A DNA stretch of 64,000 nucleotides from positions 1 to 64,000 of the forward strand of contig JAQBYI010000002.1 of NCBI GenBank assembly GCA_027622655.1, read 5' to 3'. Positions within the stretch are counted from its first letter, which is position 1; the number at the start of each line of letters is the position of its first letter. The notes below the pieces were generated by a model that did not search any database, was not told the origin of the DNA, and saw only the letters and a program-made list of their open reading frames with translations. Positions 1-64,000 of this stretch are shown here, piece by piece. Made by a program: the position numbers and the translations under genes. Source of the stretch: Gemmatimonadota bacterium. GTDB taxonomy: Bacteria > Gemmatimonadota > Gemmatimonadetes > Gemmatimonadales > Gemmatimonadaceae.

Positions 1-21
1 TGAAGCGCACGCCGCAGCTGG

Positions 22-603
22 CTACCACAACCCCAGCAGTACCGACTGAATGATTCCGAGCAGGAACCACGCGACGATCGGGGAAATGTCGATCGTCCGT
101 ATCAGCGGGATCACGTTACGGATGGGTCGCAGGATGGGCTCACTCAATCGGTACGACCACCTGGCATACCAGGCTCCCGGGCGCCCGTGCACCCACGAGA
201 GCAGCACGCGAACTACGATCGCGATCTGCATCAGCGTGAACGTCCACGACACAACGAGTCGATAGACGCCGCGCGGTCCCGAATCCAGAGAGCCGAGCAC
301 AAACGCCAACTGGTCACGCAGAAATCCGAGTCCGGCGACTACGATAATTCCGGTGACGATTACGACCATGAGCGCCCAGAAGGGAGCGTGCGCCGGCAAT
401 CCGCCGGCACGCACCACCCGCCGCTCGATCGGCATCAGCAGAGGGTCCACGTTGCGACGCATGACGCGCGCGATCAGACCGAACGGACTGACGCGCCGCG
501 TACGCACCATCCAATCCAGTGTCGCGACTACACCGAGGCCGGCTGCCAGGCCAAGCAGCGCCGGCCGCAGGATGGCGATGAGCGAGTCGATGACTTCGAT
601 CAT
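22..603 (-). CDS. YggT family integral membrane protein
   Basis: The 193-residue product has strongly hydrophobic segments near residues 8-30, 75-105, 115-140 and 172-193. It looks like two YggT units in tandem, as in the about 190-residue enterobacterial YggT. The characteristic SEPILRPIRNVIP stretch lies near residues 152-164, just before the last helix. YggT proteins are inner-membrane proteins of poorly defined function, linked in some bacteria to osmotic tolerance and cell division. The gene ends 21 bp from the window edge. The aldehyde dehydrogenase gene lies directly upstream on the same strand (3 bp gap), so co-transcription is likely. Confidence 0.85.
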   Translation of the reverse strand: MIEVIDSLIAILRPALLGLAAGLGVVATLDWMVRTRRVSPFGLIARVMRRNVDPLLMPIERRVVRAGGLPAHAPFWALMVVIVTGIIVVAGLGFLRDQLAFVLGSLDSGPRGVYRLVVSWTFTLMQIAIVVRVLLSWVHGRPGAWYARWSYRLSEPILRPIRNVIPLIRTIDISPIVAWFLLGIIQSVLLGLW

Positions 604-606
604 CGG

Positions 607-2205
607 CTAAAGCGGGCGCCCGGGGCGAAGGACAAACCGCAGCACTCCTGCGAGCGCGCGAACTTTTCCGAACGGGCCGCGCGCGTGCGCGAAACGAATG
701 AACGCATCCACGTCTTCGGGCCGCCTGGCCGAATAGCCAAACCACTGCGGCTGGCGCCACGACGGGAACCGATCGGCAACGAGTGCTTTCGTGCGGACAC
801 ACGCAGCCAGCCCGGCTTCGCCGTGCGAGCGGCCGATGCCCGATCGCTTCACGCCGCCGTGCGGGATGGCCGGAGTCCCCGCGGTCACAAGCACATCGTT
901 GACTGACACGGTTCCGCACTCGAGCTGCTCGGCAATTGACGTGGCGCGGGCGGTGTTGCGCGACCACACGCTCGCCGAGAGGCCATAATCGCTGGCGTTC
1001 GCTCGTGTGACGGCCTCCGCGGCGTCCTTCACGCGGACGATGCTCAGTAACGGTCCGAACGTCTCCTCGCTCATTACGCGCGCGCCGGCGGGTACATCCA
1101 CCAAAACAGTGGGCGGAAAAAACCGGGGGCCGGCGGCCGTGCCCACTGCCGCCACGCGTGCGCCGCGGCTGACTGCATCATCGCGCTGGGACTCGAGCAC
1201 AATCCGGAACTCGGGACGAATCATCGCGCCGACTTCGGTTTCGGCAGCCGACGCGTCGCCGGTGCGAAGGGCGCTCACCACCGTGCTGATCGCCTTCACG
1301 AACGGCTCGTACGCAGCATCCTCCACAAATACACGCTTTGGCGCCACGCACGTTTGTCCGGCGTTGCTGAACCGACCCCACGCGATTCCAGACGCTGCGT
1401 GCCCCACATCGGCGTCGGCAAGAACGATCGCTGGATCGTTGCCGCCGAGTTCCAGATCGCAAGGGATCAGTCGCTCGGCCGCGGTGTGCGCGACTGCGCG
1501 GCCGCCGCGCTCGCTTCCCGTGAAAAAGAGCTTGTCTACTGCCGCCGCCGCGAGCGCCGCTCCGGTCACACCGTCACCCTGCAGGAGTTGAACGACGGCC
1601 GGCGGGAACCCGGCGTCGAGCAGCAGCGCGTGGGTGAACTCAGCGGTGGAGGGTGTGAACTCGCTCGGCTTGAAGACAACCGCGTTGCCGGTCGCGAGCG
1701 CCGGCAGCAGCCGTGCGCACGCCAGCATGAACGGATAGTTCCACGGCGTGATCACGCCCACGACTCCGTACGGTTCTTTGGCAACCCGCAGGCGCTTGCG
1801 TATGAACGCGGGGCCGGACGCCGTAAACCATCCCGAGGCGAGCAGTTTGGGAATCGCGCGCCGGAGGTAAACGGCGTTGTCGAGTACGACGCCGATTTCC
1901 GTGAGCATCGCTTCGTGGGCCGGCTTGTCGGTTTCGCGGCTGATCAACTCCGCCAGCTCCCCCCGCCTATCGAACAGCAGGTCGTGAAAGCAACCCAGAA
2001 TGTGGATACGTTGGCCAACGGGAATCGCAGCCCATGCAGGCTGGGCGTCCCGGGCGTCGCCAACGGCCTTCGCCACGTCTGCCTGATCCGAGGCAGGGAA
2101 GCGCCGCCACGTTTCGCCCGTACCCGGGCGCTGCGATTCGACGCTCCGGCGTGCTGGAGCGGCCGTCAAAGGCGATTCCTGTGTCATATCTGTAAATGTG
2201 TCCAT
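607..2205 (-). CDS. NAD(P)-dependent aldehyde dehydrogenase
   Basis: This is a class-3-like or succinate-semialdehyde-type aldehyde dehydrogenase that oxidises an aldehyde to the acid. Visible hallmarks in order are the WNYPFML segment, the cofactor segment VFKPSEFTP, FTGSERGGRAV, the general-base segment LELGGNDPA with its Glu, and NAGQTCVAPKRV with the catalytic Cys. The late EETFGPLLSIV motif is also present. The family is usually 480-520 residues. Starting at the ATG at 2205 gives 532, while the open frame runs up to 2454 and would overlap the divergent sigma factor gene. An ATG at 2187 is the alternative. A roughly 40-residue C-terminal extension is basic and hydrophobic and could contact the membrane. 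The substrate cannot be assigned. Confidence 0.9.
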   Translation of the reverse strand: MDTFTDMTQESPLTAAPARRSVESQRPGTGETWRRFPASDQADVAKAVGDARDAQPAWAAIPVGQRIHILGCFHDLLFDRRGELAELISRETDKPAHEAMLTEIGVVLDNAVYLRRAIPKLLASGWFTASGPAFIRKRLRVAKEPYGVVGVITPWNYPFMLACARLLPALATGNAVVFKPSEFTPSTAEFTHALLLDAGFPPAVVQLLQGDGVTGAALAAAAVDKLFFTGSERGGRAVAHTAAERLIPCDLELGGNDPAIVLADADVGHAASGIAWGRFSNAGQTCVAPKRVFVEDAAYEPFVKAISTVVSALRTGDASAAETEVGAMIRPEFRIVLESQRDDAVSRGARVAAVGTAAGPRFFPPTVLVDVPAGARVMSEETFGPLLSIVRVKDAAEAVTRANASDYGLSASVWSRNTARATSIAEQLECGTVSVNDVLVTAGTPAIPHGGVKRSGIGRSHGEAGLAACVRTKALVADRFPSWRQPQWFGYSARRPEDVDAFIRFAHARGPFGKVRALAGVLRFVLRPGRPL

Positions 2206-2342
2206 TCTGGGTGACGGAGACACGTACATACGGGTACTCATCAGTGCAGGCATACGGTCGGTGTCAGGTGGGAAAGATGTCACATCACCACACGGGAGGG
2301 TCGCTTTTGATGCGTTTCTCTTCGTGCAGGGCATGGTAGCCA

Positions 2343-2918
2343 ATGGGCAGTTTACGGGGTAAGCTCTCGCACACCCTTGGCGTCCGTCGCGAGTACGTGA
2401 GCGAATTCGATCCCACACTTCCCGTCCGTGCGAAGCACGGCGACGAGCAGGCATTCATCGGGATAGTTGAGTTCTACTATCCCCGGTGCCTGCGGTTCGC
2501 GCGCAACATGATTGGCAGTGAGCAGGACGCCGAAGAAGCTGTGCAGGACACGTTTGTGCGGGTGCACGACAGTTTTTCGCGGTTTGACGAGGATTCGCGG
2601 TTCGACCCGTGGTTGTTCAGGATCCTCGCCAATCGTTGCCGGACGCTGATGGCTCGTAACCGGCGTCGTCAGTCGTTGATTGAGTACGGTGAAATACCGA
2701 TTTCTGCATCGGCGGAGCCGGAAGTCGGGGCCGACTGGGCAGAAGAAGTTCAGGTGGTCCTGAATTCACTACCGATGGAGCAGCGGGAAGCGTTTCTGCT
2801 CAGGCACGTTGAAGATCTTTCCTACGAAGACATTGCCGCGATGACTGGCGTCGGCTTATCGGCCCTTCGGATGCGGGTAAAGCGAGCGTGTGATACGCTG
2901 CGCGCACGATTGGATTGA
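2343..2918 (+). CDS. ECF-family RNA polymerase sigma factor
   Basis: A two-domain sigma-70 (sigma-24-like) protein of 191 residues. Region 2 spans about residues 38-105, with the YYPRCLRFARNMIG and DAEEAVQDTFVRV segments and an FDPWLFRILANRC helix. Region 4 lies at about residues 138-190, with LPMEQREAFLLRHVEDLSYEDIA in its first half and an HTH (MTGVGLSALRMRVKRA). Region 3 is absent, as expected for ECF factors. A GTG at 2397 (VSEFDPTLP) is a plausible shorter start. The next gene begins 15 bp downstream and has the topology of a membrane anti-sigma factor, so the pair probably works as an envelope signalling module. Confidence 0.93.
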   Translation: MGSLRGKLSHTLGVRREYVSEFDPTLPVRAKHGDEQAFIGIVEFYYPRCLRFARNMIGSEQDAEEAVQDTFVRVHDSFSRFDEDSRFDPWLFRILANRCRTLMARNRRRQSLIEYGEIPISASAEPEVGADWAEEVQVVLNSLPMEQREAFLLRHVEDLSYEDIAAMTGVGLSALRMRVKRACDTLRARLD

Positions 2919-2933
2919 CTGAGGTGAATCAGC

Positions 2934-3527
2934 ATGATTGAAGAACGGGATGAACTGGTCGACCGCGCCGCACGGGCGTTGTCGGCAATGTCGCCGGTGA
3001 AGGCGGGCGCTGTTGCGCGCGTGCTCATGGCGGTACGGGCATCCAAGGTGCGTCCTCAGCCGGCGTGGAAGCGGAGCGTCCGGTGGCTTGAGGATGCGTC
3101 GGTGTCGGCGAGGGCCGCGGGTATGCTTGTTGCTGCGTCGCTCGTTGTGGGATTCGTGTTGCGCGGCACGGTCGATGTCGCTGGCTACTCGACTCAGGCG
3201 CTGAGTGAGACGCCGGTTGCGCTACAGACGATTTCCGACGCTGGTGCCGAGTCGCGCGGCGTTCCGGTTGCCATGGTGTTCGAACTCGCGAATGCGAAGT
3301 CCGTCGCCGTGGTTGGCGACTTCAACGGATGGGATCCTGCCGCCACGCCGATGCAGCGTGTTGGCGAGGACGGCCCTTGGTCCGCGACGCTGCTTGCCAA
3401 GCCGGGGCGCCACACGTATGCGTTTCTGGTGGACGGAAGTACGCTCGTGGCCGACCCGCTCGCCGCGAAGGCGACGAGCCCGGACTTTGGCGGCGACGCG
3501 TCCGTCATGATGGTGCGCACGCCATGA
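2934..3527 (+). CDS. One-TM protein with extracytoplasmic glycogen-binding (CBM48-like) domain; putative anti-sigma/sensor
   Basis: The 197-residue protein has a helical, charged cytosolic N-terminus (1-58), one transmembrane helix (about 60-77) and, after a short linker, an AMPK-beta/CBM48-like beta-sandwich (about 110-197). The sandwich carries the signature GDFNGWDP (128-135), the Trp149 region and a PGRHTYAFLVDG strand. CBM48 domains bind alpha-glucans such as glycogen or starch. Lying directly after an ECF sigma gene, with cytosolic head, membrane anchor and outside domain, it has the layout of a trans-membrane anti-sigma factor with a sugar-binding sensor. That role is inference: no zinc-binding HxxxCxxC anti-sigma motif is present. 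The stop overlaps the ATG of the next gene (ATGA). Confidence 0.75.
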   Translation: MIEERDELVDRAARALSAMSPVKAGAVARVLMAVRASKVRPQPAWKRSVRWLEDASVSARAAGMLVAASLVVGFVLRGTVDVAGYSTQALSETPVALQTISDAGAESRGVPVAMVFELANAKSVAVVGDFNGWDPAATPMQRVGEDGPWSATLLAKPGRHTYAFLVDGSTLVADPLAAKATSPDFGGDASVMMVRTP

Positions 3528-4198
3528 CGCTCGCGACACGAACCAACGGATTCGCACGTTCGATGATTCGCCGCGCTGCGCTGGCCGTCGCGGCGATTGC
3601 GACGCTCTCCGCTGCGTCGGTACAACTCGGGGCGCAGGAAGCCAGGCTCTTGGCGATCCAGGACGACGCGACGCGGAGCATGGTGCGGGATTTCATTGAA
3701 GCGGCGCGCGCGCGCGGTACACCGACGGAGCCCCTCGTTTCGAGGGCTCTCGAGGGCGTGGCGTTCAGGGCAACCGCGAAACGAATCGAGCAGGCGATGG
3801 TCGCGCTCGAAGAGCGGATCGGTCGCTCGCGCGAACTTCTCGCGCCGCGGGCAACTGTGGACGAGCTGGCGGCGGCGGCGGACGCATTGGCCAACGGCGT
3901 TCCGGCCAGCGCGATCCGCGATCTGAGAAAAATTGCGCCATATCGCCAGATCACGGTCGAGATCGGCGTGTTGACGGAGTTGGTGGCGAAGGGAGTTGCG
4001 CCCAAAAAGGCTGCGGTAATGGTCCGCGATCTTATGGCGCGTGGAGCGACGGGCACGCAACTTACGGAGTTGAACGCCGCTGTGCAGCAGGATGTCGCGT
4101 TCGGGGTTACACCTGTCGCGGCGCTCGAGCTGCGCGGACGTGGCGTCATGTCACTCCTCTCCCCGTCTGCCTCCGTCAACGCTGCTATCCGACCGTAG
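3524..4198 (+). CDS. Secreted helical protein of unknown function (ECF/CBM48 cluster)
   Basis: The ATG at 3524 overlaps the previous stop by 4 bp, so translation is probably coupled. This start leaves a clean Sec signal peptide (hydrophobic core about residues 18-34, cleavage near VQLGAQ-EA). The mature roughly 190 residues are Ala/Arg/Leu-rich and predicted helical, with no motif I recognise. The C-terminal part overlaps the start region of the next gene in another frame. Its position between two CBM48 genes suggests an envelope or periplasmic partner of that module. Confidence 0.7.
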   Translation: MTLATRTNGFARSMIRRAALAVAAIATLSAASVQLGAQEARLLAIQDDATRSMVRDFIEAARARGTPTEPLVSRALEGVAFRATAKRIEQAMVALEERIGRSRELLAPRATVDELAAAADALANGVPASAIRDLRKIAPYRQITVEIGVLTELVAKGVAPKKAAVMVRDLMARGATGTQLTELNAAVQQDVAFGVTPVAALELRGRGVMSLLSPSASVNAAIRP

Positions 4199-5345
4199 AA
4201 CCTCTCCCCACTCGGCTGTCCTGCGGGTAACCGCGCTCATTCTCGTCACCGCTCCAGGCGCCGAGGCGCTGCAGGTACGGCATGAGAATCGAATCGAGTC
4301 CGGCGTTGCGCGAATTGAGCAGCCGGGCACGCGCGCGCGGAGCGCACTCATCCTCGGCGGCCTGCGCCAGCATTCGGAACCAACGCTGGCGACAGTACTT
4401 GCGGGCAACGTGACGTGGGCGCGCGATAGCGTCGCGGCGCTACAGCTCATTGCAGGCATCGCGTGGCGCCCCTCGGCGCTGAGCCGTTGGCAACTGGAAG
4501 GCGGCGGTTCTGCTGCCGCCTTCGAGCTTTCCGACATCGGGCGCCAGGGCAACGGGAGCGGTTGGCTGCGCGTACGCCGCCGGTTCGCTGCGCACTACGG
4601 GCTGTTCGGCGGAGTGGCCGCAGGCAATACGGTTCGGGCAGCCACGTCCACGAATTCTCTCGCAGGCGATGTCGGTGTCTGGGCGACTGCCGGCGCGTTC
4701 GATGTGGAAGCCGAGTTTGGGCGTGCCAGAACACAGGATTCACTCCTGATGGCGGCGAGCCGCGTATTCACACGCCGGCCGACCGGCTGGCTGGACATGG
4801 ACGACGTCGCACTTACCGTGTCGTGGTCCGAAGGTTCCCTCGACGCAAGCGTCACGCAGCGATGGCGAACGAGTCTGCGCGGCACGCCGGTCGAGCAGGC
4901 GGCGTTGCAAGCTTCCGTAACGTGGGCATTGACGCCCAATGTTGCGGTGGTGGTGAGCGGTGGCCGGCAGCTCGCCGATCCCGTGCGCGGCGCTCCAGAC
5001 GCGACCATGATGCTGGCACTCGTACGATGGAGCTTCAGCAGCACCGACACGGCGGCCCGAATGCCCGAAGCGGCTGCGGCCGTCACACGGCTTGCCGAGG
5101 GGAGCAATCTCAAGGTTCGGATTAGGGCGCCGATATCGGCACGGGTCGAAGTGGCGGGGAGTTTTTCCGGGTGGGATCCGATTCCGCTAACCAGAGAAGG
5201 CGGATACTGGGTCGCCGAGGTGCACGTCGCGCCGGGCCGGCATCGCGTGGCATATCGCATTGACGGCGGACCTTGGCGGGCCCCGACTCAGCTGGCCAAG
5301 CTGCGGGAGTTCGGGGGAGAGGTTGGGCTCCTGATCGTTCCATAA
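4092..5345 (+). CDS. Exported beta-rich protein with C-terminal CBM48-like glycogen-binding domain
   Basis: A beta-strand-rich protein of about 400 residues with a long central region resembling an outer-membrane barrel (alternating hydrophobic strands, many GGxxA and W/F ends). A C-terminal CBM48-like sandwich (about residues 340-417) carries GSFSGWDP and PGRHRVAYRIDGG, paralogous to the domain encoded at 2934-3527. The start is uncertain. The ATG at 4092 gives a long N-terminus overlapping the previous gene. A GTG at 4140 would place the hydrophobic stretch VLRVTALILVTAPGAEA better as a signal peptide. This is probably the surface or outer-membrane component of the ECF/CBM48 operon. Confidence 0.75.
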   Translation: MSRSGLHLSRRSSCADVASCHSSPRLPPSTLLSDRRTSPHSAVLRVTALILVTAPGAEALQVRHENRIESGVARIEQPGTRARSALILGGLRQHSEPTLATVLAGNVTWARDSVAALQLIAGIAWRPSALSRWQLEGGGSAAAFELSDIGRQGNGSGWLRVRRRFAAHYGLFGGVAAGNTVRAATSTNSLAGDVGVWATAGAFDVEAEFGRARTQDSLLMAASRVFTRRPTGWLDMDDVALTVSWSEGSLDASVTQRWRTSLRGTPVEQAALQASVTWALTPNVAVVVSGGRQLADPVRGAPDATMMLALVRWSFSSTDTAARMPEAAAAVTRLAEGSNLKVRIRAPISARVEVAGSFSGWDPIPLTREGGYWVAEVHVAPGRHRVAYRIDGGPWRAPTQLAKLREFGGEVGLLIVP

Positions 5346-5447
5346 GGCCCGAGCGCTGGCGTTGGGTCGCCGCACAGCCGTAATTTAGTCGGTTGCTCCT
5401 CACAGCCCCGAGTTGATTCACCCGTCGCCTGATCGAGGAACCTCCCA

Positions 5448-6755
5448 ATGCAAACATCGCGTCGTTCGTTCGTCCACGGTCTCGCCGCCGCTGGTGTGGC
5501 GTTGCCGTCGTTTCCAGCGTTTCGGGAAGATGCGTTCGCGCGCCTGTTCCGGGCGAACGCACTCGCCGGAAGCCGATCGGCCGGGACGGTAGCGGAGGAC
5601 GAACTCTACTGGGCGGAAATCCAGCGTGCGTTCGACGCCGACCGGACGATGATCAACCTGAACAATGGTGGGATCTCGCCGACGCCGAGCCATGTGCTCG
5701 AGCAGATGATTCGCGACCTCAGGTTCACGAATGAGCTTCCGGTCGAGCATATGTGGCGCGTTCTGGAGCCGCGCATGGAGTCTACGCGTCGCGAGCTGGC
5801 CAAGGAGTTCGGGTGCGCGCCGGAAGAGATGGCAGTAGTGCGGAACGCCAGCGAAGCGCTCGAGATCATGATTTACGGGATCGATCTCAAGCGCGGCGAC
5901 GAAGTGATCGTCACGAACCAGAACTACGGACGGATGATCACGACGTGGCAGCAGCGCGAGCGTCGTGAAGGCATCGTTCTCAAGCAGATCGCGTTCAAGG
6001 TGCCGCCGCCGTCGGACGAGTATGTCGTCGAGCAGTTCCGGGCGGCGATCACTCCGCGCACGCGGGTCATCGAAGTCACGCACATCACCAACCTCACGGG
6101 CCAGATCATGCCCGTGCGCCAGATTATGGACCTCGCCAAGCCGCTTGGGATCGAGGTGTTTGTGGACGGCGCGCACGCGTTCGGCCATTGGCCGATGAAG
6201 CGCGACGAGTTGCAGGTGGACTACTACGGCACATCGCTGCACAAATGGCTGCACGCGCCCATCGGCGTGGGCTTCCTCTATGTGCGCCAGGACAAGATTC
6301 CGCGCCTCTGGCCCCTGATGGCGGCCGCGGAATCGCAGGCGAGCGACATCAGGAAATACGAACAGATCGGTACGCATCCGCAGGCTAATTTCAACGCCGT
6401 ATCGGCTGCGCTGGCGTTTTCGCAGGGAATGGGCCTCGACCGCAAGATTGCCCGGTTGCGTTACCTGCGGGACCGGTGGGCGAACCGCCTGATGGCCGAG
6501 AGCGACCGCGTGCACGTACTGACCGAGCTTGGTCCGGACAAGAGTGGCGCAATTTGCCTGTTCAACGTGGACGGGATCGATCCAGTCAAGCTGGGCAGCT
6601 GGCTGCTCAGCCGGTATCGAATCGTCAACACACCGATTGTACACCCGGAGTTCAGCGGCATTCGCATAACGCCAAGCGTTTACACATCCGTCGGCGAGAT
6701 CGACACCTTCACGGACGCAGTGTTGAAGGCGATCAAGACCGGCATCGCATCTTAG
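5448..6755 (+). CDS. Tat-exported class V aminotransferase-fold PLP enzyme (isopenicillin-N-epimerase-like)
   Basis: The N-terminus TSRRSFVHGLAAAGVALP is a twin-arginine signal, so the enzyme should be exported folded with its PLP. The body is fold-type I. It has VRNASEALEIMIYG near residue 130, HITNLTGQIMPV near 206, the PLP-phosphate/Asp segment EVFVDGAHAFGHW, and the Schiff-base lysine in YYGTSLHKWLHAPIG (about residues 260-274). Class V members of this type include epimerases, cysteine desulfurase-like and kynureninase-like enzymes. The substrate is not predictable. A paralogue, also with a Tat signal, is encoded at 9139-10443. Confidence 0.9.
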   Translation: MQTSRRSFVHGLAAAGVALPSFPAFREDAFARLFRANALAGSRSAGTVAEDELYWAEIQRAFDADRTMINLNNGGISPTPSHVLEQMIRDLRFTNELPVEHMWRVLEPRMESTRRELAKEFGCAPEEMAVVRNASEALEIMIYGIDLKRGDEVIVTNQNYGRMITTWQQRERREGIVLKQIAFKVPPPSDEYVVEQFRAAITPRTRVIEVTHITNLTGQIMPVRQIMDLAKPLGIEVFVDGAHAFGHWPMKRDELQVDYYGTSLHKWLHAPIGVGFLYVRQDKIPRLWPLMAAAESQASDIRKYEQIGTHPQANFNAVSAALAFSQGMGLDRKIARLRYLRDRWANRLMAESDRVHVLTELGPDKSGAICLFNVDGIDPVKLGSWLLSRYRIVNTPIVHPEFSGIRITPSVYTSVGEIDTFTDAVLKAIKTGIAS

Positions 6756-6763
6756 GGTATCCA

Positions 6764-7447
6764 GTGGCTGCAAAGAAGAAGACCAAAACGAAGCGCGCCG
6801 GAAAGACCGGCGCGAAAAAGGCTGTGGCGCCGAAGCGTGCGTCCAAACCCGCGCCGAAGCGTGCATCCAAGCCCGCGCCGAAGCGTGCCAGTGCCAAGAA
6901 AGCGGCGCCGGCAGCGGCGGCCTCGCCGGTTGCCTCACCGCACGCCAAAGGCAAATGGGCGTGGGTATTCAAGCGCGGGCCGGACGAGGAGCGCTACTGG
7001 CTGGTGAAGAGCGAGCCGGAAATCTTCTCATTCGACGACCTGCTCAGGCGCCACGGTCGCACGACGTGCTGGGACGGGGTCCGCAATTATGCGGCGCGCA
7101 ATTTTCTTCGCGACGGCATGCGGCTCGGCGACCGGGTGTTCTTCTACCACTCGAGCACCGACCCGCAGGTCATCGTAGGGGAATGCGAGGTTGCGCGCGA
7201 AGGCTACGTGGACCATACGGCATTCGATGTGAAACACCGGCACTACGATCCGGACTCGAATCCCGACGCGCCGGAGTGGTACATGGTTGACCTGCGCGCT
7301 GTGGCGCAGTTCACGAAGCACGTGACGCTCGAGGACATCAAGCTCAAAGCATCGCTCGCGAACATGACGATGCTGCGCATCGGCCGGCTCTCCGTCGTCC
7401 CCGTGGCTGAGAAGGAGTACAACATAATTCGCCGCATGGCGGGGTAG
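6764..7447 (+). CDS. EVE-domain protein with lysine-rich, histone-H1-like N-terminal tail
   Basis: The C-terminal about 150 residues are an EVE (PUA-like) domain: RYWLVKSEPEIFSFDDL, TCWDGVRNYAARNFLRDGM, GDRVFFYHS, then HYDPDSNPDAPEWYMVDL. EVE/THYN1-type domains are structurally YTH-like and are proposed readers of modified bases. The about 65-residue N-terminus is almost purely Lys/Ala/Pro/Arg with a tandem PKRASKPA repeat, typical of histone H1-like nucleic-acid-binding tails. The open frame runs further upstream across the aminotransferase gene. The GTG at 6764, 8 bp after the aminotransferase stop, fits the Lys-rich start (VAAKKKTKTKR) best. Bacterial EVE proteins usually lack such a tail. 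Confidence 0.85.
   Translation: MAAKKKTKTKRAGKTGAKKAVAPKRASKPAPKRASKPAPKRASAKKAAPAAAASPVASPHAKGKWAWVFKRGPDEERYWLVKSEPEIFSFDDLLRRHGRTTCWDGVRNYAARNFLRDGMRLGDRVFFYHSSTDPQVIVGECEVAREGYVDHTAFDVKHRHYDPDSNPDAPEWYMVDLRAVAQFTKHVTLEDIKLKASLANMTMLRIGRLSVVPVAEKEYNIIRRMAG
6833..6888 (+). repeat. 24-bp in-frame tandem repeat (two full copies plus partial)
   Basis: Units at 6833-6856 and 6857-6880 differ at two positions, and an 8-bp partial third copy follows. The unit is in frame and encodes the repeated KRASKPAP element of the basic tail of the EVE protein. Confidence 0.8.
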
Positions 7448-7526
7448 TACGAGGGTGAGGAGCGCGGGCGAAGAGTGAGGTGCACGTGAGCAGTAAGGCT
7501 GGCGCGCCCGCCGGGCCGAGCGCGCG

Positions 7527-9002
7527 CTAGCTGGCGAGTTCGCCCCGGATGCGCTCCAATCCCGTAAGGAGCTGCTCGAAATCGGCCCACGTGCTGCGGT
7601 GGTTGGAGCACGCCGCGCGCATCACGTATCGCCCGTCGATCTTCGATCCGCTGATGATGGCGGTGCCAGTCTCCTGCACGCGCAGCAGGATCTCCTTGTT
7701 GAGCGCGTCCTGCGCCTCGTCGGTCAGTCCCGACGGGGCAAACCGGAAGCAGACGATATTCAACGACACAGGTGCCGCCAGAACGACATCGGGCACCTTG
7801 GCCAACCGCGCCGCGAGTTCCCGCGCCTGCGCAACGTTCTGCTCAATGACGGCCGCGATCGCATCCACGCCGTGCGCCTTGAATGACATCCAGACCTTGA
7901 GCGCCTTGAAGCCGCGCGTGAGCTCGATGCCACGATCGGCGAACGGCAATCCTCCGGCGATCACGCCCCGTCCCTCGTCCGTGAGGTAACTCGGTGTAAC
8001 GCTGAACGTGCCCTCATGTGCGGCACGATCTTTCACGAGCACGCACGCAATCTCGTACGGCAGGTATCCCCACTTGTGCAGGTCGAACGCGAGTGAGTCG
8101 GCACGCTCCATTCCTGCGACCAGCGGGCGGAGCGTCGGTGACAGGGCGGCCAACGCACCAAAGGCGCCGTCAACGTGAAACCAGAGCTTTTCCCGCGCGC
8201 AAACGTCAGCCAGTGCGTTGAGGTCATCGATTGCGCCGGAATTCACCGTACCGGCCGTGCCGATGACGCAGATGGGCCGGGAGCCGGATGCGCGGTCGGC
8301 AGCGATCATCGACTCCAGAGCTCCGACGTCGATCCTGAGCGACGCATCCACCGGCGCTTTCCGGAGCGAAGCGCTTCCCATGCCGAACAATTCCACCGAC
8401 TTCTGGGCCCACGAATGGACTTCACTGGACGCGTACACGGTTAGCGGTGGCCCGCCGTGGAGGCCGTCCGCGCGCAGGTCGAAGCCGGCGCGCGCGTGCC
8501 GTGCGACGGCGAGGCCGACGAGGTTGGCCATCGTTCCTCCGCTCATCAGGACGCCGCTCGAGTCCGTCGGGAATCCCATCAGCTCGGCGAGCCACCCGAT
8601 GACTTTCAACTCGACGAGTTTCGGCGCCTGATCGAGGCCGGCCAGATGCGCATTCATTCCAGCGGCGAGCATGTCGGCCATCATGCCGAGCGGGGTGCCG
8701 TTCCCCTGAATCCAACCCCAGAATCGCGGATGCCGGTTGCCGTTCGTGTACGGCAACACGTGCTCGGCGAACTGCGCATACGTCGCATCGTCGCCCTGTC
8801 CCTCGCGAGGGAGCTGCTCAGCGGAGAGAGTCTCGCGTGTGCTCCCCGGCATCGTTTGCCACGGCGCGCGGTCGCCAAGCGTCCGCAGGTGCTCCAGGGA
8901 ATCGTCCACCATTCGGTGGGCCAAGGTGCGGAACTCGGCCCAATCGTTGGGGTCCAGCGTTAGATCAGTCGAATGAGTTGGCGCGGGCGCATGTTCCGTC
9001 AT
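7527..9002 (-). CDS. PLP-dependent group II amino-acid decarboxylase (aromatic-L-amino-acid/glutamate decarboxylase family)
   Basis: At 491 residues this matches the usual length of the family. Visible motifs include HPRFWGWIQGNGTP near residue 91, GVLMSGGTMANLVGL (PLP-phosphate site), HVDGAFGALAALS (PLP-ring Asp), and the Schiff-base lysine in SLAFDLHKWGYLPYE. The likely reaction is decarboxylation of an aromatic or related amino acid to an amine. The substrate is not resolved by sequence alone. There is no signal peptide, unlike its two PLP-enzyme neighbours. It lies between the EVE gene (convergent) and the second Tat-exported aminotransferase (same strand, 136 bp away). Confidence 0.9.
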   Translation of the reverse strand: MTEHAPAPTHSTDLTLDPNDWAEFRTLAHRMVDDSLEHLRTLGDRAPWQTMPGSTRETLSAEQLPREGQGDDATYAQFAEHVLPYTNGNRHPRFWGWIQGNGTPLGMMADMLAAGMNAHLAGLDQAPKLVELKVIGWLAELMGFPTDSSGVLMSGGTMANLVGLAVARHARAGFDLRADGLHGGPPLTVYASSEVHSWAQKSVELFGMGSASLRKAPVDASLRIDVGALESMIAADRASGSRPICVIGTAGTVNSGAIDDLNALADVCAREKLWFHVDGAFGALAALSPTLRPLVAGMERADSLAFDLHKWGYLPYEIACVLVKDRAAHEGTFSVTPSYLTDEGRGVIAGGLPFADRGIELTRGFKALKVWMSFKAHGVDAIAAVIEQNVAQARELAARLAKVPDVVLAAPVSLNIVCFRFAPSGLTDEAQDALNKEILLRVQETGTAIISGSKIDGRYVMRAACSNHRSTWADFEQLLTGLERIRGELAS

Positions 9003-9047
9003 GCGCGAAGGTTAGCCAGCGCAAAGCGGTGAGGCGACCCGATTGTT

Positions 9048-9080
9048 GCTGGCACCGCTGGCACCGCTGGCACCGCTGGC
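9048..9080. repeat. 9-bp tandem repeat GCTGGCACC x3.7
   Basis: Three perfect copies of GCTGGCACC (9048-9074) plus six bases of a fourth. It sits in the 136-bp gap between two minus-strand genes and has no coding role that I can support. Confidence 0.85.
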
Positions 9081-9138
9081 GCAGCTCGGCCGCCTCTACC
9101 GCGGCCGTTTCCAGCAGTGTGGAGTAGCGTCGACCTGT

Positions 9139-10443
9139 CTAGACTCCGCTTGCCATGTAGCCCTTGATCGCGGCAACAGTGCGATCGACGTCTTCCAGCG
9201 TATTGAAAAAGTGGGGGGAAAGGCGGATGCCCGGGCGGTCCTGCCCGGCTCGGACGGTCGCCACGATCTTGTGCTTCGCGGTCAGGGCAGCTCCAAGCTT
9301 CCGGGGATCGAGCGATCCGGGCTGGAAGATCACGATCGCCGCCCGCCGCGCCGGGTCCGAATGCGTCCAGAACTTCACACCATTGAGCTTGCCAAGCTCG
9401 TCCATGAAATGGGTCGCCAACCACCGCGAACGCTTTTCGATCGCCGCGCGACCGATCGTTCCCTGGAAGTTCAGTGCCTCGACGACCGCGGCCATCGACG
9501 CGTCGTCGCGCTGACCCTCGGCTTCGAACTGACGCGAAATCCCGACTGCTCCGCCGTACACTCCGACGACGCTCGGCTGAATTCGATCGTGCACGGCCTT
9601 GTTCACGTAGAACATTCCCTTTTCCTTGGGGCCGCACGGCCACTTGTGCATCGAGCCCGTATAGAAGTCGGGCTGCATCGCACCAAGGTCGAGGTCGAGC
9701 ATTCCGAACGTCTGGGCGCCATCCACCAGCGAAAGGGCGCCGCGGTCACGCGCCAGCTTGCAGAGCTCGGTCGCGGGAAGGAGATCGCCGGAGTTACTGC
9801 TGACGTGCGAAATCGCCATCAACTTCGTACGCGGTGTGAACGCCTTTGCGAAGAGGTCGACGTAGCCCTCGGTCCCCGGGTGCGTCGGCGGAACTGGAAC
9901 CATCACGACGGTGAACCCGAACCGCTTCGCCTTGACGTTCCAGGCGTTGAGGTTGCTCGGGTGATTGTCGGCCCAGACGATCACTTCATCGCCGGGACCG
10001 AGTGGCACTCCACTCGAGACGAAGTTGTTCCCCTCAGTGGTGTTGCGCACCAGCACGATTTCTTCGGGCGTAACGCGCAGTGCCTCGGCGAGAAGTTTGC
10101 GCGCGTCCTCGCGGCCGCGAAGCAACCCGCTCCGCACGTCCGGTGACGGGCTCGCCTCGTACATGCGGAGATTGCGCTCCATCGCTTCGATTACCGGGAG
10201 CGACGTTGGGCAGAGGTTCGCGGAATTGATGAACGCCAGGTCGCGCGGCACGAGAAAGCGCGACCGAACCTCGGTCCAGAACTTCTCGTCCGCCTGTTGT
10301 GGCGCCGGTCGCATTGGCGCGGCGCTGTAGCCGAGCTCTTCGAGGGAGGCGCGCTGGTCGGCGAACGCCCGGGTCGAGATAAATGCGCTCGAGCCACCAA
10401 GGGCGATGAGCCGGGTGAAGTCGCGACGGGATACGGGTGACAT
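9139..10443 (-). CDS. Tat-exported class V aminotransferase-fold PLP enzyme (second copy)
   Basis: The N-terminus SPVSRRDFTRLIALGGSSAF is a Tat signal with an SRRDF motif. Core motifs are FINSANLCPTSLPV near residue 70, LVRNTTEGNNFVSSG, SLVDGAQTFGMLDLD and the PLP lysine in DFYTGSMHKWPCGPKEKG. The family is the same as for the gene at 5448-6755, and the two are diverged paralogues rather than a recent duplication. It is transcribed divergently from an exported RidA-family gene (119 bp between starts). That is a meaningful neighbour, because RidA proteins clear reactive enamine/imine products of PLP enzymes. The substrate is unknown. Confidence 0.9.
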   Translation of the reverse strand: MSPVSRRDFTRLIALGGSSAFISTRAFADQRASLEELGYSAAPMRPAPQQADEKFWTEVRSRFLVPRDLAFINSANLCPTSLPVIEAMERNLRMYEASPSPDVRSGLLRGREDARKLLAEALRVTPEEIVLVRNTTEGNNFVSSGVPLGPGDEVIVWADNHPSNLNAWNVKAKRFGFTVVMVPVPPTHPGTEGYVDLFAKAFTPRTKLMAISHVSSNSGDLLPATELCKLARDRGALSLVDGAQTFGMLDLDLGAMQPDFYTGSMHKWPCGPKEKGMFYVNKAVHDRIQPSVVGVYGGAVGISRQFEAEGQRDDASMAAVVEALNFQGTIGRAAIEKRSRWLATHFMDELGKLNGVKFWTHSDPARRAAIVIFQPGSLDPRKLGAALTAKHKIVATVRAGQDRPGIRLSPHFFNTLEDVDRTVAAIKGYMASGV

Positions 10444-10562
10444 CGGGCCTCCGGGGAGGGACGTACGGTTGCATCCAACCTACCGCACTTGGGCGACTGT
10501 GCGCCATATTCTCGGGAGTCGTCGGTTCGACCCTCACCCGCCACCTTTCACCCGAATTTCAC

Positions 10563-11012
10563 ATGCGAAACACCATTCGAGTCCTTTCGCTTGGCATCGC
10601 CGCCTGCCTGCTCGCAGCGCCGGGCGCCCTCGAAGCGCAGGGCCGTCAGATCATCAGCACCGGCGGCCGCGGCAGCGCCACGCTCTCGGCGGGCGTCCGA
10701 GTTGGCGATATCGTGTTCGCCAGCGGCCAGCTTCCGGCGCGCGCTGACTCCACGATTGAGACCCAGACGACCAGTACGCTCGAGAACGTCAAGCGAGTGT
10801 TCGAGGCGGCTGGGACGAACATGAACAACGCCGTGCAGTGCACGGTCTATCTCGTGGACGTCAAGGACTTCCAGGGAATGAACTCATCGTACGCCAAGTT
10901 CTGGTCTCCCGAGAATCCCCCGCCGGCTCGCGCGACCGTTGTCGTTGCTGCGCTTGTTTCGTCGAGCGCGAAAGTCGAAATCGGGTGTATCGCGGCAATG
11001 CCAAAACCGTAA
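10563..11012 (+). CDS. Exported RidA (YjgF/YER057c/UK114) family protein
   Basis: The 149-residue protein has a Sec signal peptide (RVLSLGIAACLLAAPGALEAQ, cleavage near residue 24) followed by a complete RidA fold. Its features are GDIVFASGQLP, TLENVKRVFEAAGTNMNNAVQCTVYLVDVKDF and PPARATVVVAALVSSSAKVEIGCIA. The Arg of PPARAT, which binds the substrate carboxylate in active RidA deaminases, is present, and so is the Glu of VEIGCIA. RidA hydrolyses 2-aminoacrylate-type enamines/imines. A periplasmic copy next to a Tat-exported PLP enzyme suggests the pair acts outside the cytoplasm. The ATG at 10563 was chosen because it gives the signal peptide. Confidence 0.9.
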   Translation: MRNTIRVLSLGIAACLLAAPGALEAQGRQIISTGGRGSATLSAGVRVGDIVFASGQLPARADSTIETQTTSTLENVKRVFEAAGTNMNNAVQCTVYLVDVKDFQGMNSSYAKFWSPENPPPARATVVVAALVSSSAKVEIGCIAAMPKP

Positions 11013-11072
11013 CCGCGGAACTGCGAATTCACGGAATGGCGCGCCGAAATTCGCGGTTCCGCAGCAGTCAGG

Positions 11073-12107
11073 CTATTTGATCAACGCCCAGGTTTTCGGG
11101 TCCTCGTCGCCGAGTTTCCAGACGGAATAGCCGCGCAGTCCGTACTTGCGCACCAGGTCGAGCTTTGCGGTAAACGCGCGTGCGTCCTCCAGCCAGACGT
11201 ATTGAAACACGCCCTTTTCATCCCAGGCGGCGTACGGCGACTTTTGCACGTCGTCCCATGTGGGCGTCACGCCCGCTGCCGCGAGAATTTCCATCCCTCG
11301 CGTGTACGAAATGTCGCTGCCACGTACGCGCGAGCCGCCGGCTGAGTCATATACGGGGTACCACCAGTCCGAGTAGCCGGCGATTCCGAGGGATATCTTT
11401 TCGGGCGGAACGCCAAGCGACAGCACGTAGCGCAGGCATTCCTCCATCCACGGAAACCCGGCTACCGGACCCGGTGGCGAGCCGCCCGTGTGCTGCGCGT
11501 ACGTCATGTACGAAATGAAGTCGAGCGACTCCGCGAGCGCCTTGTAGTCGAAGCCACCCCGCCAGTTGTCCCAGATCCACCGGTGGTAGCTCGTCGGCCC
11601 GCGGTCCTCACCCGTCCTCGGGACTACTGCGGCGGAGAGCGTGCATCCGGCAGCGCGAACGAGCGGGGCCGCGTCGCGCGCAAACGAGGTGAACGCGTCC
11701 TTGTCTCTGACGTGGAAATTTTCAATATCGAACTGGATTCCGTCGAGAGCGTGGTCGCGACACATCGCGACGAGACTCTGCAGCGCGCGCAGCCGGGCGG
11801 AGGGCACCGTGAGCACGCGGTGAATCGAGGGCTGGTCAAACCCCGGATTCATGACGAGCGGAACGAGTTTCACGCCTTTTGAGCGCGCGGTCGCCACGAT
11901 TCGCGGATCGACGCTTCCGCTAATGACGCCGTTGCTGTCGAGCGTGAATGACTGCGGGGAGACGATCGAGATCTGGTCGGCGTGCTCCAGGAACGCCTTG
12001 ACGCTTTCTTCGCCGCGCGTGTACCAGAGCGCTTCAGGGCGCTGGGCCGAGGCCGGCAGCGCCACCGCGAGGGCGAGACAAAATCCGGTGAGGGTTCGCA
12101 TCGGCAC
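11073..12107 (-). CDS. Secreted glycoside hydrolase family 18-like (chitinase/YaaH-type) protein
   Basis: A signal peptide (RTLTGFCLALAVALPASAQ) precedes a TIM-barrel typical of GH18. The catalytic DxxDxDxE-type strand appears as LDGIQFDIENFHVRDKD (about residues 137-153), with the acid Glu retained. Other barrel strands visible are ISIVSPQSFTLDSNG, GVKLVPLVMNPGF, LDFISYMTYAQHT, KISLGIAGYSDWWYP and YGLRGYSVWKLGDED. YaaH-like GH18 proteins act on chitin or peptidoglycan-type beta-1,4-GlcNAc polymers. There is no carbohydrate-binding module or LysM repeat. It is convergent with the exported RidA gene. Confidence 0.85.
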   Translation of the reverse strand: MPMRTLTGFCLALAVALPASAQRPEALWYTRGEESVKAFLEHADQISIVSPQSFTLDSNGVISGSVDPRIVATARSKGVKLVPLVMNPGFDQPSIHRVLTVPSARLRALQSLVAMCRDHALDGIQFDIENFHVRDKDAFTSFARDAAPLVRAAGCTLSAAVVPRTGEDRGPTSYHRWIWDNWRGGFDYKALAESLDFISYMTYAQHTGGSPPGPVAGFPWMEECLRYVLSLGVPPEKISLGIAGYSDWWYPVYDSAGGSRVRGSDISYTRGMEILAAAGVTPTWDDVQKSPYAAWDEKGVFQYVWLEDARAFTAKLDLVRKYGLRGYSVWKLGDEDPKTWALIK

Positions 12108-12146
12108 TACGTTAGCGAAAATGCCGCGCCTACGTGCTCTTCATCA

Positions 12147-12920
12147 CTACGCGCCCTTGATGAACATGCCGATTCCACTTCCGATGCCGATGACGACGAT
12201 CGCGCGTCGGACCCACTTCTGATCGACGCGTTGCGCCATCCGGGAGCCTAGCCAACCGCCGATAATCGCGCCGACCGCCATGGTGAGTGCGATTGGCCAG
12301 AGGATGATTCCGCTGAACACGAACACGAGAACCGCGACGGCGTTGAGATTCATTCCGCACCAGTTCTTGAGCCCGTTCATGGTGTGGATGTTTCGGAGGC
12401 CCATCATCTCGAACGCGGCGAGCATCAGGATGCCCGCACCCGCACCGAAATAACCGCCATATACGGCGACGCCAAACTGGTACACCAGATAACGGCCGGG
12501 CGGCGCGACACCCTCGATCCCGTCACGGGCCTCGGAATGGCCGACGATCCACCGGAGCAGCGGCTTCTGGACGAGAAAGAGCGCGGTAGCGCTCCAAATG
12601 AGCCAGGGCACCAAGAACGAAAAGTTCCTTTCCGGGGTATTAAGGAGGAGGAGCGCTCCGGTAACACCTCCCAGCAGGCTGGGGATTGCCCAGTGGAGCC
12701 ACCACGGTCGGATGGACCGGATCGCTTTGCGGTACCCCCAGAAACTCGCAACGCCACCCGGCCAGAGGGCCACGGTGCTGGTGGCGTTGGCGACGATCGG
12801 GGGCACACCCAGCGCGACGAGTGCTGGGAACGTAAGTAGTGTGCCACCGCCCGCGATCGCGTTCATCGCGCCGCCGCCCGCGGCGGCGAGTGCGACTAGG
12901 AGAAGTTTTGCGGGCTCCAA
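12147..12920 (-). CDS. TSUP family permease (TauE/SafE, sulfite exporter-like)
   Basis: The 257-residue product has about eight hydrophobic segments and the family signature near the N-terminus (GGAMNAIAGGGTLLTFPALVALGVPPIVANATST), plus a second repeat copy (FGAGAGILMLAAFEMMGL, NIHTMNGLKN). TSUP permeases move small sulfur-containing or organic anions across the inner membrane. The specific substrate is not evident. It is divergent from citrate synthase, and the 82-bp gap carries a hairpin in the gltA leader. Confidence 0.9.
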   Translation of the reverse strand: MEPAKLLLVALAAAGGGAMNAIAGGGTLLTFPALVALGVPPIVANATSTVALWPGGVASFWGYRKAIRSIRPWWLHWAIPSLLGGVTGALLLLNTPERNFSFLVPWLIWSATALFLVQKPLLRWIVGHSEARDGIEGVAPPGRYLVYQFGVAVYGGYFGAGAGILMLAAFEMMGLRNIHTMNGLKNWCGMNLNAVAVLVFVFSGIILWPIALTMAVGAIIGGWLGSRMAQRVDQKWVRRAIVVIGIGSGIGMFIKGA

Positions 12921-12941
12921 GGTATTTTAAGTGTACATCGG

Positions 12942-12965
12942 GGAGCGTGTTTTTTGCGACGCTCC
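12942..12965 (+). promoter_or_regulatory. Leader hairpin upstream of citrate synthase
   Basis: A 7-bp perfect inverted repeat (GGAGCGT / ACGCTCC) with a 10-nt T-rich loop lies 37 nt before the gltA start. A Shine-Dalgarno-like AGGAGA follows it closer to the ATG. It could be a leader structure or part of an operator. No function can be shown. Confidence 0.35.
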
Positions 12966-13002
12966 ATTAGGCGACCACCTTCAGGAGATACGGTAACGAC
13001 TC

Positions 13003-14346
13003 ATGCCTGGTAAGACGGAAGCTGCATCAACAGCCACACCTGGCGACCACCTCGAGATCAAGGATTCGCGCACCGGCAAATCCTACACGGTCCCGATCAC
13101 AGACGACACCATCCGCACGGCCGACCTTCGCCAGATAAAGGTGAAGGACGAAGACTTCGGAATGATGGGCTACGACCCTGCGTTCATGAACACGGCGTCG
13201 TGCCGGTCGGCAATCACCTACATCGACGGCGACAAGGGCATCCTGCGGTACCGCGGGTACCCGATCGACCAGCTCTCGGAAAAGGCGAGCTTTCTCGAGG
13301 TCGCCTGGCTCCTGCGCAAGGGCGAGTTGCCGACGCAGGCCGAATACGACCAGTTCACGCACGACATCACGTTCCACACGTACGTGCACGAGAACATCAA
13401 GCAGTTCATGGAAGGGTTCCGGTACGACGCGCATCCGATGTCGATGCTGACGGCCGGAATCGCAGCGCTCTCTTCGTTCTATCCGACCGCGAAGAATATC
13501 CACGACCCGCGTGAGCGCGATATCGCGTTCATCCGGCTGCTGGCCAAGATGCCGACGATTGCGGCGTTTGCGTACCGGCACGTGAAGGGAATGCCGTACG
13601 TTTATCCCGACAACGCGCTGCCGTACGCCGAGAACTTCCTGTCGATGATCGCGCGGATGTCGGAGCCGCGGTATGAGGCGCATCCGGCATACGCGCGCGC
13701 CATCGACGTGTTGTTCATTCTTCACGCCGACCACGAACAGAACTGTTCGACGAGCGCGGTGCGTGCGGTTGGGTCCTCGCACGTCGATCCGTACTCGGCG
13801 GTCGCGGCCGGCATTGCGGCGCTTTATGGGCCGTTGCATGGCGGTGCGAACGAAGCGGTGCTCCGGATGCTCACGGAAATCGGCGATCCGAAGAACATCC
13901 CCGCCTTCATCGAGAACGTGAAGAACGGCGAGGGCGAAGCGCGCCTCATGGGCTTTGGACACCGCGTGTACAAGAGCTACGATCCGCGCGCGACGATCGT
14001 GAAGAAGCTGTGTGACGACGTGCTCAAGGTGTCGGGCTCAAACAAGGACATGGACATTGCGCTCGAACTGGAGCGCATCGCCCTCTCCGACGAGTACTTC
14101 ATCAAGCGAAAGCTCTACCCGAACGTTGATTTCTACACCGGGCTGATCTACCAGGCGATGAAGTTCCCGACCGACTACTTCACGGTACTGTTCGCCATCG
14201 CGCGGACGTCGGGCTGGGTGGCACAGTGGGAAGAGATGCTGCTCGACAAGGAGCAGAAGATCGCACGTCCGCGGCAGATCTTCACGGGCCACGGAGAAAG
14301 GAAGTACAAGTCGACGCTGAACTACTCGCACACGATCAAGAAGTAG
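13003..14346 (+). CDS. gltA: Citrate synthase
   Basis: Condenses acetyl-CoA and oxaloacetate to citrate, the entry step of the TCA cycle. At 447 residues it is the long, hexameric-type (type II) form with an extended N-terminal strand domain (residues 1-70). Core motifs are GILRYRGYPIDQLS, the His in the ADHEQN segment, GPLHGGANEAVLRML (about residue 276) with active-site His, GFGHRVYKSYDPRA (about residue 317) with the second His/Arg, and PNVDFYTGLIYQAM with the catalytic Asp. The start is supported by an AGGAGA ribosome-binding site. A strong hairpin follows the stop codon. Confidence 0.97.
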   Translation: MPGKTEAASTATPGDHLEIKDSRTGKSYTVPITDDTIRTADLRQIKVKDEDFGMMGYDPAFMNTASCRSAITYIDGDKGILRYRGYPIDQLSEKASFLEVAWLLRKGELPTQAEYDQFTHDITFHTYVHENIKQFMEGFRYDAHPMSMLTAGIAALSSFYPTAKNIHDPRERDIAFIRLLAKMPTIAAFAYRHVKGMPYVYPDNALPYAENFLSMIARMSEPRYEAHPAYARAIDVLFILHADHEQNCSTSAVRAVGSSHVDPYSAVAAGIAALYGPLHGGANEAVLRMLTEIGDPKNIPAFIENVKNGEGEARLMGFGHRVYKSYDPRATIVKKLCDDVLKVSGSNKDMDIALELERIALSDEYFIKRKLYPNVDFYTGLIYQAMKFPTDYFTVLFAIARTSGWVAQWEEMLLDKEQKIARPRQIFTGHGERKYKSTLNYSHTIKK

Positions 14347-14362
14347 AGCGAACAGCAGGTAG

Positions 14363-14407
14363 ACGGCTCACGGCTATCGGTGTTTGGCACTGATAGCCGT
14401 GAGCCGT
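14363..14407 (+). terminator. Long stem-loop after gltA (terminator-like)
   Basis: A perfect 15-bp inverted repeat (14364-14378 with 14392-14406) is extended by an outer A-T pair and inner G-T/GTG-CAC pairs, leaving a short TTTGG loop. It lies 18 nt after the gltA stop. The downstream T-run is weak (TTAA), so intrinsic termination may be inefficient. It could instead stabilise the transcript 3' end. Confidence 0.65.
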
Positions 14408-14440
14408 TAAGCCGGCCTGGCGGCCCGCTATCTTCCCCCG

Positions 14441-15112
14441 ATGTCTCCCGTGCTCGTGTTCGAAGTGATTGCAGTTGTCCTCGCCGCGCTCGCGGCCATG
14501 ATCGGCGCTGCCAAGAAGGGTCTCGACTTTGTCGGGACGTACGCACTCGCTCTGATCGTGGCGTTCGGGGGCGGGACGATTCGCGACGTACTTCTCGACC
14601 GACGCCCGTTCTTCTGGGCCGATCGGTGGGAATACCTCGTTGTCATCTTTGTGCTCTGCATTCCGTTCGTGTACAGCCGGGCGGTGCACAGTCTCTCGCA
14701 ACGTGTGGTTGCGCGCGGTGAGTTCATCGACGCCCTGGGACTCGGCTTCTACACTGTTGTTGGCTGCACGCTTGCGTTGAATGCCGATCAGCCCGCCATC
14801 GTGGCGATCCTGCTGGGCGTGATCACGAGCACCGGCGGCGGAATCATGGGCGACGTGCTTACCAACGAAGTGCCCGGGTATTTCCGGCACGGCCGGCTGT
14901 ACGCGTCATCGGCGTTTGCCGGTGCGGTGACGTTCGTGGGGCTATCGCCATATGGCAACGTCGTCGCCGTGTCTGCGTCGGTGACGATTGCGGTTGCGCT
15001 CAGGTTGGTTTCAGTGTGGCGCGGTACGATGCTACCGCGCCCACACTGGCTTGATACCGGAGCGCATTTGATGCCCCCCGCACAATCCTCTGAACCGCCT
15101 GCCGGGTCGTAG
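14441..15112 (+). CDS. Trimeric intracellular cation (TRIC) channel family protein
   Basis: About seven transmembrane helices in 223 residues with the two-fold internal repeat of the TRIC/UPF0126 family. Repeat 1 has FVGTYALALIVAFGGGTIRDVLLDRRPFFW. Repeat 2 has ILLGVITSTGGGIMGDVLTNEVPGYF. The GGGTIRD/GGGIMGDV kinks with adjacent charged residues form the pore in characterised homologues. Bacterial TRIC channels conduct K+/Na+. It follows gltA beyond the terminator-like hairpin and is convergent with the BNR-protein fragment. Confidence 0.9.
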   Translation: MSPVLVFEVIAVVLAALAAMIGAAKKGLDFVGTYALALIVAFGGGTIRDVLLDRRPFFWADRWEYLVVIFVLCIPFVYSRAVHSLSQRVVARGEFIDALGLGFYTVVGCTLALNADQPAIVAILLGVITSTGGGIMGDVLTNEVPGYFRHGRLYASSAFAGAVTFVGLSPYGNVVAVSASVTIAVALRLVSVWRGTMLPRPHWLDTGAHLMPPAQSSEPPAGS

Positions 15113-15151
15113 CCTCGGCTCGGCGGGCGGTTCAGACGCAGTCGCCTCGTG

Positions 15152-15970
15152 TCACGGGATCGGGCCGCGGCGCACGGTATCCGCAGGAAGTTCGTCGGTG
15201 CTCGGCACAATGTCGTTCTGGCCGGCCGCTTTCAGCGCTGAATTCACACGCGGGAGCAGTAGCGACATCTGCCGGCTGTACCGCACCAGTTGCGTGTTCA
15301 GCTGCGGCACGAGCGTGTTCCACACGTCGTACGCCTGCTGTGCCGGGCGGCGCTCGGAGCTCGCCACGAAGCCGGAGAGCGCTCCGATCTGGTTGTTGAG
15401 CCGGATGGGAAAGTTGAGCGGGTCCTGACCCGCCTCGTTCTTCGTCTGGTAGAGCACCTCCTCGACATTGCGCGTGCTGTCGATCAGCGCGTTGGCGACG
15501 GTCTCGAACGCTGCAAGCTGGGCGCCCGAAAGCACCTTGCGAAGGCTGTCCACCTGATAGCGAACGTTTCGAATGGTGCGCACTGTATTGTTCGCTGCGG
15601 TCACCGTGTCGCGAATGCGAATGAGGAAGTTGAACTTCTCGGTCAGATCGGCGTCGGTGGCCGTCGTGCGAGGATCCTTGAGCACGCGCACAGTCGTGGT
15701 CAGCGGTGAGGCGTTCCCCGCGGTCATGCGCACAGTGTACGTGCCTGGCGCGCCAACCGGCCCACTCAGGCCGTTTCCGCTCCAGTAGATCGCACTGCGG
15801 AAATTGACGCCGTCGGGATACTGGAGGCTGAGGTCATACGAGTTGAGACCGGCCGTCGTCGTGACTCTTGCCGCCTGTGCGCCGCCGCGGCCGCCCCCTC
15901 CGCCTCCGCGTCCTCCGCGACCTCCACCCGCTGCCGGGGGCGCATCAGCGCTCGACACCTTTCGCACCAC
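15152..15970 (-). pseudogene. C-terminal part of frameshifted BNR/sortilin-like protein
   Basis: This frame carries on the protein encoded upstream at 15945-18473. A run of nine G (minus strand, 15970-15978) switches frame. With eight Gs the two frames would join as LVDAKGGVVRKVSSADA. The fragment begins with a Gly/Arg-rich linker, then a beta-sandwich (NSYDLSLQYPDG to GTYTVRMTAG, typical FlgD/FN3-like C-terminal domain) and a long helical tail (about 150 residues). The full family in related bacteria is about 1050-1100 residues with this same C-terminal arrangement. It has its own GTG but no good ribosome-binding site. Confidence 0.75.
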
Positions 15971-18473
15971 CCCCCCCCTTGGCGTCCACCAGTTCGAGCG
16001 TCACCGGCGTGGTTGCGGCATTCAACCAGTAGTACTGGACGGTCACACTTCCCTCGCTCTGGTACGTCGTGCCCGGCTTGTAGAGGTACGCACTGGCAGT
16101 GCGATTCACCTGATCGGCCTGCCGCAGCGCCGTGACGCCCTCTATGGCATAGAATCCGCGTCCCATCGTGGCGATCACGATGTCGTCATCGCGCAGAGCG
16201 ATATCGTGTACCGGCACCGGGGGAAGATTCAGCTTCAGGCTCTGCCAGTGATCGCCCGCGTCATACGACACGTACATGCTGCGTTCGGTGGCGGCGTATA
16301 GCATACCGGGCCGCACAAGATCCTCACGAATCGCGCGGGTGAACTCGTTCGCGGGAATGCCGTTCACGATCTTCTTCCACGTCACGCCGTAATCCGTAGT
16401 CCGGTAGATGTACGGTGCGAAGTCATCCATCTGATATCGGTTGGCCGCGAAGTACATCGTGCCGGGGCTGGGGCGCGACGGCTCAACGACCGAGATGCGA
16501 GTCCATGCCGGCAGATCTTTCGGAGTGACATTTGCCCACTTTGGCATTGCTGCCGACGTGCCGACCGTTCGCGAGATGAAAATCAGCCCGTCGTCCGAGC
16601 CGCTCCATACGAGGCCGCGTGTGACCGGCGATTCGGCCACCGCAAAAATCGTGGCGTAGTACTCGACGCTCGTCTGGTCCTTGGTGAGCGGGCCGCCCGA
16701 AGCGCCGAGGGTGGAGGGATCATTTCGAGTGAGGTCTGGCGATACGATTTTCCAGCTCTGGCCGAGGTCGGTAGAGCGGAAGAGGACATTGCCGCCAGCG
16801 TAGAGCACCTTGGGATCGTACGGCGAGTTCATGATCGGGAACGTCCACTGGAACCGGTACTTCGCGTCGCGGGCATCGTGGCCCATCGGGTTCAGCGGCC
16901 ACGGATCGAGGCGCTGCGACACGCCTGTACGGTTGTTCCGCATCTGGAGCACGCCGCTGTAGTTACCGCCAAACGTGACATCGGGGTCGAGCGGGTCGGA
17001 CGTCACATATCCGGATTCGCCGCCCGCGCCGCCGTAGCGGGGCGGAAAGCTCCACTGCGGTGCGTCAGCTGCGCTTCCGCGTCCACCCGCGCCGCGACCG
17101 CCGCCCCCACCACCGCGTCCACCACCGCGTCCACCACCACCGGCCGCGCGTACAGCGAAGCAGTCCACGCCGCCGTCCTGCTGAGCCCCGCAAACGTCAT
17201 ACGGAGATGCGTTCGTGAGGTGGACGTGGTAGTACTGGCCCGTCGGGATATCTGCCCGGACCTGCGTGGTTCCGCCATCGTATGTCAGCAAGATTCCCGG
17301 ATCGCCTGCCACGGCAATGCGCTTCGGGTCATTGGGGTCAATCCAGTAGTAATGCGTGTCGCCGTTGCCGAGCCCGTTCTGAAACGTCATCCCGCCGTCG
17401 CGCGAGACGCGGCCGCCAACATTACCGACGTAGACGAGGTTCGTGTCCTTTGGGTCGGCGAAGATCTTCATGTAGTACCAGGCGCGCTGGCGGAGGCTGC
17501 GGTCCGCGTTCGCGTACTGCCACGTGGCACCCGCGTCGTCGGAACGATAGACCCCGCCGGACTCGGCTTCGATGATCGCCCAGATCCGGCTCGTCTTGGC
17601 AGGCGAGATCGCTATGCCGATGTTCCCCCAAATGCCGCTCGGAAGGCCCGGGTTGCGCGTGATCTCCGTCCAGTTGTCGCCGCCGTCAGTGGTTTTGTAC
17701 ATCCCGCTCCCCGCGCCGCCGCTCACCAGGAGCCACGGCTTGCGGCCGGCCTGCCAGAAGCCGGCATAAAGCACATTTGGGTTTGTCGGATCCATCACCA
17801 GATCGGCTACACCCGTCGAATCATTCTTGAACAGGACCTTCTGCCACGTGCTGCCGCCGTCTTTCGTGCGAAACACACCGCGTTCGGCGTTCGGGCCAAA
17901 GACGTGACCGAGCGCGCCGACGTACACGATGTTCGGATTGGTCGGGTGGGTGACGACTCGCGAGATGTACTGTGTCTCGGCCAGCCCCATGAAAGTCCAC
18001 GTCTTGCCCGCGTCGGCACTCTTCCAGACGCCGTCGCCGTGTGAGACGTTGCCGCGTATGGGCGTTTCGCCTCCACCGACCCAAACGACGTCCGGGTTCG
18101 CCTTGAACACATCGATTGCACCAATCGTCCCGCCAAAATAGGCATCCGTTGTCGGGTTCCACGTCTGTCCGCTGTCGGCCGTCTTCCACACGCCGCCGCC
18201 GGTCGTGCCCACGTAATACTCGCCCGGCCGCTGCGTTGAACCGGCCACAGAGGTCATGCGGCCGGTTTCCGTGGGGCCGAGCAGTCGCCAGTTGAGCCCC
18301 TTCCAGAGCGCCGTGTCCACGGGCGCGTAGGGCGCCGACGATCCGACGCGCGGCTGCGCAGACACAGTGGTCGCGCCAACGGTGGCGAGTACAAGCGTGG
18401 ATGCAAGCGCGAGGGACGAGACGCGTGCGGCGGTGGTCGCGGCCGCGAGTGCGTGACGGGAAAGCGAACGCAT
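15945..18473 (-). CDS. Exported BNR/WD40-like (sortilin/VPS10-type) beta-propeller protein, 3' frameshifted
   Basis: The ATG at 18473 has a GGAGAGG site seven bases upstream and begins a Sec signal peptide (HALAAATTAARVSSLALAS, cleavage near VSAQP). The frame is open back to 18569, but that longer start lacks these features. The body contains many Asp-box/BNR repeats of the form S-x-D-x-G-x-T-W (for example TADSGQTWNPT, KDGGSTWQKV, TTDGGDNWTEI, DAGATWQYA, STDLGQSWKIV). An internal Gly/Arg-rich linker lies at about residues 444-466. Related proteins are annotated as glycosyl hydrolases or sortilin-like and are abundant in Gemmatimonadota; catalytic activity is unproven. The frame is lost at a G9 tract and ends shortly after. 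Confidence 0.85.
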   Translation of the reverse strand: MRSLSRHALAAATTAARVSSLALASTLVLATVGATTVSAQPRVGSSAPYAPVDTALWKGLNWRLLGPTETGRMTSVAGSTQRPGEYYVGTTGGGVWKTADSGQTWNPTTDAYFGGTIGAIDVFKANPDVVWVGGGETPIRGNVSHGDGVWKSADAGKTWTFMGLAETQYISRVVTHPTNPNIVYVGALGHVFGPNAERGVFRTKDGGSTWQKVLFKNDSTGVADLVMDPTNPNVLYAGFWQAGRKPWLLVSGGAGSGMYKTTDGGDNWTEITRNPGLPSGIWGNIGIAISPAKTSRIWAIIEAESGGVYRSDDAGATWQYANADRSLRQRAWYYMKIFADPKDTNLVYVGNVGGRVSRDGGMTFQNGLGNGDTHYYWIDPNDPKRIAVAGDPGILLTYDGGTTQVRADIPTGQYYHVHLTNASPYDVCGAQQDGGVDCFAVRAAGGGGRGGGRGGGGGGRGAGGRGSAADAPQWSFPPRYGGAGGESGYVTSDPLDPDVTFGGNYSGVLQMRNNRTGVSQRLDPWPLNPMGHDARDAKYRFQWTFPIMNSPYDPKVLYAGGNVLFRSTDLGQSWKIVSPDLTRNDPSTLGASGGPLTKDQTSVEYYATIFAVAESPVTRGLVWSGSDDGLIFISRTVGTSAAMPKWANVTPKDLPAWTRISVVEPSRPSPGTMYFAANRYQMDDFAPYIYRTTDYGVTWKKIVNGIPANEFTRAIREDLVRPGMLYAATERSMYVSYDAGDHWQSLKLNLPPVPVHDIALRDDDIVIATMGRGFYAIEGVTALRQADQVNRTASAYLYKPGTTYQSEGSVTVQYYWLNAATTPVTLELVDAKGGGGAKGVER

Positions 18474-18589
18474 TGAATACCTCTCCGAAAAAACGACAGT
18501 GTGCCCGACGGCGGGCGTGCGATGAAACCTGGTGATCATGCCGACAACTGCGACCCGACGGCTAACCATCCGGCGTGGAGTCGGCGCCT

Positions 18590-18620
18590 CTCCGGCGCTA
18601 TCCCCGGCGCTTCGCCGGAG
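18590..18620. terminator. Overlapping GC-rich hairpins after the nickel-permease gene
   Basis: CTCCGGCG (18590-18597) pairs with CGCCGGAG (18613-18620). A nested alternative pairs CCGGCG (18604-18609) with CGCCGG (18613-18618) across a 3-nt loop. The site lies just after the minus-strand permease stop and has no clear T-tract. A role in termination is possible only. Confidence 0.35.
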
Positions 18621-18632
18621 TGCGCCTGTTCG

Positions 18633-19292
18633 CTAGCGCGGCGACCAGCTCGGCATGGGCCGAAACAGGCCGCCGTCCACGACGATCTCTCGTGCGAGGA
18701 CGAGCCCCAGCAACAACGAGAGCGTTCCTGCTGCGACGCGGATTCCACGTTGAAACCGGGTGACGCGATCGCCGCCGTATACCGCAGGTGCCGCGATGAG
18801 CGAGGTCACGACGATCATGCCGGCGATGGTCCCGACGGAGAAGACGAGCAGATAGGCCAGTGCCGTCACCGTATCGGGAATGAGCGCGAGCACCAGCAGC
18901 GCGACCGCTGCCGATCCGGCGAGACCGTGCACGACGCCGATGATTACGGGTCGCCACGCGCCACGGGCCATCCTGGCGTCCCTGTCCGCCGCGACCGTGG
19001 CATCACCGCGCAGGCTCGCGAAGCCGAGGACGATGAGCATCAGTGCCACGCCAAACTCGAGGCCGAGCCCCACCCGTGCAGGAAGCGAAATGCGGAACAC
19101 GATGAGCAGCCCGCCGATCACGAACACGGTCAGCGAATGCCCAAGCCCCCAGAGCGCGCCGATTCGCGCGGCGCGCGCAAAGCTGCGCTCGCGTGCGACG
19201 ATGGTGGTGACGGCAACGACGTGGTCGGCGTCGGTCGCGTGCTTGAGACCGAGAAGGAAGCCGAACACCGCGGCCGAAAGTGCGTTGAGCAT
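18633..19292 (-). CDS. NiCoT/UreH-like nickel or cobalt permease
   Basis: The 219-residue membrane protein has six or so helices and starts with the transition-metal signature in helix 1 (FGFLLGLKHATDADHVVAV, the HX4DH metal motif). A second conserved helix follows (GALWGLGHSLTVFVIGG), then GVVHGLAGSAAVALLVL. This length is closer to the short UreH/HupE-like members than to 330-residue HoxN. Cargo is probably Ni2+ or Co2+. The ATG at 19292 is chosen because the longer frame adds a non-hydrophobic, Arg/Pro-rich stretch. It is followed by the BNR gene in the same direction. Confidence 0.85.
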   Translation of the reverse strand: MLNALSAAVFGFLLGLKHATDADHVVAVTTIVARERSFARAARIGALWGLGHSLTVFVIGGLLIVFRISLPARVGLGLEFGVALMLIVLGFASLRGDATVAADRDARMARGAWRPVIIGVVHGLAGSAAVALLVLALIPDTVTALAYLLVFSVGTIAGMIVVTSLIAAPAVYGGDRVTRFQRGIRVAAGTLSLLLGLVLAREIVVDGGLFRPMPSWSPR

Positions 19293-19314
19293 CCCCGAAT
19301 CTAGGGTAGAAGAG

Positions 19315-20499
19315 TCAGCGCGGTGTGAACGGCACCCGAACGCTGGCTGTCGCACGTCCGGTCGCACCAGTGTCGCCCGGGGCGACGTCGAACAGCGCCT
19401 GGAGATTGTTCCCGGCGAGATCCTCGAGTTCCGTGTCGACGTCAACAAATGCGGTGGAGGCGGGCCACGGCGCCCGCGGTGTGAACGTCCAGCGCGTCTC
19501 ACCCATTGAAACAGTCACTGTCCCGGCGACGGACTGGCCGCGCCCGTCCCGCACCACGAGCATGCGGTCGAGCAGCGCGCGGTCGAGCGGTTCCTGAAGG
19601 GAAATCACCAGTGAATCAAGGGTTCCGGCGCGTGGCGCCGAAACCTTCCAGTCGGCAACCCGCACGAGTGACCGGTCCATACCCGCCACCCGAAACCGCT
19701 TTTCGTGCGATTGCTTGAGTGGACGGCCGGCTGCGTCGGGCCAGTCCGCGGACACGACGAGCCGATAGCGATGACCTGTTCGGAGCGGGAGCCCTTCCTC
19801 TTCGCGCGGCCGGAGGTCGCGCTTGATGCGCCCCGGATCGAACAGCACCGTGAGCCGCCGCTTGTCGGGATCCCACAGCTCGACCGTTTCGCCGGCCGTG
19901 AAGAATGGTTCGCTCACCAGCGAATCGCCGTCGGCATAGAGTCGCACGTGGTCCCACGCTCCGCCCGTGGTCATCGGCGCTGAAAACTCGATGTACATCC
20001 GCAGCAGGTTCATCGGTACGACATCGCCCGACGGATACACGGCGGTGACCACGGTGGTGACCACGGTGGTCGCCGGGCCGGAATCACTTGGGACCGTCCA
20101 CGTGGCCGCAATCGCATTCCCGGAGCCGGGTGTGTATCGCGCGACGTAGGTCGCGCCAGCCATCGGGGCAAAGCGCGGACGAAAGCGGAGCGTATCGCCG
20201 ACCGCCTCGTACGAGCCAAGCATCGGCAGCCCGGTGGTGTCGCCGACGTGCACGGCGAGCAAGGTGTGCCAGCCCGGGTCGGTCGGCGCGGCATCCCGAA
20301 GCGCCTCCAGTGCCTGATGCGGGACCGCAGAGACATCCACACGTCCGTAGTCCACGCCGCCCATTGCGTCACGGAACGTGATCGTGGCGGGAATGGTGGA
20401 ACTCCCGTCGCCGGAAGCGCCACAGGCCGTCGCCGAAAACACAACCACGCACGCCGCGAAAAATGCGACGTGCGTGGTCATCCTGCGAATGTTGCGCAC
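19315..20499 (-). CDS. Exported Ig-like domain protein (probable lipoprotein)
   Basis: The N-terminal segment THVAFFAACVVVFSATACGAS is a signal peptide, and its Cys in SATAC could be a lipidation site. The 394-residue product ends with an SbsA-type Ig-like domain (about residues 275-385): SLVISLQEPLDRALLDRM, VTVSMGETRWTFTPRAPWP, then FVDVDTELEDLAGNNLQ. An earlier related domain covers about 130-260 and includes the alternating TTVVTTVVTAVYP strand. Such domains occur in envelope proteins of unknown role. A small imperfect palindromic repeat in the DNA (about 20042-20072) encodes the TTVV repeat. Confidence 0.7.
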   Translation of the reverse strand: MRNIRRMTTHVAFFAACVVVFSATACGASGDGSSTIPATITFRDAMGGVDYGRVDVSAVPHQALEALRDAAPTDPGWHTLLAVHVGDTTGLPMLGSYEAVGDTLRFRPRFAPMAGATYVARYTPGSGNAIAATWTVPSDSGPATTVVTTVVTAVYPSGDVVPMNLLRMYIEFSAPMTTGGAWDHVRLYADGDSLVSEPFFTAGETVELWDPDKRRLTVLFDPGRIKRDLRPREEEGLPLRTGHRYRLVVSADWPDAAGRPLKQSHEKRFRVAGMDRSLVRVADWKVSAPRAGTLDSLVISLQEPLDRALLDRMLVVRDGRGQSVAGTVTVSMGETRWTFTPRAPWPASTAFVDVDTELEDLAGNNLQALFDVAPGDTGATGRATASVRVPFTPR

Positions 20500-20507
20500 C
20501 CGAAACG

Positions 20508-21608
20508 CTATAGCGACGACTTCGCGATCGACTTGAGGTCGAGGCCGTTCGCGCCCTTCTGGATCACGACCACGTGCGTCGCGTCGAGATCCGACATCTG
20601 CGTGATGCCGCTCGGCTGGTCGAGCGTCGTGCGCGCGATTCCCTCGACATCGGGAACGGTGAGCGCCTTGCCGCCCGCCACGTCCACTGCGCTGATGAGC
20701 ATCAATGGCCGGCGATTGTTGACGACCATGATCACGTCCTTCCCGTCACGCGTGAACGACACGATATCGGTGGGAGTGTTGCCGGCGCCGAGTTCGGCGA
20801 CCGTGCGGCCGACCACGTGCTGGCCCGGCTTCAGGTCGGCGATCGAAAAGGCGACGATCGGTGTGCAGGTGTAACCGGCCACGATGTACGGTGCGCCGTT
20901 GATGTGGCGCACTGTGAACGACGTCACCGGCGACCGGGTCTCGCTTGCCTTGTGCGAAACGTGGTAGATCTCGACCGTCGTGGTCTGCATCTTGGCGTCG
21001 AACGGGAACGAGAAGCGGCGGAACGACGAGGCGAACTCCTCGTTCGACAGCCCGGCCACCCAGACCGCGCCGTCGGCGTACTCGATGTCGGTGATCGTCG
21101 ACGACCGCGCGTTGCGGCGCGCATTGGGATCGTCGGCCGGCGCGTTCGAGATCGACGCCGTCGAGAACTTCACGCTTGTGAGCGGGACTTCCGCGATCGG
21201 CCGCGCTGCGTCGCGCGTAACCTTGAGCAACACGGACGTCGCGCTTGCACCCGATCCGCGTGTCACGGTGACATAGACATTCTTCGACGCAGGGTGCACG
21301 GCCATGTCGTTGATCCGGACATCCGCTACCGGCACGCCGAGCATCTTGGCGATTTTGCCGTCGAGACCGTCAACGTTGACGGCGCCGGCGGCTTTGGCTG
21401 CATCATTGACCTCGACAGCAAGAATCTGCGCGCCGTCGTTGTCGCCGATGAAGAGCACGTTTCCGGGACCGAACGCCATCTGGCCCAGGGTTTTCACGTC
21501 CGGCGAGCCGACGTGTATTCCGTAGTTGGCGCCCGGCGTCCAGGCTGCGGTCGTCGCGATCATGGCGACGGCGGCGAGGCCGGTACCGAGGAGCTTTCCT
21601 CGTATCAT
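20508..21608 (-). CDS. Exported beta-propeller-like protein of unknown function
   Basis: The ATG at 21608 has a GGGGGAAAG site 5 bases upstream and gives a signal peptide (IRGKLLGTGLAAVAMIATTAAW). An open frame extends to 21716 but would run into the next gene's 3' end. The mature 340 residues resemble a YncE/NHL-type beta-propeller: FGPGNVLFIGDNDGAQILAVEV, INDMAVHPASKNVYVTVTRG, ITDIEYADGAVWVAGLSNEEF, PTDIVSFTRDGKDVIMVVNNRRP. No catalytic motif is seen. It lies in a minus-strand run of envelope genes (19315-24161) and may be co-transcribed with the Ig-like protein only 8 bp away. Confidence 0.7.
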   Translation of the reverse strand: MIRGKLLGTGLAAVAMIATTAAWTPGANYGIHVGSPDVKTLGQMAFGPGNVLFIGDNDGAQILAVEVNDAAKAAGAVNVDGLDGKIAKMLGVPVADVRINDMAVHPASKNVYVTVTRGSGASATSVLLKVTRDAARPIAEVPLTSVKFSTASISNAPADDPNARRNARSSTITDIEYADGAVWVAGLSNEEFASSFRRFSFPFDAKMQTTTVEIYHVSHKASETRSPVTSFTVRHINGAPYIVAGYTCTPIVAFSIADLKPGQHVVGRTVAELGAGNTPTDIVSFTRDGKDVIMVVNNRRPLMLISAVDVAGGKALTVPDVEGIARTTLDQPSGITQMSDLDATHVVVIQKGANGLDLKSIAKSSL

Positions 21609-21700
21609 CAGACTTTCCCCCATGAGAGATACTTCAGAGACAATACCTCTTTTGGCCGAACCCATCAACCAGTTACCGCTGAACGCCGTGATCGGCACTC

Positions 21701-22879
21701 TCAGCGAAGATTGCATGCGTCACCATCTGCACTTGCGATGCGGTCTTCCCGCGGGATCGGGGCCGACGTGAGCGTCCATACACCATCGAGTGCGAGGGTC
21801 GCGATTCCAGTCGCAGTTCTGCACTCGGGCAGCATGCCGCGCACAACACTGAAGAAGTCGTACAGGGCCATACCGGCCAATCGCATCGCGTGATTCGGCT
21901 CGAAGAACTTGCGCAGCGCGCCATTCACGCGCTGGCCATGCTCCACGTCCACGACCTCAAAGCCAAGCGCAGCCATCGGCCGCGCCGCGCTGGCCTCTCC
22001 CAAACGACTCGAGTTATTGATCCACCGCGACATGTCCAGCATCCGGTCGTTGTCGGCCGCGTATATCATACGACGGCGGGCGAGCGGGATGAGTGTCGCG
22101 GCAACCGAATCCCGGAAGCGATCCGCCGGCAGGTCGGGCGCAAACAGCACCAGCGCATTGAGCGGATTGGCGACTGTCGCGTCGCGCGTCGGCGACGGTT
22201 GAGCAAGCGCCTCGGTGACGAGTTGCGCTCCCATGCTGTGAGCGACGACCGTGAAGGCACTGCCACGGACACCTTCCGTGATATCGGCGATGGCCTCGCG
22301 AAACGCGTCGTGATTCTCGACCGCGCTCGCTGAATCGTCGCGGTACGCGCGTGAAACGAGCGCGTCGCGCGACGGCCACACTGCCATCATGCGGTGAGTC
22401 GGCCACGAAAAGACAATGAACGGTCCGGCAAACGTTCCGCGGTGCGCGATTTCGGCGCCCTGCGCTATCGCGCGCCGAAACGACGTGGCGTACCCGTGCA
22501 CGTACATCACGGCGCCTTCGCCGCGCTCGGCGGCCAGCGAGTCACTCGTGCGCAGATGCGAGAGGAACTCGTCCCGGCTCAGGCGCGCCGAGTCTACGGG
22601 ATGCGCGTCGATCCCCTCGAGAAGACGGCCGTCCGAGCCGGGACCCACGCGTTCGCGAAACTGCGTGATGACAAAACCATATTCGAGTTGCGCAGCCAGC
22701 GAGTCGATCAGCTCGCCTTCGTGCCGGGCGCGGCTTGTGACGTACCAGGTCGTGTCGAAGGTTGTCACTCGCCACGTACCGGTCGGCGGGGTTGCTTCGG
22801 TGCCGGGGAGCGCGCCCTTCGGCCGTCCGGTGGCACATCCCGCGAGTGCGAGCGCGGCGATCGCAGCCATTAGTCGCAC
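21701..22879 (-). CDS. Alpha/beta-hydrolase lipoprotein (DUF900-like)
   Basis: A lipoprotein signal peptide (RLMAAIAALALAGCATG, lipobox LAGC) precedes an alpha/beta-hydrolase of the DUF900 type. It has an oxyanion-side MYVHGYATSFRRA strand (about residue 127), FIVFSWPTH, and the nucleophile elbow FTVVAHSMGAQLV (Ser in A-H-S-M-G, about residue 212). A hydrolase active on esters or lipids at the membrane is likely. The substrate is unknown. The stop is 1 bp from the VWA gene's end region on the same strand, so the two are probably co-transcribed. Confidence 0.85.
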   Translation of the reverse strand: MRLMAAIAALALAGCATGRPKGALPGTEATPPTGTWRVTTFDTTWYVTSRARHEGELIDSLAAQLEYGFVITQFRERVGPGSDGRLLEGIDAHPVDSARLSRDEFLSHLRTSDSLAAERGEGAVMYVHGYATSFRRAIAQGAEIAHRGTFAGPFIVFSWPTHRMMAVWPSRDALVSRAYRDDSASAVENHDAFREAIADITEGVRGSAFTVVAHSMGAQLVTEALAQPSPTRDATVANPLNALVLFAPDLPADRFRDSVAATLIPLARRRMIYAADNDRMLDMSRWINNSSRLGEASAARPMAALGFEVVDVEHGQRVNGALRKFFEPNHAMRLAGMALYDFFSVVRGMLPECRTATGIATLALDGVWTLTSAPIPREDRIASADGDACNLR

Positions 22880-22880
22880 G

Positions 22881-24161
22881 CTACGAAACCTTTCGCGTCG
22901 TCCGCTTCAGAAAGTCCATCAGGATGTATTGGCCCAGCGTCATCGTGTTGGTGAAGTACGCGCGCCCGCGCGTGATGGACGACACCATCTTCACGAACTC
23001 CACGAGCGCCCGGTCACGCGCGAGCATGAACGTATTCACGACGATCCCCGCGCGCCGACACTCGGTCACCTCGGCGAGCGTCTGCTGCAGCACAAAGGCG
23101 TCGAGACCCATCGCGTTCTTATAGATGCGACCATCGGGCATCGTGAGCGCGCTCGGCTTGCCGTCCGTGATCATCACGATCTGCCGCATGTCCTTCTTCT
23201 GGGCGAGCAGGAGCCGCCGCGCGAGCTTGAGTCCGCCCGCCGTGTTCGTGTGATACGGCCCCACCTGCGCACCCGCGAGCGCGCCGAGCGGAATCTCTTC
23301 GGCGGAATCGTGGAAGAGCACGAGCTTGAGTGAATCGCCCGCGAACTGCGTCTGGATGAGGTGCGTGAGCGCGAGCGCGACCTTCTTGGCGGGCGTGAAC
23401 CGATCCTCGCCGTAAAGAATCATCGAGTGCGAACAGTCGAGCATCAATACAGTCGCACAGCTCGAGCGGTACTCCGACTGCCGGACCATCAGGTCGCCGT
23501 AATCGAGGTCAATCGGGAAGTCGAGCGAGCCGGTGCGGAGCATCGCGTTGCGCAGCGTCTCGTTCACGTCGAGGTTGAGTACGTCGCCAAACTCGTACGG
23601 TCGGCTCCACGAGTCGGACTCGATGCCAGTCGCGAGGTGCGGTGTGTCGTGCGATCCAAAACTCGACTTGCCGAGCGAACTCATTATGCCGCGCAGCGCT
23701 TTGTAGCCGAGGAAGTCGATGCCACGGTCGGTGAGCGAGAAGTTCACGTCGCGGGCTGCGGCCTGGGCGAGTCCGCCGGGGCCCATCACGGACTGATGAT
23801 CGGCTGGCATCTCAGGCGGGTTGTCGAGCTTGAGGAACCCCTCTGCGATCAGTCGCTGGACGATCGAGTCGAGCAGCTCAGACAGCTTCTGTTCGGAGAT
23901 GTCGTCGCCGTCGCCGCGGAGCGCTTCGAGCATCTCGGGCGTGAACTGGCCGCTCTGGATGAGCGCGTCGAGAATGGCCTTGCGGAGGGCGTCGAGTGAT
24001 TTGTCTGCATCGTCGCCGGTCTCGCCCCAGTACGGGTGGTACTGCGGCCCGCCGGCGAAACCGGATTGCAGCAGGAAATCCGCGAGGTTGTCGAGCAGCG
24101 ACTGGAGGTCAACTGCGTCGCCAGTGGCGGGGCTGAACTTGGTGTAGGTGTGTTCGCGCAT
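22881..24161 (-). CDS. Von Willebrand factor A (VWA) domain protein, MoxR/ChlI-partner type
   Basis: A 426-residue cytosolic protein with an N-terminal helical region and a C-terminal VWA domain. The MIDAS motif is [15 protein letters not shown] (DxSxS), followed by [25 protein letters not shown], the Thr of [15 protein letters not shown] and [15 protein letters not shown] proteins of this type act with a MoxR/Mg-chelatase-like AAA ATPase. The fitting ATPase is encoded about 11.5 kb away at 35624-37084 on the same strand, not adjacent. No signal peptide is present. Confidence 0.85.
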
Positions 24162-24223
24162 TGGTGCTTCAATCTACCCCGTCGAAACGTTTTGGTCGCT
24201 CACGCGATGGATCGGTGGCGGTC

Positions 24224-24269
24224 GGCCAGGGTCGGGACAGGAAGTTGGCCAGGGTCGGGACAGGAAATT
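24224..24269. repeat. Two tandem 23-bp direct repeats
   Basis: Copies at 24224-24246 and 24247-24269 differ by one base (AAGTT versus AAATT near the end), and the next four bases restart the unit. They lie between the VWA gene and the inverted repeat that frames the GxxExxY gene, and the second copy overlaps the left end of that inverted repeat. Confidence 0.85.
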
Positions 24270-24769
24270 GGCCGCAGAACACGCAGACCACGCAGACGAG
24301 GCATCCGTGCGAACCGACACATTGATGCGGGATCCGACGACATACCGAATTCTTGGGGCGTACTTCCGGGTTTACAGGACTCTTGGGTGGGGGTTTCTGG
24401 AGTCGGTGTATCGTCGTTCGATGGTCGTGGCGTTGCAGGAGGCGGGGGCGCGGGTCGCGACGGAGGCGGTGTTGCCCGTGCACTTCTCGGGAACGCTCGT
24501 CGGAGAGTTCCGCGCGGACCTGATCGTGGACAACGAGGTCATCGTCGAGTTGAAAGCCGCCGAGTCCCTCGCCCCCGAGCACCACGCTCAGGTCATCAAC
24601 TACCTGAAGGCTTCCACGTTCGAGCGCGCCCTCCTGCTGAACTTCGGCCCCAAGCCAGCCTACGAGCGCCTCGTCCTTGCCAACGCCCGCAAGGACCCCG
24701 TCCCCCTTCGTTTCTAGGCAGTTGCCGTTCGCCGTTTCTGCGTGGTCTGCGTGCTCTGCGGCCCAATTC
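24264..24769. mobile_element. Putative GxxExxY cassette bounded by 33-bp inverted repeats
   Basis: The left repeat (24264-24296) and right repeat (24737-24769) are inverted copies matching at 30 of 33 positions. Each contains the repetitive block CACGCAGACCACGCAGA. They enclose exactly one gene, a PD-(D/E)XK/GxxExxY protein. The whole unit is 506 bp and sits between two unrelated genes (VWA and MFS). It looks like a small mobile or REP-like cassette. No transposase is present, and no target-site duplication was identified. Confidence 0.6.
24325..24717 (+). CDS. GxxExxY protein, PD-(D/E)XK nuclease-like fold
   Basis: A 130-residue protein with the defining GWGFLESVY motif (G-x-x-E-x-x-Y), followed by the PD-(D/E)XK-like core FRADLIVDNEVIVELKA (Asp, then E-L-K, about residues 64-80). 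A Lys/Arg-rich C-terminal strand (ERALLLNFG) follows. Family members belong to the PDDEXK_3 group; nuclease activity is plausible but unproven. The start ATG at 24325 matches the usual beginning (TTYRILGAYFRVYRTLG); the open frame extends to 24148 without similarity. Inverted repeats flank the gene, and it has no partner gene. Confidence 0.85.
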   Translation: MRDPTTYRILGAYFRVYRTLGWGFLESVYRRSMVVALQEAGARVATEAVLPVHFSGTLVGEFRADLIVDNEVIVELKAAESLAPEHHAQVINYLKASTFERALLLNFGPKPAYERLVLANARKDPVPLRF

Positions 24770-24803
24770 AAGTCCCGAACCCAGCTTAAGTTGGTACGTA
24801 CTT

Positions 24804-26036
24804 GTGACCGCCCCCGCCCGCACGTTCAACCCGTTTCGCGTTCTCGCGGTCCACAGAAATTTTCGTCTCTTCTGGTTCGGCCAGACCGCGTCGCTCATCG
24901 GCACGTGGATGCAGCAGGTTTCCACCGCTTGGCTCGCGCTCGAACTCACGAACGACGCCTTCATGGTCGGCATCGTCGGCGCGGCGGGCACGCTCCCGAT
25001 GCTGCTCTTTTCGATGCCCGCCGGCGTCTTTGCCGACAAGAGCCGAAAGCTGCGGCTCGTGCGCTTCGCCCAGATGTGCTTCGTTGTGCAGGCCACGACG
25101 CTCTGGTGGTTCACCTGGAGCGGGCACGTGACGATCGGTGTGCTCATCGCACTCGTGCTCGTGTCGGGAATGCTCGAGGCCTTCGAGATTCCCGCGCGTC
25201 AGTCGCTGATCATTCGCCTCGTCAACAAGGACGACCTGCAGGACGCGATCGCGCTGAACTCCGGCGGATTCAACCTTGCCCGCATCATTGGTCCGAGCAT
25301 TGCCGCCGTGGTCATCGCACAGCTCGGCATCGCGTGGTGCTTCGGCATCAACGCGCTCAGCTATGTCGCGGTGCTGATCGCCATTTCGATGATCCGGATC
25401 CCCGCGGGAATCGACGAGCCCGGCGAATCGAAGCACTCCACGATGCAAGGCATTCGCGAAGCCTTCGCGTACGTGCGCGGCGACCGGATGATGTGGATCC
25501 TGATTCGCGTGGTGGCGCTCTTCTCGCTCCTCGGCATCCCGATTCTCACCATGCTCCCGGTGATGGCGCGAGACCATCTCAATCTCGGCGCCGGCGGATA
25601 TGGCGCGCTGATGATGTCGTTCGGGCTCGGTGCGCTACTCGGCGCGCTGATCATCGCAGGGCAGGGTGGCGTCCTTCGGCGTGGCCGCGTTCTGACTGTC
25701 AGCTCGGTCACGCTTGGTCTCGCGATGCTCGTCTTTGGCGTGTCCACGTCGCCGATTCTCTCGGGAGCTATGCTCGTAGTCTGCGGAATGGCGATGATGG
25801 GCAACAACGCGCTGATAAACGGACTGATGCAGTCGCGGATGCCGGACGCACTGCGTGCACGCGTGATGGCGCTCTACGTCACCGTGTACATCGGAATGCA
25901 TCCGGTCGGCTCGGCGGTCGCCGGTTGGTTTGCGCGCGAGGTCGGAGTGTCGTACACCGTCACCGGAATGGGAACGCTGCTCTTCGTTTCCGCGGCGCTG
26001 GTGTTCCGCCGGTATCCGGAGTTGCGACGGGCGTAG
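24804..26036 (+). CDS. MFS transporter (MFS_3/EntS-like exporter)
   Basis: About 12 transmembrane segments in 410 residues. Family features are NFRLFWFGQTASLIGTWMQQVSTAWLALELT at the N-terminus, GVFADKSRKLRLVR in the 2-3 loop, the proline-rich EAFEIPARQSLI, GFNLARIIGPSIAAVVIA, and GMHPVGSAVAGWFA near the end. MFS_3 members export siderophores or small metabolites; the cargo here is unknown. The GTG at 24804 (VTAPARTFNPFRVL) is the natural start. The open frame runs upstream through the GxxExxY cassette without similarity. Confidence 0.9.
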   Translation: MTAPARTFNPFRVLAVHRNFRLFWFGQTASLIGTWMQQVSTAWLALELTNDAFMVGIVGAAGTLPMLLFSMPAGVFADKSRKLRLVRFAQMCFVVQATTLWWFTWSGHVTIGVLIALVLVSGMLEAFEIPARQSLIIRLVNKDDLQDAIALNSGGFNLARIIGPSIAAVVIAQLGIAWCFGINALSYVAVLIAISMIRIPAGIDEPGESKHSTMQGIREAFAYVRGDRMMWILIRVVALFSLLGIPILTMLPVMARDHLNLGAGGYGALMMSFGLGALLGALIIAGQGGVLRRGRVLTVSSVTLGLAMLVFGVSTSPILSGAMLVVCGMAMMGNNALINGLMQSRMPDALRARVMALYVTVYIGMHPVGSAVAGWFAREVGVSYTVTGMGTLLFVSAALVFRRYPELRRA

Positions 26037-26042
26037 CTCTCG

Positions 26043-27719
26043 CTACCCGTCCGTGAGTTGAGCCGGAGCCACGGCGCGGTCGCGCTGCAGGTTTCCGACG
26101 CTGCGCCACGAGAACCACCCGAGCGCAATCGCAAAGAGAATCAGCCCCACGATCAACGCCGCGCGGTCACCTCCGGCAAACGAGATGCGCGCGCGAGCAC
26201 CCTTCGGCGCAGGTTCAGTGTTGGCGGCGGCACCATTCGGGGCAGGCTCAGTGTTGGCGGTGGCACCACCCTTCGGCGCGAACTGGATCACGCAACCCGT
26301 GACGATCGATCCGACGATAAATGCCTGGAACAGCAACAGCAGCGACATGTCCAGCCACTGCTTTCCGGTGAAGCTGAACATGTGCAGGCCGAGGAACGGT
26401 CCGAACTTTCGCCAGAACGCCGATCGTCGCTGGAGCACCTGGCCATTCGCCATCGCGACATAGACGTCACTGTTGCCGCGATCGCCAAACCGGAATCGGT
26501 AGGCGGGCACATTGCGGTTGAGGTCCATCCAGAGCTGCTGCGACTTCCCCACGTAGAAGTAGGTCGGCTGACCCTCAACCTCCTGCTGCGCAATGCGGGC
26601 CGCAAGTTGGACCGGCAGTACCTCGGATCGTTCGCCCGTGGGCGCAAAGAAGACTTCACCCAGCTCGCTCTGCTTTTGCACCACGATCCAACCCTGACGA
26701 TCATCAAGCCTGCGCCATTCGATGGCCTGCACCGGACGCGGGCTCGGCGCAAGCTGCGGCGTGGTTAGGCGGAGAACGGTCTGCGGATCGGCCAGCTGTT
26801 CGCTCGTTGCGATTCCCGCCGTCCATTCGCGGTTGATGCTGGCCTTTCCACGGAACGGATTCTCCAGCGGACCAAAGCTGATCCACATGTAGATTCCTGC
26901 GCCCATCTCGAGGATCAGCAGCCCCGCCACGACTGCGCCGAACTTGCGATGAAAGTTCCGGTTTCGAACCTGTGTCACCCGACCGGGCGCGATGTCCCTG
27001 CTGCTGCGCCACCAGAACAACTGGTAGCCAAACAGCGAAAGCAGAATGACACCCGAGGCACTCGTCAGCAGGAACGTCGTCCAGACGGCGAGGTGGTCGC
27101 TCAACTGGTTGATATGAAAAATCCGGTACCACCAGTTGAAGCGTCCGGATTCCGCGTTGAGGCGACGCAGCGTGCGACCTTCGTCTCGCGACAGCACGAG
27201 CGTGGCGGGCTGATCACCCACTACGTACGCCTTCACGGCCGGCACCCGATTCACGTCGTAGTACCGGTTGTACTCGGGGCCTTCCTCGAGGCTCGCGAAT
27301 CGTGCGCCGGCCAGCGCTTCGCTCGCGACCGTCGCCATGTTCTCGTCCGAGAGTGGATCGAGCCGTGCGCCCGTTCGCGCGTCGAACACCATCGCAAGCG
27401 CCGACGGCGTGGGCTTGACCGTATACCAGAGGTGTGGCCCGCGGGACTGAAGGCGCAGCCAATAGATGCGCTCCAGGCCGTGCTCGGACGCGAGTCGCTG
27501 CAGCAGCGCGCTTGGCGAAATGCGCGCGGAGTCCAGCGTTACATCAACGGAGTTGTACGGATTGAGCTCGTAGTTGCCCGCGAGGCCGTTTGGCGCATTC
27601 ATCGTGACCAGCATCATCGCGACCGATGACGCGATCCACCCGAGCAGTGGCAGCGTCAGGATGAGCCCGAGCCACTTGTGCCACGATGCGACTCGCGCCT
27701 TTCCGCGGGTGCCGATCAT
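26043..27719 (-). CDS. PepSY-associated transmembrane protein
   Basis: The 558-residue protein has five membrane helices: WHKWLGLILTLPLLGWIASS near the N-terminus, LAVWTTFLLTSASGVILLSL, FHRKFGAVVAGLLILEMGAG, MSLLLLFQAFIVGSIVTGCV and AALIVGLILFAIALGWFSW. Large extracytoplasmic PepSY-like stretches lie between them. A C-terminal cytosolic or linker segment carries a short tandem repeat of the type ANTEPAPxG. PepSY-TM proteins are linked to iron/siderophore or ferric reductase functions. ATG 27719 has GGAGAAG just upstream. Convergent with the MFS gene at 24804-26036 (6 bp apart). Confidence 0.85.
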   Translation of the reverse strand: MIGTRGKARVASWHKWLGLILTLPLLGWIASSVAMMLVTMNAPNGLAGNYELNPYNSVDVTLDSARISPSALLQRLASEHGLERIYWLRLQSRGPHLWYTVKPTPSALAMVFDARTGARLDPLSDENMATVASEALAGARFASLEEGPEYNRYYDVNRVPAVKAYVVGDQPATLVLSRDEGRTLRRLNAESGRFNWWYRIFHINQLSDHLAVWTTFLLTSASGVILLSLFGYQLFWWRSSRDIAPGRVTQVRNRNFHRKFGAVVAGLLILEMGAGIYMWISFGPLENPFRGKASINREWTAGIATSEQLADPQTVLRLTTPQLAPSPRPVQAIEWRRLDDRQGWIVVQKQSELGEVFFAPTGERSEVLPVQLAARIAQQEVEGQPTYFYVGKSQQLWMDLNRNVPAYRFRFGDRGNSDVYVAMANGQVLQRRSAFWRKFGPFLGLHMFSFTGKQWLDMSLLLLFQAFIVGSIVTGCVIQFAPKGGATANTEPAPNGAAANTEPAPKGARARISFAGGDRAALIVGLILFAIALGWFSWRSVGNLQRDRAVAPAQLTDG

Positions 27720-27821
27720 TGCTTCTCCGTCGCGATTCAGGGTTCCAGACGCATCATCGGTCCGCCGTGTGCAAACCGGCGCCGCCAATGTTTGCGCGAC
27801 GCCGGCTGCACGTTCAGCTGA

Positions 27822-30383
27822 CTACCACTGCCAGTAGTCGTACAACCACGAACAGGGCGGCTCCATTCGGCGAAGGAACTGCATTCCAGGATCACCGATC
27901 GGCGCACCCGGAGGAGCAGTCTCGGTGGCCATTCGCGTCGCCGGCATCGCCGGACGCTCGAGGAATCGCTTGATGTCTGCAGCGAGCAAGGTGACGTGCG
28001 CCGTGCCGCCGTCGCCCATCGTTGCCGCTGCCGTCGCCTGACGATCATATGCCGCCTGGTGCTGCTTGAGCTTCATCGACGCAATCGCGCGCACCTGCGC
28101 CATGTCGGCACGCTCGGCGAGCGACATCACGCCCTCGACCACCACTCGCTCGGTCGCCCTCTGCACCTCGGCGTGATAGCCGTTGTTCGACGCCGATGGC
28201 GCGGTTGCTGCGAAGAGCGCGTCAATCACACCATCGAGACCCGGCTGCGTGGCGTCGAGCATCTTCTGTTCCACCATCCGGGCCGCGCGCGACGGAGTGA
28301 GCAGGCTCGAGACGACGATGTCGGCCGTGACTACGGCCGGCGTGATTGCGTCGAACATCGATCCCGTGTAACGCGGGAACAGCTCGCGTGAGCCGCCATA
28401 GCCCGGCGGACGCGGCGGAATCTTCGCGAGCAACGGTTCAGGTAGTGCCAGCGCCGATGGTGCGAGCGCCGCCATCAACGCACGCAGCGCTGCGGACTGT
28501 TCGTTCGCGGGAACCGGACGCACTGGCTCGAGTCCGTCGCCACGCATCGCGTACGTGTAGTACATCCCGCCGAGCGTGGTCGCGGTGGCTTCCATCGAAT
28601 ACCGATGGTGCAGGTAGAGCGGAACTAGCGCGTCCTCGATTTCGGCGAGCGGGGCGTTACGCTTGATCGCATTCTCGCCAAATCGCAAGAGTGCCACGCG
28701 TCGCACTTCCATGATTCGTGCGAGTTCCGCGGCCTGGTCGGTGCCGTTCACCCATTGGTCTGCTGCGGGCGTGCCATCGAGATCCTGATTCGACATGTAC
28801 CTGACGTCGCGCGCCCACGCCTGGTCGATAATCCGGCGCAACGCCTGTGTTTCATTCGTGCCCGGCGGGAAATCGGTGTAGCCGTAGGCGATGCTCACCT
28901 TGTCCCACTCACCGATCTCGTCGGTGTACGCCTGGGAAATGTCGATCGTGCCGTTGGGCCGCAGCGTGACGAGCGGCTGCGGATAGTCGAGTACGCTGAT
29001 CCGGCCGGCCGTACTGTTGTAATAGTTGTGCCCGAGTCCAAGCGTATGACCGATTTCGTGCGCCGAGAGCTGGCGAATGCGCTGCAGCGACCACTTTTCG
29101 ATATCGGCTGACTTTTCGTCGCCCGTTACGTAGGGCTGCACGAGTCCCTCGAAGATCATCCAGTCCTGCCGCACGCGGAGCGATCCCAGCGTGACCACGC
29201 CCTTGAGGATCTCGCCAGTGCGCGGATCGGTAACGCTGCCGCCGCTGCTCCAACCTCGCGTGGATCGGTGCACCCAGTTGACGACGTTGTAGCGGATGTC
29301 GTGTGAGCTCGCGCTGTCGGGGAGCATCTCAAAGCGAAACGCGTTTCGATAACCCGCCGCCGTGAAGGCCTGATTCCACCATCGTCCGCCGGTGAGCAGC
29401 GCCGTGCGGATCGGCTCCGGCGTCCCTGGGTCGAGATAGTAGATGATCGGCTTGACCGGATCGCTCATGGTCGCCGAGGGATTCTGCTTCTTGAGTCGGT
29501 GGCGCGGGATGAATCGCTTGGTGATCGATTCACCGAGTGGCGTGGAATAGTCGTCGAACGAGAACGCGCCGAAGCCCGAGCGCGGGTCGTGCGCACGCGG
29601 GGTGAAGTCGCCGTCCGGCAGTTCGACGAACGACTGATGGATGCGCAGGCTCGCTGCTTCACCCGATGCGGCGACGCTGTTGACACCTTCGAACGATCCG
29701 CCTCCTCGGCCGCCGCGCCCGCCACCGCCTGCCTGCGCGATGAACGTCAGCTCGGCTTCCATCTCCGTGTTCTTGGGGAAGTTCATCGTCATCGGCATGT
29801 AGATCGAACTGCGCGTGTTGTCGAGTCGGTACGAGCCCGGTGTGAGACGCGGCGCGATGTTCGTCGCGTCGCGAATCAGGAAGTCGGTCATGTCGACGAG
29901 CACGCGCGCGCCGCCATTGCTCTCGGCGGCAACCGTGAAGCCCCAGAGCACCGATCGCGCGAACGCGTCGCGCACGGCGCGGACTTCCTGCGGATTGTTG
30001 CTGCTCGAGCGGAAGCGGTAATTCGGCTGCACCATCATGACCTTCGTGCCCGTGCGCTCGAAGAAGACGATGCGCGATCCCATCCCGCCGCCACGATCGA
30101 GCCCGATGTCGTTTGAGCCGAGCCCCGCGGCGAGGCCCGTGAGGTTGAGCACTTCAGTATTGAAGCGCCCGATCTCCATGAAGAGCTGGCCGGCGGCGGC
30201 GTCGTAATAGAGCGGGAAGTAGCCGTCGAGCTTCTGCATTCCGGCCGTGCGGTCTTCGATGGTGCGCGTGGGCGCCTGAGCACCGCCGCGCTGGGCGTGA
30301 CTCGCGGAGGGTGCAAGGAGTGCGACGGCGACGGCGGCTGTGGCAAGCGTCGTCAGGCGTGCGCGGACTCGTGTAACGGGCAT
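27822..30383 (-). CDS. Secreted zinc-dependent metalloprotease (DUF5117/DUF4953 type)
   Basis: An 853-residue protein with a Sec signal peptide (RARLTTLATAAVAVALLAPSASHAQ). A beta-rich N-terminal domain follows (residues about 40-280, with a short Gly/Arg-rich insertion AGGGGRGGRGGGS). The metzincin-type zinc site is SAHEIGHTLGLGHNYYNST (HExxHxxGxxH) near residue 450. A helical C-terminal domain continues to the end. These large secreted proteases occur in Gemmatimonadota and Bacteroidota. ATG 30383 has AGAGGA upstream. The open frame continues to 30917 through the DUF2867 fragment region on the other strand, without similarity. Extracellular protein degradation is the likely role. Confidence 0.9.
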   Translation of the reverse strand: MPVTRVRARLTTLATAAVAVALLAPSASHAQRGGAQAPTRTIEDRTAGMQKLDGYFPLYYDAAAGQLFMEIGRFNTEVLNLTGLAAGLGSNDIGLDRGGGMGSRIVFFERTGTKVMMVQPNYRFRSSSNNPQEVRAVRDAFARSVLWGFTVAAESNGGARVLVDMTDFLIRDATNIAPRLTPGSYRLDNTRSSIYMPMTMNFPKNTEMEAELTFIAQAGGGGRGGRGGGSFEGVNSVAASGEAASLRIHQSFVELPDGDFTPRAHDPRSGFGAFSFDDYSTPLGESITKRFIPRHRLKKQNPSATMSDPVKPIIYYLDPGTPEPIRTALLTGGRWWNQAFTAAGYRNAFRFEMLPDSASSHDIRYNVVNWVHRSTRGWSSGGSVTDPRTGEILKGVVTLGSLRVRQDWMIFEGLVQPYVTGDEKSADIEKWSLQRIRQLSAHEIGHTLGLGHNYYNSTAGRISVLDYPQPLVTLRPNGTIDISQAYTDEIGEWDKVSIAYGYTDFPPGTNETQALRRIIDQAWARDVRYMSNQDLDGTPAADQWVNGTDQAAELARIMEVRRVALLRFGENAIKRNAPLAEIEDALVPLYLHHRYSMEATATTLGGMYYTYAMRGDGLEPVRPVPANEQSAALRALMAALAPSALALPEPLLAKIPPRPPGYGGSRELFPRYTGSMFDAITPAVVTADIVVSSLLTPSRAARMVEQKMLDATQPGLDGVIDALFAATAPSASNNGYHAEVQRATERVVVEGVMSLAERADMAQVRAIASMKLKQHQAAYDRQATAAATMGDGGTAHVTLLAADIKRFLERPAMPATRMATETAPPGAPIGDPGMQFLRRMEPPCSWLYDYWQW

Positions 30384-30443
30384 GGCAACATCCTCTATTG
30401 ATGGACGAGGGGTGGATAGAGCCAATCTGGGGCGGAGGGTGGG

Positions 30444-30809
30444 GTGGGGGCCAGAGGGCGGCGAGGTGCTGCCGGTGTTGGATTGCGCCGGGGGCGCCGC
30501 AACCCCGACAAACTGCGGCCCGGCGACGCGCTCGACTTCTGGCGGGTCGAGGAAGTAATTCCCGGACGCCTCATCCGCCTGCGTGCCGAAATGAAAGTGC
30601 CCGGCAGGGCGTGGCTGCAGTTCGAGGCATCGGACGGGCCCGGCGGGGGCGCACTGCTCGTGCAGACGGCGTTCTTCGAACCGCACGGCTTCTTCGGCCT
30701 GCTCTACTGGTATGCGCTGCACCCCATCCACGAGTTCTTCTTCGCCGGGATGTCGCGCGCGATCGCGCGCCGCGCCGAGCGGGCGGGCACTCCGCCGCTG
30801 CGCTCGTAG
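30444..30809 (+). pseudogene. Orphan DUF2867 fragment of an SDR-family oxidoreductase
   Basis: The frame matches the C-terminal DUF2867 domain of YbjT-like SDR proteins (GVGLRRGRR, LRPGDALDFWRVEEVIPG, RLRAEMKVPGRAWLQFEA, FFEPHGFFGLLYWYALHPIHEFFFAGM). The Rossmann nucleotide-binding domain that normally precedes it is absent. Upstream sequence is low-complexity G-rich and does not restore it in any frame. This is most likely a truncated relic rather than a working small protein. Confidence 0.7.
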
Positions 30810-30924
30810 TGTTCCTGGACTCGGCGATCTGAACAGCCGGGGGCAGGGGTAACAGTCCAGGGCCCCGATCGGGCAGCTCTCGCGATTCGCTAACTTGGAC
30901 GTTCGCCATGCATCCAACTATTCA

Positions 30925-31383
30925 ATGATCCTCCGCGGCCCCACCGTTGCCGTTCTCCGTAGGGCCGTTCTGGCGATTCTCGTCATTGGGCTCGTGGGCA
31001 CGGAAATCGAGCTACTTCTATTGAAGCACACCGACGGCGTGTGGCAGCTCATTCCGATCGTGCTGCAGGGCGCGGTCATTCTGGTGCTCATCTGGTTCGG
31101 CATCGCCAAGAGCGCCGCGTCGCTTCGCGCGCTGCAGGGTCTGATGTTCGCCTGCCTCATCGCCGGCGGGATTGGGGTGTATCAGCATTTCGAGGCCAAC
31201 GTCGAGTACGCCAGCGACTCCAATCCGTCGCTTTCCGGCAGCGATTTGTACAAGGAGGCCGTATTAGGTTCGACGCCCACTCTTGCGCCGGGCACGATGG
31301 TGCAGCTGGCGCTCCTTGGTCTCGCCTTCACTTTTCGTCATCCGCGTCTGCGCGGATCAGATCACGAAACCGAAGTATCCTGA
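30925..31383 (+). CDS. Small integral membrane protein of unknown function
   Basis: Three to four hydrophobic helices in about 152 residues: LRRAVLAILVIGLVGTEIELLLL, LIPIVLQGAVILVLIWFGIA, LRALQGLMFACLIAGGIGVY, and LAPGTMVQLALLGLAFTF near the C-terminus. A polar loop (about 100-127) is predicted outside. No family is recognised. A TTG at 30895 could also initiate. The next gene starts 26 bp downstream. Confidence 0.6.
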   Translation: MILRGPTVAVLRRAVLAILVIGLVGTEIELLLLKHTDGVWQLIPIVLQGAVILVLIWFGIAKSAASLRALQGLMFACLIAGGIGVYQHFEANVEYASDSNPSLSGSDLYKEAVLGSTPTLAPGTMVQLALLGLAFTFRHPRLRGSDHETEVS

Positions 31384-31408
31384 TTTCCCAAATAGAGGTC
31401 GGATTCCC

Positions 31409-32074
31409 ATGAAGAACCTGAATACCTCAATTCGTTCGGTCGCCACGATTGGTTTCGCGTGCGCGCTTGTCGTCGCGCCGGCCTCGGCGCAGCTCGGTCG
31501 CCAGCAGGGGCTCGTCGAGCCCAACGTTGCTGCCGACAGCACGATGGCCGCGCTCCCGCACATGAATGCCGCCATCGCGACCGCGCTCAAGGACGCGCGG
31601 CCGATTCTGAGTGCGGTCGCACTCGACAGCATCCTTTCGTCGAAGTCGCTGACCAAAACGCAACGCACCGAACTCTACGCGAAGATGTTCGTGCACGTGG
31701 ACGTGAATCGCGGTACGGACGTCGAGTTCATGCTCATTCCCGGCGTCGACGCGACGAAGCTTGCCGCTCTCAAGGCGCACCGCGCGTGGGCGACGTTCGA
31801 CCAGTTTGCCACGGAAATGACCAAGGCCACGAGTGCCGCTGAGGCGGCCAGACTGGAACAGTACGTCTTCATCCCGGTCGAGCTGAACACGTTCACCGAT
31901 CCGATCATGGATTCGTTCGCCAGCATCGGCGTGGGCACGCGGCAGTGGAAGCGCGAGTTCGCCGAGTATCGCCCGTGGACGTCGATGGAGCAGTTCGATC
32001 GCGACATCGGCAAGTATCTGCGCGCGCGCCCGGCGGAGCTGAACCGGCTGCGTCGGTACGTGATCATCAAGTAG
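31409..32074 (+). CDS. Exported protein with two helix-hairpin-helix-like (ComEA-type) repeats
   Basis: The 221-residue product has a Sec signal peptide (IRSVATIGFACALVVAPASAQ). Its mature part is rich in helices. Two segments resemble the short HhH repeats of ComEA-like proteins: VEFMLIPGVDATKLAALKAHRAWATFDQF (about residues 110-140) and YRPWTSMEQFDRDIGKYL (about 187-205). ComEA-type HhH domains bind DNA outside the cell membrane. Here the similarity is partial, so DNA binding is only a suggestion. ATG 31409 follows an AGAGGT site. A large hairpin follows the stop. Confidence 0.65.
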   Translation: MKNLNTSIRSVATIGFACALVVAPASAQLGRQQGLVEPNVAADSTMAALPHMNAAIATALKDARPILSAVALDSILSSKSLTKTQRTELYAKMFVHVDVNRGTDVEFMLIPGVDATKLAALKAHRAWATFDQFATEMTKATSAAEAARLEQYVFIPVELNTFTDPIMDSFASIGVGTRQWKREFAEYRPWTSMEQFDRDIGKYLRARPAELNRLRRYVIIK

Positions 32075-32075
32075 C

Positions 32076-32139
32076 CGCTTCGCGAGCGTTTACGCTCAGC
32101 GCGCGGGGTGGGTTCCGCGCGCTGGGCGCTCGCGAGGCG
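32076..32139. repeat. Nested inverted repeats forming a long hairpin after the HhH gene
   Basis: An outer 13-bp pair (32076-32088 with 32127-32139, one mismatch) encloses a perfect 10-bp pair (CAGCGCGCGG, 32097-32106; CCGCGCGCTG, 32115-32124). It follows the stop codon by one to two bases. It could act as a transcription terminator or mRNA-stabilising structure, but no T-tract is present. Confidence 0.6.
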
Positions 32140-32219
32140 TTCCCTTCGGGCTGGCTAATGCTCGCCGCCGGAACTGCAACTACCCCGGCGGCTGCGCACG
32201 CCACCCTCCAGGGAACGCC
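32136..32219. repeat. 10-bp inverted repeat spanning the 32.1-32.2 kb gap
   Basis: GGCGTTCCCT (32136-32145) and AGGGAACGCC (32210-32219) are a perfect inverted pair. The left arm overlaps the right side of the hairpin at 32076-32139. The whole 194-bp gap before the FAH gene is thus dominated by palindromic elements. No gene is seen in it. Confidence 0.6.
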
Positions 32220-32268
32220 ACTCGCTCGCGCCTGAGCCAAGCTGAGCCACGACGGAGCCAGAAAACGG

Positions 32269-33372
32269 CTACGGCTGTGGCGCCGCGACCACCGGGTTCG
32301 ACAGCGTTCCGACGCCGTGGTATGTGCACGCCATCTTGTCGCCGCCCTTGAGCAGGATCGGGGGCGTGCGCGCCGACCCGACGCCGGGGGGCGTGCCAGT
32401 CGCGATCACGTCGCCGGGGCGGAGCGTCATGATGTGCGACGCGTACGAGACCTGCTCGAACACGTTGTGAATCATTTGCGACGTGCTGCCTTGCTGGAGC
32501 ACTTCGCCGTTCAGGGCGAACGTGATCGCGAGGTCGCCGACGTTCGGTACGAACTCCTTTGGTGTGATGAACGGACCCATCGGGGCGAACGTGTCGTGAT
32601 TCTTGGATACCACCCAATCCGATCCATGGCGCGTGTCGCCACGCCCGCCGCGATCGGACATGTCGTTCTCAATGGTGTAGCCGAAGATGTAGTCGTTGGC
32701 GTTCGCGACAGCGACGCGGCTGGCCGGCCGTCCGATGACGAGCCCCATTTCGCATTCCCACTCAACCTGTGTGCGCCCGACCGGGATGATCACGTTCGCC
32801 CCATCGGCGACGATCACGCCGGGTGTCTTCATGAACATGTACGGGTTCCACCGGGTGTCGTTGGGCGCGCGCTCCCAAATGCCGGGTGCGCTGCGCGTGC
32901 CGGGGAGGGCACCGCCAGCCGTGGGCGCGGCCTGACCGACTTCACGATTGCGCGCCATCTCGATGTCGTGCTCGCGGTAATTCACGGCCACGTTGAGCAT
33001 CGTAGTGGGATACATGATCGGCGGCAGGATTTTCACCGCGGCGAGATCGTACACATATGAAGGGTGCGTGCTGCGCGTCACATCGCCGGCGGCGCGAATC
33101 AGCTCCACGATTCGCGAACGCACGCCGCTCTCGTACCGGGCGATGAGATCCTTCATGTCGGTCGGCGCCGCGAGCGTGGAGGCGGGCGACCGGACGGCCG
33201 CGTGCGCTGCGGCGAAGTCGATGACGTGCGACTCGCGCAGGACTATTCCCACGAACGGGCGGCCGGCGCGTTCGAACGTGCCGACCTTGAACGGTTCGGG
33301 CGACGCCTGCGCGGCGGCTTCGTGGCCGAAAGCAGCCAGAAGGAGCGCGACGGTGGCGAGGGCGATTCTCAT
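32269..33372 (-). CDS. Exported fumarylacetoacetate hydrolase (FAH) family protein
   Basis: A signal peptide (RIALATVALLLAAFGHEAAAQ) precedes a typical FAH C-terminal fold. The metal-binding Glu residues lie in EWECEMGLVIGRPASRV, followed by DYIFGYTIENDMSDRG, the conserved Lys in VVSKNHDTFAPMGPFI and the late GDVIATGTPPGVGSAR. FAH enzymes hydrolyse or decarboxylate C-C bonds in aromatic degradation. The family is usually cytosolic, so export is unusual. A roughly 100-residue N-terminal part is typical of the two-domain members. The start is set by the signal peptide. Confidence 0.88.
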   Translation of the reverse strand: MRIALATVALLLAAFGHEAAAQASPEPFKVGTFERAGRPFVGIVLRESHVIDFAAAHAAVRSPASTLAAPTDMKDLIARYESGVRSRIVELIRAAGDVTRSTHPSYVYDLAAVKILPPIMYPTTMLNVAVNYREHDIEMARNREVGQAAPTAGGALPGTRSAPGIWERAPNDTRWNPYMFMKTPGVIVADGANVIIPVGRTQVEWECEMGLVIGRPASRVAVANANDYIFGYTIENDMSDRGGRGDTRHGSDWVVSKNHDTFAPMGPFITPKEFVPNVGDLAITFALNGEVLQQGSTSQMIHNVFEQVSYASHIMTLRPGDVIATGTPPGVGSARTPPILLKGGDKMACTYHGVGTLSNPVVAAPQP

Positions 33373-33446
33373 TGGTGTTCTCCTTGCAGGTGAGGCGACG
33401 CGTTCGGTCGACCGGATGCGGAGAGTATAGCATCCGATGCTGCGCT

Positions 33447-34046
33447 CTACTTACGGAAGTAGCCGCCGGCAGCGCTCCGCTTGCCGCCCTCACGGTGTGC
33501 CTCGTCGGAGAGGGAGTGCACGCCCGTCGCGTCGATCCACCGGTTGTAGAAGTTGAACAGCGCGCAAACGGTGATGGCGTAGTAGATCTGTTCGTCCGTC
33601 CATCCGGCGGCGTACAGCGGCTTGATGTCGCTGGGCGAAATGTTTGGCGAATCCTCGTTCACCTTGTCGAGGAAGTGCATCAGCAGCTTCTCAGCGTCGG
33701 TGAGCCCCGAGCTGTCGATGTCTTCAAGGACTCCACGCACGAGTTCCTCGCTGCCCAGCAGGACCGCCGCGACCGCGGCGTGAGACTTCACTCAAAATGG
33801 GCAGTCGTTGCGCTGGCTCGTCCGCGCGGCAATGAGCTCACGAAAACCGGGGGTTAGGGGCGCGTCGCCCCTGAGGATCTCCTGGGTGAACTGAGCGAGG
33901 TGCTGCGTGGCGTGCGGCTTGAACGCGAACAAATGCCAGATCTGCGGATATTCGCGCCCGCTCGCGCGCGCCGCCCCGATGAGCGCCGTGTAGGGCGCAT
34001 CAGGGTGGGGATTCGACTCGACGCCCGGCAGGAACATCGGATCCAT
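33447..34046 (-). CDS. AhpD/carboxymuconolactone decarboxylase-family peroxidase-related protein with in-frame TGA (possible selenocysteine, CxxU)
   Basis: One continuous frame is read through TGA at 33792-33794. The N-terminal half (to residue 84) has LAQFTQEILRGDAPLTPGFRELIAARTSQRNDCPF. The other half resumes with VKSHAAVAAVLLG and ends with ITVCALFNFYNRWIDATGVHS. Peroxidase-related CMD proteins carry NxCPxCVxxH at this place, so the TGA replaces the second, redox-active Cys (C82-P-F-X85, His89). Total length about 199 matches the family. ATG 34046 has GAGG seven bases upstream. A SECIS-like hairpin follows the TGA. Nonsense mutation is the alternative, and other genes in the window also carry stops. 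Confidence 0.7.
33765..33780 (-). promoter_or_regulatory. SECIS-like hairpin candidate downstream of the in-frame TGA
   Basis: On the minus strand, eleven bases after TGA, CGCCGC and GCGGCG form a 6-bp stem with a GGTC loop. The loop begins 17 nt after the TGA, and its first two bases are G. This fits the published bacterial SECIS pattern of a loop about 16-37 nt downstream with an early loop G. The stem also encodes the Ala-rich segment AAVAA, so it could arise by chance. Confidence 0.4.
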
Positions 34047-34102
34047 CGTGTGCCTCGAAGCGCGGAAGTAGAACGGCTTCTGCTCCAGCGCAATATTGGG
34101 GC

Positions 34103-35377
34103 GTGACCAGCGATCGCGAAAGCGCCTTGAGGACCCCATACGGCGTCTGTGCGTGTGTCGGGCTCGGCGGCCTCTTCGCTGGAGTCACGGGACCGCTGCT
34201 CAGCGCGTTCGTACCGCCGCTCGTGCGCGACGCCCTGGGCGACCACCGCATGACGATTGGTCTGGTGATGGCCATCGACAACGTGCTCTTGCTCTTGCTT
34301 GTGCCGTGGGCCGGAGCCGCGTCTGACCGGGCGAGCGCCCGCGGACGCGGACGGATGCCAATGGTGATCGCGGGGCTCCTACTCGCTGCGGTGGGGATGG
34401 CGCTCTTCCCATGGTCGGCGAAGTTCGGGATTGCGGGCGTGATCGCGGCGATCGTCGTGCTCTACACAGGGATCAACATCCAGCGGTCGCCGTTCCAGGC
34501 GCTTGTCGCCGACGCGGTGCCGTCGCGATTCCGCTCGCTTGCCACAGGATCGGTCACCTTCCAGATGTCCTTCGGGGCGATCGTTTTCCTGATGCTTGGC
34601 CGCGCGCTGGGGATGCAGGCCGCGTTCCTCATCGCCTCTGTTACGGTGATCGCCATCGCGGTGGGGATGGGATTCGGGTTGCGCGAGCCGGCGGCATCGG
34701 GTGCGCCGGCCGCCGAGGCGTCGTTCCGGTCGCTGATTGATGCGGCGTCGGCGGCGGTTCGCGGGGTTGTGCCCGGAATGCGGGCAGTCTTCGTCGCGTC
34801 ACTGTTGCTGCAGCTGACTTTCCAGACGTTTACAACCTGGTTCGCGCTGCACGGAACCGAACGGTTCGGCGTGCGCCCGGAGGACGTGACGATCGGGTTC
34901 ATCGCGTGGGCCGTGGGCGGTGTGATCGGCGCGCTGCCAGCCGGGTTCGTCGGGCTGCGCATCGGCCGGCGCAACGCGATGCTGTTGGGGTTCGCGCTGA
35001 TGGCGGCATTCCTCGTCGCGCTCGACCGCGTGACGGGCATGGCGCAAGCCGCGCCTCTCCTGGCACTTGCGTCGGCGGCGTGGACGTTCCCAACAGTGAA
35101 CGCCTACCCGCTCTTCGTCGAGCCGATTCCGCGCGAAAAGCGTGGCGTGCTCGCGGCACTCTTTCTGCTCTGCAACGCGCTCGGCGGCGCGGTTGGTGAT
35201 CCGATGAACGGCGCCGTGTTCGATTTGTTCGGCAGCTATCGGCCGTTGTTCCTGATGATGGCAGCGTACACCGCGCTCGCGTTCGTTGCCGTGTTGTTCA
35301 TTCCGAGGGGATCAGGTGAGGCGGACACGGGGCAGTCTTGGAGCAGAGTCGGCGGAGCGCGTGCCGACCCGGGTTAG
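34103..35377 (+). CDS. MFS transporter (SLC45/sugar-type or YfkF-like)
   Basis: A 424-residue protein with 12 predicted transmembrane helices. It has VTGPLLSAFVPPLVRDALGD near the N-terminus, the cytosolic loop GAASDRASARGRGRMPMVIAG (motif A-like, D-R), VADAVPSRFRSLATG, and FVEPIPREKRGVLAALFLLCNALGGAVGDPMNG in the second half. These features resemble the SLC45-like sucrose/sugar MFS group. The substrate is not certain. It starts with GTG at 34103, 57 bp from the divergent AhpD-like gene. Convergent with the small 35312-35563 frame. Confidence 0.85.
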   Translation: MTSDRESALRTPYGVCACVGLGGLFAGVTGPLLSAFVPPLVRDALGDHRMTIGLVMAIDNVLLLLLVPWAGAASDRASARGRGRMPMVIAGLLLAAVGMALFPWSAKFGIAGVIAAIVVLYTGINIQRSPFQALVADAVPSRFRSLATGSVTFQMSFGAIVFLMLGRALGMQAAFLIASVTVIAIAVGMGFGLREPAASGAPAAEASFRSLIDAASAAVRGVVPGMRAVFVASLLLQLTFQTFTTWFALHGTERFGVRPEDVTIGFIAWAVGGVIGALPAGFVGLRIGRRNAMLLGFALMAAFLVALDRVTGMAQAAPLLALASAAWTFPTVNAYPLFVEPIPREKRGVLAALFLLCNALGGAVGDPMNGAVFDLFGSYRPLFLMMAAYTALAFVAVLFIPRGSGEADTGQSWSRVGGARADPG

Positions 35378-35563
35378 AGGCGGGCGGATGACCGCTGCGA
35401 AGAAGCGCGCGGCAAAAACACCGGGCGGAAAGGGGCCGGTAAAAAAGCGCAATGTCGGCAAGAAGATCGAGCGGCCGCATGCGCTGCGGCGAAGTCGATG
35501 CTGTGCGGCGGCGGATACCGCAACAAAGACCGAAAGTGCTACGACAGATAGCAACGACTTCAT
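35312..35563 (-). CDS. Possible small secreted protein (strong RBS and signal peptide, unusual body)
   Basis: ATG 35563 has a GGAGGG ribosome-binding site six bases upstream and starts a textbook signal peptide (KSLLSVVALSVFVAVSAAAQ). The remaining about 60 residues are Arg/Phe/Pro-rich and look like an out-of-frame reading. The opposite strand there encodes a Lys-rich stretch from ATG 35389 (AAKKRAAKTPGGKGPVKKR). Either the real gene is frameshifted after its signal peptide or the end is non-coding. The last about 66 bp overlap the MFS gene. Confidence 0.35.
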   Translation of the reverse strand: MKSLLSVVALSVFVAVSAAAQHRLRRSACGRSIFLPTLRFFTGPFPPGVFAARFFAAVIRPPLTRVGTRSADSAPRLPRVRLT

Positions 35564-35623
35564 GACGACCCTCCAGTGGCGGGAAGGCGAATCCCCAGCG
35601 TTGCTGCCTGCGAGCCGTAGAAG

Positions 35624-37084
35624 CTACGCCGTCATGTCGTTCGGCGGTTCCTCGCTCCGGCGACGGCGCTGCGGTTCCTGCGCCCGCCCGTACCGCCCGC
35701 GTTCGCTGCGCGAAATCTTGCGGCGGGCCACGAGCGCCTCGAGAACGATTTCGCACGCGAACACCACGAGCGCGTCGTCGCTATCCGGAGCAAGCGCATG
35801 CTCAATCACGAGCTGGCCGAGCCCGGGCACCGTTTCGAACGCCTGGCGGAGAACGGCTGCGCCAGCGTCATCGGCCACCTGCAGCGCTGCGCCCTCGTCG
35901 AACCACATCACGATGTTGTCGGTGTCGGCGTCGGGAGCCTGCGCGCGTAGGGTGGCGTCGGCGGCGCGCCGGATCAGTTCACGGGCAATGTTCGCGGCGC
36001 CCGCGAGTTCGCCCTCGTATTCGAGCTCGAGTTTGCCGGTGATCGCCGGAAGCGCAGCGTACACATCGCCGAGCCGTGGGACGACGCTCTTTTCTCCCAG
36101 GGCGAGCGCACGGCGCTCGGCATTCGACACCACGTTTTCCATCACCGTTATGGGCATGCGCTGCGATACGCCCGATCGGCGGTCGATTCGCTTGTCGGTG
36201 CGCGCCTCGAACGCGACTCGCTCGACGACTTCTTCGAGCAGCGGTGAAATCACGAGCTTGACCTTGTCGCGCGCTGTCCACGCTTCCGCGCGCGTGATCT
36301 CCATTCCGAGCTCGACTTCTTCCGGATAGTGCGTCGTGACTTCGCTTCCGATGCGGTCCTTGAGTGGCGTGATGATCTTGCCGCGCGCAGTGTAGTCCTC
36401 GGGGTTCGCCGTGAAGCAGAGGAGCACGTCGAGTGGGAGGCGCACGGGATATCCTTTGATCTGGACGTCTCCTTCCTGCATGATGTTGAACAGCGCAACC
36501 TGCACCTTGCCGGCGAGGTCGGGGAGTTCGTTCAGCGCAAAGATTCCGCGATTGGCGCGCGGGAGCATACCGTAGTGGATGGTCAGCTCATCCGAGAGGA
36601 TGTGTCCGCCGCGTGCGGCTTTGATCGGATCCAGATCACCAATGATGTCGGCGACTGTGACGTCTGGCGTTGCGAGTTTTTCGACGAACCTCTGCTCACG
36701 GCCAACCCACGCGATCGGCGTGTCTTCGCCGGCCTTGGCGATTAGCTCTCGTGCGAACTTCGATATCGGTGCGAACGGCGAGTCGTTGATCTCGCTCCCC
36801 GCGACGATCGGGATTGCCTCGTCGAGCAATGAGGTGAGCGAACGCAATATTCGCGATTTCGCCTGCCCGCGAAGCCCGAGCAGAATGAAGTTGTGGCGCG
36901 AGAGCAACGCGTTGACGATCTGCGGAACGACGCTGTCATCGTAGCCAAGGATTCCGTCGAACACGGGCCCACCGTGCTTGAGGCGGCGGAGCAAGTTGGC
37001 GCGGATCTCATCCTTGACCGGCTTTGTGCCCGTTCCGAACTTTGATCGCTTTAGTTGTCCTAGATTCGTCGGAAGCTGTACCAT
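35624..37084 (-). CDS. AAA+ ATPase of the MoxR / Mg-chelatase ChlI family
   Basis: A 486-residue ATPase. Walker A is GLRGQAKSRILRSL (about residue 76), the Walker-B-like segment is RGIFALNELPDLAGKVQVALFNIMQEGD, and the helix-2 insert, sensor 1 (LLCFTANPEDYTARGKIITPLKDRIG) and a C-terminal lid follow. Members work as hexameric motors with a VWA protein that senses or remodels a target complex. The likely partner is the VWA protein encoded at 22881-24161. A short Arg/Glu tail ends the protein. It is divergent from the DUF5916 gene (45 bp). Confidence 0.88.
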   Translation of the reverse strand: MVQLPTNLGQLKRSKFGTGTKPVKDEIRANLLRRLKHGGPVFDGILGYDDSVVPQIVNALLSRHNFILLGLRGQAKSRILRSLTSLLDEAIPIVAGSEINDSPFAPISKFARELIAKAGEDTPIAWVGREQRFVEKLATPDVTVADIIGDLDPIKAARGGHILSDELTIHYGMLPRANRGIFALNELPDLAGKVQVALFNIMQEGDVQIKGYPVRLPLDVLLCFTANPEDYTARGKIITPLKDRIGSEVTTHYPEEVELGMEITRAEAWTARDKVKLVISPLLEEVVERVAFEARTDKRIDRRSGVSQRMPITVMENVVSNAERRALALGEKSVVPRLGDVYAALPAITGKLELEYEGELAGAANIARELIRRAADATLRAQAPDADTDNIVMWFDEGAALQVADDAGAAVLRQAFETVPGLGQLVIEHALAPDSDDALVVFACEIVLEALVARRKISRSERGRYGRAQEPQRRRRSEEPPNDMTA

Positions 37085-37128
37085 TCGCCGCTGATTTGAG
37101 ATGTCCGGAATCTAATCCGAGTGTCAGA

Positions 37129-38181
37129 GTGTCGATTGTTCGCAGTTGCATCGTGTCAGCGGTGATGGTTGCCGTTCCGTTCGGGGTCGGCGCACAGGGT
37201 GCGGCAACCGTTGACGTTTCGCCCGAGATGGCCAGAGCGTGTACGGCCGGGCCGATTCTGCGGGAAGCCGGCGCGCCCGCAGCAGCGCGACCGACGATTC
37301 GTGCCACGCGCGTGGGAGCGGGCGGTCGCGCTCCCGTGCTGGACGGCAAGCTCGACGATGCAGTGTGGGCAACTGCAGAGGCGGTAGCGGACTTTCGTCA
37401 ATTCGAGCCGGCTCCGGGCGCATGCGGTACGGAACGCACGGAGGCGCGCATCGTCATCGACGGTGACGCCGTGTACGTCGGCATGAGGATGTACGACACG
37501 CACGTCGACTCGATTCGCGCGCAGTTCCTGCGCCGTGACGACGGCGGCGCCTCCGCCGATTGGGCGGCAGTAATTCTCGACAGCTACCACGACCGGCGCA
37601 CGGCCTACCGATTTGCGGCCACTCCACGCGGCACGCGAACAGATGTGTTGCATCTCAACGATACCGGCGCCGATTCGTCGTGGGACGCCGTTTGGGATGT
37701 TGCGACGGCTGTGGATGCCGAGGGGTGGACGGCGGAGTTCAGGATTCCACTCTCCCAACTGCGGTTCAGCACGAGTGGCGACATGGTGTGGGGAGTCAAC
37801 TTTTCGCGCACAATAGGTCGCCGGTCGGAGGTTACTTACTGGGCGCCGGTGGTCCCGACTGATGGCCGCTTCGTGTCGCTCATGGGTGACTTGCACGGGC
37901 TCGAGGGGGCCAATGCCGGTCGGCCGCTTGAACTTCTCCCGTACACCGTCGGGCGCATCACAACGGACCCTACCGTTGCGGGCAATCCGTTGAAAGGGCG
38001 CCACGTCACTTGGGGCTCTGCCGGCCTGGACTTCAAGTACGGGATCACCTCGAACTTTGTGCTGACCGCGACCGTCAATCCGGACTTCGGACAGGTCGAT
38101 GCCGATCCGGCGGTCGTGAATCTCACGGCGTTCGAAAACTTCTACCCCGAGCGTCGGCCGTTCTTCACGGAAGGAACATAG
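37129..38181 (+). pseudogene. DUF5916 (CBM9-like) protein, N-terminal part, ends at in-frame TAG
   Basis: GTG 37129 gives a signal peptide (IVRSCIVSAVMVAVPFGVGAQ). A CBM9-like carbohydrate-binding domain follows (about residues 50-230: LDGKLDDAVWATAEAV, TEARIVIDGDAVYVGMRMYD, SPLAxW-type strands). Then comes the start of the DUF5916 barrel (FSRTIGRRSEVTYWAP). The frame stops at TAG (38179) inside the conserved FFTEG-x-xF-Y-SRR region. The next codons in the same frame continue the motif (IFNFPLVPEGHAFYSRRVG), so one substitution, for example GAG to TAG, explains the break. Confidence 0.75.
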
Positions 38182-39842
38182 ATTTTCAATTTTCCGCTCG
38201 TGCCGGAGGGACATGCATTCTATTCAAGGCGTGTCGGGCGGGCGCCGCAGGTATCCGCCAGTACTCCCAGCGGTGGCTTTTCGGACGTGCCTGGCACCGC
38301 GACGATTCTCGGCGCGCTGAAGCTTTCGGGCAAGACGTCGGGCGGAACGTCGCTCGGGCTCATCGCGTCGCTCACCGATCAGGCCGATGCCACGACACTG
38401 AGCGGCGCGGGAACTCGTGCTTCTCAGGCTGTCGAGCCGAAGACTCAGTATCTGGTCGGGCGTCTCAGCAAGGACCTTCGGCAGGGGCGGAGCGGGTTCG
38501 GTGCACTCGTCACTGCTACGAACCGTGACGTCGGCGATCCGTCATTCAGCAGGCTGCGTTCATCTGCGCTGACCGGTGGATTCGATGCGTTTCATCGGTT
38601 TGGCGGCGACCGCTTTGAGATCAAGAGCTGGGCGTTCGCCTCCCAGGTCCGCGGGAGCCGGGAAGCGCTCATTGCGACGCAGCGGGCATCCCCCACTACT
38701 TCCAGCGCCCGGACGCAGACGGCTACGACGTGGATTCTGCGCGGACATCATTGGTCGGTGCGGCTGGCGAGTTCTTTCTGTCCCGAATTTGCCGGAGCCG
38801 GCTCACCTGGCAGATTGGCGGCGGGTTCCGCAGCCCCAGATTCGAGGTGAACGACGCCGGATTCGTCAGTTACACGGACATATGGTACAACTCTGTTCAA
38901 GCCCGATACCGCGTAACGCAACCGACTCGCCCCGTGCGCGACTGGTGGGTGGACGGTTCCGTGGTCATGGCACAGACGTTCGGGGGACAACTGGTCCGTC
39001 CGTCCGTGAACCTGCAGACGAGAACGCAATTCAGAAATTTCTGGACTATCAGCACAACCACGGACCGGTGGAATTCGCATCTCTGGCCCTGGGAATTGCG
39101 CGGCGGACCGGCGCTGCGACGATCCGGATATACCAATGTGAATGTGACGCTCAGTTCGGATTCGCGTCGCTCGTGGCTAGTGGGCGCGCATAGTCGAGTG
39201 CAGGTGTCCGACGAGCTCGGTGGTTCCGTCGTGGTCGTTGACCCGTCAATGACGTTCAGGCCGACGTCGCGCACGACCGTTACACTCACGCCTTCTTGGA
39301 CGAAGAATAGCGCGCCGGCGCAGTACGTCGCCTCGTCAATTTCGACGACGGGGACGCGGGAGTATGTGGTGGGCCAGCTCGATCAGACGACTGTCGCGAT
39401 GACCGGCCGGCTCAGTCTGGCACTCAATCCGCTGATGACGCTCGATGTCTATGCACAGCCGTTTCTCAGCGGCGGTAGCTACACGGCGTTCCGGCGCGTT
39501 GCCGACCCGCACGGTCAGGCGACAGACGCGCGCTATCCTCTCGTTCCAGGGGCGGCGCTGACTTACTCCGCTGCCACGGAGCGCTACGCGGCCGACCTTA
39601 ACGGTGATCAGGCCGCGGATATTTCGTTCGCCAATCCCGATTTCAGCGTACGATCGCTGCGAACCAACACTGTGCTTCGCTGGGAGTTTCGCCCGGGCTC
39701 CACCGTGTACCTGGTGTGGGCGCAAACGCGTGATGATGAGGCGCTGCGCTCGTTTGACGCCATTGATGACGCGGCGTTTCTCTTTCGCGCTCCGGCAAAG
39801 AACGTCGTAATGATCAAGATCGCCTATTGGATTGATCGGTAG
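38182..39842 (+). pseudogene. DUF5916 protein, C-terminal part (second lesion: C-run frameshift near 38690)
   Basis: Continues the 37129-38181 gene after the TAG in the same frame to about 38690, then needs a one-base shift. The C-run at 38690-38694 has five Cs; six would give ASPHYFQRPDADGYDV, which matches the family. After the shift, frame 38730-39842 carries the rest of the beta-barrel (SLVGAAGEFFLSRICRSRLT, DIWYNSVQARYRVT, VYAQPFLSGGSYTAFRRVAD, GSTVYLVWAQTRDDEA). The ending FLFRAPAKNVVMIKIAYWIDR is typical. DUF5916 proteins are outer-membrane or surface proteins associated with polysaccharide use. Two separate lesions in one gene support a pseudogene or poor consensus. Confidence 0.75.
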
Positions 39843-39954
39843 GCGTGCTGCGCCAGAACCGGTTCAGAGGTAGAATTGAACGCTGGCGTAGCCATGACCG
39901 ACCGCGCGCGGAATGGCGCCAGCGCGAGACCCCTGATACCACGAGACAGCATCG

Positions 39955-40890
39955 ATGAGCGCTCCCCCACCGCAGCTAAGACCGAAGCTGAAGCCGATTC
40001 AGTCGCGTGCGCGCCGCGTCCACATTGTGATGCGCGACGGAACCGTACTCGACGGCGGCATCTACATGACCGATGCGCAGGCCCTCGCGCCGTACCTCGG
40101 ATCGCGGCCGAGTGGCTGGATCAACATCGTGGACGCCGTATGGCTCACTGAAGGCGAGCGGCATAGCCACGCGGTGATCCAGGCCGACCACATTCTGATT
40201 GCGTGCGGGGTCAGCGGCGACGCCGAAGTTCAGCTCGCGAGCGACACTTCTATTCCCAGGCCGGTCGATATCAAGATCGAAGACGGCACCCGCGTACAGG
40301 GGTCACTCGTCCTGCAGGAGCGGCAGCGAATGAGTGACTTTCTCGCCGCATGCGGAAAGTTCCTGCCGCTTGTCGGGGCGACATGCCTGCCGGACGGCGA
40401 GGCGCTCGGGGACATCACGCTGAACGCCGGATGTGTACGTGCTGTGCGCGATGCCAAGATGTTCGCTCCGGGGACCATGACGTCCGGGCCCGACGGGACC
40501 ATCGAGTGGGCCGACGTACAGCGAGCAGCAGACGCGGGCGATTCCGGAGACCTTCCGGTGAACCGGGAGATGGTTCGCAGCCTCGCCGGCGCGTTCGAGG
40601 TGATCACGCCGGCACGCACGCCGAACCGGCGCGCCGGCGAAGCGCCGCGGCAGCCCATCACCGAGGCAACGACGAAGCCGCGAGATCCGAACCTGTCGTT
40701 CGGCGACGCGGCGCGCGCGGCCAAGCTGTCACGCCACTGGCTGGTGCTGATTGCCGCAGCAGCCCAGCTCAAGCCTCCGGATGCGCGAACCATTCCCGAC
40801 CCGCTCACGCTCGGCGAGATATGGGCGGGCATCACCGCAAAGAACGAGATGGCCGAGGCCGAACTCGCCTTGCATGTGGCGTCGGCGTAA
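39955..40890 (+). CDS. MshEN-domain protein with duplicated DUF6812-like repeats, truncated by TAA
   Basis: Two tandem homologous segments open the protein: VHIVMRDGTVLDGGIYMTD to DHILIA (about residues 20-85) and VDIKIEDGTRVQGSLVLQE to CVRAV (about residues 103-165). These are short beta-domains similar to the DUF6812 type. A linker then leads into the first half of an MshEN (GspE N-terminal) domain (FGDAARAAKLSRHWLVLI and GEIWAGITAKNEMAEAELALH). The frame ends at TAA (40888), in the middle of the MshEN domain. The same frame continues after the stop (next entry). MshEN domains bind c-di-GMP in some secretion and pilus ATPases, but no ATPase domain follows here. Confidence 0.7.
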   Translation: MSAPPPQLRPKLKPIQSRARRVHIVMRDGTVLDGGIYMTDAQALAPYLGSRPSGWINIVDAVWLTEGERHSHAVIQADHILIACGVSGDAEVQLASDTSIPRPVDIKIEDGTRVQGSLVLQERQRMSDFLAACGKFLPLVGATCLPDGEALGDITLNAGCVRAVRDAKMFAPGTMTSGPDGTIEWADVQRAADAGDSGDLPVNREMVRSLAGAFEVITPARTPNRRAGEAPRQPITEATTKPRDPNLSFGDAARAAKLSRHWLVLIAAAAQLKPPDARTIPDPLTLGEIWAGITAKNEMAEAELALHVASA

Positions 40891-41157
40891 CACCTAGACA
40901 TCGCCAATTTCGAAGAGGTCACCGCCGAAGCCGTCGCCGCCGTGCCGGAAGACGTTGCGAGGCGACTCGGCGTATTGCCGGTGCGCATCATTGGCGACGA
41001 GCTTCTCGTGGCCGTCAGCGACCCGGACACGCTCATGGTTGAGGAGGAGCTTGCATCCACGGCGATGCGGAAGGTACGGCTCGCGGTGGCCACGCCGAAC
41101 GACATTCGCGGTGCCATCGAGTGGTACTACGGCGCATCGGCGACAGACGGCGAATGA
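40891..41157 (+). pseudogene. Second half of MshEN domain separated by ochre stop
   Basis: Directly in frame after TAA 40888-40890. It encodes HLDIANFEEVTAEAVAAV, then PEDVARRLGVLPVRIIGDEL, then LVAVSDPDTLMVEEELA, the usual second half of a GspE/MshE N-terminal domain. The stop falls where the family has Tyr (TAC or TAT to TAA). The fragment would have no own ribosome-binding site at its true beginning. An internal start at 40942 exists. Confidence 0.65.
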
Positions 41158-41192
41158 GTATCCATCAACACACCATGAGAGAGGACACTTCG

Positions 41193-41726
41193 ATGCGGAA
41201 CATCGTCATTACCGGAGCGCTGTTCGCGCTCGTCGCGCTTCCCCTCCGCGCCCAGCAGACTGGTCCAGTCATCATGAAGGGCGGGAGTCATTCGCCAGTT
41301 CCAAACCCGACGTTCGCCGTTCTGACCGACCTGACATACAAGGTCGCGTGGGACATCAAGGTCGGGTCGCCGAAGCCGGGCGAGTCGAATGCCGCGTTCG
41401 AAGTTCCGGCGCGATTCCTGAATCAGAGTGTCGGGGCCGGCGTGCCACGCGCGAACATTCAAGTAGCCGTCGTGGTGCACGGATCGGCAGGAGAGGAACT
41501 ACTGAACAACGAGGAATACCGGGCGCGAAAGGGAGTGGACAATCCGAACATCGCGCTGCTCGAGGAAATGTCCAAGGCCGGCGTGCGAATCATCATTTGC
41601 GGGCAAACCGTGGCCGGGCGCAAAATGCCGCGCGAGAAGATCCTTTCGTTCGTAGAGGTTTCGCCGTCGGCGACGTGGGCGCATGCGGTGCTGCAGAAGC
41701 AGGGGTACACTCTCAACCCGTTCTGA
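41193..41726 (+). CDS. Exported DsrE-family protein
   Basis: ATG 41193 follows GAGAGG by nine bases and begins a signal peptide (RNIVITGALFALVALPLRAQ). The mature protein (about 155 residues) has the DsrE/DsrF-like sulfur-relay fold. Its beta-alpha pattern runs NIQVAVVVHGSAGEELLNNEEY, then LLEEMSKAGVRIIICGQTVAGRKMP with the single family Cys, then ILSFVEVSPSATWAHAVLQKQGY. DsrE proteins carry sulfur in the cytosol; this exported type, common in Gram-negative envelopes, has no known partner. Next gene is convergent (9 bp). Confidence 0.85.
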   Translation: MRNIVITGALFALVALPLRAQQTGPVIMKGGSHSPVPNPTFAVLTDLTYKVAWDIKVGSPKPGESNAAFEVPARFLNQSVGAGVPRANIQVAVVVHGSAGEELLNNEEYRARKGVDNPNIALLEEMSKAGVRIIICGQTVAGRKMPREKILSFVEVSPSATWAHAVLQKQGYTLNPF

Positions 41727-41735
41727 GCCGCGAGG

Positions 41736-43838
41736 TCAGTCGGCTACGCTGATCTCGACCAGGTTGTCGTAGAACACCGGCCCGTTTCCGAGGTCGGTTA
41801 TGAGCTGCGACGTGGTGTCGTTGGCGTTCTTGCCGTCCGGCGCGAGCTTTGTCCACCACACGCTCGGGGCGTTGGCCACGCCTTCGCGCACCGACTTGCC
41901 GACCCGCGCGATTCCTGTGAAGAATCCGCGGTCGTTAGCCACGACCACTCGAACGCCTTCCGTGATTCCGCGAACGACGGCGTCGTTGCGGTGCAGTACA
42001 ACCTCCGGCTCGGCGTTGCGGCGCAATGAGTCCACGTTCACAAAAGTCGAGTTGAGGAACTGGTGGCGCGGTGACGAGATGAGCGCGAGGGGATACTTCG
42101 CCGCGAGGTCGGGCCTTGTCTCGGGAAACTCATGGGGTGGCGTGAACGTCGGCAGCGGATCGAGCCCCATCGCCTTCATCCGCTCCGAATAGAACTCGCA
42201 CTTTCCGCTGGGCGTGAGGAACCCGCCTGCGGAGAACGGGAGGAACGGGCGCGGCACGTTGAGCCGAACCCATCCCTTTTCCATGAGCGCGTCAAACGTC
42301 ACGCCTTTCATTCGCTCGGTCGACGTGTCGAGTGAACCCTTGATGATTGAGACGTCGTCTTCTCTCAGCGCCGGATGATCGAGCCCCATTCGGGCCGCGA
42401 TCAACCGGAAGATCTCCGTGTTCGGTTTCGCGTCGGCAGTCGGCTCTATGGCTGGCCGGTTGAGCGTCGCATAGAGATGGCCGTACGAGAAGTGCACGTC
42501 CCAGTGCTCGAGCTGCGTGGTGGCCGGCAGGATCCAGTCGGCCCAGTCAGCGGTATCGGTCTGAAAATGTTCGAGGACAACGGTGAACAAGTCTTCACGC
42601 CCGAGTCCTCGAACCACCGCGTTTCGGTCCGGCGCTACTGCGGCCGGATTCGAGTTGTATACAACGAGCGCCTTGACCGGCGGCCCGCCGACTCCCGCGT
42701 CGCCATTGTTGAGCGCGTCGCCGAGTCGGATCATGTTGATCGTGCGCACCGGGCCCGCGCTCATATCGGGCCGCGTCAACGATTCCTTGTTGAATTGAAA
42801 CGTCTTGCTCGTTGAGAGTTGGATTCCGCCTCCCGGCCGGCGCCAGTGACCGCAAACCGCGGGCAGGCACGCGATAGTCCGGACAGCCATTCCGCCGCCG
42901 CCATGCCGCTGCATGCCGTAGTTGATGCGCACGAACGCCGACTTTGCGCGACCATACCGGCGCGCGAGGGATACGATGGTTTCTTCGGGAATCCCGCATA
43001 GGGGCGCGACTCGTGCCGGCGGCCATTCTTTCGCGCGCTCACGCAGTTGGTCACCGCCGAGCGTGTACTTCTCGATGTAGTCCGCGTCCTCGAGTCCTTC
43101 GGAAAAGATCACATGCATCATGGCGAGCGCGAGCGCAGCATCGGTACCCGGGCGAATACCGATCCACTCGTCGCACTGCTCGGCCGTACGCGTCCTGATT
43201 GGGTCGATGGCAATGATCGTCGCGCCATTCTCGCGCGCCTTGAGCACGAACGGCCAGAGGTGAGGATTCGCGGTGAGCGTGTTCGTTCCCCACAGCAGCA
43301 CGAGGTCACTCCACGGGAGGCCCTCGCCATCGGCGCCGATGCTCGCGCCAACGGTCATCTTCATTCCCTCGGCGCCGCATGTCGAGCAGATGGTGCGGTC
43401 GAGTTCCGAAGCGCCGATCAGGCCGAAGAAACGGCGGTCCATGGAATCGCCCTGCACATAACCCATCGTGCCGGCGTACGAGTAGGGCAGAATCGCCTGC
43501 GGTCCGTCGCTTGAGGCGCGGATCGCGTTGAGTTTGGCAGCGATATCGTCGAGCGCTTCGTCCCACGTGGCCGGCTCGAACTGCCCGCTACCCTTGGCGC
43601 CGACGCGGCGCAGCGGTGTGGTGAGACGGTCCTTATGGTATGTACGCTCGAGGTAGCGATTGACCTTCGCGCAGAGAAAACCCTGCGTGAACGGATGGTC
43701 GGCGTCACCCTGAATGCGCGTCGCGCGGCCGCCCTCGACCGTGACGAGTGTCGCGCAAGCATCGGGGCAGTCGTGCGGGCAAGCGCCGCGCACGAGGGTC
43801 GTTGCGCCGTCGTTCTCATTTGTGGAGTCGATGGACAT
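41736..43838 (-). CDS. Molybdopterin-dependent oxidoreductase (DMSO reductase/formate dehydrogenase-like superfamily)
   Basis: A 700-residue protein with an N-terminal [4Fe-4S] motif (ACPHDCPDACATL ... GFLCAKVN). Molybdopterin binding domains follow: SYAGTMGYVQGDSMDRRFF, the CSTCGAEGMKMTVGASIG segment, GTNTLTANPHLWPF, IDPIRTRTAEQCDEW and MQRHGGGGMAVRTIA. The C-terminal molydop-binding domain carries LISSPRHQFLNSTFVN. There is no Tat signal, so it is probably cytosolic. The fold resembles FdhF-like and FDH-like oxidoreductases, but the substrate is not assigned. It is the last gene of the glcD-E-F-ygfZ-oxidoreductase run, 14 bp after ygfZ. Confidence 0.88.
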   Translation of the reverse strand: MSIDSTNENDGATTLVRGACPHDCPDACATLVTVEGGRATRIQGDADHPFTQGFLCAKVNRYLERTYHKDRLTTPLRRVGAKGSGQFEPATWDEALDDIAAKLNAIRASSDGPQAILPYSYAGTMGYVQGDSMDRRFFGLIGASELDRTICSTCGAEGMKMTVGASIGADGEGLPWSDLVLLWGTNTLTANPHLWPFVLKARENGATIIAIDPIRTRTAEQCDEWIGIRPGTDAALALAMMHVIFSEGLEDADYIEKYTLGGDQLRERAKEWPPARVAPLCGIPEETIVSLARRYGRAKSAFVRINYGMQRHGGGGMAVRTIACLPAVCGHWRRPGGGIQLSTSKTFQFNKESLTRPDMSAGPVRTINMIRLGDALNNGDAGVGGPPVKALVVYNSNPAAVAPDRNAVVRGLGREDLFTVVLEHFQTDTADWADWILPATTQLEHWDVHFSYGHLYATLNRPAIEPTADAKPNTEIFRLIAARMGLDHPALREDDVSIIKGSLDTSTERMKGVTFDALMEKGWVRLNVPRPFLPFSAGGFLTPSGKCEFYSERMKAMGLDPLPTFTPPHEFPETRPDLAAKYPLALISSPRHQFLNSTFVNVDSLRRNAEPEVVLHRNDAVVRGITEGVRVVVANDRGFFTGIARVGKSVREGVANAPSVWWTKLAPDGKNANDTTSQLITDLGNGPVFYDNLVEISVAD

Positions 43839-43852
43839 GGCCGCTGACGATA

Positions 43853-44860
43853 CTATGGGTGGATGTTCAATGTAGCCGCAAAAGGGAGCGCTACTACCGT
43901 TGCCTGCACGTCACCGGTAGAAGCTCGTATCGTGACCGCGTCGCCGTCCGCGACTTCGCGGCGGACGTACGCGAGCGCGATCGCTCCGAATGTCGGAGAA
44001 TCTGCAGCGGACCTGACACCACCGACAACGGTGCCGTCCGACGTGGCCAGCTCGGCACCACGCTCGAGCGAACCCGAACCGCGCAATCCACGCAAGGTTC
44101 GATTGACGTGGCCCCGGAAGTGCACACGCGCGACCGTTTCCTGACCGGCGTAGCACCCTTTGTCGAACGAGATCGCGCCCAGGCGATCGAACGCCGCTTC
44201 CTGGGCGAGGACGTTTTCGTCGAAATCGGCCCCAAACAGCGGGCGACCGGCTTCGATGCGAAGTACGTCGGCCGTCGCTGCATCGATCTGTACTGCTCCG
44301 TTGGCCGCGAGCGCGGCCAGCGTCGTCACGGCAACGTCCGCGTCGAGGAGCAGGTCGAATCCCGGAACGCCAAGATCCGGCACGCGTGCGATCATCACGG
44401 CCGCCGTGCCGGTAGCAATAATGTGAGCGAACTCGGGCATCGTAGAGAGATCGCTTTCGGCGACGCCGGTCGAGGCGGCGACTGTGCGTGCCGCGTGCGG
44501 GCCGAACACGCCAATGGATCGCAGCGTGGCCGACACGTCTTCATACTTCGCGAGTCGCGGATTGACGTACTTCCGAAGCATCGTGAGCAATGCCGGTGCC
44601 GCCGCGGCCGAAGTGTCCACGAGATAACTCTCGTTGCGGGCGAACACCCGGACATCGGCAATGATCTTTCCTTTCACGGTCAGCGCAGCCGCGTAGTGCC
44701 CGAAGCCCGGCTTTAGCGTTGCGACGTCGTTCGTGAGCAGGCCGTTCAGGGTTGCAGCGGCCTGCGCTCCCGTGAATTCCAGGCGAAGCCGATCGCTGCG
44801 ATCGATGAACGCCGCGTCCTCTCTTGCCGCTCGATACCCGTTCCCAATCGCGTGCGTCAT
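43853..44860 (-). CDS. ygfZ: YgfZ/GcvT-like folate-binding Fe-S cluster protein
   Basis: A 335-residue GcvT-fold protein with the YgfZ signature KGCYAGQETVARVHFRGHVNRTLRGL at about residues 235-260, including the conserved Cys. N-terminal features are FIDRSDRLRLEFTGAQAAATLNGLLTND. YgfZ helps repair or assemble specific Fe-S proteins in a folate-dependent way. Its placement between glcF and a [4Fe-4S]-containing molybdopterin enzyme fits such a role. The ATG overlaps the glcF stop by 4 bp (ATGA). Confidence 0.9.
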   Translation of the reverse strand: MTHAIGNGYRAAREDAAFIDRSDRLRLEFTGAQAAATLNGLLTNDVATLKPGFGHYAAALTVKGKIIADVRVFARNESYLVDTSAAAAPALLTMLRKYVNPRLAKYEDVSATLRSIGVFGPHAARTVAASTGVAESDLSTMPEFAHIIATGTAAVMIARVPDLGVPGFDLLLDADVAVTTLAALAANGAVQIDAATADVLRIEAGRPLFGADFDENVLAQEAAFDRLGAISFDKGCYAGQETVARVHFRGHVNRTLRGLRGSGSLERGAELATSDGTVVGGVRSAADSPTFGAIALAYVRREVADGDAVTIRASTGDVQATVVALPFAATLNIHP

Positions 44861-46143
44861 CGCGATACCTCGATAGCGGCCGACGGCGCTGCACGCTGTG
44901 CCGTGTACGCGGCGTCGAGCAATTCTACGGGATGCCGCACTGCGACGTCGCTTCCGGCGCGGAGCAGCCCCGCCCCGATATGCATCATGCAGCCGGGGTT
45001 CCCGGTGACGACCGTGCGCGCGCCGCTTGCCACGATACCATCAATCTTCGGTGAGAGTATCTGGCGCGACAGGTCCGGTTGCGCGAGCGAATAGAGCCCA
45101 GCGCTTCCGCAGCACTGTGCCGCATCCGGAAGCTCATCTGAATCGAGCCCGTGCACTGCGCCCAGCACTTTCGCGGGCGCGCTGGAGAGTCGCTGTCCGT
45201 GCACCAGATGGCACGGATGGTCAACGGCTACGCGGCCAGGGGTTGCTGTTTGCGCCGGGTGCGGCCCTGCGGCCGCGAGCAGTTCGCTCACGTCACGAAC
45301 TCGCGCACTGAACGCCGTGGCACGATCGCGCCAGGCGGCGTCGTCGGCGAGCAGATGGGCATAGTCCTTCATTGCCGCACCGCACCCTGCCGAGTTGACC
45401 GCGATGTACTGAGCGTCCGACACATCGAACGCTTCAATGTTTGCGCGAGCCAGCAAGCGGGCGGTGTCCCGGTCGCCGGCGTGCGCGTGCAGCGCGCCAC
45501 AGCAGCGTTGCGTGGGCGCCGCGCGCAGCTGGTACCCGTTGTACGCGAGCACTCGCTCAGTGGCACGGTTCACTGGCGCGAGAAGTCCTTCCATCACACA
45601 ACCGGTCAGAACGGCCACATTTTCGCGCACAGGCGTACTTGCGGCAGGCGCGGAGTGATTGGCAGTTGTTGGCGAACCTTGCGGCCGGCGCGTCGCCTCG
45701 AGCGTCGCCATCGCCACGCCCAGTCGCCCGGGAGCGCGCAGCAGGACCCGGCTAAGGCCCACTGCGCGTGCCATCCTGGCGAACCACATCGCCACCCACA
45801 TCGGCGCCGGATTCGCGAACGTGAAGAGTACGAGCCGCTCAATCCAGGTGCCGGGTCGATGCGCGGCCAAAGCAGCCCGCGTGTCCTCGAGCAAGTGGCC
45901 GTACGGTACGCCCGATGGGCATGCGGTCTCGCACGCCCGGCAGCCCAGGCACTGGTCGAGATGGAGTCCGACTGCGTCGTCCGCCGGGTCAAGCGTTCCC
46001 GCCGCGAGCGCCTTCATTAGCACGATGCGGCCACGCGGCGAATCATTTTCGTCGTCGAGGGTGAGGTAAGTTGGGCACGCCTGCAGGCAGAAGCCGCAAT
46101 GAACGCACAACTCCGACCCCGGGAGCGGTCGCACGGCGGTCAT
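44857..46143 (-). CDS. glcF: Glycolate oxidase iron-sulfur subunit
   Basis: Two ferredoxin-like [4Fe-4S] motifs (CVHCGFCLQACPTY near residue 15 and CLGCRACETACPSG near 70), followed by two CCG domains: CVMEGLLAPVNRATE to QRCCGALHAHAGD, and DHPCHLVHGQRL to AQCCGSAGLYSLAQP. Together these are the GlcF architecture (428 residues). GlcF passes electrons from the flavin subunits GlcD/GlcE to the quinone pool at the membrane during oxidation of glycolate or related 2-hydroxy acids. It overlaps glcE at its start and ygfZ at its end. Confidence 0.92.
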   Translation of the reverse strand: MTAVRPLPGSELCVHCGFCLQACPTYLTLDDENDSPRGRIVLMKALAAGTLDPADDAVGLHLDQCLGCRACETACPSGVPYGHLLEDTRAALAAHRPGTWIERLVLFTFANPAPMWVAMWFARMARAVGLSRVLLRAPGRLGVAMATLEATRRPQGSPTTANHSAPAASTPVRENVAVLTGCVMEGLLAPVNRATERVLAYNGYQLRAAPTQRCCGALHAHAGDRDTARLLARANIEAFDVSDAQYIAVNSAGCGAAMKDYAHLLADDAAWRDRATAFSARVRDVSELLAAAGPHPAQTATPGRVAVDHPCHLVHGQRLSSAPAKVLGAVHGLDSDELPDAAQCCGSAGLYSLAQPDLSRQILSPKIDGIVASGARTVVTGNPGCMMHIGAGLLRAGSDVAVRHPVELLDAAYTAQRAAPSAAIEVSR

Positions 46144-47078
46144 GACACGCTCCCCGGATTGGCGCCGAACACTCCGGGGTTGAGCACACCGGCTGGGTCG
46201 AAGCGCTCCTTCAAACGCCGGGCGACACTGGTCGCAAACGGATCACCGTCGAGCCGCCGTGGGTGCGGATCGAGCGCGCGTAGTCGTGTCCAGACACTGG
46301 CGTCGATTTCCGTGACTTCTCCCGCGGCCGACGCGCCAGCATGCCCCGCCTCTACAAGCGCTGCGTTCCCGCCGTAGCGGGCTATCACGCAGCCGGCCGG
46401 AAGTGAGAGGGCGCCGGCGAGGCGCTCATCAATCGATTCACAGGCGATGGGCTGCACGTCTGCACGACGGATAATCGCGGCCAGCTCGACGTCTGCGGTT
46501 CGCGGTGCCACACAAAGCGTCCGATCAACGGTCGGGCGCGCACGCAGGCGAACAGTCACTTCGGTAATGACGCCGAGCGTTCCAAATGCGCCGACCATCA
46601 GCCGGGTGAGGTCGAACCCCGCGACGTTCTTCACGACGCGCCCGCCTCCGCGAATCGTCGTGCCGGTTCCATCCACGAACTCGACGCCGAGTGCAATATC
46701 GCGCGGTCGGCCGAGCGCATTCGCGCATGGCCCGGCGGTCGCAGTGGCGAAGGTCGCACCGATGGTGCCGTCGTCGTCGCCCCAGGAGAGCAGGGGACAC
46801 CACTGATTGTTCGGCGCGGTGATCGCGTTCAGCTCGGCGAGTGTCGTTCCCGCGCGGACCGTGAGCGTGAGATCCGACGGTACGTACGCAACGACGCCGG
46901 TGAGCTTCGCTAGTGAAAGTGTCGGCAAATCTGCGCCCACGCGCGCCGCTGGTGAGCCGGCGCCGGACCACCGCCCGCTTCCGAGCACCCGAAGCGGCGC
47001 TCCTGCCGAATGCGCCGCGCGGACTACTTCGGCCACATCGGCTGTCGACAACACTTCCGCCGGAGCGCGTACGCTCAT
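46140..47078 (-). CDS. glcE: Glycolate oxidase FAD-binding subunit
   Basis: A FAD-binding (PCMH-type) domain in 312 residues: VLGSGRWSGAG (cofactor strand), LSWGDDDGTIGATFATATAGPCANALGRPRD, GGRVVKNVAGFDLTRLMVGAFGTLGVITEVTVRL, and a reduced C-terminal cap. This is typical of the shorter GlcE partner of GlcD. ATG 47078 overlaps the glcD stop (ATGA); a start at 47105 would overlap more. It should form a complex with GlcD and GlcF. Confidence 0.9.
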   Translation of the reverse strand: MSVRAPAEVLSTADVAEVVRAAHSAGAPLRVLGSGRWSGAGSPAARVGADLPTLSLAKLTGVVAYVPSDLTLTVRAGTTLAELNAITAPNNQWCPLLSWGDDDGTIGATFATATAGPCANALGRPRDIALGVEFVDGTGTTIRGGGRVVKNVAGFDLTRLMVGAFGTLGVITEVTVRLRARPTVDRTLCVAPRTADVELAAIIRRADVQPIACESIDERLAGALSLPAGCVIARYGGNAALVEAGHAGASAAGEVTEIDASVWTRLRALDPHPRRLDGDPFATSVARRLKERFDPAGVLNPGVFGANPGSVS

Positions 47079-48502
47079 TTGCGGGCTCCTGGAGCGGCCA
47101 TCCACTCACGGCAACGATGAACCGGCACGACCTTCCCCGGATTGGCTCGCCGGGCCGGATCGAACGCATCGCGGAGGCGGCACATTGCGTCGAGCGAATC
47201 CGGCGAGAAGAGCGCATCCATATATGGAAGCTTGTCGAGCCCGACACCGTGCTCGCCGGTAATCGTCCCGCCCTCGGCGATGCAGAGTTCCATGATCTCC
47301 TTGCACGCGGCATGCACCCTCGCCGACTCGTCGGCGTCATCACCGTTGTACGGGATGTTCGGGTGCAGGTTGCCGTCACCGGCGTGGAACACGTTGCAGA
47401 CACGGATGCCGTGTCGTTCGCCGATCTCGGCAATTGCGCGCAGGATTGGCGCCAGCTTGGTGCGCGGTACGACTGCGTCCTGCACAGCGAGGTTTGCAGC
47501 AACGCGACCCATCGCGCCGAACGCCTTCTTGCGGCCCTGCCAAAGGCGCGCGCGCTCGGCCGGATTCGTAGCCGTTCGCACAGTGCGTGCGCCCGACTCG
47601 CTGCAGATGGCTTTGATGGCTGCAACGTCGTCGTCGAGGCCGGCCACGGGGCCGTCCACTTCAATGATGAGCGCTGCGGCGGCGTCGGTTGGATATCCGG
47701 CTGCGTATATGGAAGCTTCAACAGCCGCGATCGTTCCCGCGTCAATAAGCTCCAGCGCCGCTGGAACGATGCCGGCCGCGATGATCGCGCTCACCGCTTC
47801 GGCTGCGCCGTCTACCGTGACGAAGTCAGCGAGCATCGTACAGATGCGCGCTGGGTTCTGCGTGAGGCGTACGGTGACATCGACCGCAAGTCCGAAACAT
47901 CCCTCTGACCCGACAAACGCGCCGAGGAGGTCGTAGCCGATGTCGTCGTTGCGCGGGGCTTCGAGCACGATCAGCTCTCCGTCCGGCAGCGCGACGGTGG
48001 CCGCCGCCACGTGGTTGAGCGTCACGCCGTACTTGAGGCAGTGGGGTCCGCCGGCATTCTCCGCAACATTGCCGCCAATCGTGCACGCAGTCTGACTCGA
48101 TGGGTCCGGCGCATAATGAAGCCCGTGCGGGAGTGCGGCGCGGGACAGCGTCGCGTTTACCACTCCGGGTTCAACAGTCGCAGTCATGGCGACCGGATCA
48201 ATCGCGATGATGCGGCGCATCCGATGCATGCCGACCAGCACGATTCCGTCCGCGAGCGCTCCTCCCGAAAGTCCGGTACCGGCGCCACGCGCCACGAACG
48301 GCGTATCGGCGGCGGCAAGGGCGCGCACCACTGCGATCGCTTCGTCACGCGTACCCGGCGACACCATCATGCGCGGCCGCTTGTGGTAGCCGGGGAGTCC
48401 GTCGTTCTCGTACACGAGGAGCTCCACCGCCCGCGTCGTGACGTGGCGCGTGCCGACGATCCCGGCGAGGGTGGTGGCGAGGGAAGTGGCGAGGGGATCC
48501 AC
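47075..48502 (-). CDS. glcD: Glycolate oxidase subunit, FAD-linked oxidase
   Basis: A 475-residue VAO-family oxidase. Visible features are ELLVYENDGLPGYHKRPRMM, FVARGAGTGLSGGALADG, ATVEPGVVNATLSRAALPHGLHYAPDPSSQTACTIGGN, then LLGAFVGSEGCFGLAVDVTVRL. The C-terminal domain has CNVFHAGDGNLHPNIPYN (two active-site His) and GGTITGEHGVGLDKL. GTG 48502 is chosen; a longer frame to 48589 crosses the terminator-like hairpin upstream. It is the first gene of the operon. It oxidises glycolate, lactate or similar 2-hydroxy acids. Confidence 0.92.
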   Translation of the reverse strand: MDPLATSLATTLAGIVGTRHVTTRAVELLVYENDGLPGYHKRPRMMVSPGTRDEAIAVVRALAAADTPFVARGAGTGLSGGALADGIVLVGMHRMRRIIAIDPVAMTATVEPGVVNATLSRAALPHGLHYAPDPSSQTACTIGGNVAENAGGPHCLKYGVTLNHVAAATVALPDGELIVLEAPRNDDIGYDLLGAFVGSEGCFGLAVDVTVRLTQNPARICTMLADFVTVDGAAEAVSAIIAAGIVPAALELIDAGTIAAVEASIYAAGYPTDAAAALIIEVDGPVAGLDDDVAAIKAICSESGARTVRTATNPAERARLWQGRKKAFGAMGRVAANLAVQDAVVPRTKLAPILRAIAEIGERHGIRVCNVFHAGDGNLHPNIPYNGDDADESARVHAACKEIMELCIAEGGTITGEHGVGLDKLPYMDALFSPDSLDAMCRLRDAFDPARRANPGKVVPVHRCREWMAAPGARK

Positions 48503-48581
48503 GAACGAATTGTAGCGACACGACGCGGCGCAGCCGTCATCGGGGCCCACTGCGGTCGATCGATCGCAGGCGCGCACCCGG

Positions 48582-48618
48582 TAAAACACGAAGGGCCGAG
48601 CTTTCGCTCGACCCTTCG
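48582..48618 (-). terminator. Rho-independent terminator after sigma factor gene
   Basis: Read on the minus strand, a 13-bp stem with one G-T pair (48618-48606 with 48601-48589) closes a GAAA tetraloop, then TGTTTTA follows. It lies 47 nt after the sigma gene stop and separates it from glcD. Confidence 0.85.
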
Positions 48619-48665
48619 ATTCAACTCACGCGGCGCCTTCCGGGGGCGGTGGGTGGGGCTCTGTG

Positions 48666-49559
48666 TTACGTAATCTCCCAGAAGCCAGCGAGCGAACGCC
48701 CTTCGGGCGCCTCACGCAGCTTCTCGAACGCACGCTCACGGATCTGGCGTATGCGTTCGCGAGTGACGCCCATCAGGGCGCCAATCTTTTCAAGCGTCAT
48801 CGCCTCGGCGCCCTCGTCGAGGCCATAGTACAAGTTCAGGATCTTGCGTTCGCGCGGCGTGAGGTGGCGATGGAAAACCTTGTCGATCGTCTCGCGCATC
48901 AGGTTCACGTCGGTCCGTTCTTCGATCTCGACGCCGTCGGCACCGGCGAATCGTTCGCCGAGCGTGCTGGCTTCGCGATCGCTTCGGTCCACCGGCGCGT
49001 CCAGCGAAAGTTCCGTCGCCGACATCTGCTTGGCGGAGCGCACGTGTTCCGGTGACTGTTCGAGCAACCGGCCAATTTCATGATCCGTCGGATCGCGCCT
49101 CAGCACCTGCCCGAGGATCGTCTCGGCGCGCGAAAGTCGAATGAGCTGCGAATTCTGGTTGAGTGGAATCCGGACCGAGCGCGTTTGCTCGGCCAACGCC
49201 TTGAGTACGGCCTGGCGCACCCACCACACAGCGTACGAGATGAATTTTACGCCTTGGTCGGGGTCGAACTTTCGGACCGCCTTGAGCAATCCTTCGTTGC
49301 CAATGGCAACGAGTTCGGACAGGTCGAGGCCGTGGCCCTGGTACTTCTTCACGTAAGAGATGACGAACCTGAGATTCGCCGTGACGAGTCGCTCGGCCGC
49401 CTGTTCGTCACCCTTTTGCGCCAGTCGCGCCAGCCGTTTCTCTTCGGCAGGGTCCTTGATCAGTGGGAGCTTCTGGATGTCCTGCAAATACTGGTCGAAC
49501 GCAGACGAGGGGGACGAGCGGAAAAACGACTTGCTCCTCGACTCAATCGCAGGCTGCAT
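48666..49559 (-). CDS. Primary-type sigma-70 factor (RpoD/SigA group, short form)
   Basis: A 297-residue sigma factor with region 1.2 (FDQYLQDIQKLPLIKDPAEE), a full region 2 (NLRFVISYVKKYQGHGLDL, ELVAIGNEGLLKAVRKFDP, KFISYAVWWVRQAVLKAL), region 3 and region 4 (LTPRERKILNLYYGLDEG, MTLEKIGALMGVTRERIRQI). It lacks region 1.1, as do group 2 sigmas and some phylum-specific primary sigmas. ATG 49559 (QPAIESRSKSF) is preferred over the longer 49616 frame. A terminator follows and a candidate promoter lies upstream. Confidence 0.93.
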   Translation of the reverse strand: MQPAIESRSKSFFRSSPSSAFDQYLQDIQKLPLIKDPAEEKRLARLAQKGDEQAAERLVTANLRFVISYVKKYQGHGLDLSELVAIGNEGLLKAVRKFDPDQGVKFISYAVWWVRQAVLKALAEQTRSVRIPLNQNSQLIRLSRAETILGQVLRRDPTDHEIGRLLEQSPEHVRSAKQMSATELSLDAPVDRSDREASTLGERFAGADGVEIEERTDVNLMRETIDKVFHRHLTPRERKILNLYYGLDEGAEAMTLEKIGALMGVTRERIRQIRERAFEKLREAPEGRSLAGFWEIT

Positions 49560-49653
49560 ACACACCCCGGAATGGCGTTGGGTTGTACGGCGAACGCGGC
49601 GAACAGACTCACTCAATTCCCGCGGCGACAGGTCGTCAGGCGGGGACGCGCAG

Positions 49654-49680
49654 GTTATGCGAGGGGCCGGGGACGGTCAA
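49654..49680 (-). promoter_or_regulatory. Candidate sigma-70 promoter for the sigma factor gene
   Basis: On the minus strand TTGACC (49680-49675) is followed 15 nt later by CATAAC (49659-49654), about 95 bp before the sigma gene start. The spacer is short (15), and an alternative -10 TAACCT gives 17. The match is good for a GC-rich intergenic region but remains unproven. Confidence 0.35.
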
Positions 49681-49779
49681 CACCCAAGCACCGTGCCAAG
49701 CCGGGCCAGATGAAGACAACGCTGGTTAACCCGATGCGAGACAGTCGGTTAGCTCAACATCACAAATCTTCCTCGCTTT

Positions 49780-50913
49780 CTACTCCGCGAAGCACTCCAG
49801 AAGCGCGGAAAGCACGATTTCGTCGCTTACCTGCGTTCCGTAGGCTGATTCGGTAGCCGCGACAATACCGACATCGCACAGCAATGCGTACTCCACGGCT
49901 CCGGCGCGCGACTTCTTGTCGGAGCGTGTGAGCGCGAGGATGGCTGCGGGGGCGAGCGAAGGGGCGAACGCTCTCGGCGGTCGAACCGGAAGGCCCAGCG
50001 CAACGAGCGCATCGGTGATTTTTGGCGCAAGGGAAGGTGGCGAAACGCCGAGCTTGGCGCCGATGATCGCTTCAGCGCGCATCCCGACACCTACGCACGC
50101 TCCGTGCAGCATCGCGAAGCCGGTGGCCGTCTCGATCGCGTGCCCAATCGTATGGCCAAAGTTGAGCACCTTCCTGAACCCGGATTCGCGCTCGTCGCGC
50201 CCTACGACGCCGGCCTTGATCTGGAGGTTTCGAGCGACCAGTTCAGTGAACTTGGGAGCCGATGCTTGAGCCGGGTCGCTGACCGTCGCGGCGTTTGCGA
50301 GCAACCAATCCAGTTCGCCGCTCGACGTGATGAGCGCGTGTTTCAGCGCCTCGGCCAATCCGTTCCTGATGTGCTCGGGCGAAAGCGTTCCGAGTACCGC
50401 CGGGTCGGCTAGCACCAGCGCAGGATGGTGGAACGCTCCGACGAGATTCTTGCCGGCTGGTGTGTCCACGCCCGTCTTGCCGCCGATGGCCGCATCGATC
50501 ATCGCCAGCAGAGTCGTCGGCACTTGGATGACTGGAAGGCCGCGCATGTACGTCGCGGCGACGAACCCCGCGAGGTCTCCAACCACCCCACCGCCGACCG
50601 CTATCACGACCGAGTCGCGGCCGACGGCGCCGGCAAGCATCACGTCCGTGAGGCGCGACCACTCGGCGCGTGACTTGCTGGCCTCGCCGGCAGGAATCGC
50701 GAGCTGGTCGCGCGCCGACACACCAAGCCGCGCGGCAAGCGGCGCGGCGTAAAGCGGGGCAACGTTGGAATCGCTGATCACCACCGCTCGCCGCGCGCCG
50801 ACAGTGTCGCGAATGAACTCGATGCCGTCGGTCGCGAGCGGAGCACCGACGATGATTCGCGATCCGTGGAGCGCGATCTCGAGCGGGTGATGCGCCGCGC
50901 GTCCGTCTACCAG
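49780..50913 (-). CDS. aroB: 3-dehydroquinate synthase
   Basis: Converts DAHP to 3-dehydroquinate (shikimate pathway). Visible motifs are VIAVGGGVVGDLAGFVAATYMRGLPVIQVPTTLLAMIDAAIGGKTGVD (NAD and metal site), GLAEALKHALI, GFRKVLNFGHTIGHAIE (His ligands) and MLHGACVGVGMRAE. The first ATG/GTG/TTG in frame (50784) would cut about 43 residues off the N-terminal domain, although the upstream frame clearly encodes it (LEIALHGSRIIVGAPL ... GARRAVVISDSN). A CTG at 50913, with GGAG seven bases upstream, restores 377 residues and overlaps the adenosyltransferase stop. That start is preferred. Confidence 0.9.
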   Translation of the reverse strand: MVDGRAAHHPLEIALHGSRIIVGAPLATDGIEFIRDTVGARRAVVISDSNVAPLYAAPLAARLGVSARDQLAIPAGEASKSRAEWSRLTDVMLAGAVGRDSVVIAVGGGVVGDLAGFVAATYMRGLPVIQVPTTLLAMIDAAIGGKTGVDTPAGKNLVGAFHHPALVLADPAVLGTLSPEHIRNGLAEALKHALITSSGELDWLLANAATVSDPAQASAPKFTELVARNLQIKAGVVGRDERESGFRKVLNFGHTIGHAIETATGFAMLHGACVGVGMRAEAIIGAKLGVSPPSLAPKITDALVALGLPVRPPRAFAPSLAPAAILALTRSDKKSRAGAVEYALLCDVGIVAATESAYGTQVSDEIVLSALLECFAE

Positions 50914-51458
50914 GTGACTTCTCCAGCGCCTGCCCGGCGGTTCGCGACGCGTGCCAGGACAAACAACAGATCCGAGAGCCGGTTGAGGTAGACGACGACG
51001 ACTGCCGGGACTTCCTCATCGTTTCGCAGCCGCACAACGGCGCGCTCGGCCCGCCTGCAAACAGTGCGCGCCACATGCAGTGCTGCAGCCTTTGGCGTGC
51101 CGCCCGGCATGATGAATGCCTTGAGCGTTTCGAGTTCCGACTCGCCGTCGTCGATTGCCTGTTCGAGTTGGGAAATCCGCTTGTCCCCGATACGGGCTTT
51201 CTCGAGCTGCTTCTTGTGCTCTTCCGGGTGCGGCGTAGCGAGCAGCGCCCCGATTGAAAAGAGGTCGCGTTGCACCGGGGCGAGCACTTCGTCGATGCGC
51301 GGCATCATGTCCACCGACCGCGCCGCGCCAATGACGGCGTTGAGTTCGTCCACATCTCCGTACGCTTCGACACGCCGGTCGTCCTTGCCGACGCGTGCGC
51401 CGCCAAACAGCGCGGTGCGTCCGTCGTCGCCGGTCTTCGTATAGATCTTCGGAGCCAT
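50907..51458 (-). CDS. PduO-type cob(I)alamin adenosyltransferase
   Basis: A 183-residue helical protein. PduO signatures are KIYTKTGDDGRTALFGGARVGKDDRRVEAYGDVDELNAVIG at the N-terminus (ATP-binding), FIMPGGTPKAAALHVARTVCRRAERAVV and VYLNRLSDLLFVLARVANRR. It adenosylates cob(I)alamin to the B12 coenzyme, so the cell should use or salvage B12. ATG 51458 is the family-typical start; the longer frame to 51605 is Pro/Arg-rich. aroB follows, with a 7-bp overlap. Confidence 0.93.
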   Translation of the reverse strand: MAPKIYTKTGDDGRTALFGGARVGKDDRRVEAYGDVDELNAVIGAARSVDMMPRIDEVLAPVQRDLFSIGALLATPHPEEHKKQLEKARIGDKRISQLEQAIDDGESELETLKAFIMPGGTPKAAALHVARTVCRRAERAVVRLRNDEEVPAVVVVYLNRLSDLLFVLARVANRRAGAGEVTW

Positions 51459-51492
51459 TCGGTTCGGTGGTTGGATGAGTCTCGGACGAAAG

Positions 51493-52488
51493 CTACGCTT
51501 GTACGCCGCCTGCGAAGTTCGCCGACGGGTCGAGTTGCGCCGGGGGGCTGTACGTGGTCGGGAAGATTCGGGCGAAGTGGGCCTGCAGCCGCTCCGGTGA
51601 ACCAATCGCCTTCTGCCTGACGCACCACTGGTCGAGCGTAAGCCCGAGCATGGCGGCGTTGGGCCGAAGCATGGGATCCTTGGAAATCGCGAGCGTTATC
51701 AGACCAGCCAGTCCTGGGTCGACGTCGGGCAGGAGGCGCGGCACATTCGGTGTTGGTGCGATCGTCACCTCGTCCATCGCGGCCTCGGTTTCGATTTCCC
51801 GGAAGAGTTGTTCACGCGCGAGGAGCTCGAACAGGACGACCGCGGTCGAGAACACGTCCGTTCGCCAATCGACTTTGAGTCCGAGCACCTGCTCGGGACT
51901 CATGTAGTGCTTCTTGCCAATCGTGAGCTGCCGTGCCTCGGCGGGATCGTGCATTGTCCGGGCCTTCGCGATTCCGAAATCGGCGAGTTTTACCTGCCCG
52001 TCCCACGTCAGCAGAACATTTCCGGGCGACACGTCGCGGTGCACGATGTAGAGCCGCTCACCGAGGTCGTTCATGAAATTGTGCGCAAAGTCGAGCGCGC
52101 GGCACACACGACTGACGATGTACGCGGCGATGGCGTGCGGGATCGGTTCGTCGAGAGCGCGATGGCGGTCGATCAGCGCACGCAGCGTTACTCCGCGAAT
52201 GTATTCCATTGCCATGAAAAACTCGCCGCCGACCTCCTCGAACTGAAAGATCTGGACGATGTTGCCGTGCACGAGATTCGCCGAGAGCTTCGCTTCGTCG
52301 ATGAACAGCTGCAGCCACTCGGGTTCGCGCGCGTATTTTTCGTGGATCACTTTCAGTGCCACACGCTTGGTGAAGCCCCGGTCGCCGACCTGCTCCGCTT
52401 CATACACGGTTGCCATTCCGCCCCTCGCGATGCGCCGGATGAGGCGGAACTTCCCGGGATACTCGATTGTCCGTGTGCCGTCGCTCAT
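51493..52488 (-). CDS. Cytosolic serine/threonine protein kinase
   Basis: A complete Hanks-type kinase domain in 331 residues: the Gly loop RIARGGMATVYEAEQ, the ATP Lys in VALKVIHEK, the catalytic loop YIVHRDVSPGNVLLT (Asp kept), DFGIAKARTMHD and the activation segment GKKHYMSPEQVLG. The C-terminal tail after the kinase is short, without TM or repeats. The substrate is unknown. It lies in a minus-strand run with the adenosyltransferase and aroB; regulation of neighbouring genes is not evident. Confidence 0.92.
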   Translation of the reverse strand: MSDGTRTIEYPGKFRLIRRIARGGMATVYEAEQVGDRGFTKRVALKVIHEKYAREPEWLQLFIDEAKLSANLVHGNIVQIFQFEEVGGEFFMAMEYIRGVTLRALIDRHRALDEPIPHAIAAYIVSRVCRALDFAHNFMNDLGERLYIVHRDVSPGNVLLTWDGQVKLADFGIAKARTMHDPAEARQLTIGKKHYMSPEQVLGLKVDWRTDVFSTAVVLFELLAREQLFREIETEAAMDEVTIAPTPNVPRLLPDVDPGLAGLITLAISKDPMLRPNAAMLGLTLDQWCVRQKAIGSPERLQAHFARIFPTTYSPPAQLDPSANFAGGVQA

Positions 52489-52565
52489 GGGAAGACGGGG
52501 GCTGGAGTTTGCGGATTCGCCCTTTAACGGTTGCCGCGAATCATTACGATGGCGAATTTTGCTGC

Positions 52566-53582
52566 ATGGTGCACGAGATATGCGACATTACGATAATTGG
52601 CGGCGGGCCGACCGGTCTTTTCGGCCTGTTCTATGCTGGAATGCGAAAGGCAACTGCAAGAGTCGTTGACGCCCTTCCCGATCCCGGCGGGCAGCTCACA
52701 GCTCTGTACCCCGAGAAGTTTATTTTCGATGTCGGCGGTTTTCCGAAAGTACTCGCGAAAGACCTCGTCCGCTCGCTGCTCGAGCAGGGTACCCAGTTCG
52801 GCGGCACGTTCCACGGCGGACAGCGCGTGACCGGCCTCGAAGAGGTTGACGGCCACTTCGTGCTCGTCACCGAGACCGATCGATTTCCCACGCGCTCGGT
52901 CATTGTTGCGGCGGGGATCGGCGCGTTTACGCCGCGCCGCCTTCCTCAGCCCTGCGCGGCGCCGTGGGAAGGAAAAGGGATCTCATACCAGCTTGGAGAT
53001 CTGTCCGAGTTCGACGGCAAGCACCTCGTGATCGTGGGCGGTGGCGACTCGGCGTTTGATTGGGTCGATCAGCTTGCGGCTCGTGCCGCACACATCACGC
53101 TTGTGCATCGTAGCGATCGTTTTCGTGCGCATGCGGCAACAGTGGCGTCGGTTCAGGCAAAGGCAGCCAACGGACGTGTGACCATGCACACGTTCCACGA
53201 ACTGAGTGACGTTATCGCCACGGACGGCGCAATGACCGGGATCGAGCTCAAGGACATCAAGGCCAAATCGACGCGGCGAGTCCGCGCGGACTGTGTGCTC
53301 GCGATGCTTGGCTTCGTGAGCGACATCGGACCGCTGGCCGAATGGGGCATTGACGTGGAGTCCGACGAAATCGTCGTGAACTCGGAAATGCAGACCGGCC
53401 GTACCGGCGTCTGGGCTGCCGGCGACATCACCACGTATCCCGGTAAACTGAAACTCATCGCGACAGGGTTCGCCGAAGCGTGCACCGCAGTCAACCAGGC
53501 CGTTCACTGGATCTATCCGGAGCGAAAGGTGAACCCCGGACACTCTTCGAACCTCGCGATCTTCGGCCAGAAGGACGATTGA
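52566..53582 (+). CDS. Thioredoxin-reductase-like ferredoxin--NADP+ reductase
   Basis: A 338-residue flavoprotein with FAD motif DITIIGGGPTGLFGLFYAGMR, Rossmann NADPH motif LVIVGGGDSAFDWVDQL, and the late FAD motif TGVWAAGDITTYPGKLKLIATGFAEACTAVN. It lacks the CxxC of thioredoxin reductase, so it fits the YumC/FNR (NADPH:ferredoxin) type. It transfers electrons between NADPH and ferredoxin or flavodoxin. ATG 52566 begins the FAD strand; the open frame upstream is not similar. It is divergent from the Ser/Thr kinase, and its stop overlaps the tamA start. Confidence 0.9.
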   Translation: MVHEICDITIIGGGPTGLFGLFYAGMRKATARVVDALPDPGGQLTALYPEKFIFDVGGFPKVLAKDLVRSLLEQGTQFGGTFHGGQRVTGLEEVDGHFVLVTETDRFPTRSVIVAAGIGAFTPRRLPQPCAAPWEGKGISYQLGDLSEFDGKHLVIVGGGDSAFDWVDQLAARAAHITLVHRSDRFRAHAATVASVQAKAANGRVTMHTFHELSDVIATDGAMTGIELKDIKAKSTRRVRADCVLAMLGFVSDIGPLAEWGIDVESDEIVVNSEMQTGRTGVWAAGDITTYPGKLKLIATGFAEACTAVNQAVHWIYPERKVNPGHSSNLAIFGQKDD

Positions 53583-55852
53583 TCCGTCAGCTGAACCGTC
53601 AGCTCCGTCTGTTGCTCGCGGCGTGCGCTTTTTTGGCCGTACCGGTGGCTGGCGTGCGAGGTCAGGGCGCGATTTGCGGAAACGGTGACGTCGAGCTGGT
53701 GGGACTCAAGTTTGCCGGCAACCGCGCCTTTTCCAACGCGACGCTCGCCAGCGGAATTGCCACAACACCGTCGAGCTGGGCACGCCGCACGTTCCGCATC
53801 GGTGGCAGGCGAAACTGCCTCGACCGCCTGCAATTCGCGCTCGACGCCGTGCGGCTGCGCCTCTTCTACCGCAATCATGGATACGTCGGGGCAGAGGTGG
53901 ACACGGTTGTCGCCCCGGCGGGAGCGGACCGCGTGCGCGTGCAGTTCACGATCGTCGAAGGTGAGCCGATGGTGGTATCGGACCTCATCATCGCCGGGCT
54001 CGACACGATCGAGGAGCGCGGGGAGTTTCTCCGCGATCTTCCGGTGACGCTTGGCGGACCGTTCGACAGGTACGCGATTGAGGAGGCGCGCGACACGTTG
54101 ATCCGTAGGATGCGAAACCGAGGGTATCCCGACGCCGAGGTTTTCGTGGGATTTGACACGCGCACTGAGGCAAACACGGCGACGGTTCGGCTCGGCGTGC
54201 AGCCGGGCACTCAGGTGCGGCTTGGACCGGTTCGCGTTGTGGTGACGCCGCGCGAGGGCTCCAACCGCGGAATCGGAGACGGCCCGGTGCGCCGAGTGGC
54301 CGGTATTCGCGACGGCGAGCTCTACAGCGAGCAGCGTCTCGAGCGCGCCAAGCGTGCGCTGTACCAGACCGAGGCGTACGATCAGGTCGCCGTTCGAACC
54401 GACAGCGTGACGGTTCGCGGCGATACCGCGCGAATGGGGGTCACGGTCGATCTGGTGGAGGGCTACATGCGGGTCGCGCGCGGGGCGGTCGGATACGGAA
54501 CGCTCGATTGCTTTCGCGCGACAAGCGATTTCACTCAATACAACTTCCTCGGCGGCGCGGCGCGGCTCGACGTGCATGCGCGGGTGTCGAAAATCGGCAT
54601 CAGCGAGCCGATCACCGGCGCCGCGTCGCTCTGTCCGCAGGCCAAGGCGGACCCGTACAGCCGAGATCTCAACTACTACGTTGGCGCATCGGCGAGTCGC
54701 AGCGCAGTGTTCCGGGACTTCGCGCCATCAGTGTCGTTGTACAGCGAACGGCGGTCAGAGTATAAATCGTTTCTCCGTACGACACCGATCGGCAGCAGGG
54801 TGGCGCTCGCGCGCACGCTCGGTCGCACATCGCAGGCCTTTGGCTACTCGGTGGAGTTTGGAAAGACCGAAGCGCAGCCCGCGCTGCTGTGCGCGGTGTT
54901 CAATGCGTGCGAGGAGGCCGACCGCACGTCATTCAGGCGAGAACAGCGGCTCGCCGTGGCGAGCTTTGCCTACGCGCGGGAAACGAGCGACAACCCCGTC
55001 GACCCCACCCGTGGCACGTCGCTGCGAGTCGAACTCCGCACTGCGGGAGCGTACACCGGGAGCGATCCGTCGCTTCGTTTTCACAAGATGCTGCTGGACG
55101 GCGCGGTGTACCGGCCGCTGAGCGAAAACATCGTGCTTGCCGCGCGGCTCCGCGTGGGCGCCGTAGTAGGTCTCAACTTTTCGTTCGGAAATGCCGCGGT
55201 GTATGTGCCGCCGCACGAGCGCCTCTTCGCAGGTGGGCCGACGACCGTTCGAGGATTTTCGCAGAACGAGCTCGGACCGGCGGTCTATATCGCGGCGGCG
55301 TTCGATACCGTACGCGCGAGCGGTGCGCCCGGTGGGGATCCGTCGGTCGCAACGGACACCGTGTTTTTTCGCGCACGTGCAGACGTTCATGGTGAACGGA
55401 CTGTTCCGGCCGGCGGGAACGCGCTTGTTGTAGCAAACTTCGAGGCACGATTCCGCAGTCCGCTCCTTCCGGAGTTGATTCAGTGGACGGCGTTCGCCGA
55501 CGTCGGAGAGGTGTGGAACCGCGGCTCGCCCGGTGCCGCTCTCGGACTCAGCGCACTCCGCTGGACGCCAGGTGCCGGTGTGCGCATTCGCACGCTCATT
55601 GGTGTCATCCGGGTCGATATCGCGTACAACCCGTACGAGCGCCCTGCGGGCGCCGCGTATTTCGACACGCCGATCGCCGTTGGCGGTGCGTTGCTCTGCG
55701 TGAGTCCGGGGAACTCGCTCCGCATCACGACAGACAGCAACGGACAAACGAGCCAGGCGGCCGGCCGCTGTCAGGTCAGTTTCGTGCCCCCTCGCGGATC
55801 GGCGTTCTTTCGGCGCCTCACGCCGAGCATTTCAATCGGACAGGCGTTCTAG
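53579..55852 (+). CDS. tamA: Outer membrane assembly protein TamA (BamA/Omp85 family)
   Basis: TTG 53579 overlaps the reductase stop (TTGA) with AAGGA just upstream and gives a signal peptide (NRQLRLLLAACAFLAVPVAG). Three POTRA-like segments follow (about residues 45-320: VELVGLKFAGNRAFSNATLASG, VSDLIIAGLDTIEERGEF, and VRRVAGIRDGELYSEQRLERA). A C-terminal 16-strand barrel ends in Phe (SIGQAF), the outer-membrane insertion signal. It contains ERLFAGGPTTVRGFSQNELGP (the VRGF/Y lid motif). TamA and TamB form an envelope protein-translocation complex. tamB begins 3 bp after this stop. Confidence 0.93.
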   Translation: MIRQLNRQLRLLLAACAFLAVPVAGVRGQGAICGNGDVELVGLKFAGNRAFSNATLASGIATTPSSWARRTFRIGGRRNCLDRLQFALDAVRLRLFYRNHGYVGAEVDTVVAPAGADRVRVQFTIVEGEPMVVSDLIIAGLDTIEERGEFLRDLPVTLGGPFDRYAIEEARDTLIRRMRNRGYPDAEVFVGFDTRTEANTATVRLGVQPGTQVRLGPVRVVVTPREGSNRGIGDGPVRRVAGIRDGELYSEQRLERAKRALYQTEAYDQVAVRTDSVTVRGDTARMGVTVDLVEGYMRVARGAVGYGTLDCFRATSDFTQYNFLGGAARLDVHARVSKIGISEPITGAASLCPQAKADPYSRDLNYYVGASASRSAVFRDFAPSVSLYSERRSEYKSFLRTTPIGSRVALARTLGRTSQAFGYSVEFGKTEAQPALLCAVFNACEEADRTSFRREQRLAVASFAYARETSDNPVDPTRGTSLRVELRTAGAYTGSDPSLRFHKMLLDGAVYRPLSENIVLAARLRVGAVVGLNFSFGNAAVYVPPHERLFAGGPTTVRGFSQNELGPAVYIAAAFDTVRASGAPGGDPSVATDTVFFRARADVHGERTVPAGGNALVVANFEARFRSPLLPELIQWTAFADVGEVWNRGSPGAALGLSALRWTPGAGVRIRTLIGVIRVDIAYNPYERPAGAAYFDTPIAVGGALLCVSPGNSLRITTDSNGQTSQAAGRCQVSFVPPRGSAFFRRLTPSISIGQAF

Positions 55853-55855
55853 CGT

Positions 55856-58800
55856 ATGGGACGCCGCCAGCTTCTCGTAATCGTGAGCGCGCTCGCGATG
55901 ATCTTGATCGGCGCCGGCGTCGTCAGCGGCCTCGTTGCGGCGACGCAGAGCGATGGTGGCCGCGAGTGGATTCGCGCGCAAATCTCGCGCGAAGTCAATC
56001 GCGGGCTGCGCGGACGTTTCCACCTTGGGCGTCTCTCGGGAAGCTTCCTCACGGACATCACGATCGACTCGGTATCTCTCACGGGCCTCGACGACTCGGT
56101 CTACGTGTCGTCCGGCCGCATTTCGCTCCGGTACGACCCGCGCGATCTCGTGGACGGGAGATTCCTGTTTCGCTCGATTGAGGCAGAGCATCCCTTTCTC
56201 GTGATGCGAAAGGATCCCGACGGTGTGTGGAATTACCGCAAGATCTTTCCGCCCAGGAACGGACCGTTGCTCCCTGTGCGGCGTGCGCGGAATGCGTTCG
56301 GGTCACTCGTTGTGGCGACTGATGTGCGTGTGCACGGTGGCGAGGTGCGCCTCACAAAGCCCTGGACGCCGGACGACTCCCTCAGCGGCGCGCGCCGTGA
56401 CAGCGCAATTGCATTCAACCTCGCCGACCCGACGAACGACATTCGTCGCGTCACGGCGAACGGCGTCCGTGGTTTCCAGAAGACGTGGCGCTGGAAGGAC
56501 ATCGAGGGCAACATCGCGCGGCTCCGCTTTCGGCACCCCGACAGCACCGGGCGCCACTTCGAAATCGCGCGACTCGATGTGAACGAGACCGTTCCACCTT
56601 TCGCGATCCGCGAACTCCACGGCACCGCGCTCTGGCGAGGCGATACGGTGTGGCTCGACGCGGATCGGTTCACGCTCCCCGGATCTGTCGGCCGCATGGT
56701 GACCAAGGTCGAGTGGCCCACCGGCGACATGTACTGGGACGCGCGCATGGAGAGCGATTCAACGGCGCTGAGCGACCTCAGCTGGATTTCGCCGTCGATT
56801 CCGACCGTCGGGTACGGCGCGATGAAGCTCCACGTGAAGACGCGCGCCAATCACAACATCACCGACTATGTCATCACGGAGATGGACGTTCGCAGCGGCA
56901 ACTCACGTCTGCGCGGTACGATGACGTACGGTGTCGGCGGGCCAGTTCTGGAAGCGCGTGACGTCAACCTCTCTCTTGAGCCGGCAGACTTCGTATTCTT
57001 CGAAGCGCTGAACACGCAACCGTTTCCATACCCGTGGCGCGGTACGGTGACCGGAACCGTTCGCGCGTCCGGCGGTCCGGTGAATCGGTTTCAGGTTGAG
57101 CACATGGAACTCGCGTTCGCCGATTCCAACGTGCCGGGCGCCACCGCGAGGGGCACTGGGCGCGGGGAACTCGATATCCTCTTCCCGGGTCTCGCGAAGT
57201 TCCACTCCTTTCAGCTTGACATCGACCACTTCGACCTCCGGACCGGACAGTTCCTGAATCCCGACTTCCCGGAGCTGAACGGACACATGGGTGGCACGGC
57301 AACGCTCGACTCGATCTGGACCGACGTACGCTTGAGCAACGCTGACATCACGCACCGCGATGGCGAAGATTCTGTCCCGTCCCGTTTTCGGGGCGGCGGG
57401 CGCCTTACGCTCGGCGACGATTTCGTCTCGTTCGACTTGACCACCGCGGCGCTTCCGGTCAACGCGACCACGATCGCACGATCATATCCCGCGTTGCCGC
57501 TCCGAGGCGAATACCGTGGCCCCATGAGGGTGCAGGGCACAGTGGCCGATATGGCGTTGTCCACGGACCTGGTGGGCGATGCCGGGCGCCTGCAGTTGGA
57601 TGGACAGTTCGACGCGCTGGAGCCCGGCTTCCGGGCGGTCGCGCGCGGCACGTTGAGTGCTTTCGACTTCCGGCGCGGCTTTGGTTCGACGCTCGTGCCG
57701 AGCTCGTCGTTCGACGGCCGCTTTGCGGTCGATCTTGCCGGAGACTCGCTCGCGAATCTTGCCGGTACCGCGCAACTAAACGCCGATCGCTCGATGGTCG
57801 ACGGCGTGCGCGTGTTCGGCGGGTTGGCCGCACTGCGCTTTGGTAACGGGTTGATGCGCGTGGATTCCCTGAGCCTCGAAAGCGCTGCAGGCTCGCTCGC
57901 CGTGCGTGGCGCGCTTGGGATGATACCGGCCGTAACGGACACACTGCGATTTCAGTTCGCGGGCGACTCACTTGGCGGGCTTCGACGCTATCTCGCGCGC
58001 GGCGGAAGTACTGCCGATTCGCTACAGGGAGCGTTCAGCGGCACCGGGCTGCTCACCGGCCGGACATCGCGGTTTGCGCTCGATGCGTCGGTCGCCGGTA
58101 CCGAACTGCTCCTCCGCACTGCAGGAGCCCGACAGGTACGCGGGACAGTGTCGCTGTCGTCGTTGCCCGATTCGGCCACAGGTGCCGTCACGATTCGGCT
58201 GGATGGTGTTCGGTCGGGCACGATGGCGATCAGTTCTGCCGACGTGCGCGCTGACCTGCTTGACGGATGGCAGGCGAGGACGAGCGCTCAGTTTTCTGCG
58301 CCATCGGGGACGGCAGCGCGCGCCCTTGCCGATGTACGGCGGCGTGGGGACACGACCGTCATCCGCCTCGACTCGCTCTCGGCGCGTACTGCGACAAACA
58401 ACTGGACGCTCGAACGTACCGCCACTCTTGCGCTCGCCGGTGGTGGCTTCCGGCTCGACACGCTCGTTCTATCCGGCGCGCAGGGCGGACGCATAGACGC
58501 CGCCGGACGCACGAGTGTACTCGACACGATCGCTGTTGCCCTCCGCGCAGACGGTGTGCCGTTGGCGGACTTCGGAGAGTTGTTCCAGACGCGGGAACCG
58601 ATGGCCGGGCTGATCTCGCTTCGCGCCGATGTGCGTGGCACGCGCGCGCGCCCCGATCTTTTTTTCACCGGCACCCTCAATGGCGCAACTGTTGCCGGGC
58701 TCCAGCTCGAACGACTCGACGCCGATGGCCGGTATGCCGATCGCCGACTCACCGCGGCGGTTTCGCTGGTTCGCGACGGCAAGCAGGCGTTGCACGCCGA

Positions 58801-60403
58801 TGCGTCGCTCCCAATAGACCTCGCTTTCGATCCTGTCGGGTCCCGGTTTCTTGAGGAACCGCTCACTGGGCACGTGCGTACCGACAGCGCCAGTCTCGGC
58901 CTGCTGGAGTCGTTCTTTCCCGTTGCTCGTGATGCGCGCGGCGGGCTGAGCATGGACCTGGATGTCGGCGGTACGTGGCGGCATCCGCTCTTCACCGGTT
59001 CGGTCGCTATCTCGGACGGCTCGCTCTCACTCCGCCCCATGGGGAACGTGTGCCTCGAAGGCCTCGAGGCGAACATCGGGTTCCTCGGCGACAGCATTGC
59101 GGTTCGCCGATTGGAAGCGAGGAGCGGCCCCGACCTCGGCCGAACGGCCGCGGTGACGGGCTGGATCAGTATCCGAGACGTAACCGACCCGGCGTTCACC
59201 CTCCGGCTCAGTTCGCTTGGGTTCAACGTGCTCGACGATCCGGCGGTCGCCGACCTCGACCTCACCGGCACGTTGCAGCTGAGCGGCCGACGAAGCGCGT
59301 CCGTACTCTCTGGTGGGTTCACGGTGGATCGCGGCGAGATTCGCCTACCCGAGCTCTATCGCAAGCAGCTCATATCGCTCGACGATCTCAACCAATACCG
59401 GCTCGTTGATACAACTGCGCTCGTGGACCGGAGGCTGGTGGCGGCCGGCGATTCCGTGTTCATGAACAACCTCGCGCTGCGCGACGTCCGGATTCGCATG
59501 GGTTCCGACGTCTGGCTCCGCTCGGCAGAGGCGAACATCAATCTGGGTGGCTCGGTTTTGGTGACGCGAAACCGCGTGGCTGGAGGAGCCAACGCGGGGC
59601 GTTCGCAACTCGCACTCGACGGCGCCCTCCAGACCGTCCGTGGTACGTACCGCCTGAACCTCGGACTTGTGCAGCGGACCTTCACCGTCGAAAGTGGCGA
59701 GGTGCGGTTTTTCGGCGACGCCGATCTCAACGCAGCACTCAACATCAACGCGTTCCACGTCGTGCGTCAGGTCAGTAAGCAGGGCGCGCGTCCGGACGTG
59801 CGCGTCCAGGTGCACATTGGCGGTACACGACTTTCGCCAACGGCCGAACTTTCCACGCCCGACTCCGTGCTGGTGACGACGGCCGACCTCATCAGCTATC
59901 TCACGACTGGCGGGCCGAGCAGCGACATCAGCGGCCGCGGCGGCGACTACTACGGCTCCACCGCGGCGCGGCTCTTCTTGACGACAGCCGGGAGTTTTCT
60001 GGGTGCCAAAGTTCCGGTGGGCATTTGCGACGACGCCCAATTGCTTATCACCGGACTGGATGGGTACCAGGGAGCGCTGCGCTCGGTGAGCGGGCAAGTG
60101 CTGCAAGGGACGCGTTTCAACTGTGCCAAGCAGATCACCGACAACCTGTTCGTGCGGCTCGACGCCGGACTTTGTCAGGTCGGCAAGTTTGTTGACCCGA
60201 ACGGGACGTCATCGGGGCCGTTGCAACTGGCGGATGCGTTTGGCGTGAAGCTCGACTGGCGCATGGCAGCCGACTTCACGGTGTCGGTCGGTCTCGAGCC
60301 GCCCACGAGCGCCGTGTTCTGCCGAGACGACGTGAGTGCCCGCGGTTTTGCGCCGACCCCTCGTCAGATCGGGTTCGATCTGTTTCGGCTCTGGCGATTC
60401 TGA
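55856..60403 (+). CDS. tamB: Translocation/assembly module TamB
   Basis: A 1515-residue AsmA/TamB-type protein with one N-terminal TM anchor (LVIVSALAMILIGAGVVSGLVAA) and a long beta-helical repeat region. The C-terminal DUF490/TamB domain contains VRGTYRLNLGLVQRTFTVESGEVRFFGD, ALNINAFHVVRQVSKQGARPD and STPDSVLVTTADLISYLTTGGPSSDI. The C-terminal segment ends in a Phe (LWRF), as in TamB partners of Omp85 proteins. It spans the periplasm as a hydrophobic groove, moving lipids or proteins to the outer membrane. It is co-transcribed with tamA. Confidence 0.95.
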   Translation: MGRRQLLVIVSALAMILIGAGVVSGLVAATQSDGGREWIRAQISREVNRGLRGRFHLGRLSGSFLTDITIDSVSLTGLDDSVYVSSGRISLRYDPRDLVDGRFLFRSIEAEHPFLVMRKDPDGVWNYRKIFPPRNGPLLPVRRARNAFGSLVVATDVRVHGGEVRLTKPWTPDDSLSGARRDSAIAFNLADPTNDIRRVTANGVRGFQKTWRWKDIEGNIARLRFRHPDSTGRHFEIARLDVNETVPPFAIRELHGTALWRGDTVWLDADRFTLPGSVGRMVTKVEWPTGDMYWDARMESDSTALSDLSWISPSIPTVGYGAMKLHVKTRANHNITDYVITEMDVRSGNSRLRGTMTYGVGGPVLEARDVNLSLEPADFVFFEALNTQPFPYPWRGTVTGTVRASGGPVNRFQVEHMELAFADSNVPGATARGTGRGELDILFPGLAKFHSFQLDIDHFDLRTGQFLNPDFPELNGHMGGTATLDSIWTDVRLSNADITHRDGEDSVPSRFRGGGRLTLGDDFVSFDLTTAALPVNATTIARSYPALPLRGEYRGPMRVQGTVADMALSTDLVGDAGRLQLDGQFDALEPGFRAVARGTLSAFDFRRGFGSTLVPSSSFDGRFAVDLAGDSLANLAGTAQLNADRSMVDGVRVFGGLAALRFGNGLMRVDSLSLESAAGSLAVRGALGMIPAVTDTLRFQFAGDSLGGLRRYLARGGSTADSLQGAFSGTGLLTGRTSRFALDASVAGTELLLRTAGARQVRGTVSLSSLPDSATGAVTIRLDGVRSGTMAISSADVRADLLDGWQARTSAQFSAPSGTAARALADVRRRGDTTVIRLDSLSARTATNNWTLERTATLALAGGGFRLDTLVLSGAQGGRIDAAGRTSVLDTIAVALRADGVPLADFGELFQTREPMAGLISLRADVRGTRARPDLFFTGTLNGATVAGLQLERLDADGRYADRRLTAAVSLVRDGKQALHADASLPIDLAFDPVGSRFLEEPLTGHVRTDSASLGLLESFFPVARDARGGLSMDLDVGGTWRHPLFTGSVAISDGSLSLRPMGNVCLEGLEANIGFLGDSIAVRRLEARSGPDLGRTAAVTGWISIRDVTDPAFTLRLSSLGFNVLDDPAVADLDLTGTLQLSGRRSASVLSGGFTVDRGEIRLPELYRKQLISLDDLNQYRLVDTTALVDRRLVAAGDSVFMNNLALRDVRIRMGSDVWLRSAEANINLGGSVLVTRNRVAGGANAGRSQLALDGALQTVRGTYRLNLGLVQRTFTVESGEVRFFGDADLNAALNINAFHVVRQVSKQGARPDVRVQVHIGGTRLSPTAELSTPDSVLVTTADLISYLTTGGPSSDISGRGGDYYGSTAARLFLTTAGSFLGAKVPVGICDDAQLLITGLDGYQGALRSVSGQVLQGTRFNCAKQITDNLFVRLDAGLCQVGKFVDPNGTSSGPLQLADAFGVKLDWRMAADFTVSVGLEPPTSAVFCRDDVSARGFAPTPRQIGFDLFRLWRF

Positions 60404-60709
60404 TCGGGCGCACTGCGGGCGGGAGCGGCTCATCGAGGTTTCCAGCGAACAGCGCGGCGACGAAATTGTGGTGACGGTCACAGATTCGGGTGCCGGCATT
60501 GCGCCGGAGCATCTCGGGTACATCTTCAATCCGTTCCATACGACCAAGCCAAGGGGGGGTCGGAACAGGTCTCGGTCTCTCCATCAGCTTTGGCATCGTG
60601 CGCGAGCACGGCGGCTCGATTCAGGCCGTGTCGTCGCCCGCGCACGGTGCGACATTTCCTGTTCACCTCCCCATTCGCGACGCAAGAACGCACGACGGGC
60701 GCGCTGACC
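60404..60709 (+). pseudogene. Truncated, frameshifted histidine kinase (HATPase end only)
   Basis: In one frame about 40 residues (IEVSSEQRGDEIVVTVTDSGAGI, then PEHLGYIFNPFHTTKP) match the N and G1/F boxes of an HATPase. After a G7 run (60553-60559; six would fit) the frame shifts and continues with GVGTGLGLSISFGIVREHGGSI and SSPAHGATFPVHLPI. The sensor, dimerisation and His-box domains are missing: the sequence starts right after the tamB stop. This remnant lies just before a response regulator gene, its likely former partner. Confidence 0.8.
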
Positions 60710-60710
60710 T

Positions 60711-62063
60711 ATGGCAAGCATCCTCATCATCGACGACGAAATCGCAATCGCTACGGCGTTCGCGATGTTCTTCCGGCATGACGGGTCTCACGTCGTGCAT
60801 GAGGAGCACACCGGGACGGCGGGGATTGCGGCGTACGAGCGCCACAAGCCGGACCTGGTTCTCCTTGACGTGCGATTGCCGGACATGACCGGGTTCGATG
60901 TGCTCGCGCGCATCCGTCACGATGAACCGGTCGTGATCATGGTGACGGGGTATGGTGACGTCACCATGGCCGTCGAGGCGCTGCACAAGGGTGCCGAGAA
61001 TTTCCTCACGAAGCCTGTCGACCTGAGTCACCTCGCGGCCGCCGCGGAGCGGGCGCTTGAGAAGTCGCAACTACGCCGGATGAACCGGTACATCGCCGAG
61101 CGGCGCGGTGCGGCGGGCGGAATCGTGTTCGGTCCTTCTGCGGCCATGCGCGAGCTCGCAGCCCAGATCGCCGTGCTTTCAGGGAGCGATCGTACGACGG
61201 CGCTCATCGTTGGGCCGCGCGGCGCAGGCAAGGGCCGGGTGGCGGAGTTGATCCACGCCCAGGGGCCGCGAGCGGCCAATCCGTTCGTTGAGGTGAACTG
61301 TGCGGCGCTAACCGCCGAGTCGCTCGATTCCGAGTTGTTCGGCATCGAGGCGACCGTCGCTGGCGGATCCGGTTCCACTCGCAAAGGTGTATTCGAGATC
61401 GCCGACGGCGGAACTGTGTTTCTCGACGAGATCGGCGACCTCGCACCGCAACTGCAGCCCAAGCTTCTGCGGGTGCTCGAGGGGAAAGGGTTCCGGCGCC
61501 ACGGCGGCACCGGTGAAATCACGCCGAACGTACGGGTCATCGCCGCGACGAGCACTGATCTGGCGGCTGAAGTTGCCGCTGGGCGGTTTCGCGAAGACCT
61601 GTTCTACCGGCTCAGCGTCATGCCGATCACGCTTCCGCCGCTGCGCGACCGCGCGCGGGAAGACATTGTCGAGCTCACGGCGTACCTCCTCGATGTGCTC
61701 GCGAAGGCCGTGACCGGCGCGCCGACCGTTCTATCGGACGACGCCCTCGACGCCATTCTCCGCTACGGTTGGGCGGGCAACATCCGCGAATTGCGCAATG
61801 TGCTCGAGCGGGCAATGCTCCTGGCCCGTGGCCATGAGAAGATCGAACTCGCCCACCTGCCGCGCGACGTGCAGGGTGCGAGTGGGGCCGACGTGATCCA
61901 TCACGATCCCAAGTCGCTGTCGGACGTGCAGAAGGCCCACATCGACCGCACGCTCAAGGCCCACCACCAAAACCGAACGCATGCGGCGCGCGAACTCGGA
62001 ATTTCGCGGGCCACGCTGATCAAGAAAATTCGCGACTACGATCTGACCGACAAACCGCGCTGA
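60711..62063 (+). CDS. NtrC-family response regulator with degenerate GAFTGA loop
   Basis: A 450-residue regulator: receiver domain (phospho-acceptor Asp53 in LLDVRLPD, Lys101 in LTKPVD), AAA+ domain (Walker A GPRGAGKGR at 168-176, Walker B TVFLDEIGD at 235-243) and a C-terminal Fis-type HTH (NRTHAARELGISRATLIKKI). The loop that contacts sigma-54, normally GAFTGA, reads ATVAGG (about residues 214-219), so canonical sigma-54 activation is doubtful. The adjacent kinase gene is truncated, so it may respond to another kinase. Confidence 0.9.
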   Translation: MASILIIDDEIAIATAFAMFFRHDGSHVVHEEHTGTAGIAAYERHKPDLVLLDVRLPDMTGFDVLARIRHDEPVVIMVTGYGDVTMAVEALHKGAENFLTKPVDLSHLAAAAERALEKSQLRRMNRYIAERRGAAGGIVFGPSAAMRELAAQIAVLSGSDRTTALIVGPRGAGKGRVAELIHAQGPRAANPFVEVNCAALTAESLDSELFGIEATVAGGSGSTRKGVFEIADGGTVFLDEIGDLAPQLQPKLLRVLEGKGFRRHGGTGEITPNVRVIAATSTDLAAEVAAGRFREDLFYRLSVMPITLPPLRDRAREDIVELTAYLLDVLAKAVTGAPTVLSDDALDAILRYGWAGNIRELRNVLERAMLLARGHEKIELAHLPRDVQGASGADVIHHDPKSLSDVQKAHIDRTLKAHHQNRTHAARELGISRATLIKKIRDYDLTDKPR

Positions 62064-62076
62064 ATGGGAGCTTTGC

Positions 62077-62247
62077 ATGAATGATGCGATGCAGTGCCGG
62101 TCGTGCGGCCGCGAAGAGCGCGCCTCGGAAGGGTACCCCTGCACCGGGTGCGGCACCTTCGTCTGTCAGGTCTGCAACATCAGGGGAATCGTGCTCTGTA
62201 GCGCGTGCCAGGCGAAAGCGGAATCGACGTCGGCACCGGGCGCTTGA
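62077..62247 (+). CDS. Short zinc-ribbon-like protein with four CxxC motifs
   Basis: A 56-residue frame starting at ATG 62077 with a GGGAG site seven bases upstream. It contains four pairs of Cys spaced CxxC (CRSC, CTGC, CQVC, CSAC), suggesting one or two bound Zn ions. Its stop overlaps a TTG that could start the P1 peptidase gene. Its role is unknown; being just after a response regulator it might be co-transcribed with it. Confidence 0.75.
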   Translation: MNDAMQCRSCGREERASEGYPCTGCGTFVCQVCNIRGIVLCSACQAKAESTSAPGA

Positions 62248-63215
62248 GAGAACGCGACGCGTCCATCGCGGGCGCGGGGTTTGGCATTTCGGTCGGGCAC
62301 GCAACCGATGTAGCCGGTGCGACGGGGTGCACGGTCATACGCGGCACCGACGGCCCGCTCAGGGCGAGCGCCTTCGCTTTTGGTCGCGCCACCGGCACTC
62401 GCGAGTCCGCACTGCTTGAGCCGTGGGCTTCGAACGATCGAATCGATGCCGTGCTGCTTACAGGCGGGAGCGCATATGGACTCGACGCCGCGGCAGGGGT
62501 CATGCGCTGGATGGAGGAGCGTGGCCGGGGCTACGCCATTGCGGGAGGGGTCGTTCCCATCGTGCCAGCCGCAGTCGTGTTCGATCTGGCGCCGCTCGGA
62601 GCGTTCACCGCGCGTCCAACCGCCGACATGGCGTACGATGCCTGCGACCGCGCCACTCCGTCGGGCTGGGAAGAGGGAAGTGTCGGAGCGGGAACGGGGT
62701 GCACGGTTGGCAAACTGTACGGTCCGAAATTCGCGATGAAGGGCGGGGTTGGCGTCGGCGTGGCTGGAACGGACCTGATGGCCTGCGCCGTGACGGTCGT
62801 CAACGCCGTGGGGCACGTGCGCGGGATGGACGGCACTATTATCGCCGGCCCGCGTCACCCGACGCGCGGACTCGTGGACAGCGAACTCGAGGGATCCATG
62901 CACGGGTTCTTTGGATCGCCCGCCGAGAACACGACGATTTCGCTGGTGGCGCTAAATCACTCGTTCTCGAAAGTTGAGCTGCATCGCATTGCGCGCGCCG
63001 CGAGTGCTGCGCACGCGCGAAGGATTGGGCCCGCGGGCACCAGCTATGACGGCGACGTGGTATTCGCGGTGGCGCCGTCCGATCGGCCGGCCGGCGACCC
63101 GGTCCGCGCCGAGATTGTCGCTACGAAGGCGCTCGAAGAAGCCATCGTTCGGGCCGTCATGCTGGCCAAGGGCCGCGACGGCGTGCCGGGAAGGCTGGAC
63201 TCAGCGACGGAGTGA
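62244..63215 (+). CDS. P1 family peptidase (DmpA-like aminopeptidase)
   Basis: An N-terminal-nucleophile hydrolase that autocleaves before the Thr in GSPAENTTISLVALN (about residue 237), the DmpA/BapA signature. Other family features are FGISVGHATDVAGATGCTVI, LLTGGSAYGLDAAAGVMRWMEERGRGY and GAGTGCTVGKLYG. These enzymes cleave N-terminal residues, including beta-peptides or D-amino acids, from short peptides. TTG 62244 overlaps the zinc-ribbon stop (TTGA). GTG 62205 is the longer alternative. No signal peptide is seen. Confidence 0.9.
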   Translation: MRERDASIAGAGFGISVGHATDVAGATGCTVIRGTDGPLRASAFAFGRATGTRESALLEPWASNDRIDAVLLTGGSAYGLDAAAGVMRWMEERGRGYAIAGGVVPIVPAAVVFDLAPLGAFTARPTADMAYDACDRATPSGWEEGSVGAGTGCTVGKLYGPKFAMKGGVGVGVAGTDLMACAVTVVNAVGHVRGMDGTIIAGPRHPTRGLVDSELEGSMHGFFGSPAENTTISLVALNHSFSKVELHRIARAASAAHARRIGPAGTSYDGDVVFAVAPSDRPAGDPVRAEIVATKALEEAIVRAVMLAKGRDGVPGRLDSATE

Positions 63216-63245
63216 CGCGGCTCCGCTAGCGGCTCAGCTGGCGGC

Positions 63246-63668
63246 TCAGCTGACGAGCCCGTGCACCGGCCGGGCCGGCGTGCCGAGTCGAACGTGCAGG
63301 TACAGTTCGGACCGGAGCTCGCCATCGAGTTCGATGCGCATCGAGTGCGTTCCCGCCTCCTGGATCGGCAGGTCAATCGCCGCGATCACCGGTATGTCGA
63401 CCTCGACCGCGCCGGGTGGCGGTGTACCGACCTCCACTTCGCCCGACGACGACCAGATTTCATCGCCGTTCGGTCCGACCCACCCAAACGACAGCGTGTG
63501 AAGGCCCACGTCCTCGTGATCGGCCTTGAGCCGAACCACGAGCGTGGCCCGCGGATGAACAGCCGGCAGCGAGCCAATCTGCAGGGCGTCGAACACGCCG
63601 AGCACGTTGAGTTTGCCCTCCTGCGAGAGGTTGGCGGCATCGGCGAATAGCGCGAACGAGATGTGCAT
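63246..63668 (-). CDS. DUF6941-like protein of unknown function
   Basis: A 140-residue beta-rich protein (HISFALFADAANLSQEGKLNVLGVFDAL at its start, GTHSMRIELDGELRSELYLHV near its end). The opening FALFADAANLSQEGKLNVLGVFD is typical of the small DUF6941 group found in several phyla. No catalytic residues or TM are seen. It is convergent with the P1 peptidase gene. Confidence 0.7.
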   Translation of the reverse strand: MHISFALFADAANLSQEGKLNVLGVFDALQIGSLPAVHPRATLVVRLKADHEDVGLHTLSFGWVGPNGDEIWSSSGEVEVGTPPPGAVEVDIPVIAAIDLPIQEAGTHSMRIELDGELRSELYLHVRLGTPARPVHGLVS

Positions 63669-63843
63669 CGGCGGATATTAAGGCCTGAGCACTCCCTCGG
63701 CGAGCGATGCCGGCGAAGGATCGTCTGGCCGCAGCGCGCCCCCACTGTAATTTCATTATTGGCGCGGCGTGCCCATACGACGCCGCAACGTGCGACCGCG
63801 TCGCGATCGTGCGATGCCAACCCTCGTTCCCCGTATCGTCCAG

Positions 63844-64000
63844 ATGACAGCACCGGCCGCCATGAGCGCGGAAACTCGTCGTACCGTGCGCTCGACCGAA
63901 CTTGGCCTCGTCGTAATGGCTCTGATATGGGGCCTGAACTTCGCAGTGCTCAAGTACGGGACAACCGTGCTCGAGCCGATCGCGTACAACGCGATCCGAA
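63844..64000 (+). CDS. EamA/DMT superfamily transporter, N-terminal part (cut by window end)
   Basis: An open frame with no stop before the window edge. The protein starts with a polar stretch then the first DMT helix (ELGLVVMALIWGLNFAVLKY, with the W-G-x-N-F/A-x-x-K/R family motif), and LEPIAYNAIR (start of helix 2 region). ATG 63844 is likely; 63814 and 63862 are in the same frame. Substrate unknown (amino acids or other metabolites). Divergent from the DUF6941 gene. Confidence 0.8.
   Translation, partial: MTAPAAMSAETRRTVRSTELGLVVMALIWGLNFAVLKYGTTVLEPIAYNAIR

Follow-up and report, generated by a model that had tools for sequence, protein, structure and literature searches.

We found that a gene on the minus strand of the window, the 64,000-nucleotide stretch of Gemmatimonadota DNA analysed here, is almost certainly a genuine selenoprotein gene. 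Judging from its sequence and from its relatives, the UGA at codon 85 would be read as selenocysteine (Sec) in a redox enzyme of the AhpD/CMD fold. The gene runs from 34046 down to 33447 and encodes a peroxidase-related protein of 199 residues with the AhpD/CMD fold. The features of the gene are as follows.

34053-34056, minus strand: GAGG, probable ribosome-binding site (from a reading of the sequence), 6 nt upstream of the ATG at 34046
33447-34046, minus strand: predicted AhpD-like peroxidase-related selenoprotein gene, 199 codons including one TGA as Sec, then TAA
33837-33839, minus strand: Glu70 codon, counterpart of the AhpD proton-relay Glu, invariant, spacing according to PMC3141380
33801-33803, minus strand: Cys82 codon TGC, putative redox partner of Sec85, invariant in 24 aligned relatives
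33792-33794, minus strand: in-frame TGA, predicted Sec85, second residue of the CxxC-type motif C82-P-F-U85, TGA in 105 of 116 relatives
33780-33782, minus strand: His89 codon CAC, counterpart of the AhpD proton-relay His, invariant in 24 aligned relatives

Reading frame and protein family

An earlier note on this DNA had described one frame continuing through the TGA at 33792-33794, naming no strand. The frame is open on the minus strand, where two ORFs called with translation table 11 (34139-33792 and 33791-33447) fuse into one across the TGA. Most of the 24 aligned relatives have Met at the position of the ATG at 34046, and counting from this start the C82-P-F-X85 and His89 numbering holds. 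The Pfam CMD domain spans the TGA (39.9 bits), and the protein scored 88.6 bits against NCBIfam TIGR01926 ('peroxidase-related enzyme'), above the curated cut-off of 81.8, in agreement with the previous description of a CMD/peroxidase-related fold on both sides of the TGA. The comparison with TIGR01926 proteins also confirmed that the TGA stands at the second Cys of CxxC, and related PDB proteins likewise have Cys at this position.

Active site and probable reaction

An AlphaFold2 model of the protein had a pLDDT of 96, and its best fold matches were the peroxidase-related AhpD-like structures 3C1L, 6K40, 2PFX, 2PRR, and 2OYO. The proton relay of Mycobacterium tuberculosis AhpD consists of Glu118, Cys130, His132, Cys133, and His137 (PMC3141380). 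Four of these five residues were matched in the window protein by Glu70, Cys82, Sec85, and His89, and the fifth, His132, corresponds to Phe84, at a position that is not absolutely conserved (PMC3141380). Sec85 would thus take the position of the catalytic Cys133. The window protein shares with M. tuberculosis AhpD and Pseudomonas PA0269 a CxxC-type site in which a Glu precedes the first Cys by 12 residues and a His follows the second by four. It differs from both in that Sec replaces the second Cys and that Phe takes the position of His132 or Tyr50, and its fold as a whole matches that of M. tuberculosis AhpD only weakly. By analogy with these enzymes, we infer that Cys82 and Sec85 may form a selenenylsulfide redox pair beside Glu70 and His89. 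Judging from the family, the enzyme would be likely to use thiols to reduce a peroxide or a partner protein in its oxidised state.

The same selenoprotein could also act on another substrate, for instance in a Bmp8-like reductive dehalogenation, or its substrate could be something that the adjoining MFS transporter carries. Bmp8, a debrominase of the CMD fold, shows that other chemistry is possible, and its structures (6OHI and 6OHJ) were among the fold matches with a TM score of about 0.7, but they came far behind the peroxidase-related structures in rank. The gene is flanked by the following neighbours.

34103-35377, plus strand: divergent MFS transporter gene, adjoining the selenoprotein gene, also found at loci L029, L030, L033, and L111
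32269-33372, minus strand: fumarylacetoacetate-hydrolase-family gene, about 75 nt downstream, not conserved as a neighbour

The MFS gene, present at those four related loci too, speaks for a role connected with transport, but the gene neighbourhood is otherwise variable. It was the only recurring neighbour, and the neighbours in Acidobacteriota vary. The clustering of neighbouring ORFs was blurred by shadow ORFs, and a promoter and terminator scan found nothing. Neighbourhood was rejected as a guide to function since only the MFS gene recurs. We regard a different substrate as improbable, and the reduction of a peroxide or protein partner by a Cys-Sec pair is the reading that we retain.

Protein-level constraint beyond the TGA

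In bacteria, the reading of UGA as Sec is selenium-dependent and has to compete with termination. This lends some plausibility to a programmed truncation, in which the TGA serves as the stop of a short N-terminal protein or as a selenium-dependent choice between products. The half of the gene after the TGA is under constraint at the protein level, however. Downstream of the TGA, comparison with each of the two closest relatives gave more synonymous than amino-acid differences (20 to 15 and 24 to 9), and the same was true upstream. In more distant pairs (L031-L033) amino-acid differences downstream equalled or exceeded synonymous ones, which is expected with saturation but makes this evidence less clean. 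Also, a product of 84 residues would probably lack activity because a stop at the TGA removes the active-site residue. Truncation as the purpose of the codon is therefore very unlikely, while a ratio of short and full-length products that varies with selenium is compatible with a Sec codon at this position.

Relatives at the TGA codon

The alignment of homologues suggested in the earlier note showed TGA in most relatives, Cys in a few, and no random stops. Pooled relatives that were readable at the codon came from several phyla and had either TGA (105 of 116) or Cys (11 of 116). In the same taxonomic family (179 genomes), relatives of 46-84% identity all had TGA and none had Cys. Across the wider phylum, to an identity as low as about 31%, TGA was the usual state and Cys occurred in a few members. 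A scan of named genomes yielded 80 loci, mostly from Acidobacteriota, with some from Gemmatimonadota, Myxococcota, and others; 77 were readable at the codon, 68 with TGA and nine with Cys. These loci were found with patterns from conserved protein stretches and, thus, are not an unbiased census. The Cys homologues comprise L057, L065, and the nine named-genome loci. The two collections share some species, and the tree built from them has 114 rows, of which 107 are different.

These counts bear on whether the TGA could be a sequencing error or a nonsense mutation that arose at random as an AhpD gene decayed. The assembly is in 115 contigs, and other genes in the window are broken by stops and frameshifts, as the earlier note had cautioned. 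A DUF5916/CBM9 gene at 37024-39842 on the plus strand has an in-frame TAG at 38179-38181 and later frame changes, and is an ordinary pseudogene or an assembly error. Against such an origin for the TGA, the codon is conserved in 105 relatives that were mostly sequenced independently, the flanking residues are conserved, and the codons of the hairpin described below are frozen. Since the TGA and both protein halves are conserved, error and decay are excluded for practical purposes.

Sec machinery and stop-codon usage

The assembly that contains the window, on its contig C67, has 3.14 Mb and is 99.7% complete. A search for the Sec genes, which the earlier note had proposed, found all four in this genome. 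There is one selA (452 bits), one selD (384 bits), and one selB (328 bits), whose single open frame covers the EF-Tu-like as well as the C-terminal part. A tRNA-Sec gene (selC) with the anticodon TCA lies 115 bases past the SelD match. With selA, selB, selC, and selD all present and free of stops, the genome qualifies as Sec-decoding.

Of the family genomes with a strong TGA relative, 25 of 29 have SelA, compared to 80 of the 150 others (Fisher p 8e-4, with kinship ignored). Two of the four SelA-less genomes with a strong TGA relative carry a tRNA-Sec, and the other two are incomplete. The MAGs G079 and G080 (72% and 86% complete), in which the TGA gene is present, had no SelA and no tRNA-Sec above the cut-off.

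A frame that is open through a TGA could also mean that the codon has been reassigned to an ordinary amino acid, or that it is read by leaky suppression, in either case independently of selenium. The presence of the complete Sec machinery argues against both, as does the position itself, which is otherwise Cys and unfit for another residue. Reassignment of the genetic code was rejected because TGA is an ordinary and common stop, ending 12 of the 34 long ORFs in the window and 39 of the 113 family genes with a visible end. We give these selenium-free readings practically no credence, and Sec remains the preferred reading of codon 85.

The hairpin downstream of the TGA

A short hairpin follows the TGA, and the last base of the His89 codon is the first base of its stem.

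33765-33780, minus strand: candidate SECIS hairpin, stem CGCCGC (33780-33775), loop GGTC (33774-33771), stem GCGGCG (33770-33765)

Its geometry is exactly as previously claimed, with an 11-nt spacer after the TGA, a 6-bp stem, and a GGTC loop that lies 17 nt from the TGA; the folding energy is -12.4 kcal/mol. The published model of the bacterial SECIS has a stem of 4-16 bp and a loop of 3-9 nt at a distance of 16-37 nt from the UGA, a folding energy of -7.5 kcal/mol or lower, and a G in the first two loop positions (PMC13188914). The loop follows the form N1-G-[G/U]-N2 with N1 and N2 paired (PMC13188914, fig. 2A). The window hairpin satisfies all of these constraints, and no difference from the model was found. 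An Rfam search of the region returned no family that matches the hairpin. The GGUC loop presumably recalls that of Escherichia coli fdhF.

Single-sequence folding was rejected as proof of a SECIS since almost equally good folds come from shuffled sequences and random synonymous codings. The hairpin was no stronger than shuffled sequence (z -0.64), and random synonymous codings of the peptide HAAVAA gave six of six pairs in 26% of draws. The earlier caution that the stem could pair by chance is, therefore, right for a single sequence. One GC-rich sequence means little, and it is the comparison across relatives that makes the hairpin convincing.

Among the TGA members of the phylum (n=37), codons +4 to +9 (CAC GCC GCG GTC GCG GCG) were each 94-100% one codon; GCC, for example, was used in 34 of 35 cases compared to a background of 29%. 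Amino acids conserved elsewhere in the gene used several codons in the same set, and the neighbouring codons vary. In this set, 99% of cells of the six-pair stem were paired, with a covariation score that was reached by none of 500 shuffles and that fell when the stem was shifted along the alignment. In the larger set, all six stem pairs were present in 97 of the 105 TGA members, and the loop ends were always complementary. Changes in the hairpin were mostly compensated (n=105), both in the stem (pairs 1, 3, and 4) and between the loop ends. Pair 1 changed from C-G to U-A, pair 3 to G-U, and pair 4 to G-C and U-A, while pairs 5 and 6 were invariable. The loop was GGUC in 82 of the 105 members and AGUU in 23, and the mixed forms GGUU and AGUC never occurred. 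This coordinated switch took about nine steps on a FastTree phylogeny, in keeping with the N1-N2 pairing that the SECIS model places at the two ends of the loop.

Where Cys relatives share the HAAVAA peptide, their codons were scattered, and stem pairs 1 and 4 were mostly lost. The constraint is thus tied to the TGA and not to the protein, since these relatives do not keep the codons. Together, these sequence comparisons indicate that the hairpin is under selection as RNA. The earlier note had put the gene forward as a possible CxxU member, which is now supported by the sel genes, the conserved TGA, and the RNA-level selection on the hairpin; the sequence analyses turned up none of the findings that the note had named as refuting it. 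In the proposed mechanism, SelB with Sec-tRNA-Sec would bind the hairpin 11 nt past the UGA at codon 85, and Sec would be inserted instead of termination. The machinery and the hairpin are seen in the sequence, and from them we infer the insertion.

Other TGA-containing CMD genes in the genome

The same genome (G000) has two further CMD-family genes in which a TGA stands in frame at the second Cys. The one on contig C92 at 46980-47228 (L003, 1501-1749) has the motif RCRYU and a 7-bp hairpin about 10 nt past the TGA, and is probably another selenoprotein gene, as read from its sequence. The other, on contig C37 at 36001-36120 (L002, 1300-1680), has the motif KCRYU and a hairpin that starts about 10 nt after the TGA. 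This gene may have been shortened by an insertion because a transposase-like ORF adjoins its 5' side.

Evolution and linkage to sel genes

Gemmatirosa kalamazoonensis has a plasmid-borne relative of the window gene. On its plasmid 2 (L071), selA and selB come after one AhpD-like selenoprotein copy. The same order occurs in genome G014 (L072), where selA, selB, selD, and tRNA-Sec are all no more than about 5 kb from the AhpD-like selenoprotein gene. The window copy is not adjacent to sel genes. In Pseudomonadales, selA-selB-selC are described as having been transferred together with the selenoprotein gene fdhA (PMC1794560), and an AhpD-like gene with sel genes would be a parallel case. In the tree, members from Gemmatimonadota were found at separate places among Acidobacteriota, and this scatter suggests horizontal transfer of the gene.

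Inside the Sec group lies a clade of seven Cys proteins from Acidobacteriaceae and one Bdellovibrionaceae (L130, L133, L135-L137, L142, and L154; support 100/97), in which the SECIS codons are absent. This suggests a candidate reversal from Sec to Cys, a change called rare in a 2026 review (PMC13188914). Both the transfer and the reversal are to be read with care, since the supports around the Cys clade are mixed and the root is arbitrary. A tentative reading, which we hold to be somewhat less probable than its contrary, is that in some lineages the gene is the payload of a portable Sec cassette. It would have moved between Acidobacteriota and Gemmatimonadota in Sec form, and some Cys forms would have arisen by later reversal with loss of the SECIS.

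Relation to known AhpD-like selenoproteins and significance

AhpD-like CxxU selenoproteins (COG2128/TIGR01926) were first predicted in 2005 from Sargasso Sea data (PMC1088965), and a selenoprotein of the TIGR01926 type is listed in the 2026 review (PMC13188914). The window protein belongs to the same family, with Sec at the second position and a bacterial SECIS directly after the UGA; it differs in representing a Gemmatimonadota/Acidobacteriota branch with CPFU and CLFU motifs. Among the papers covered by literature searches on selenoproteins of Gemmatimonadota and Acidobacteria, none described this gene. The curated NF041238 family, alkylhydroperoxidase-related (seleno)protein (CFYUT), includes Sec members and has a homologous domain. 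The window protein is not a member because it scored 40.7 bits against a cut-off of 175. This kind of selenoprotein is, therefore, already known, and the present gene is a well-supported further case.

For a known kind of protein, the evidence from about 100 relatives is unusually clean. Standard ORF calling with table 11 splits the gene in two, and the same is expected wherever TGA is treated as a stop only. Two further points of interest in the family are the candidate reversal from Sec to Cys and the plasmid on which a selenoprotein gene lies next to sel genes. It also provides a natural experiment on SECIS recognition, in which HAAVAA is under RNA constraint in the TGA members and not in the Cys members, and in which the loop has repeatedly switched from G-C to A-U around a fixed central GU.
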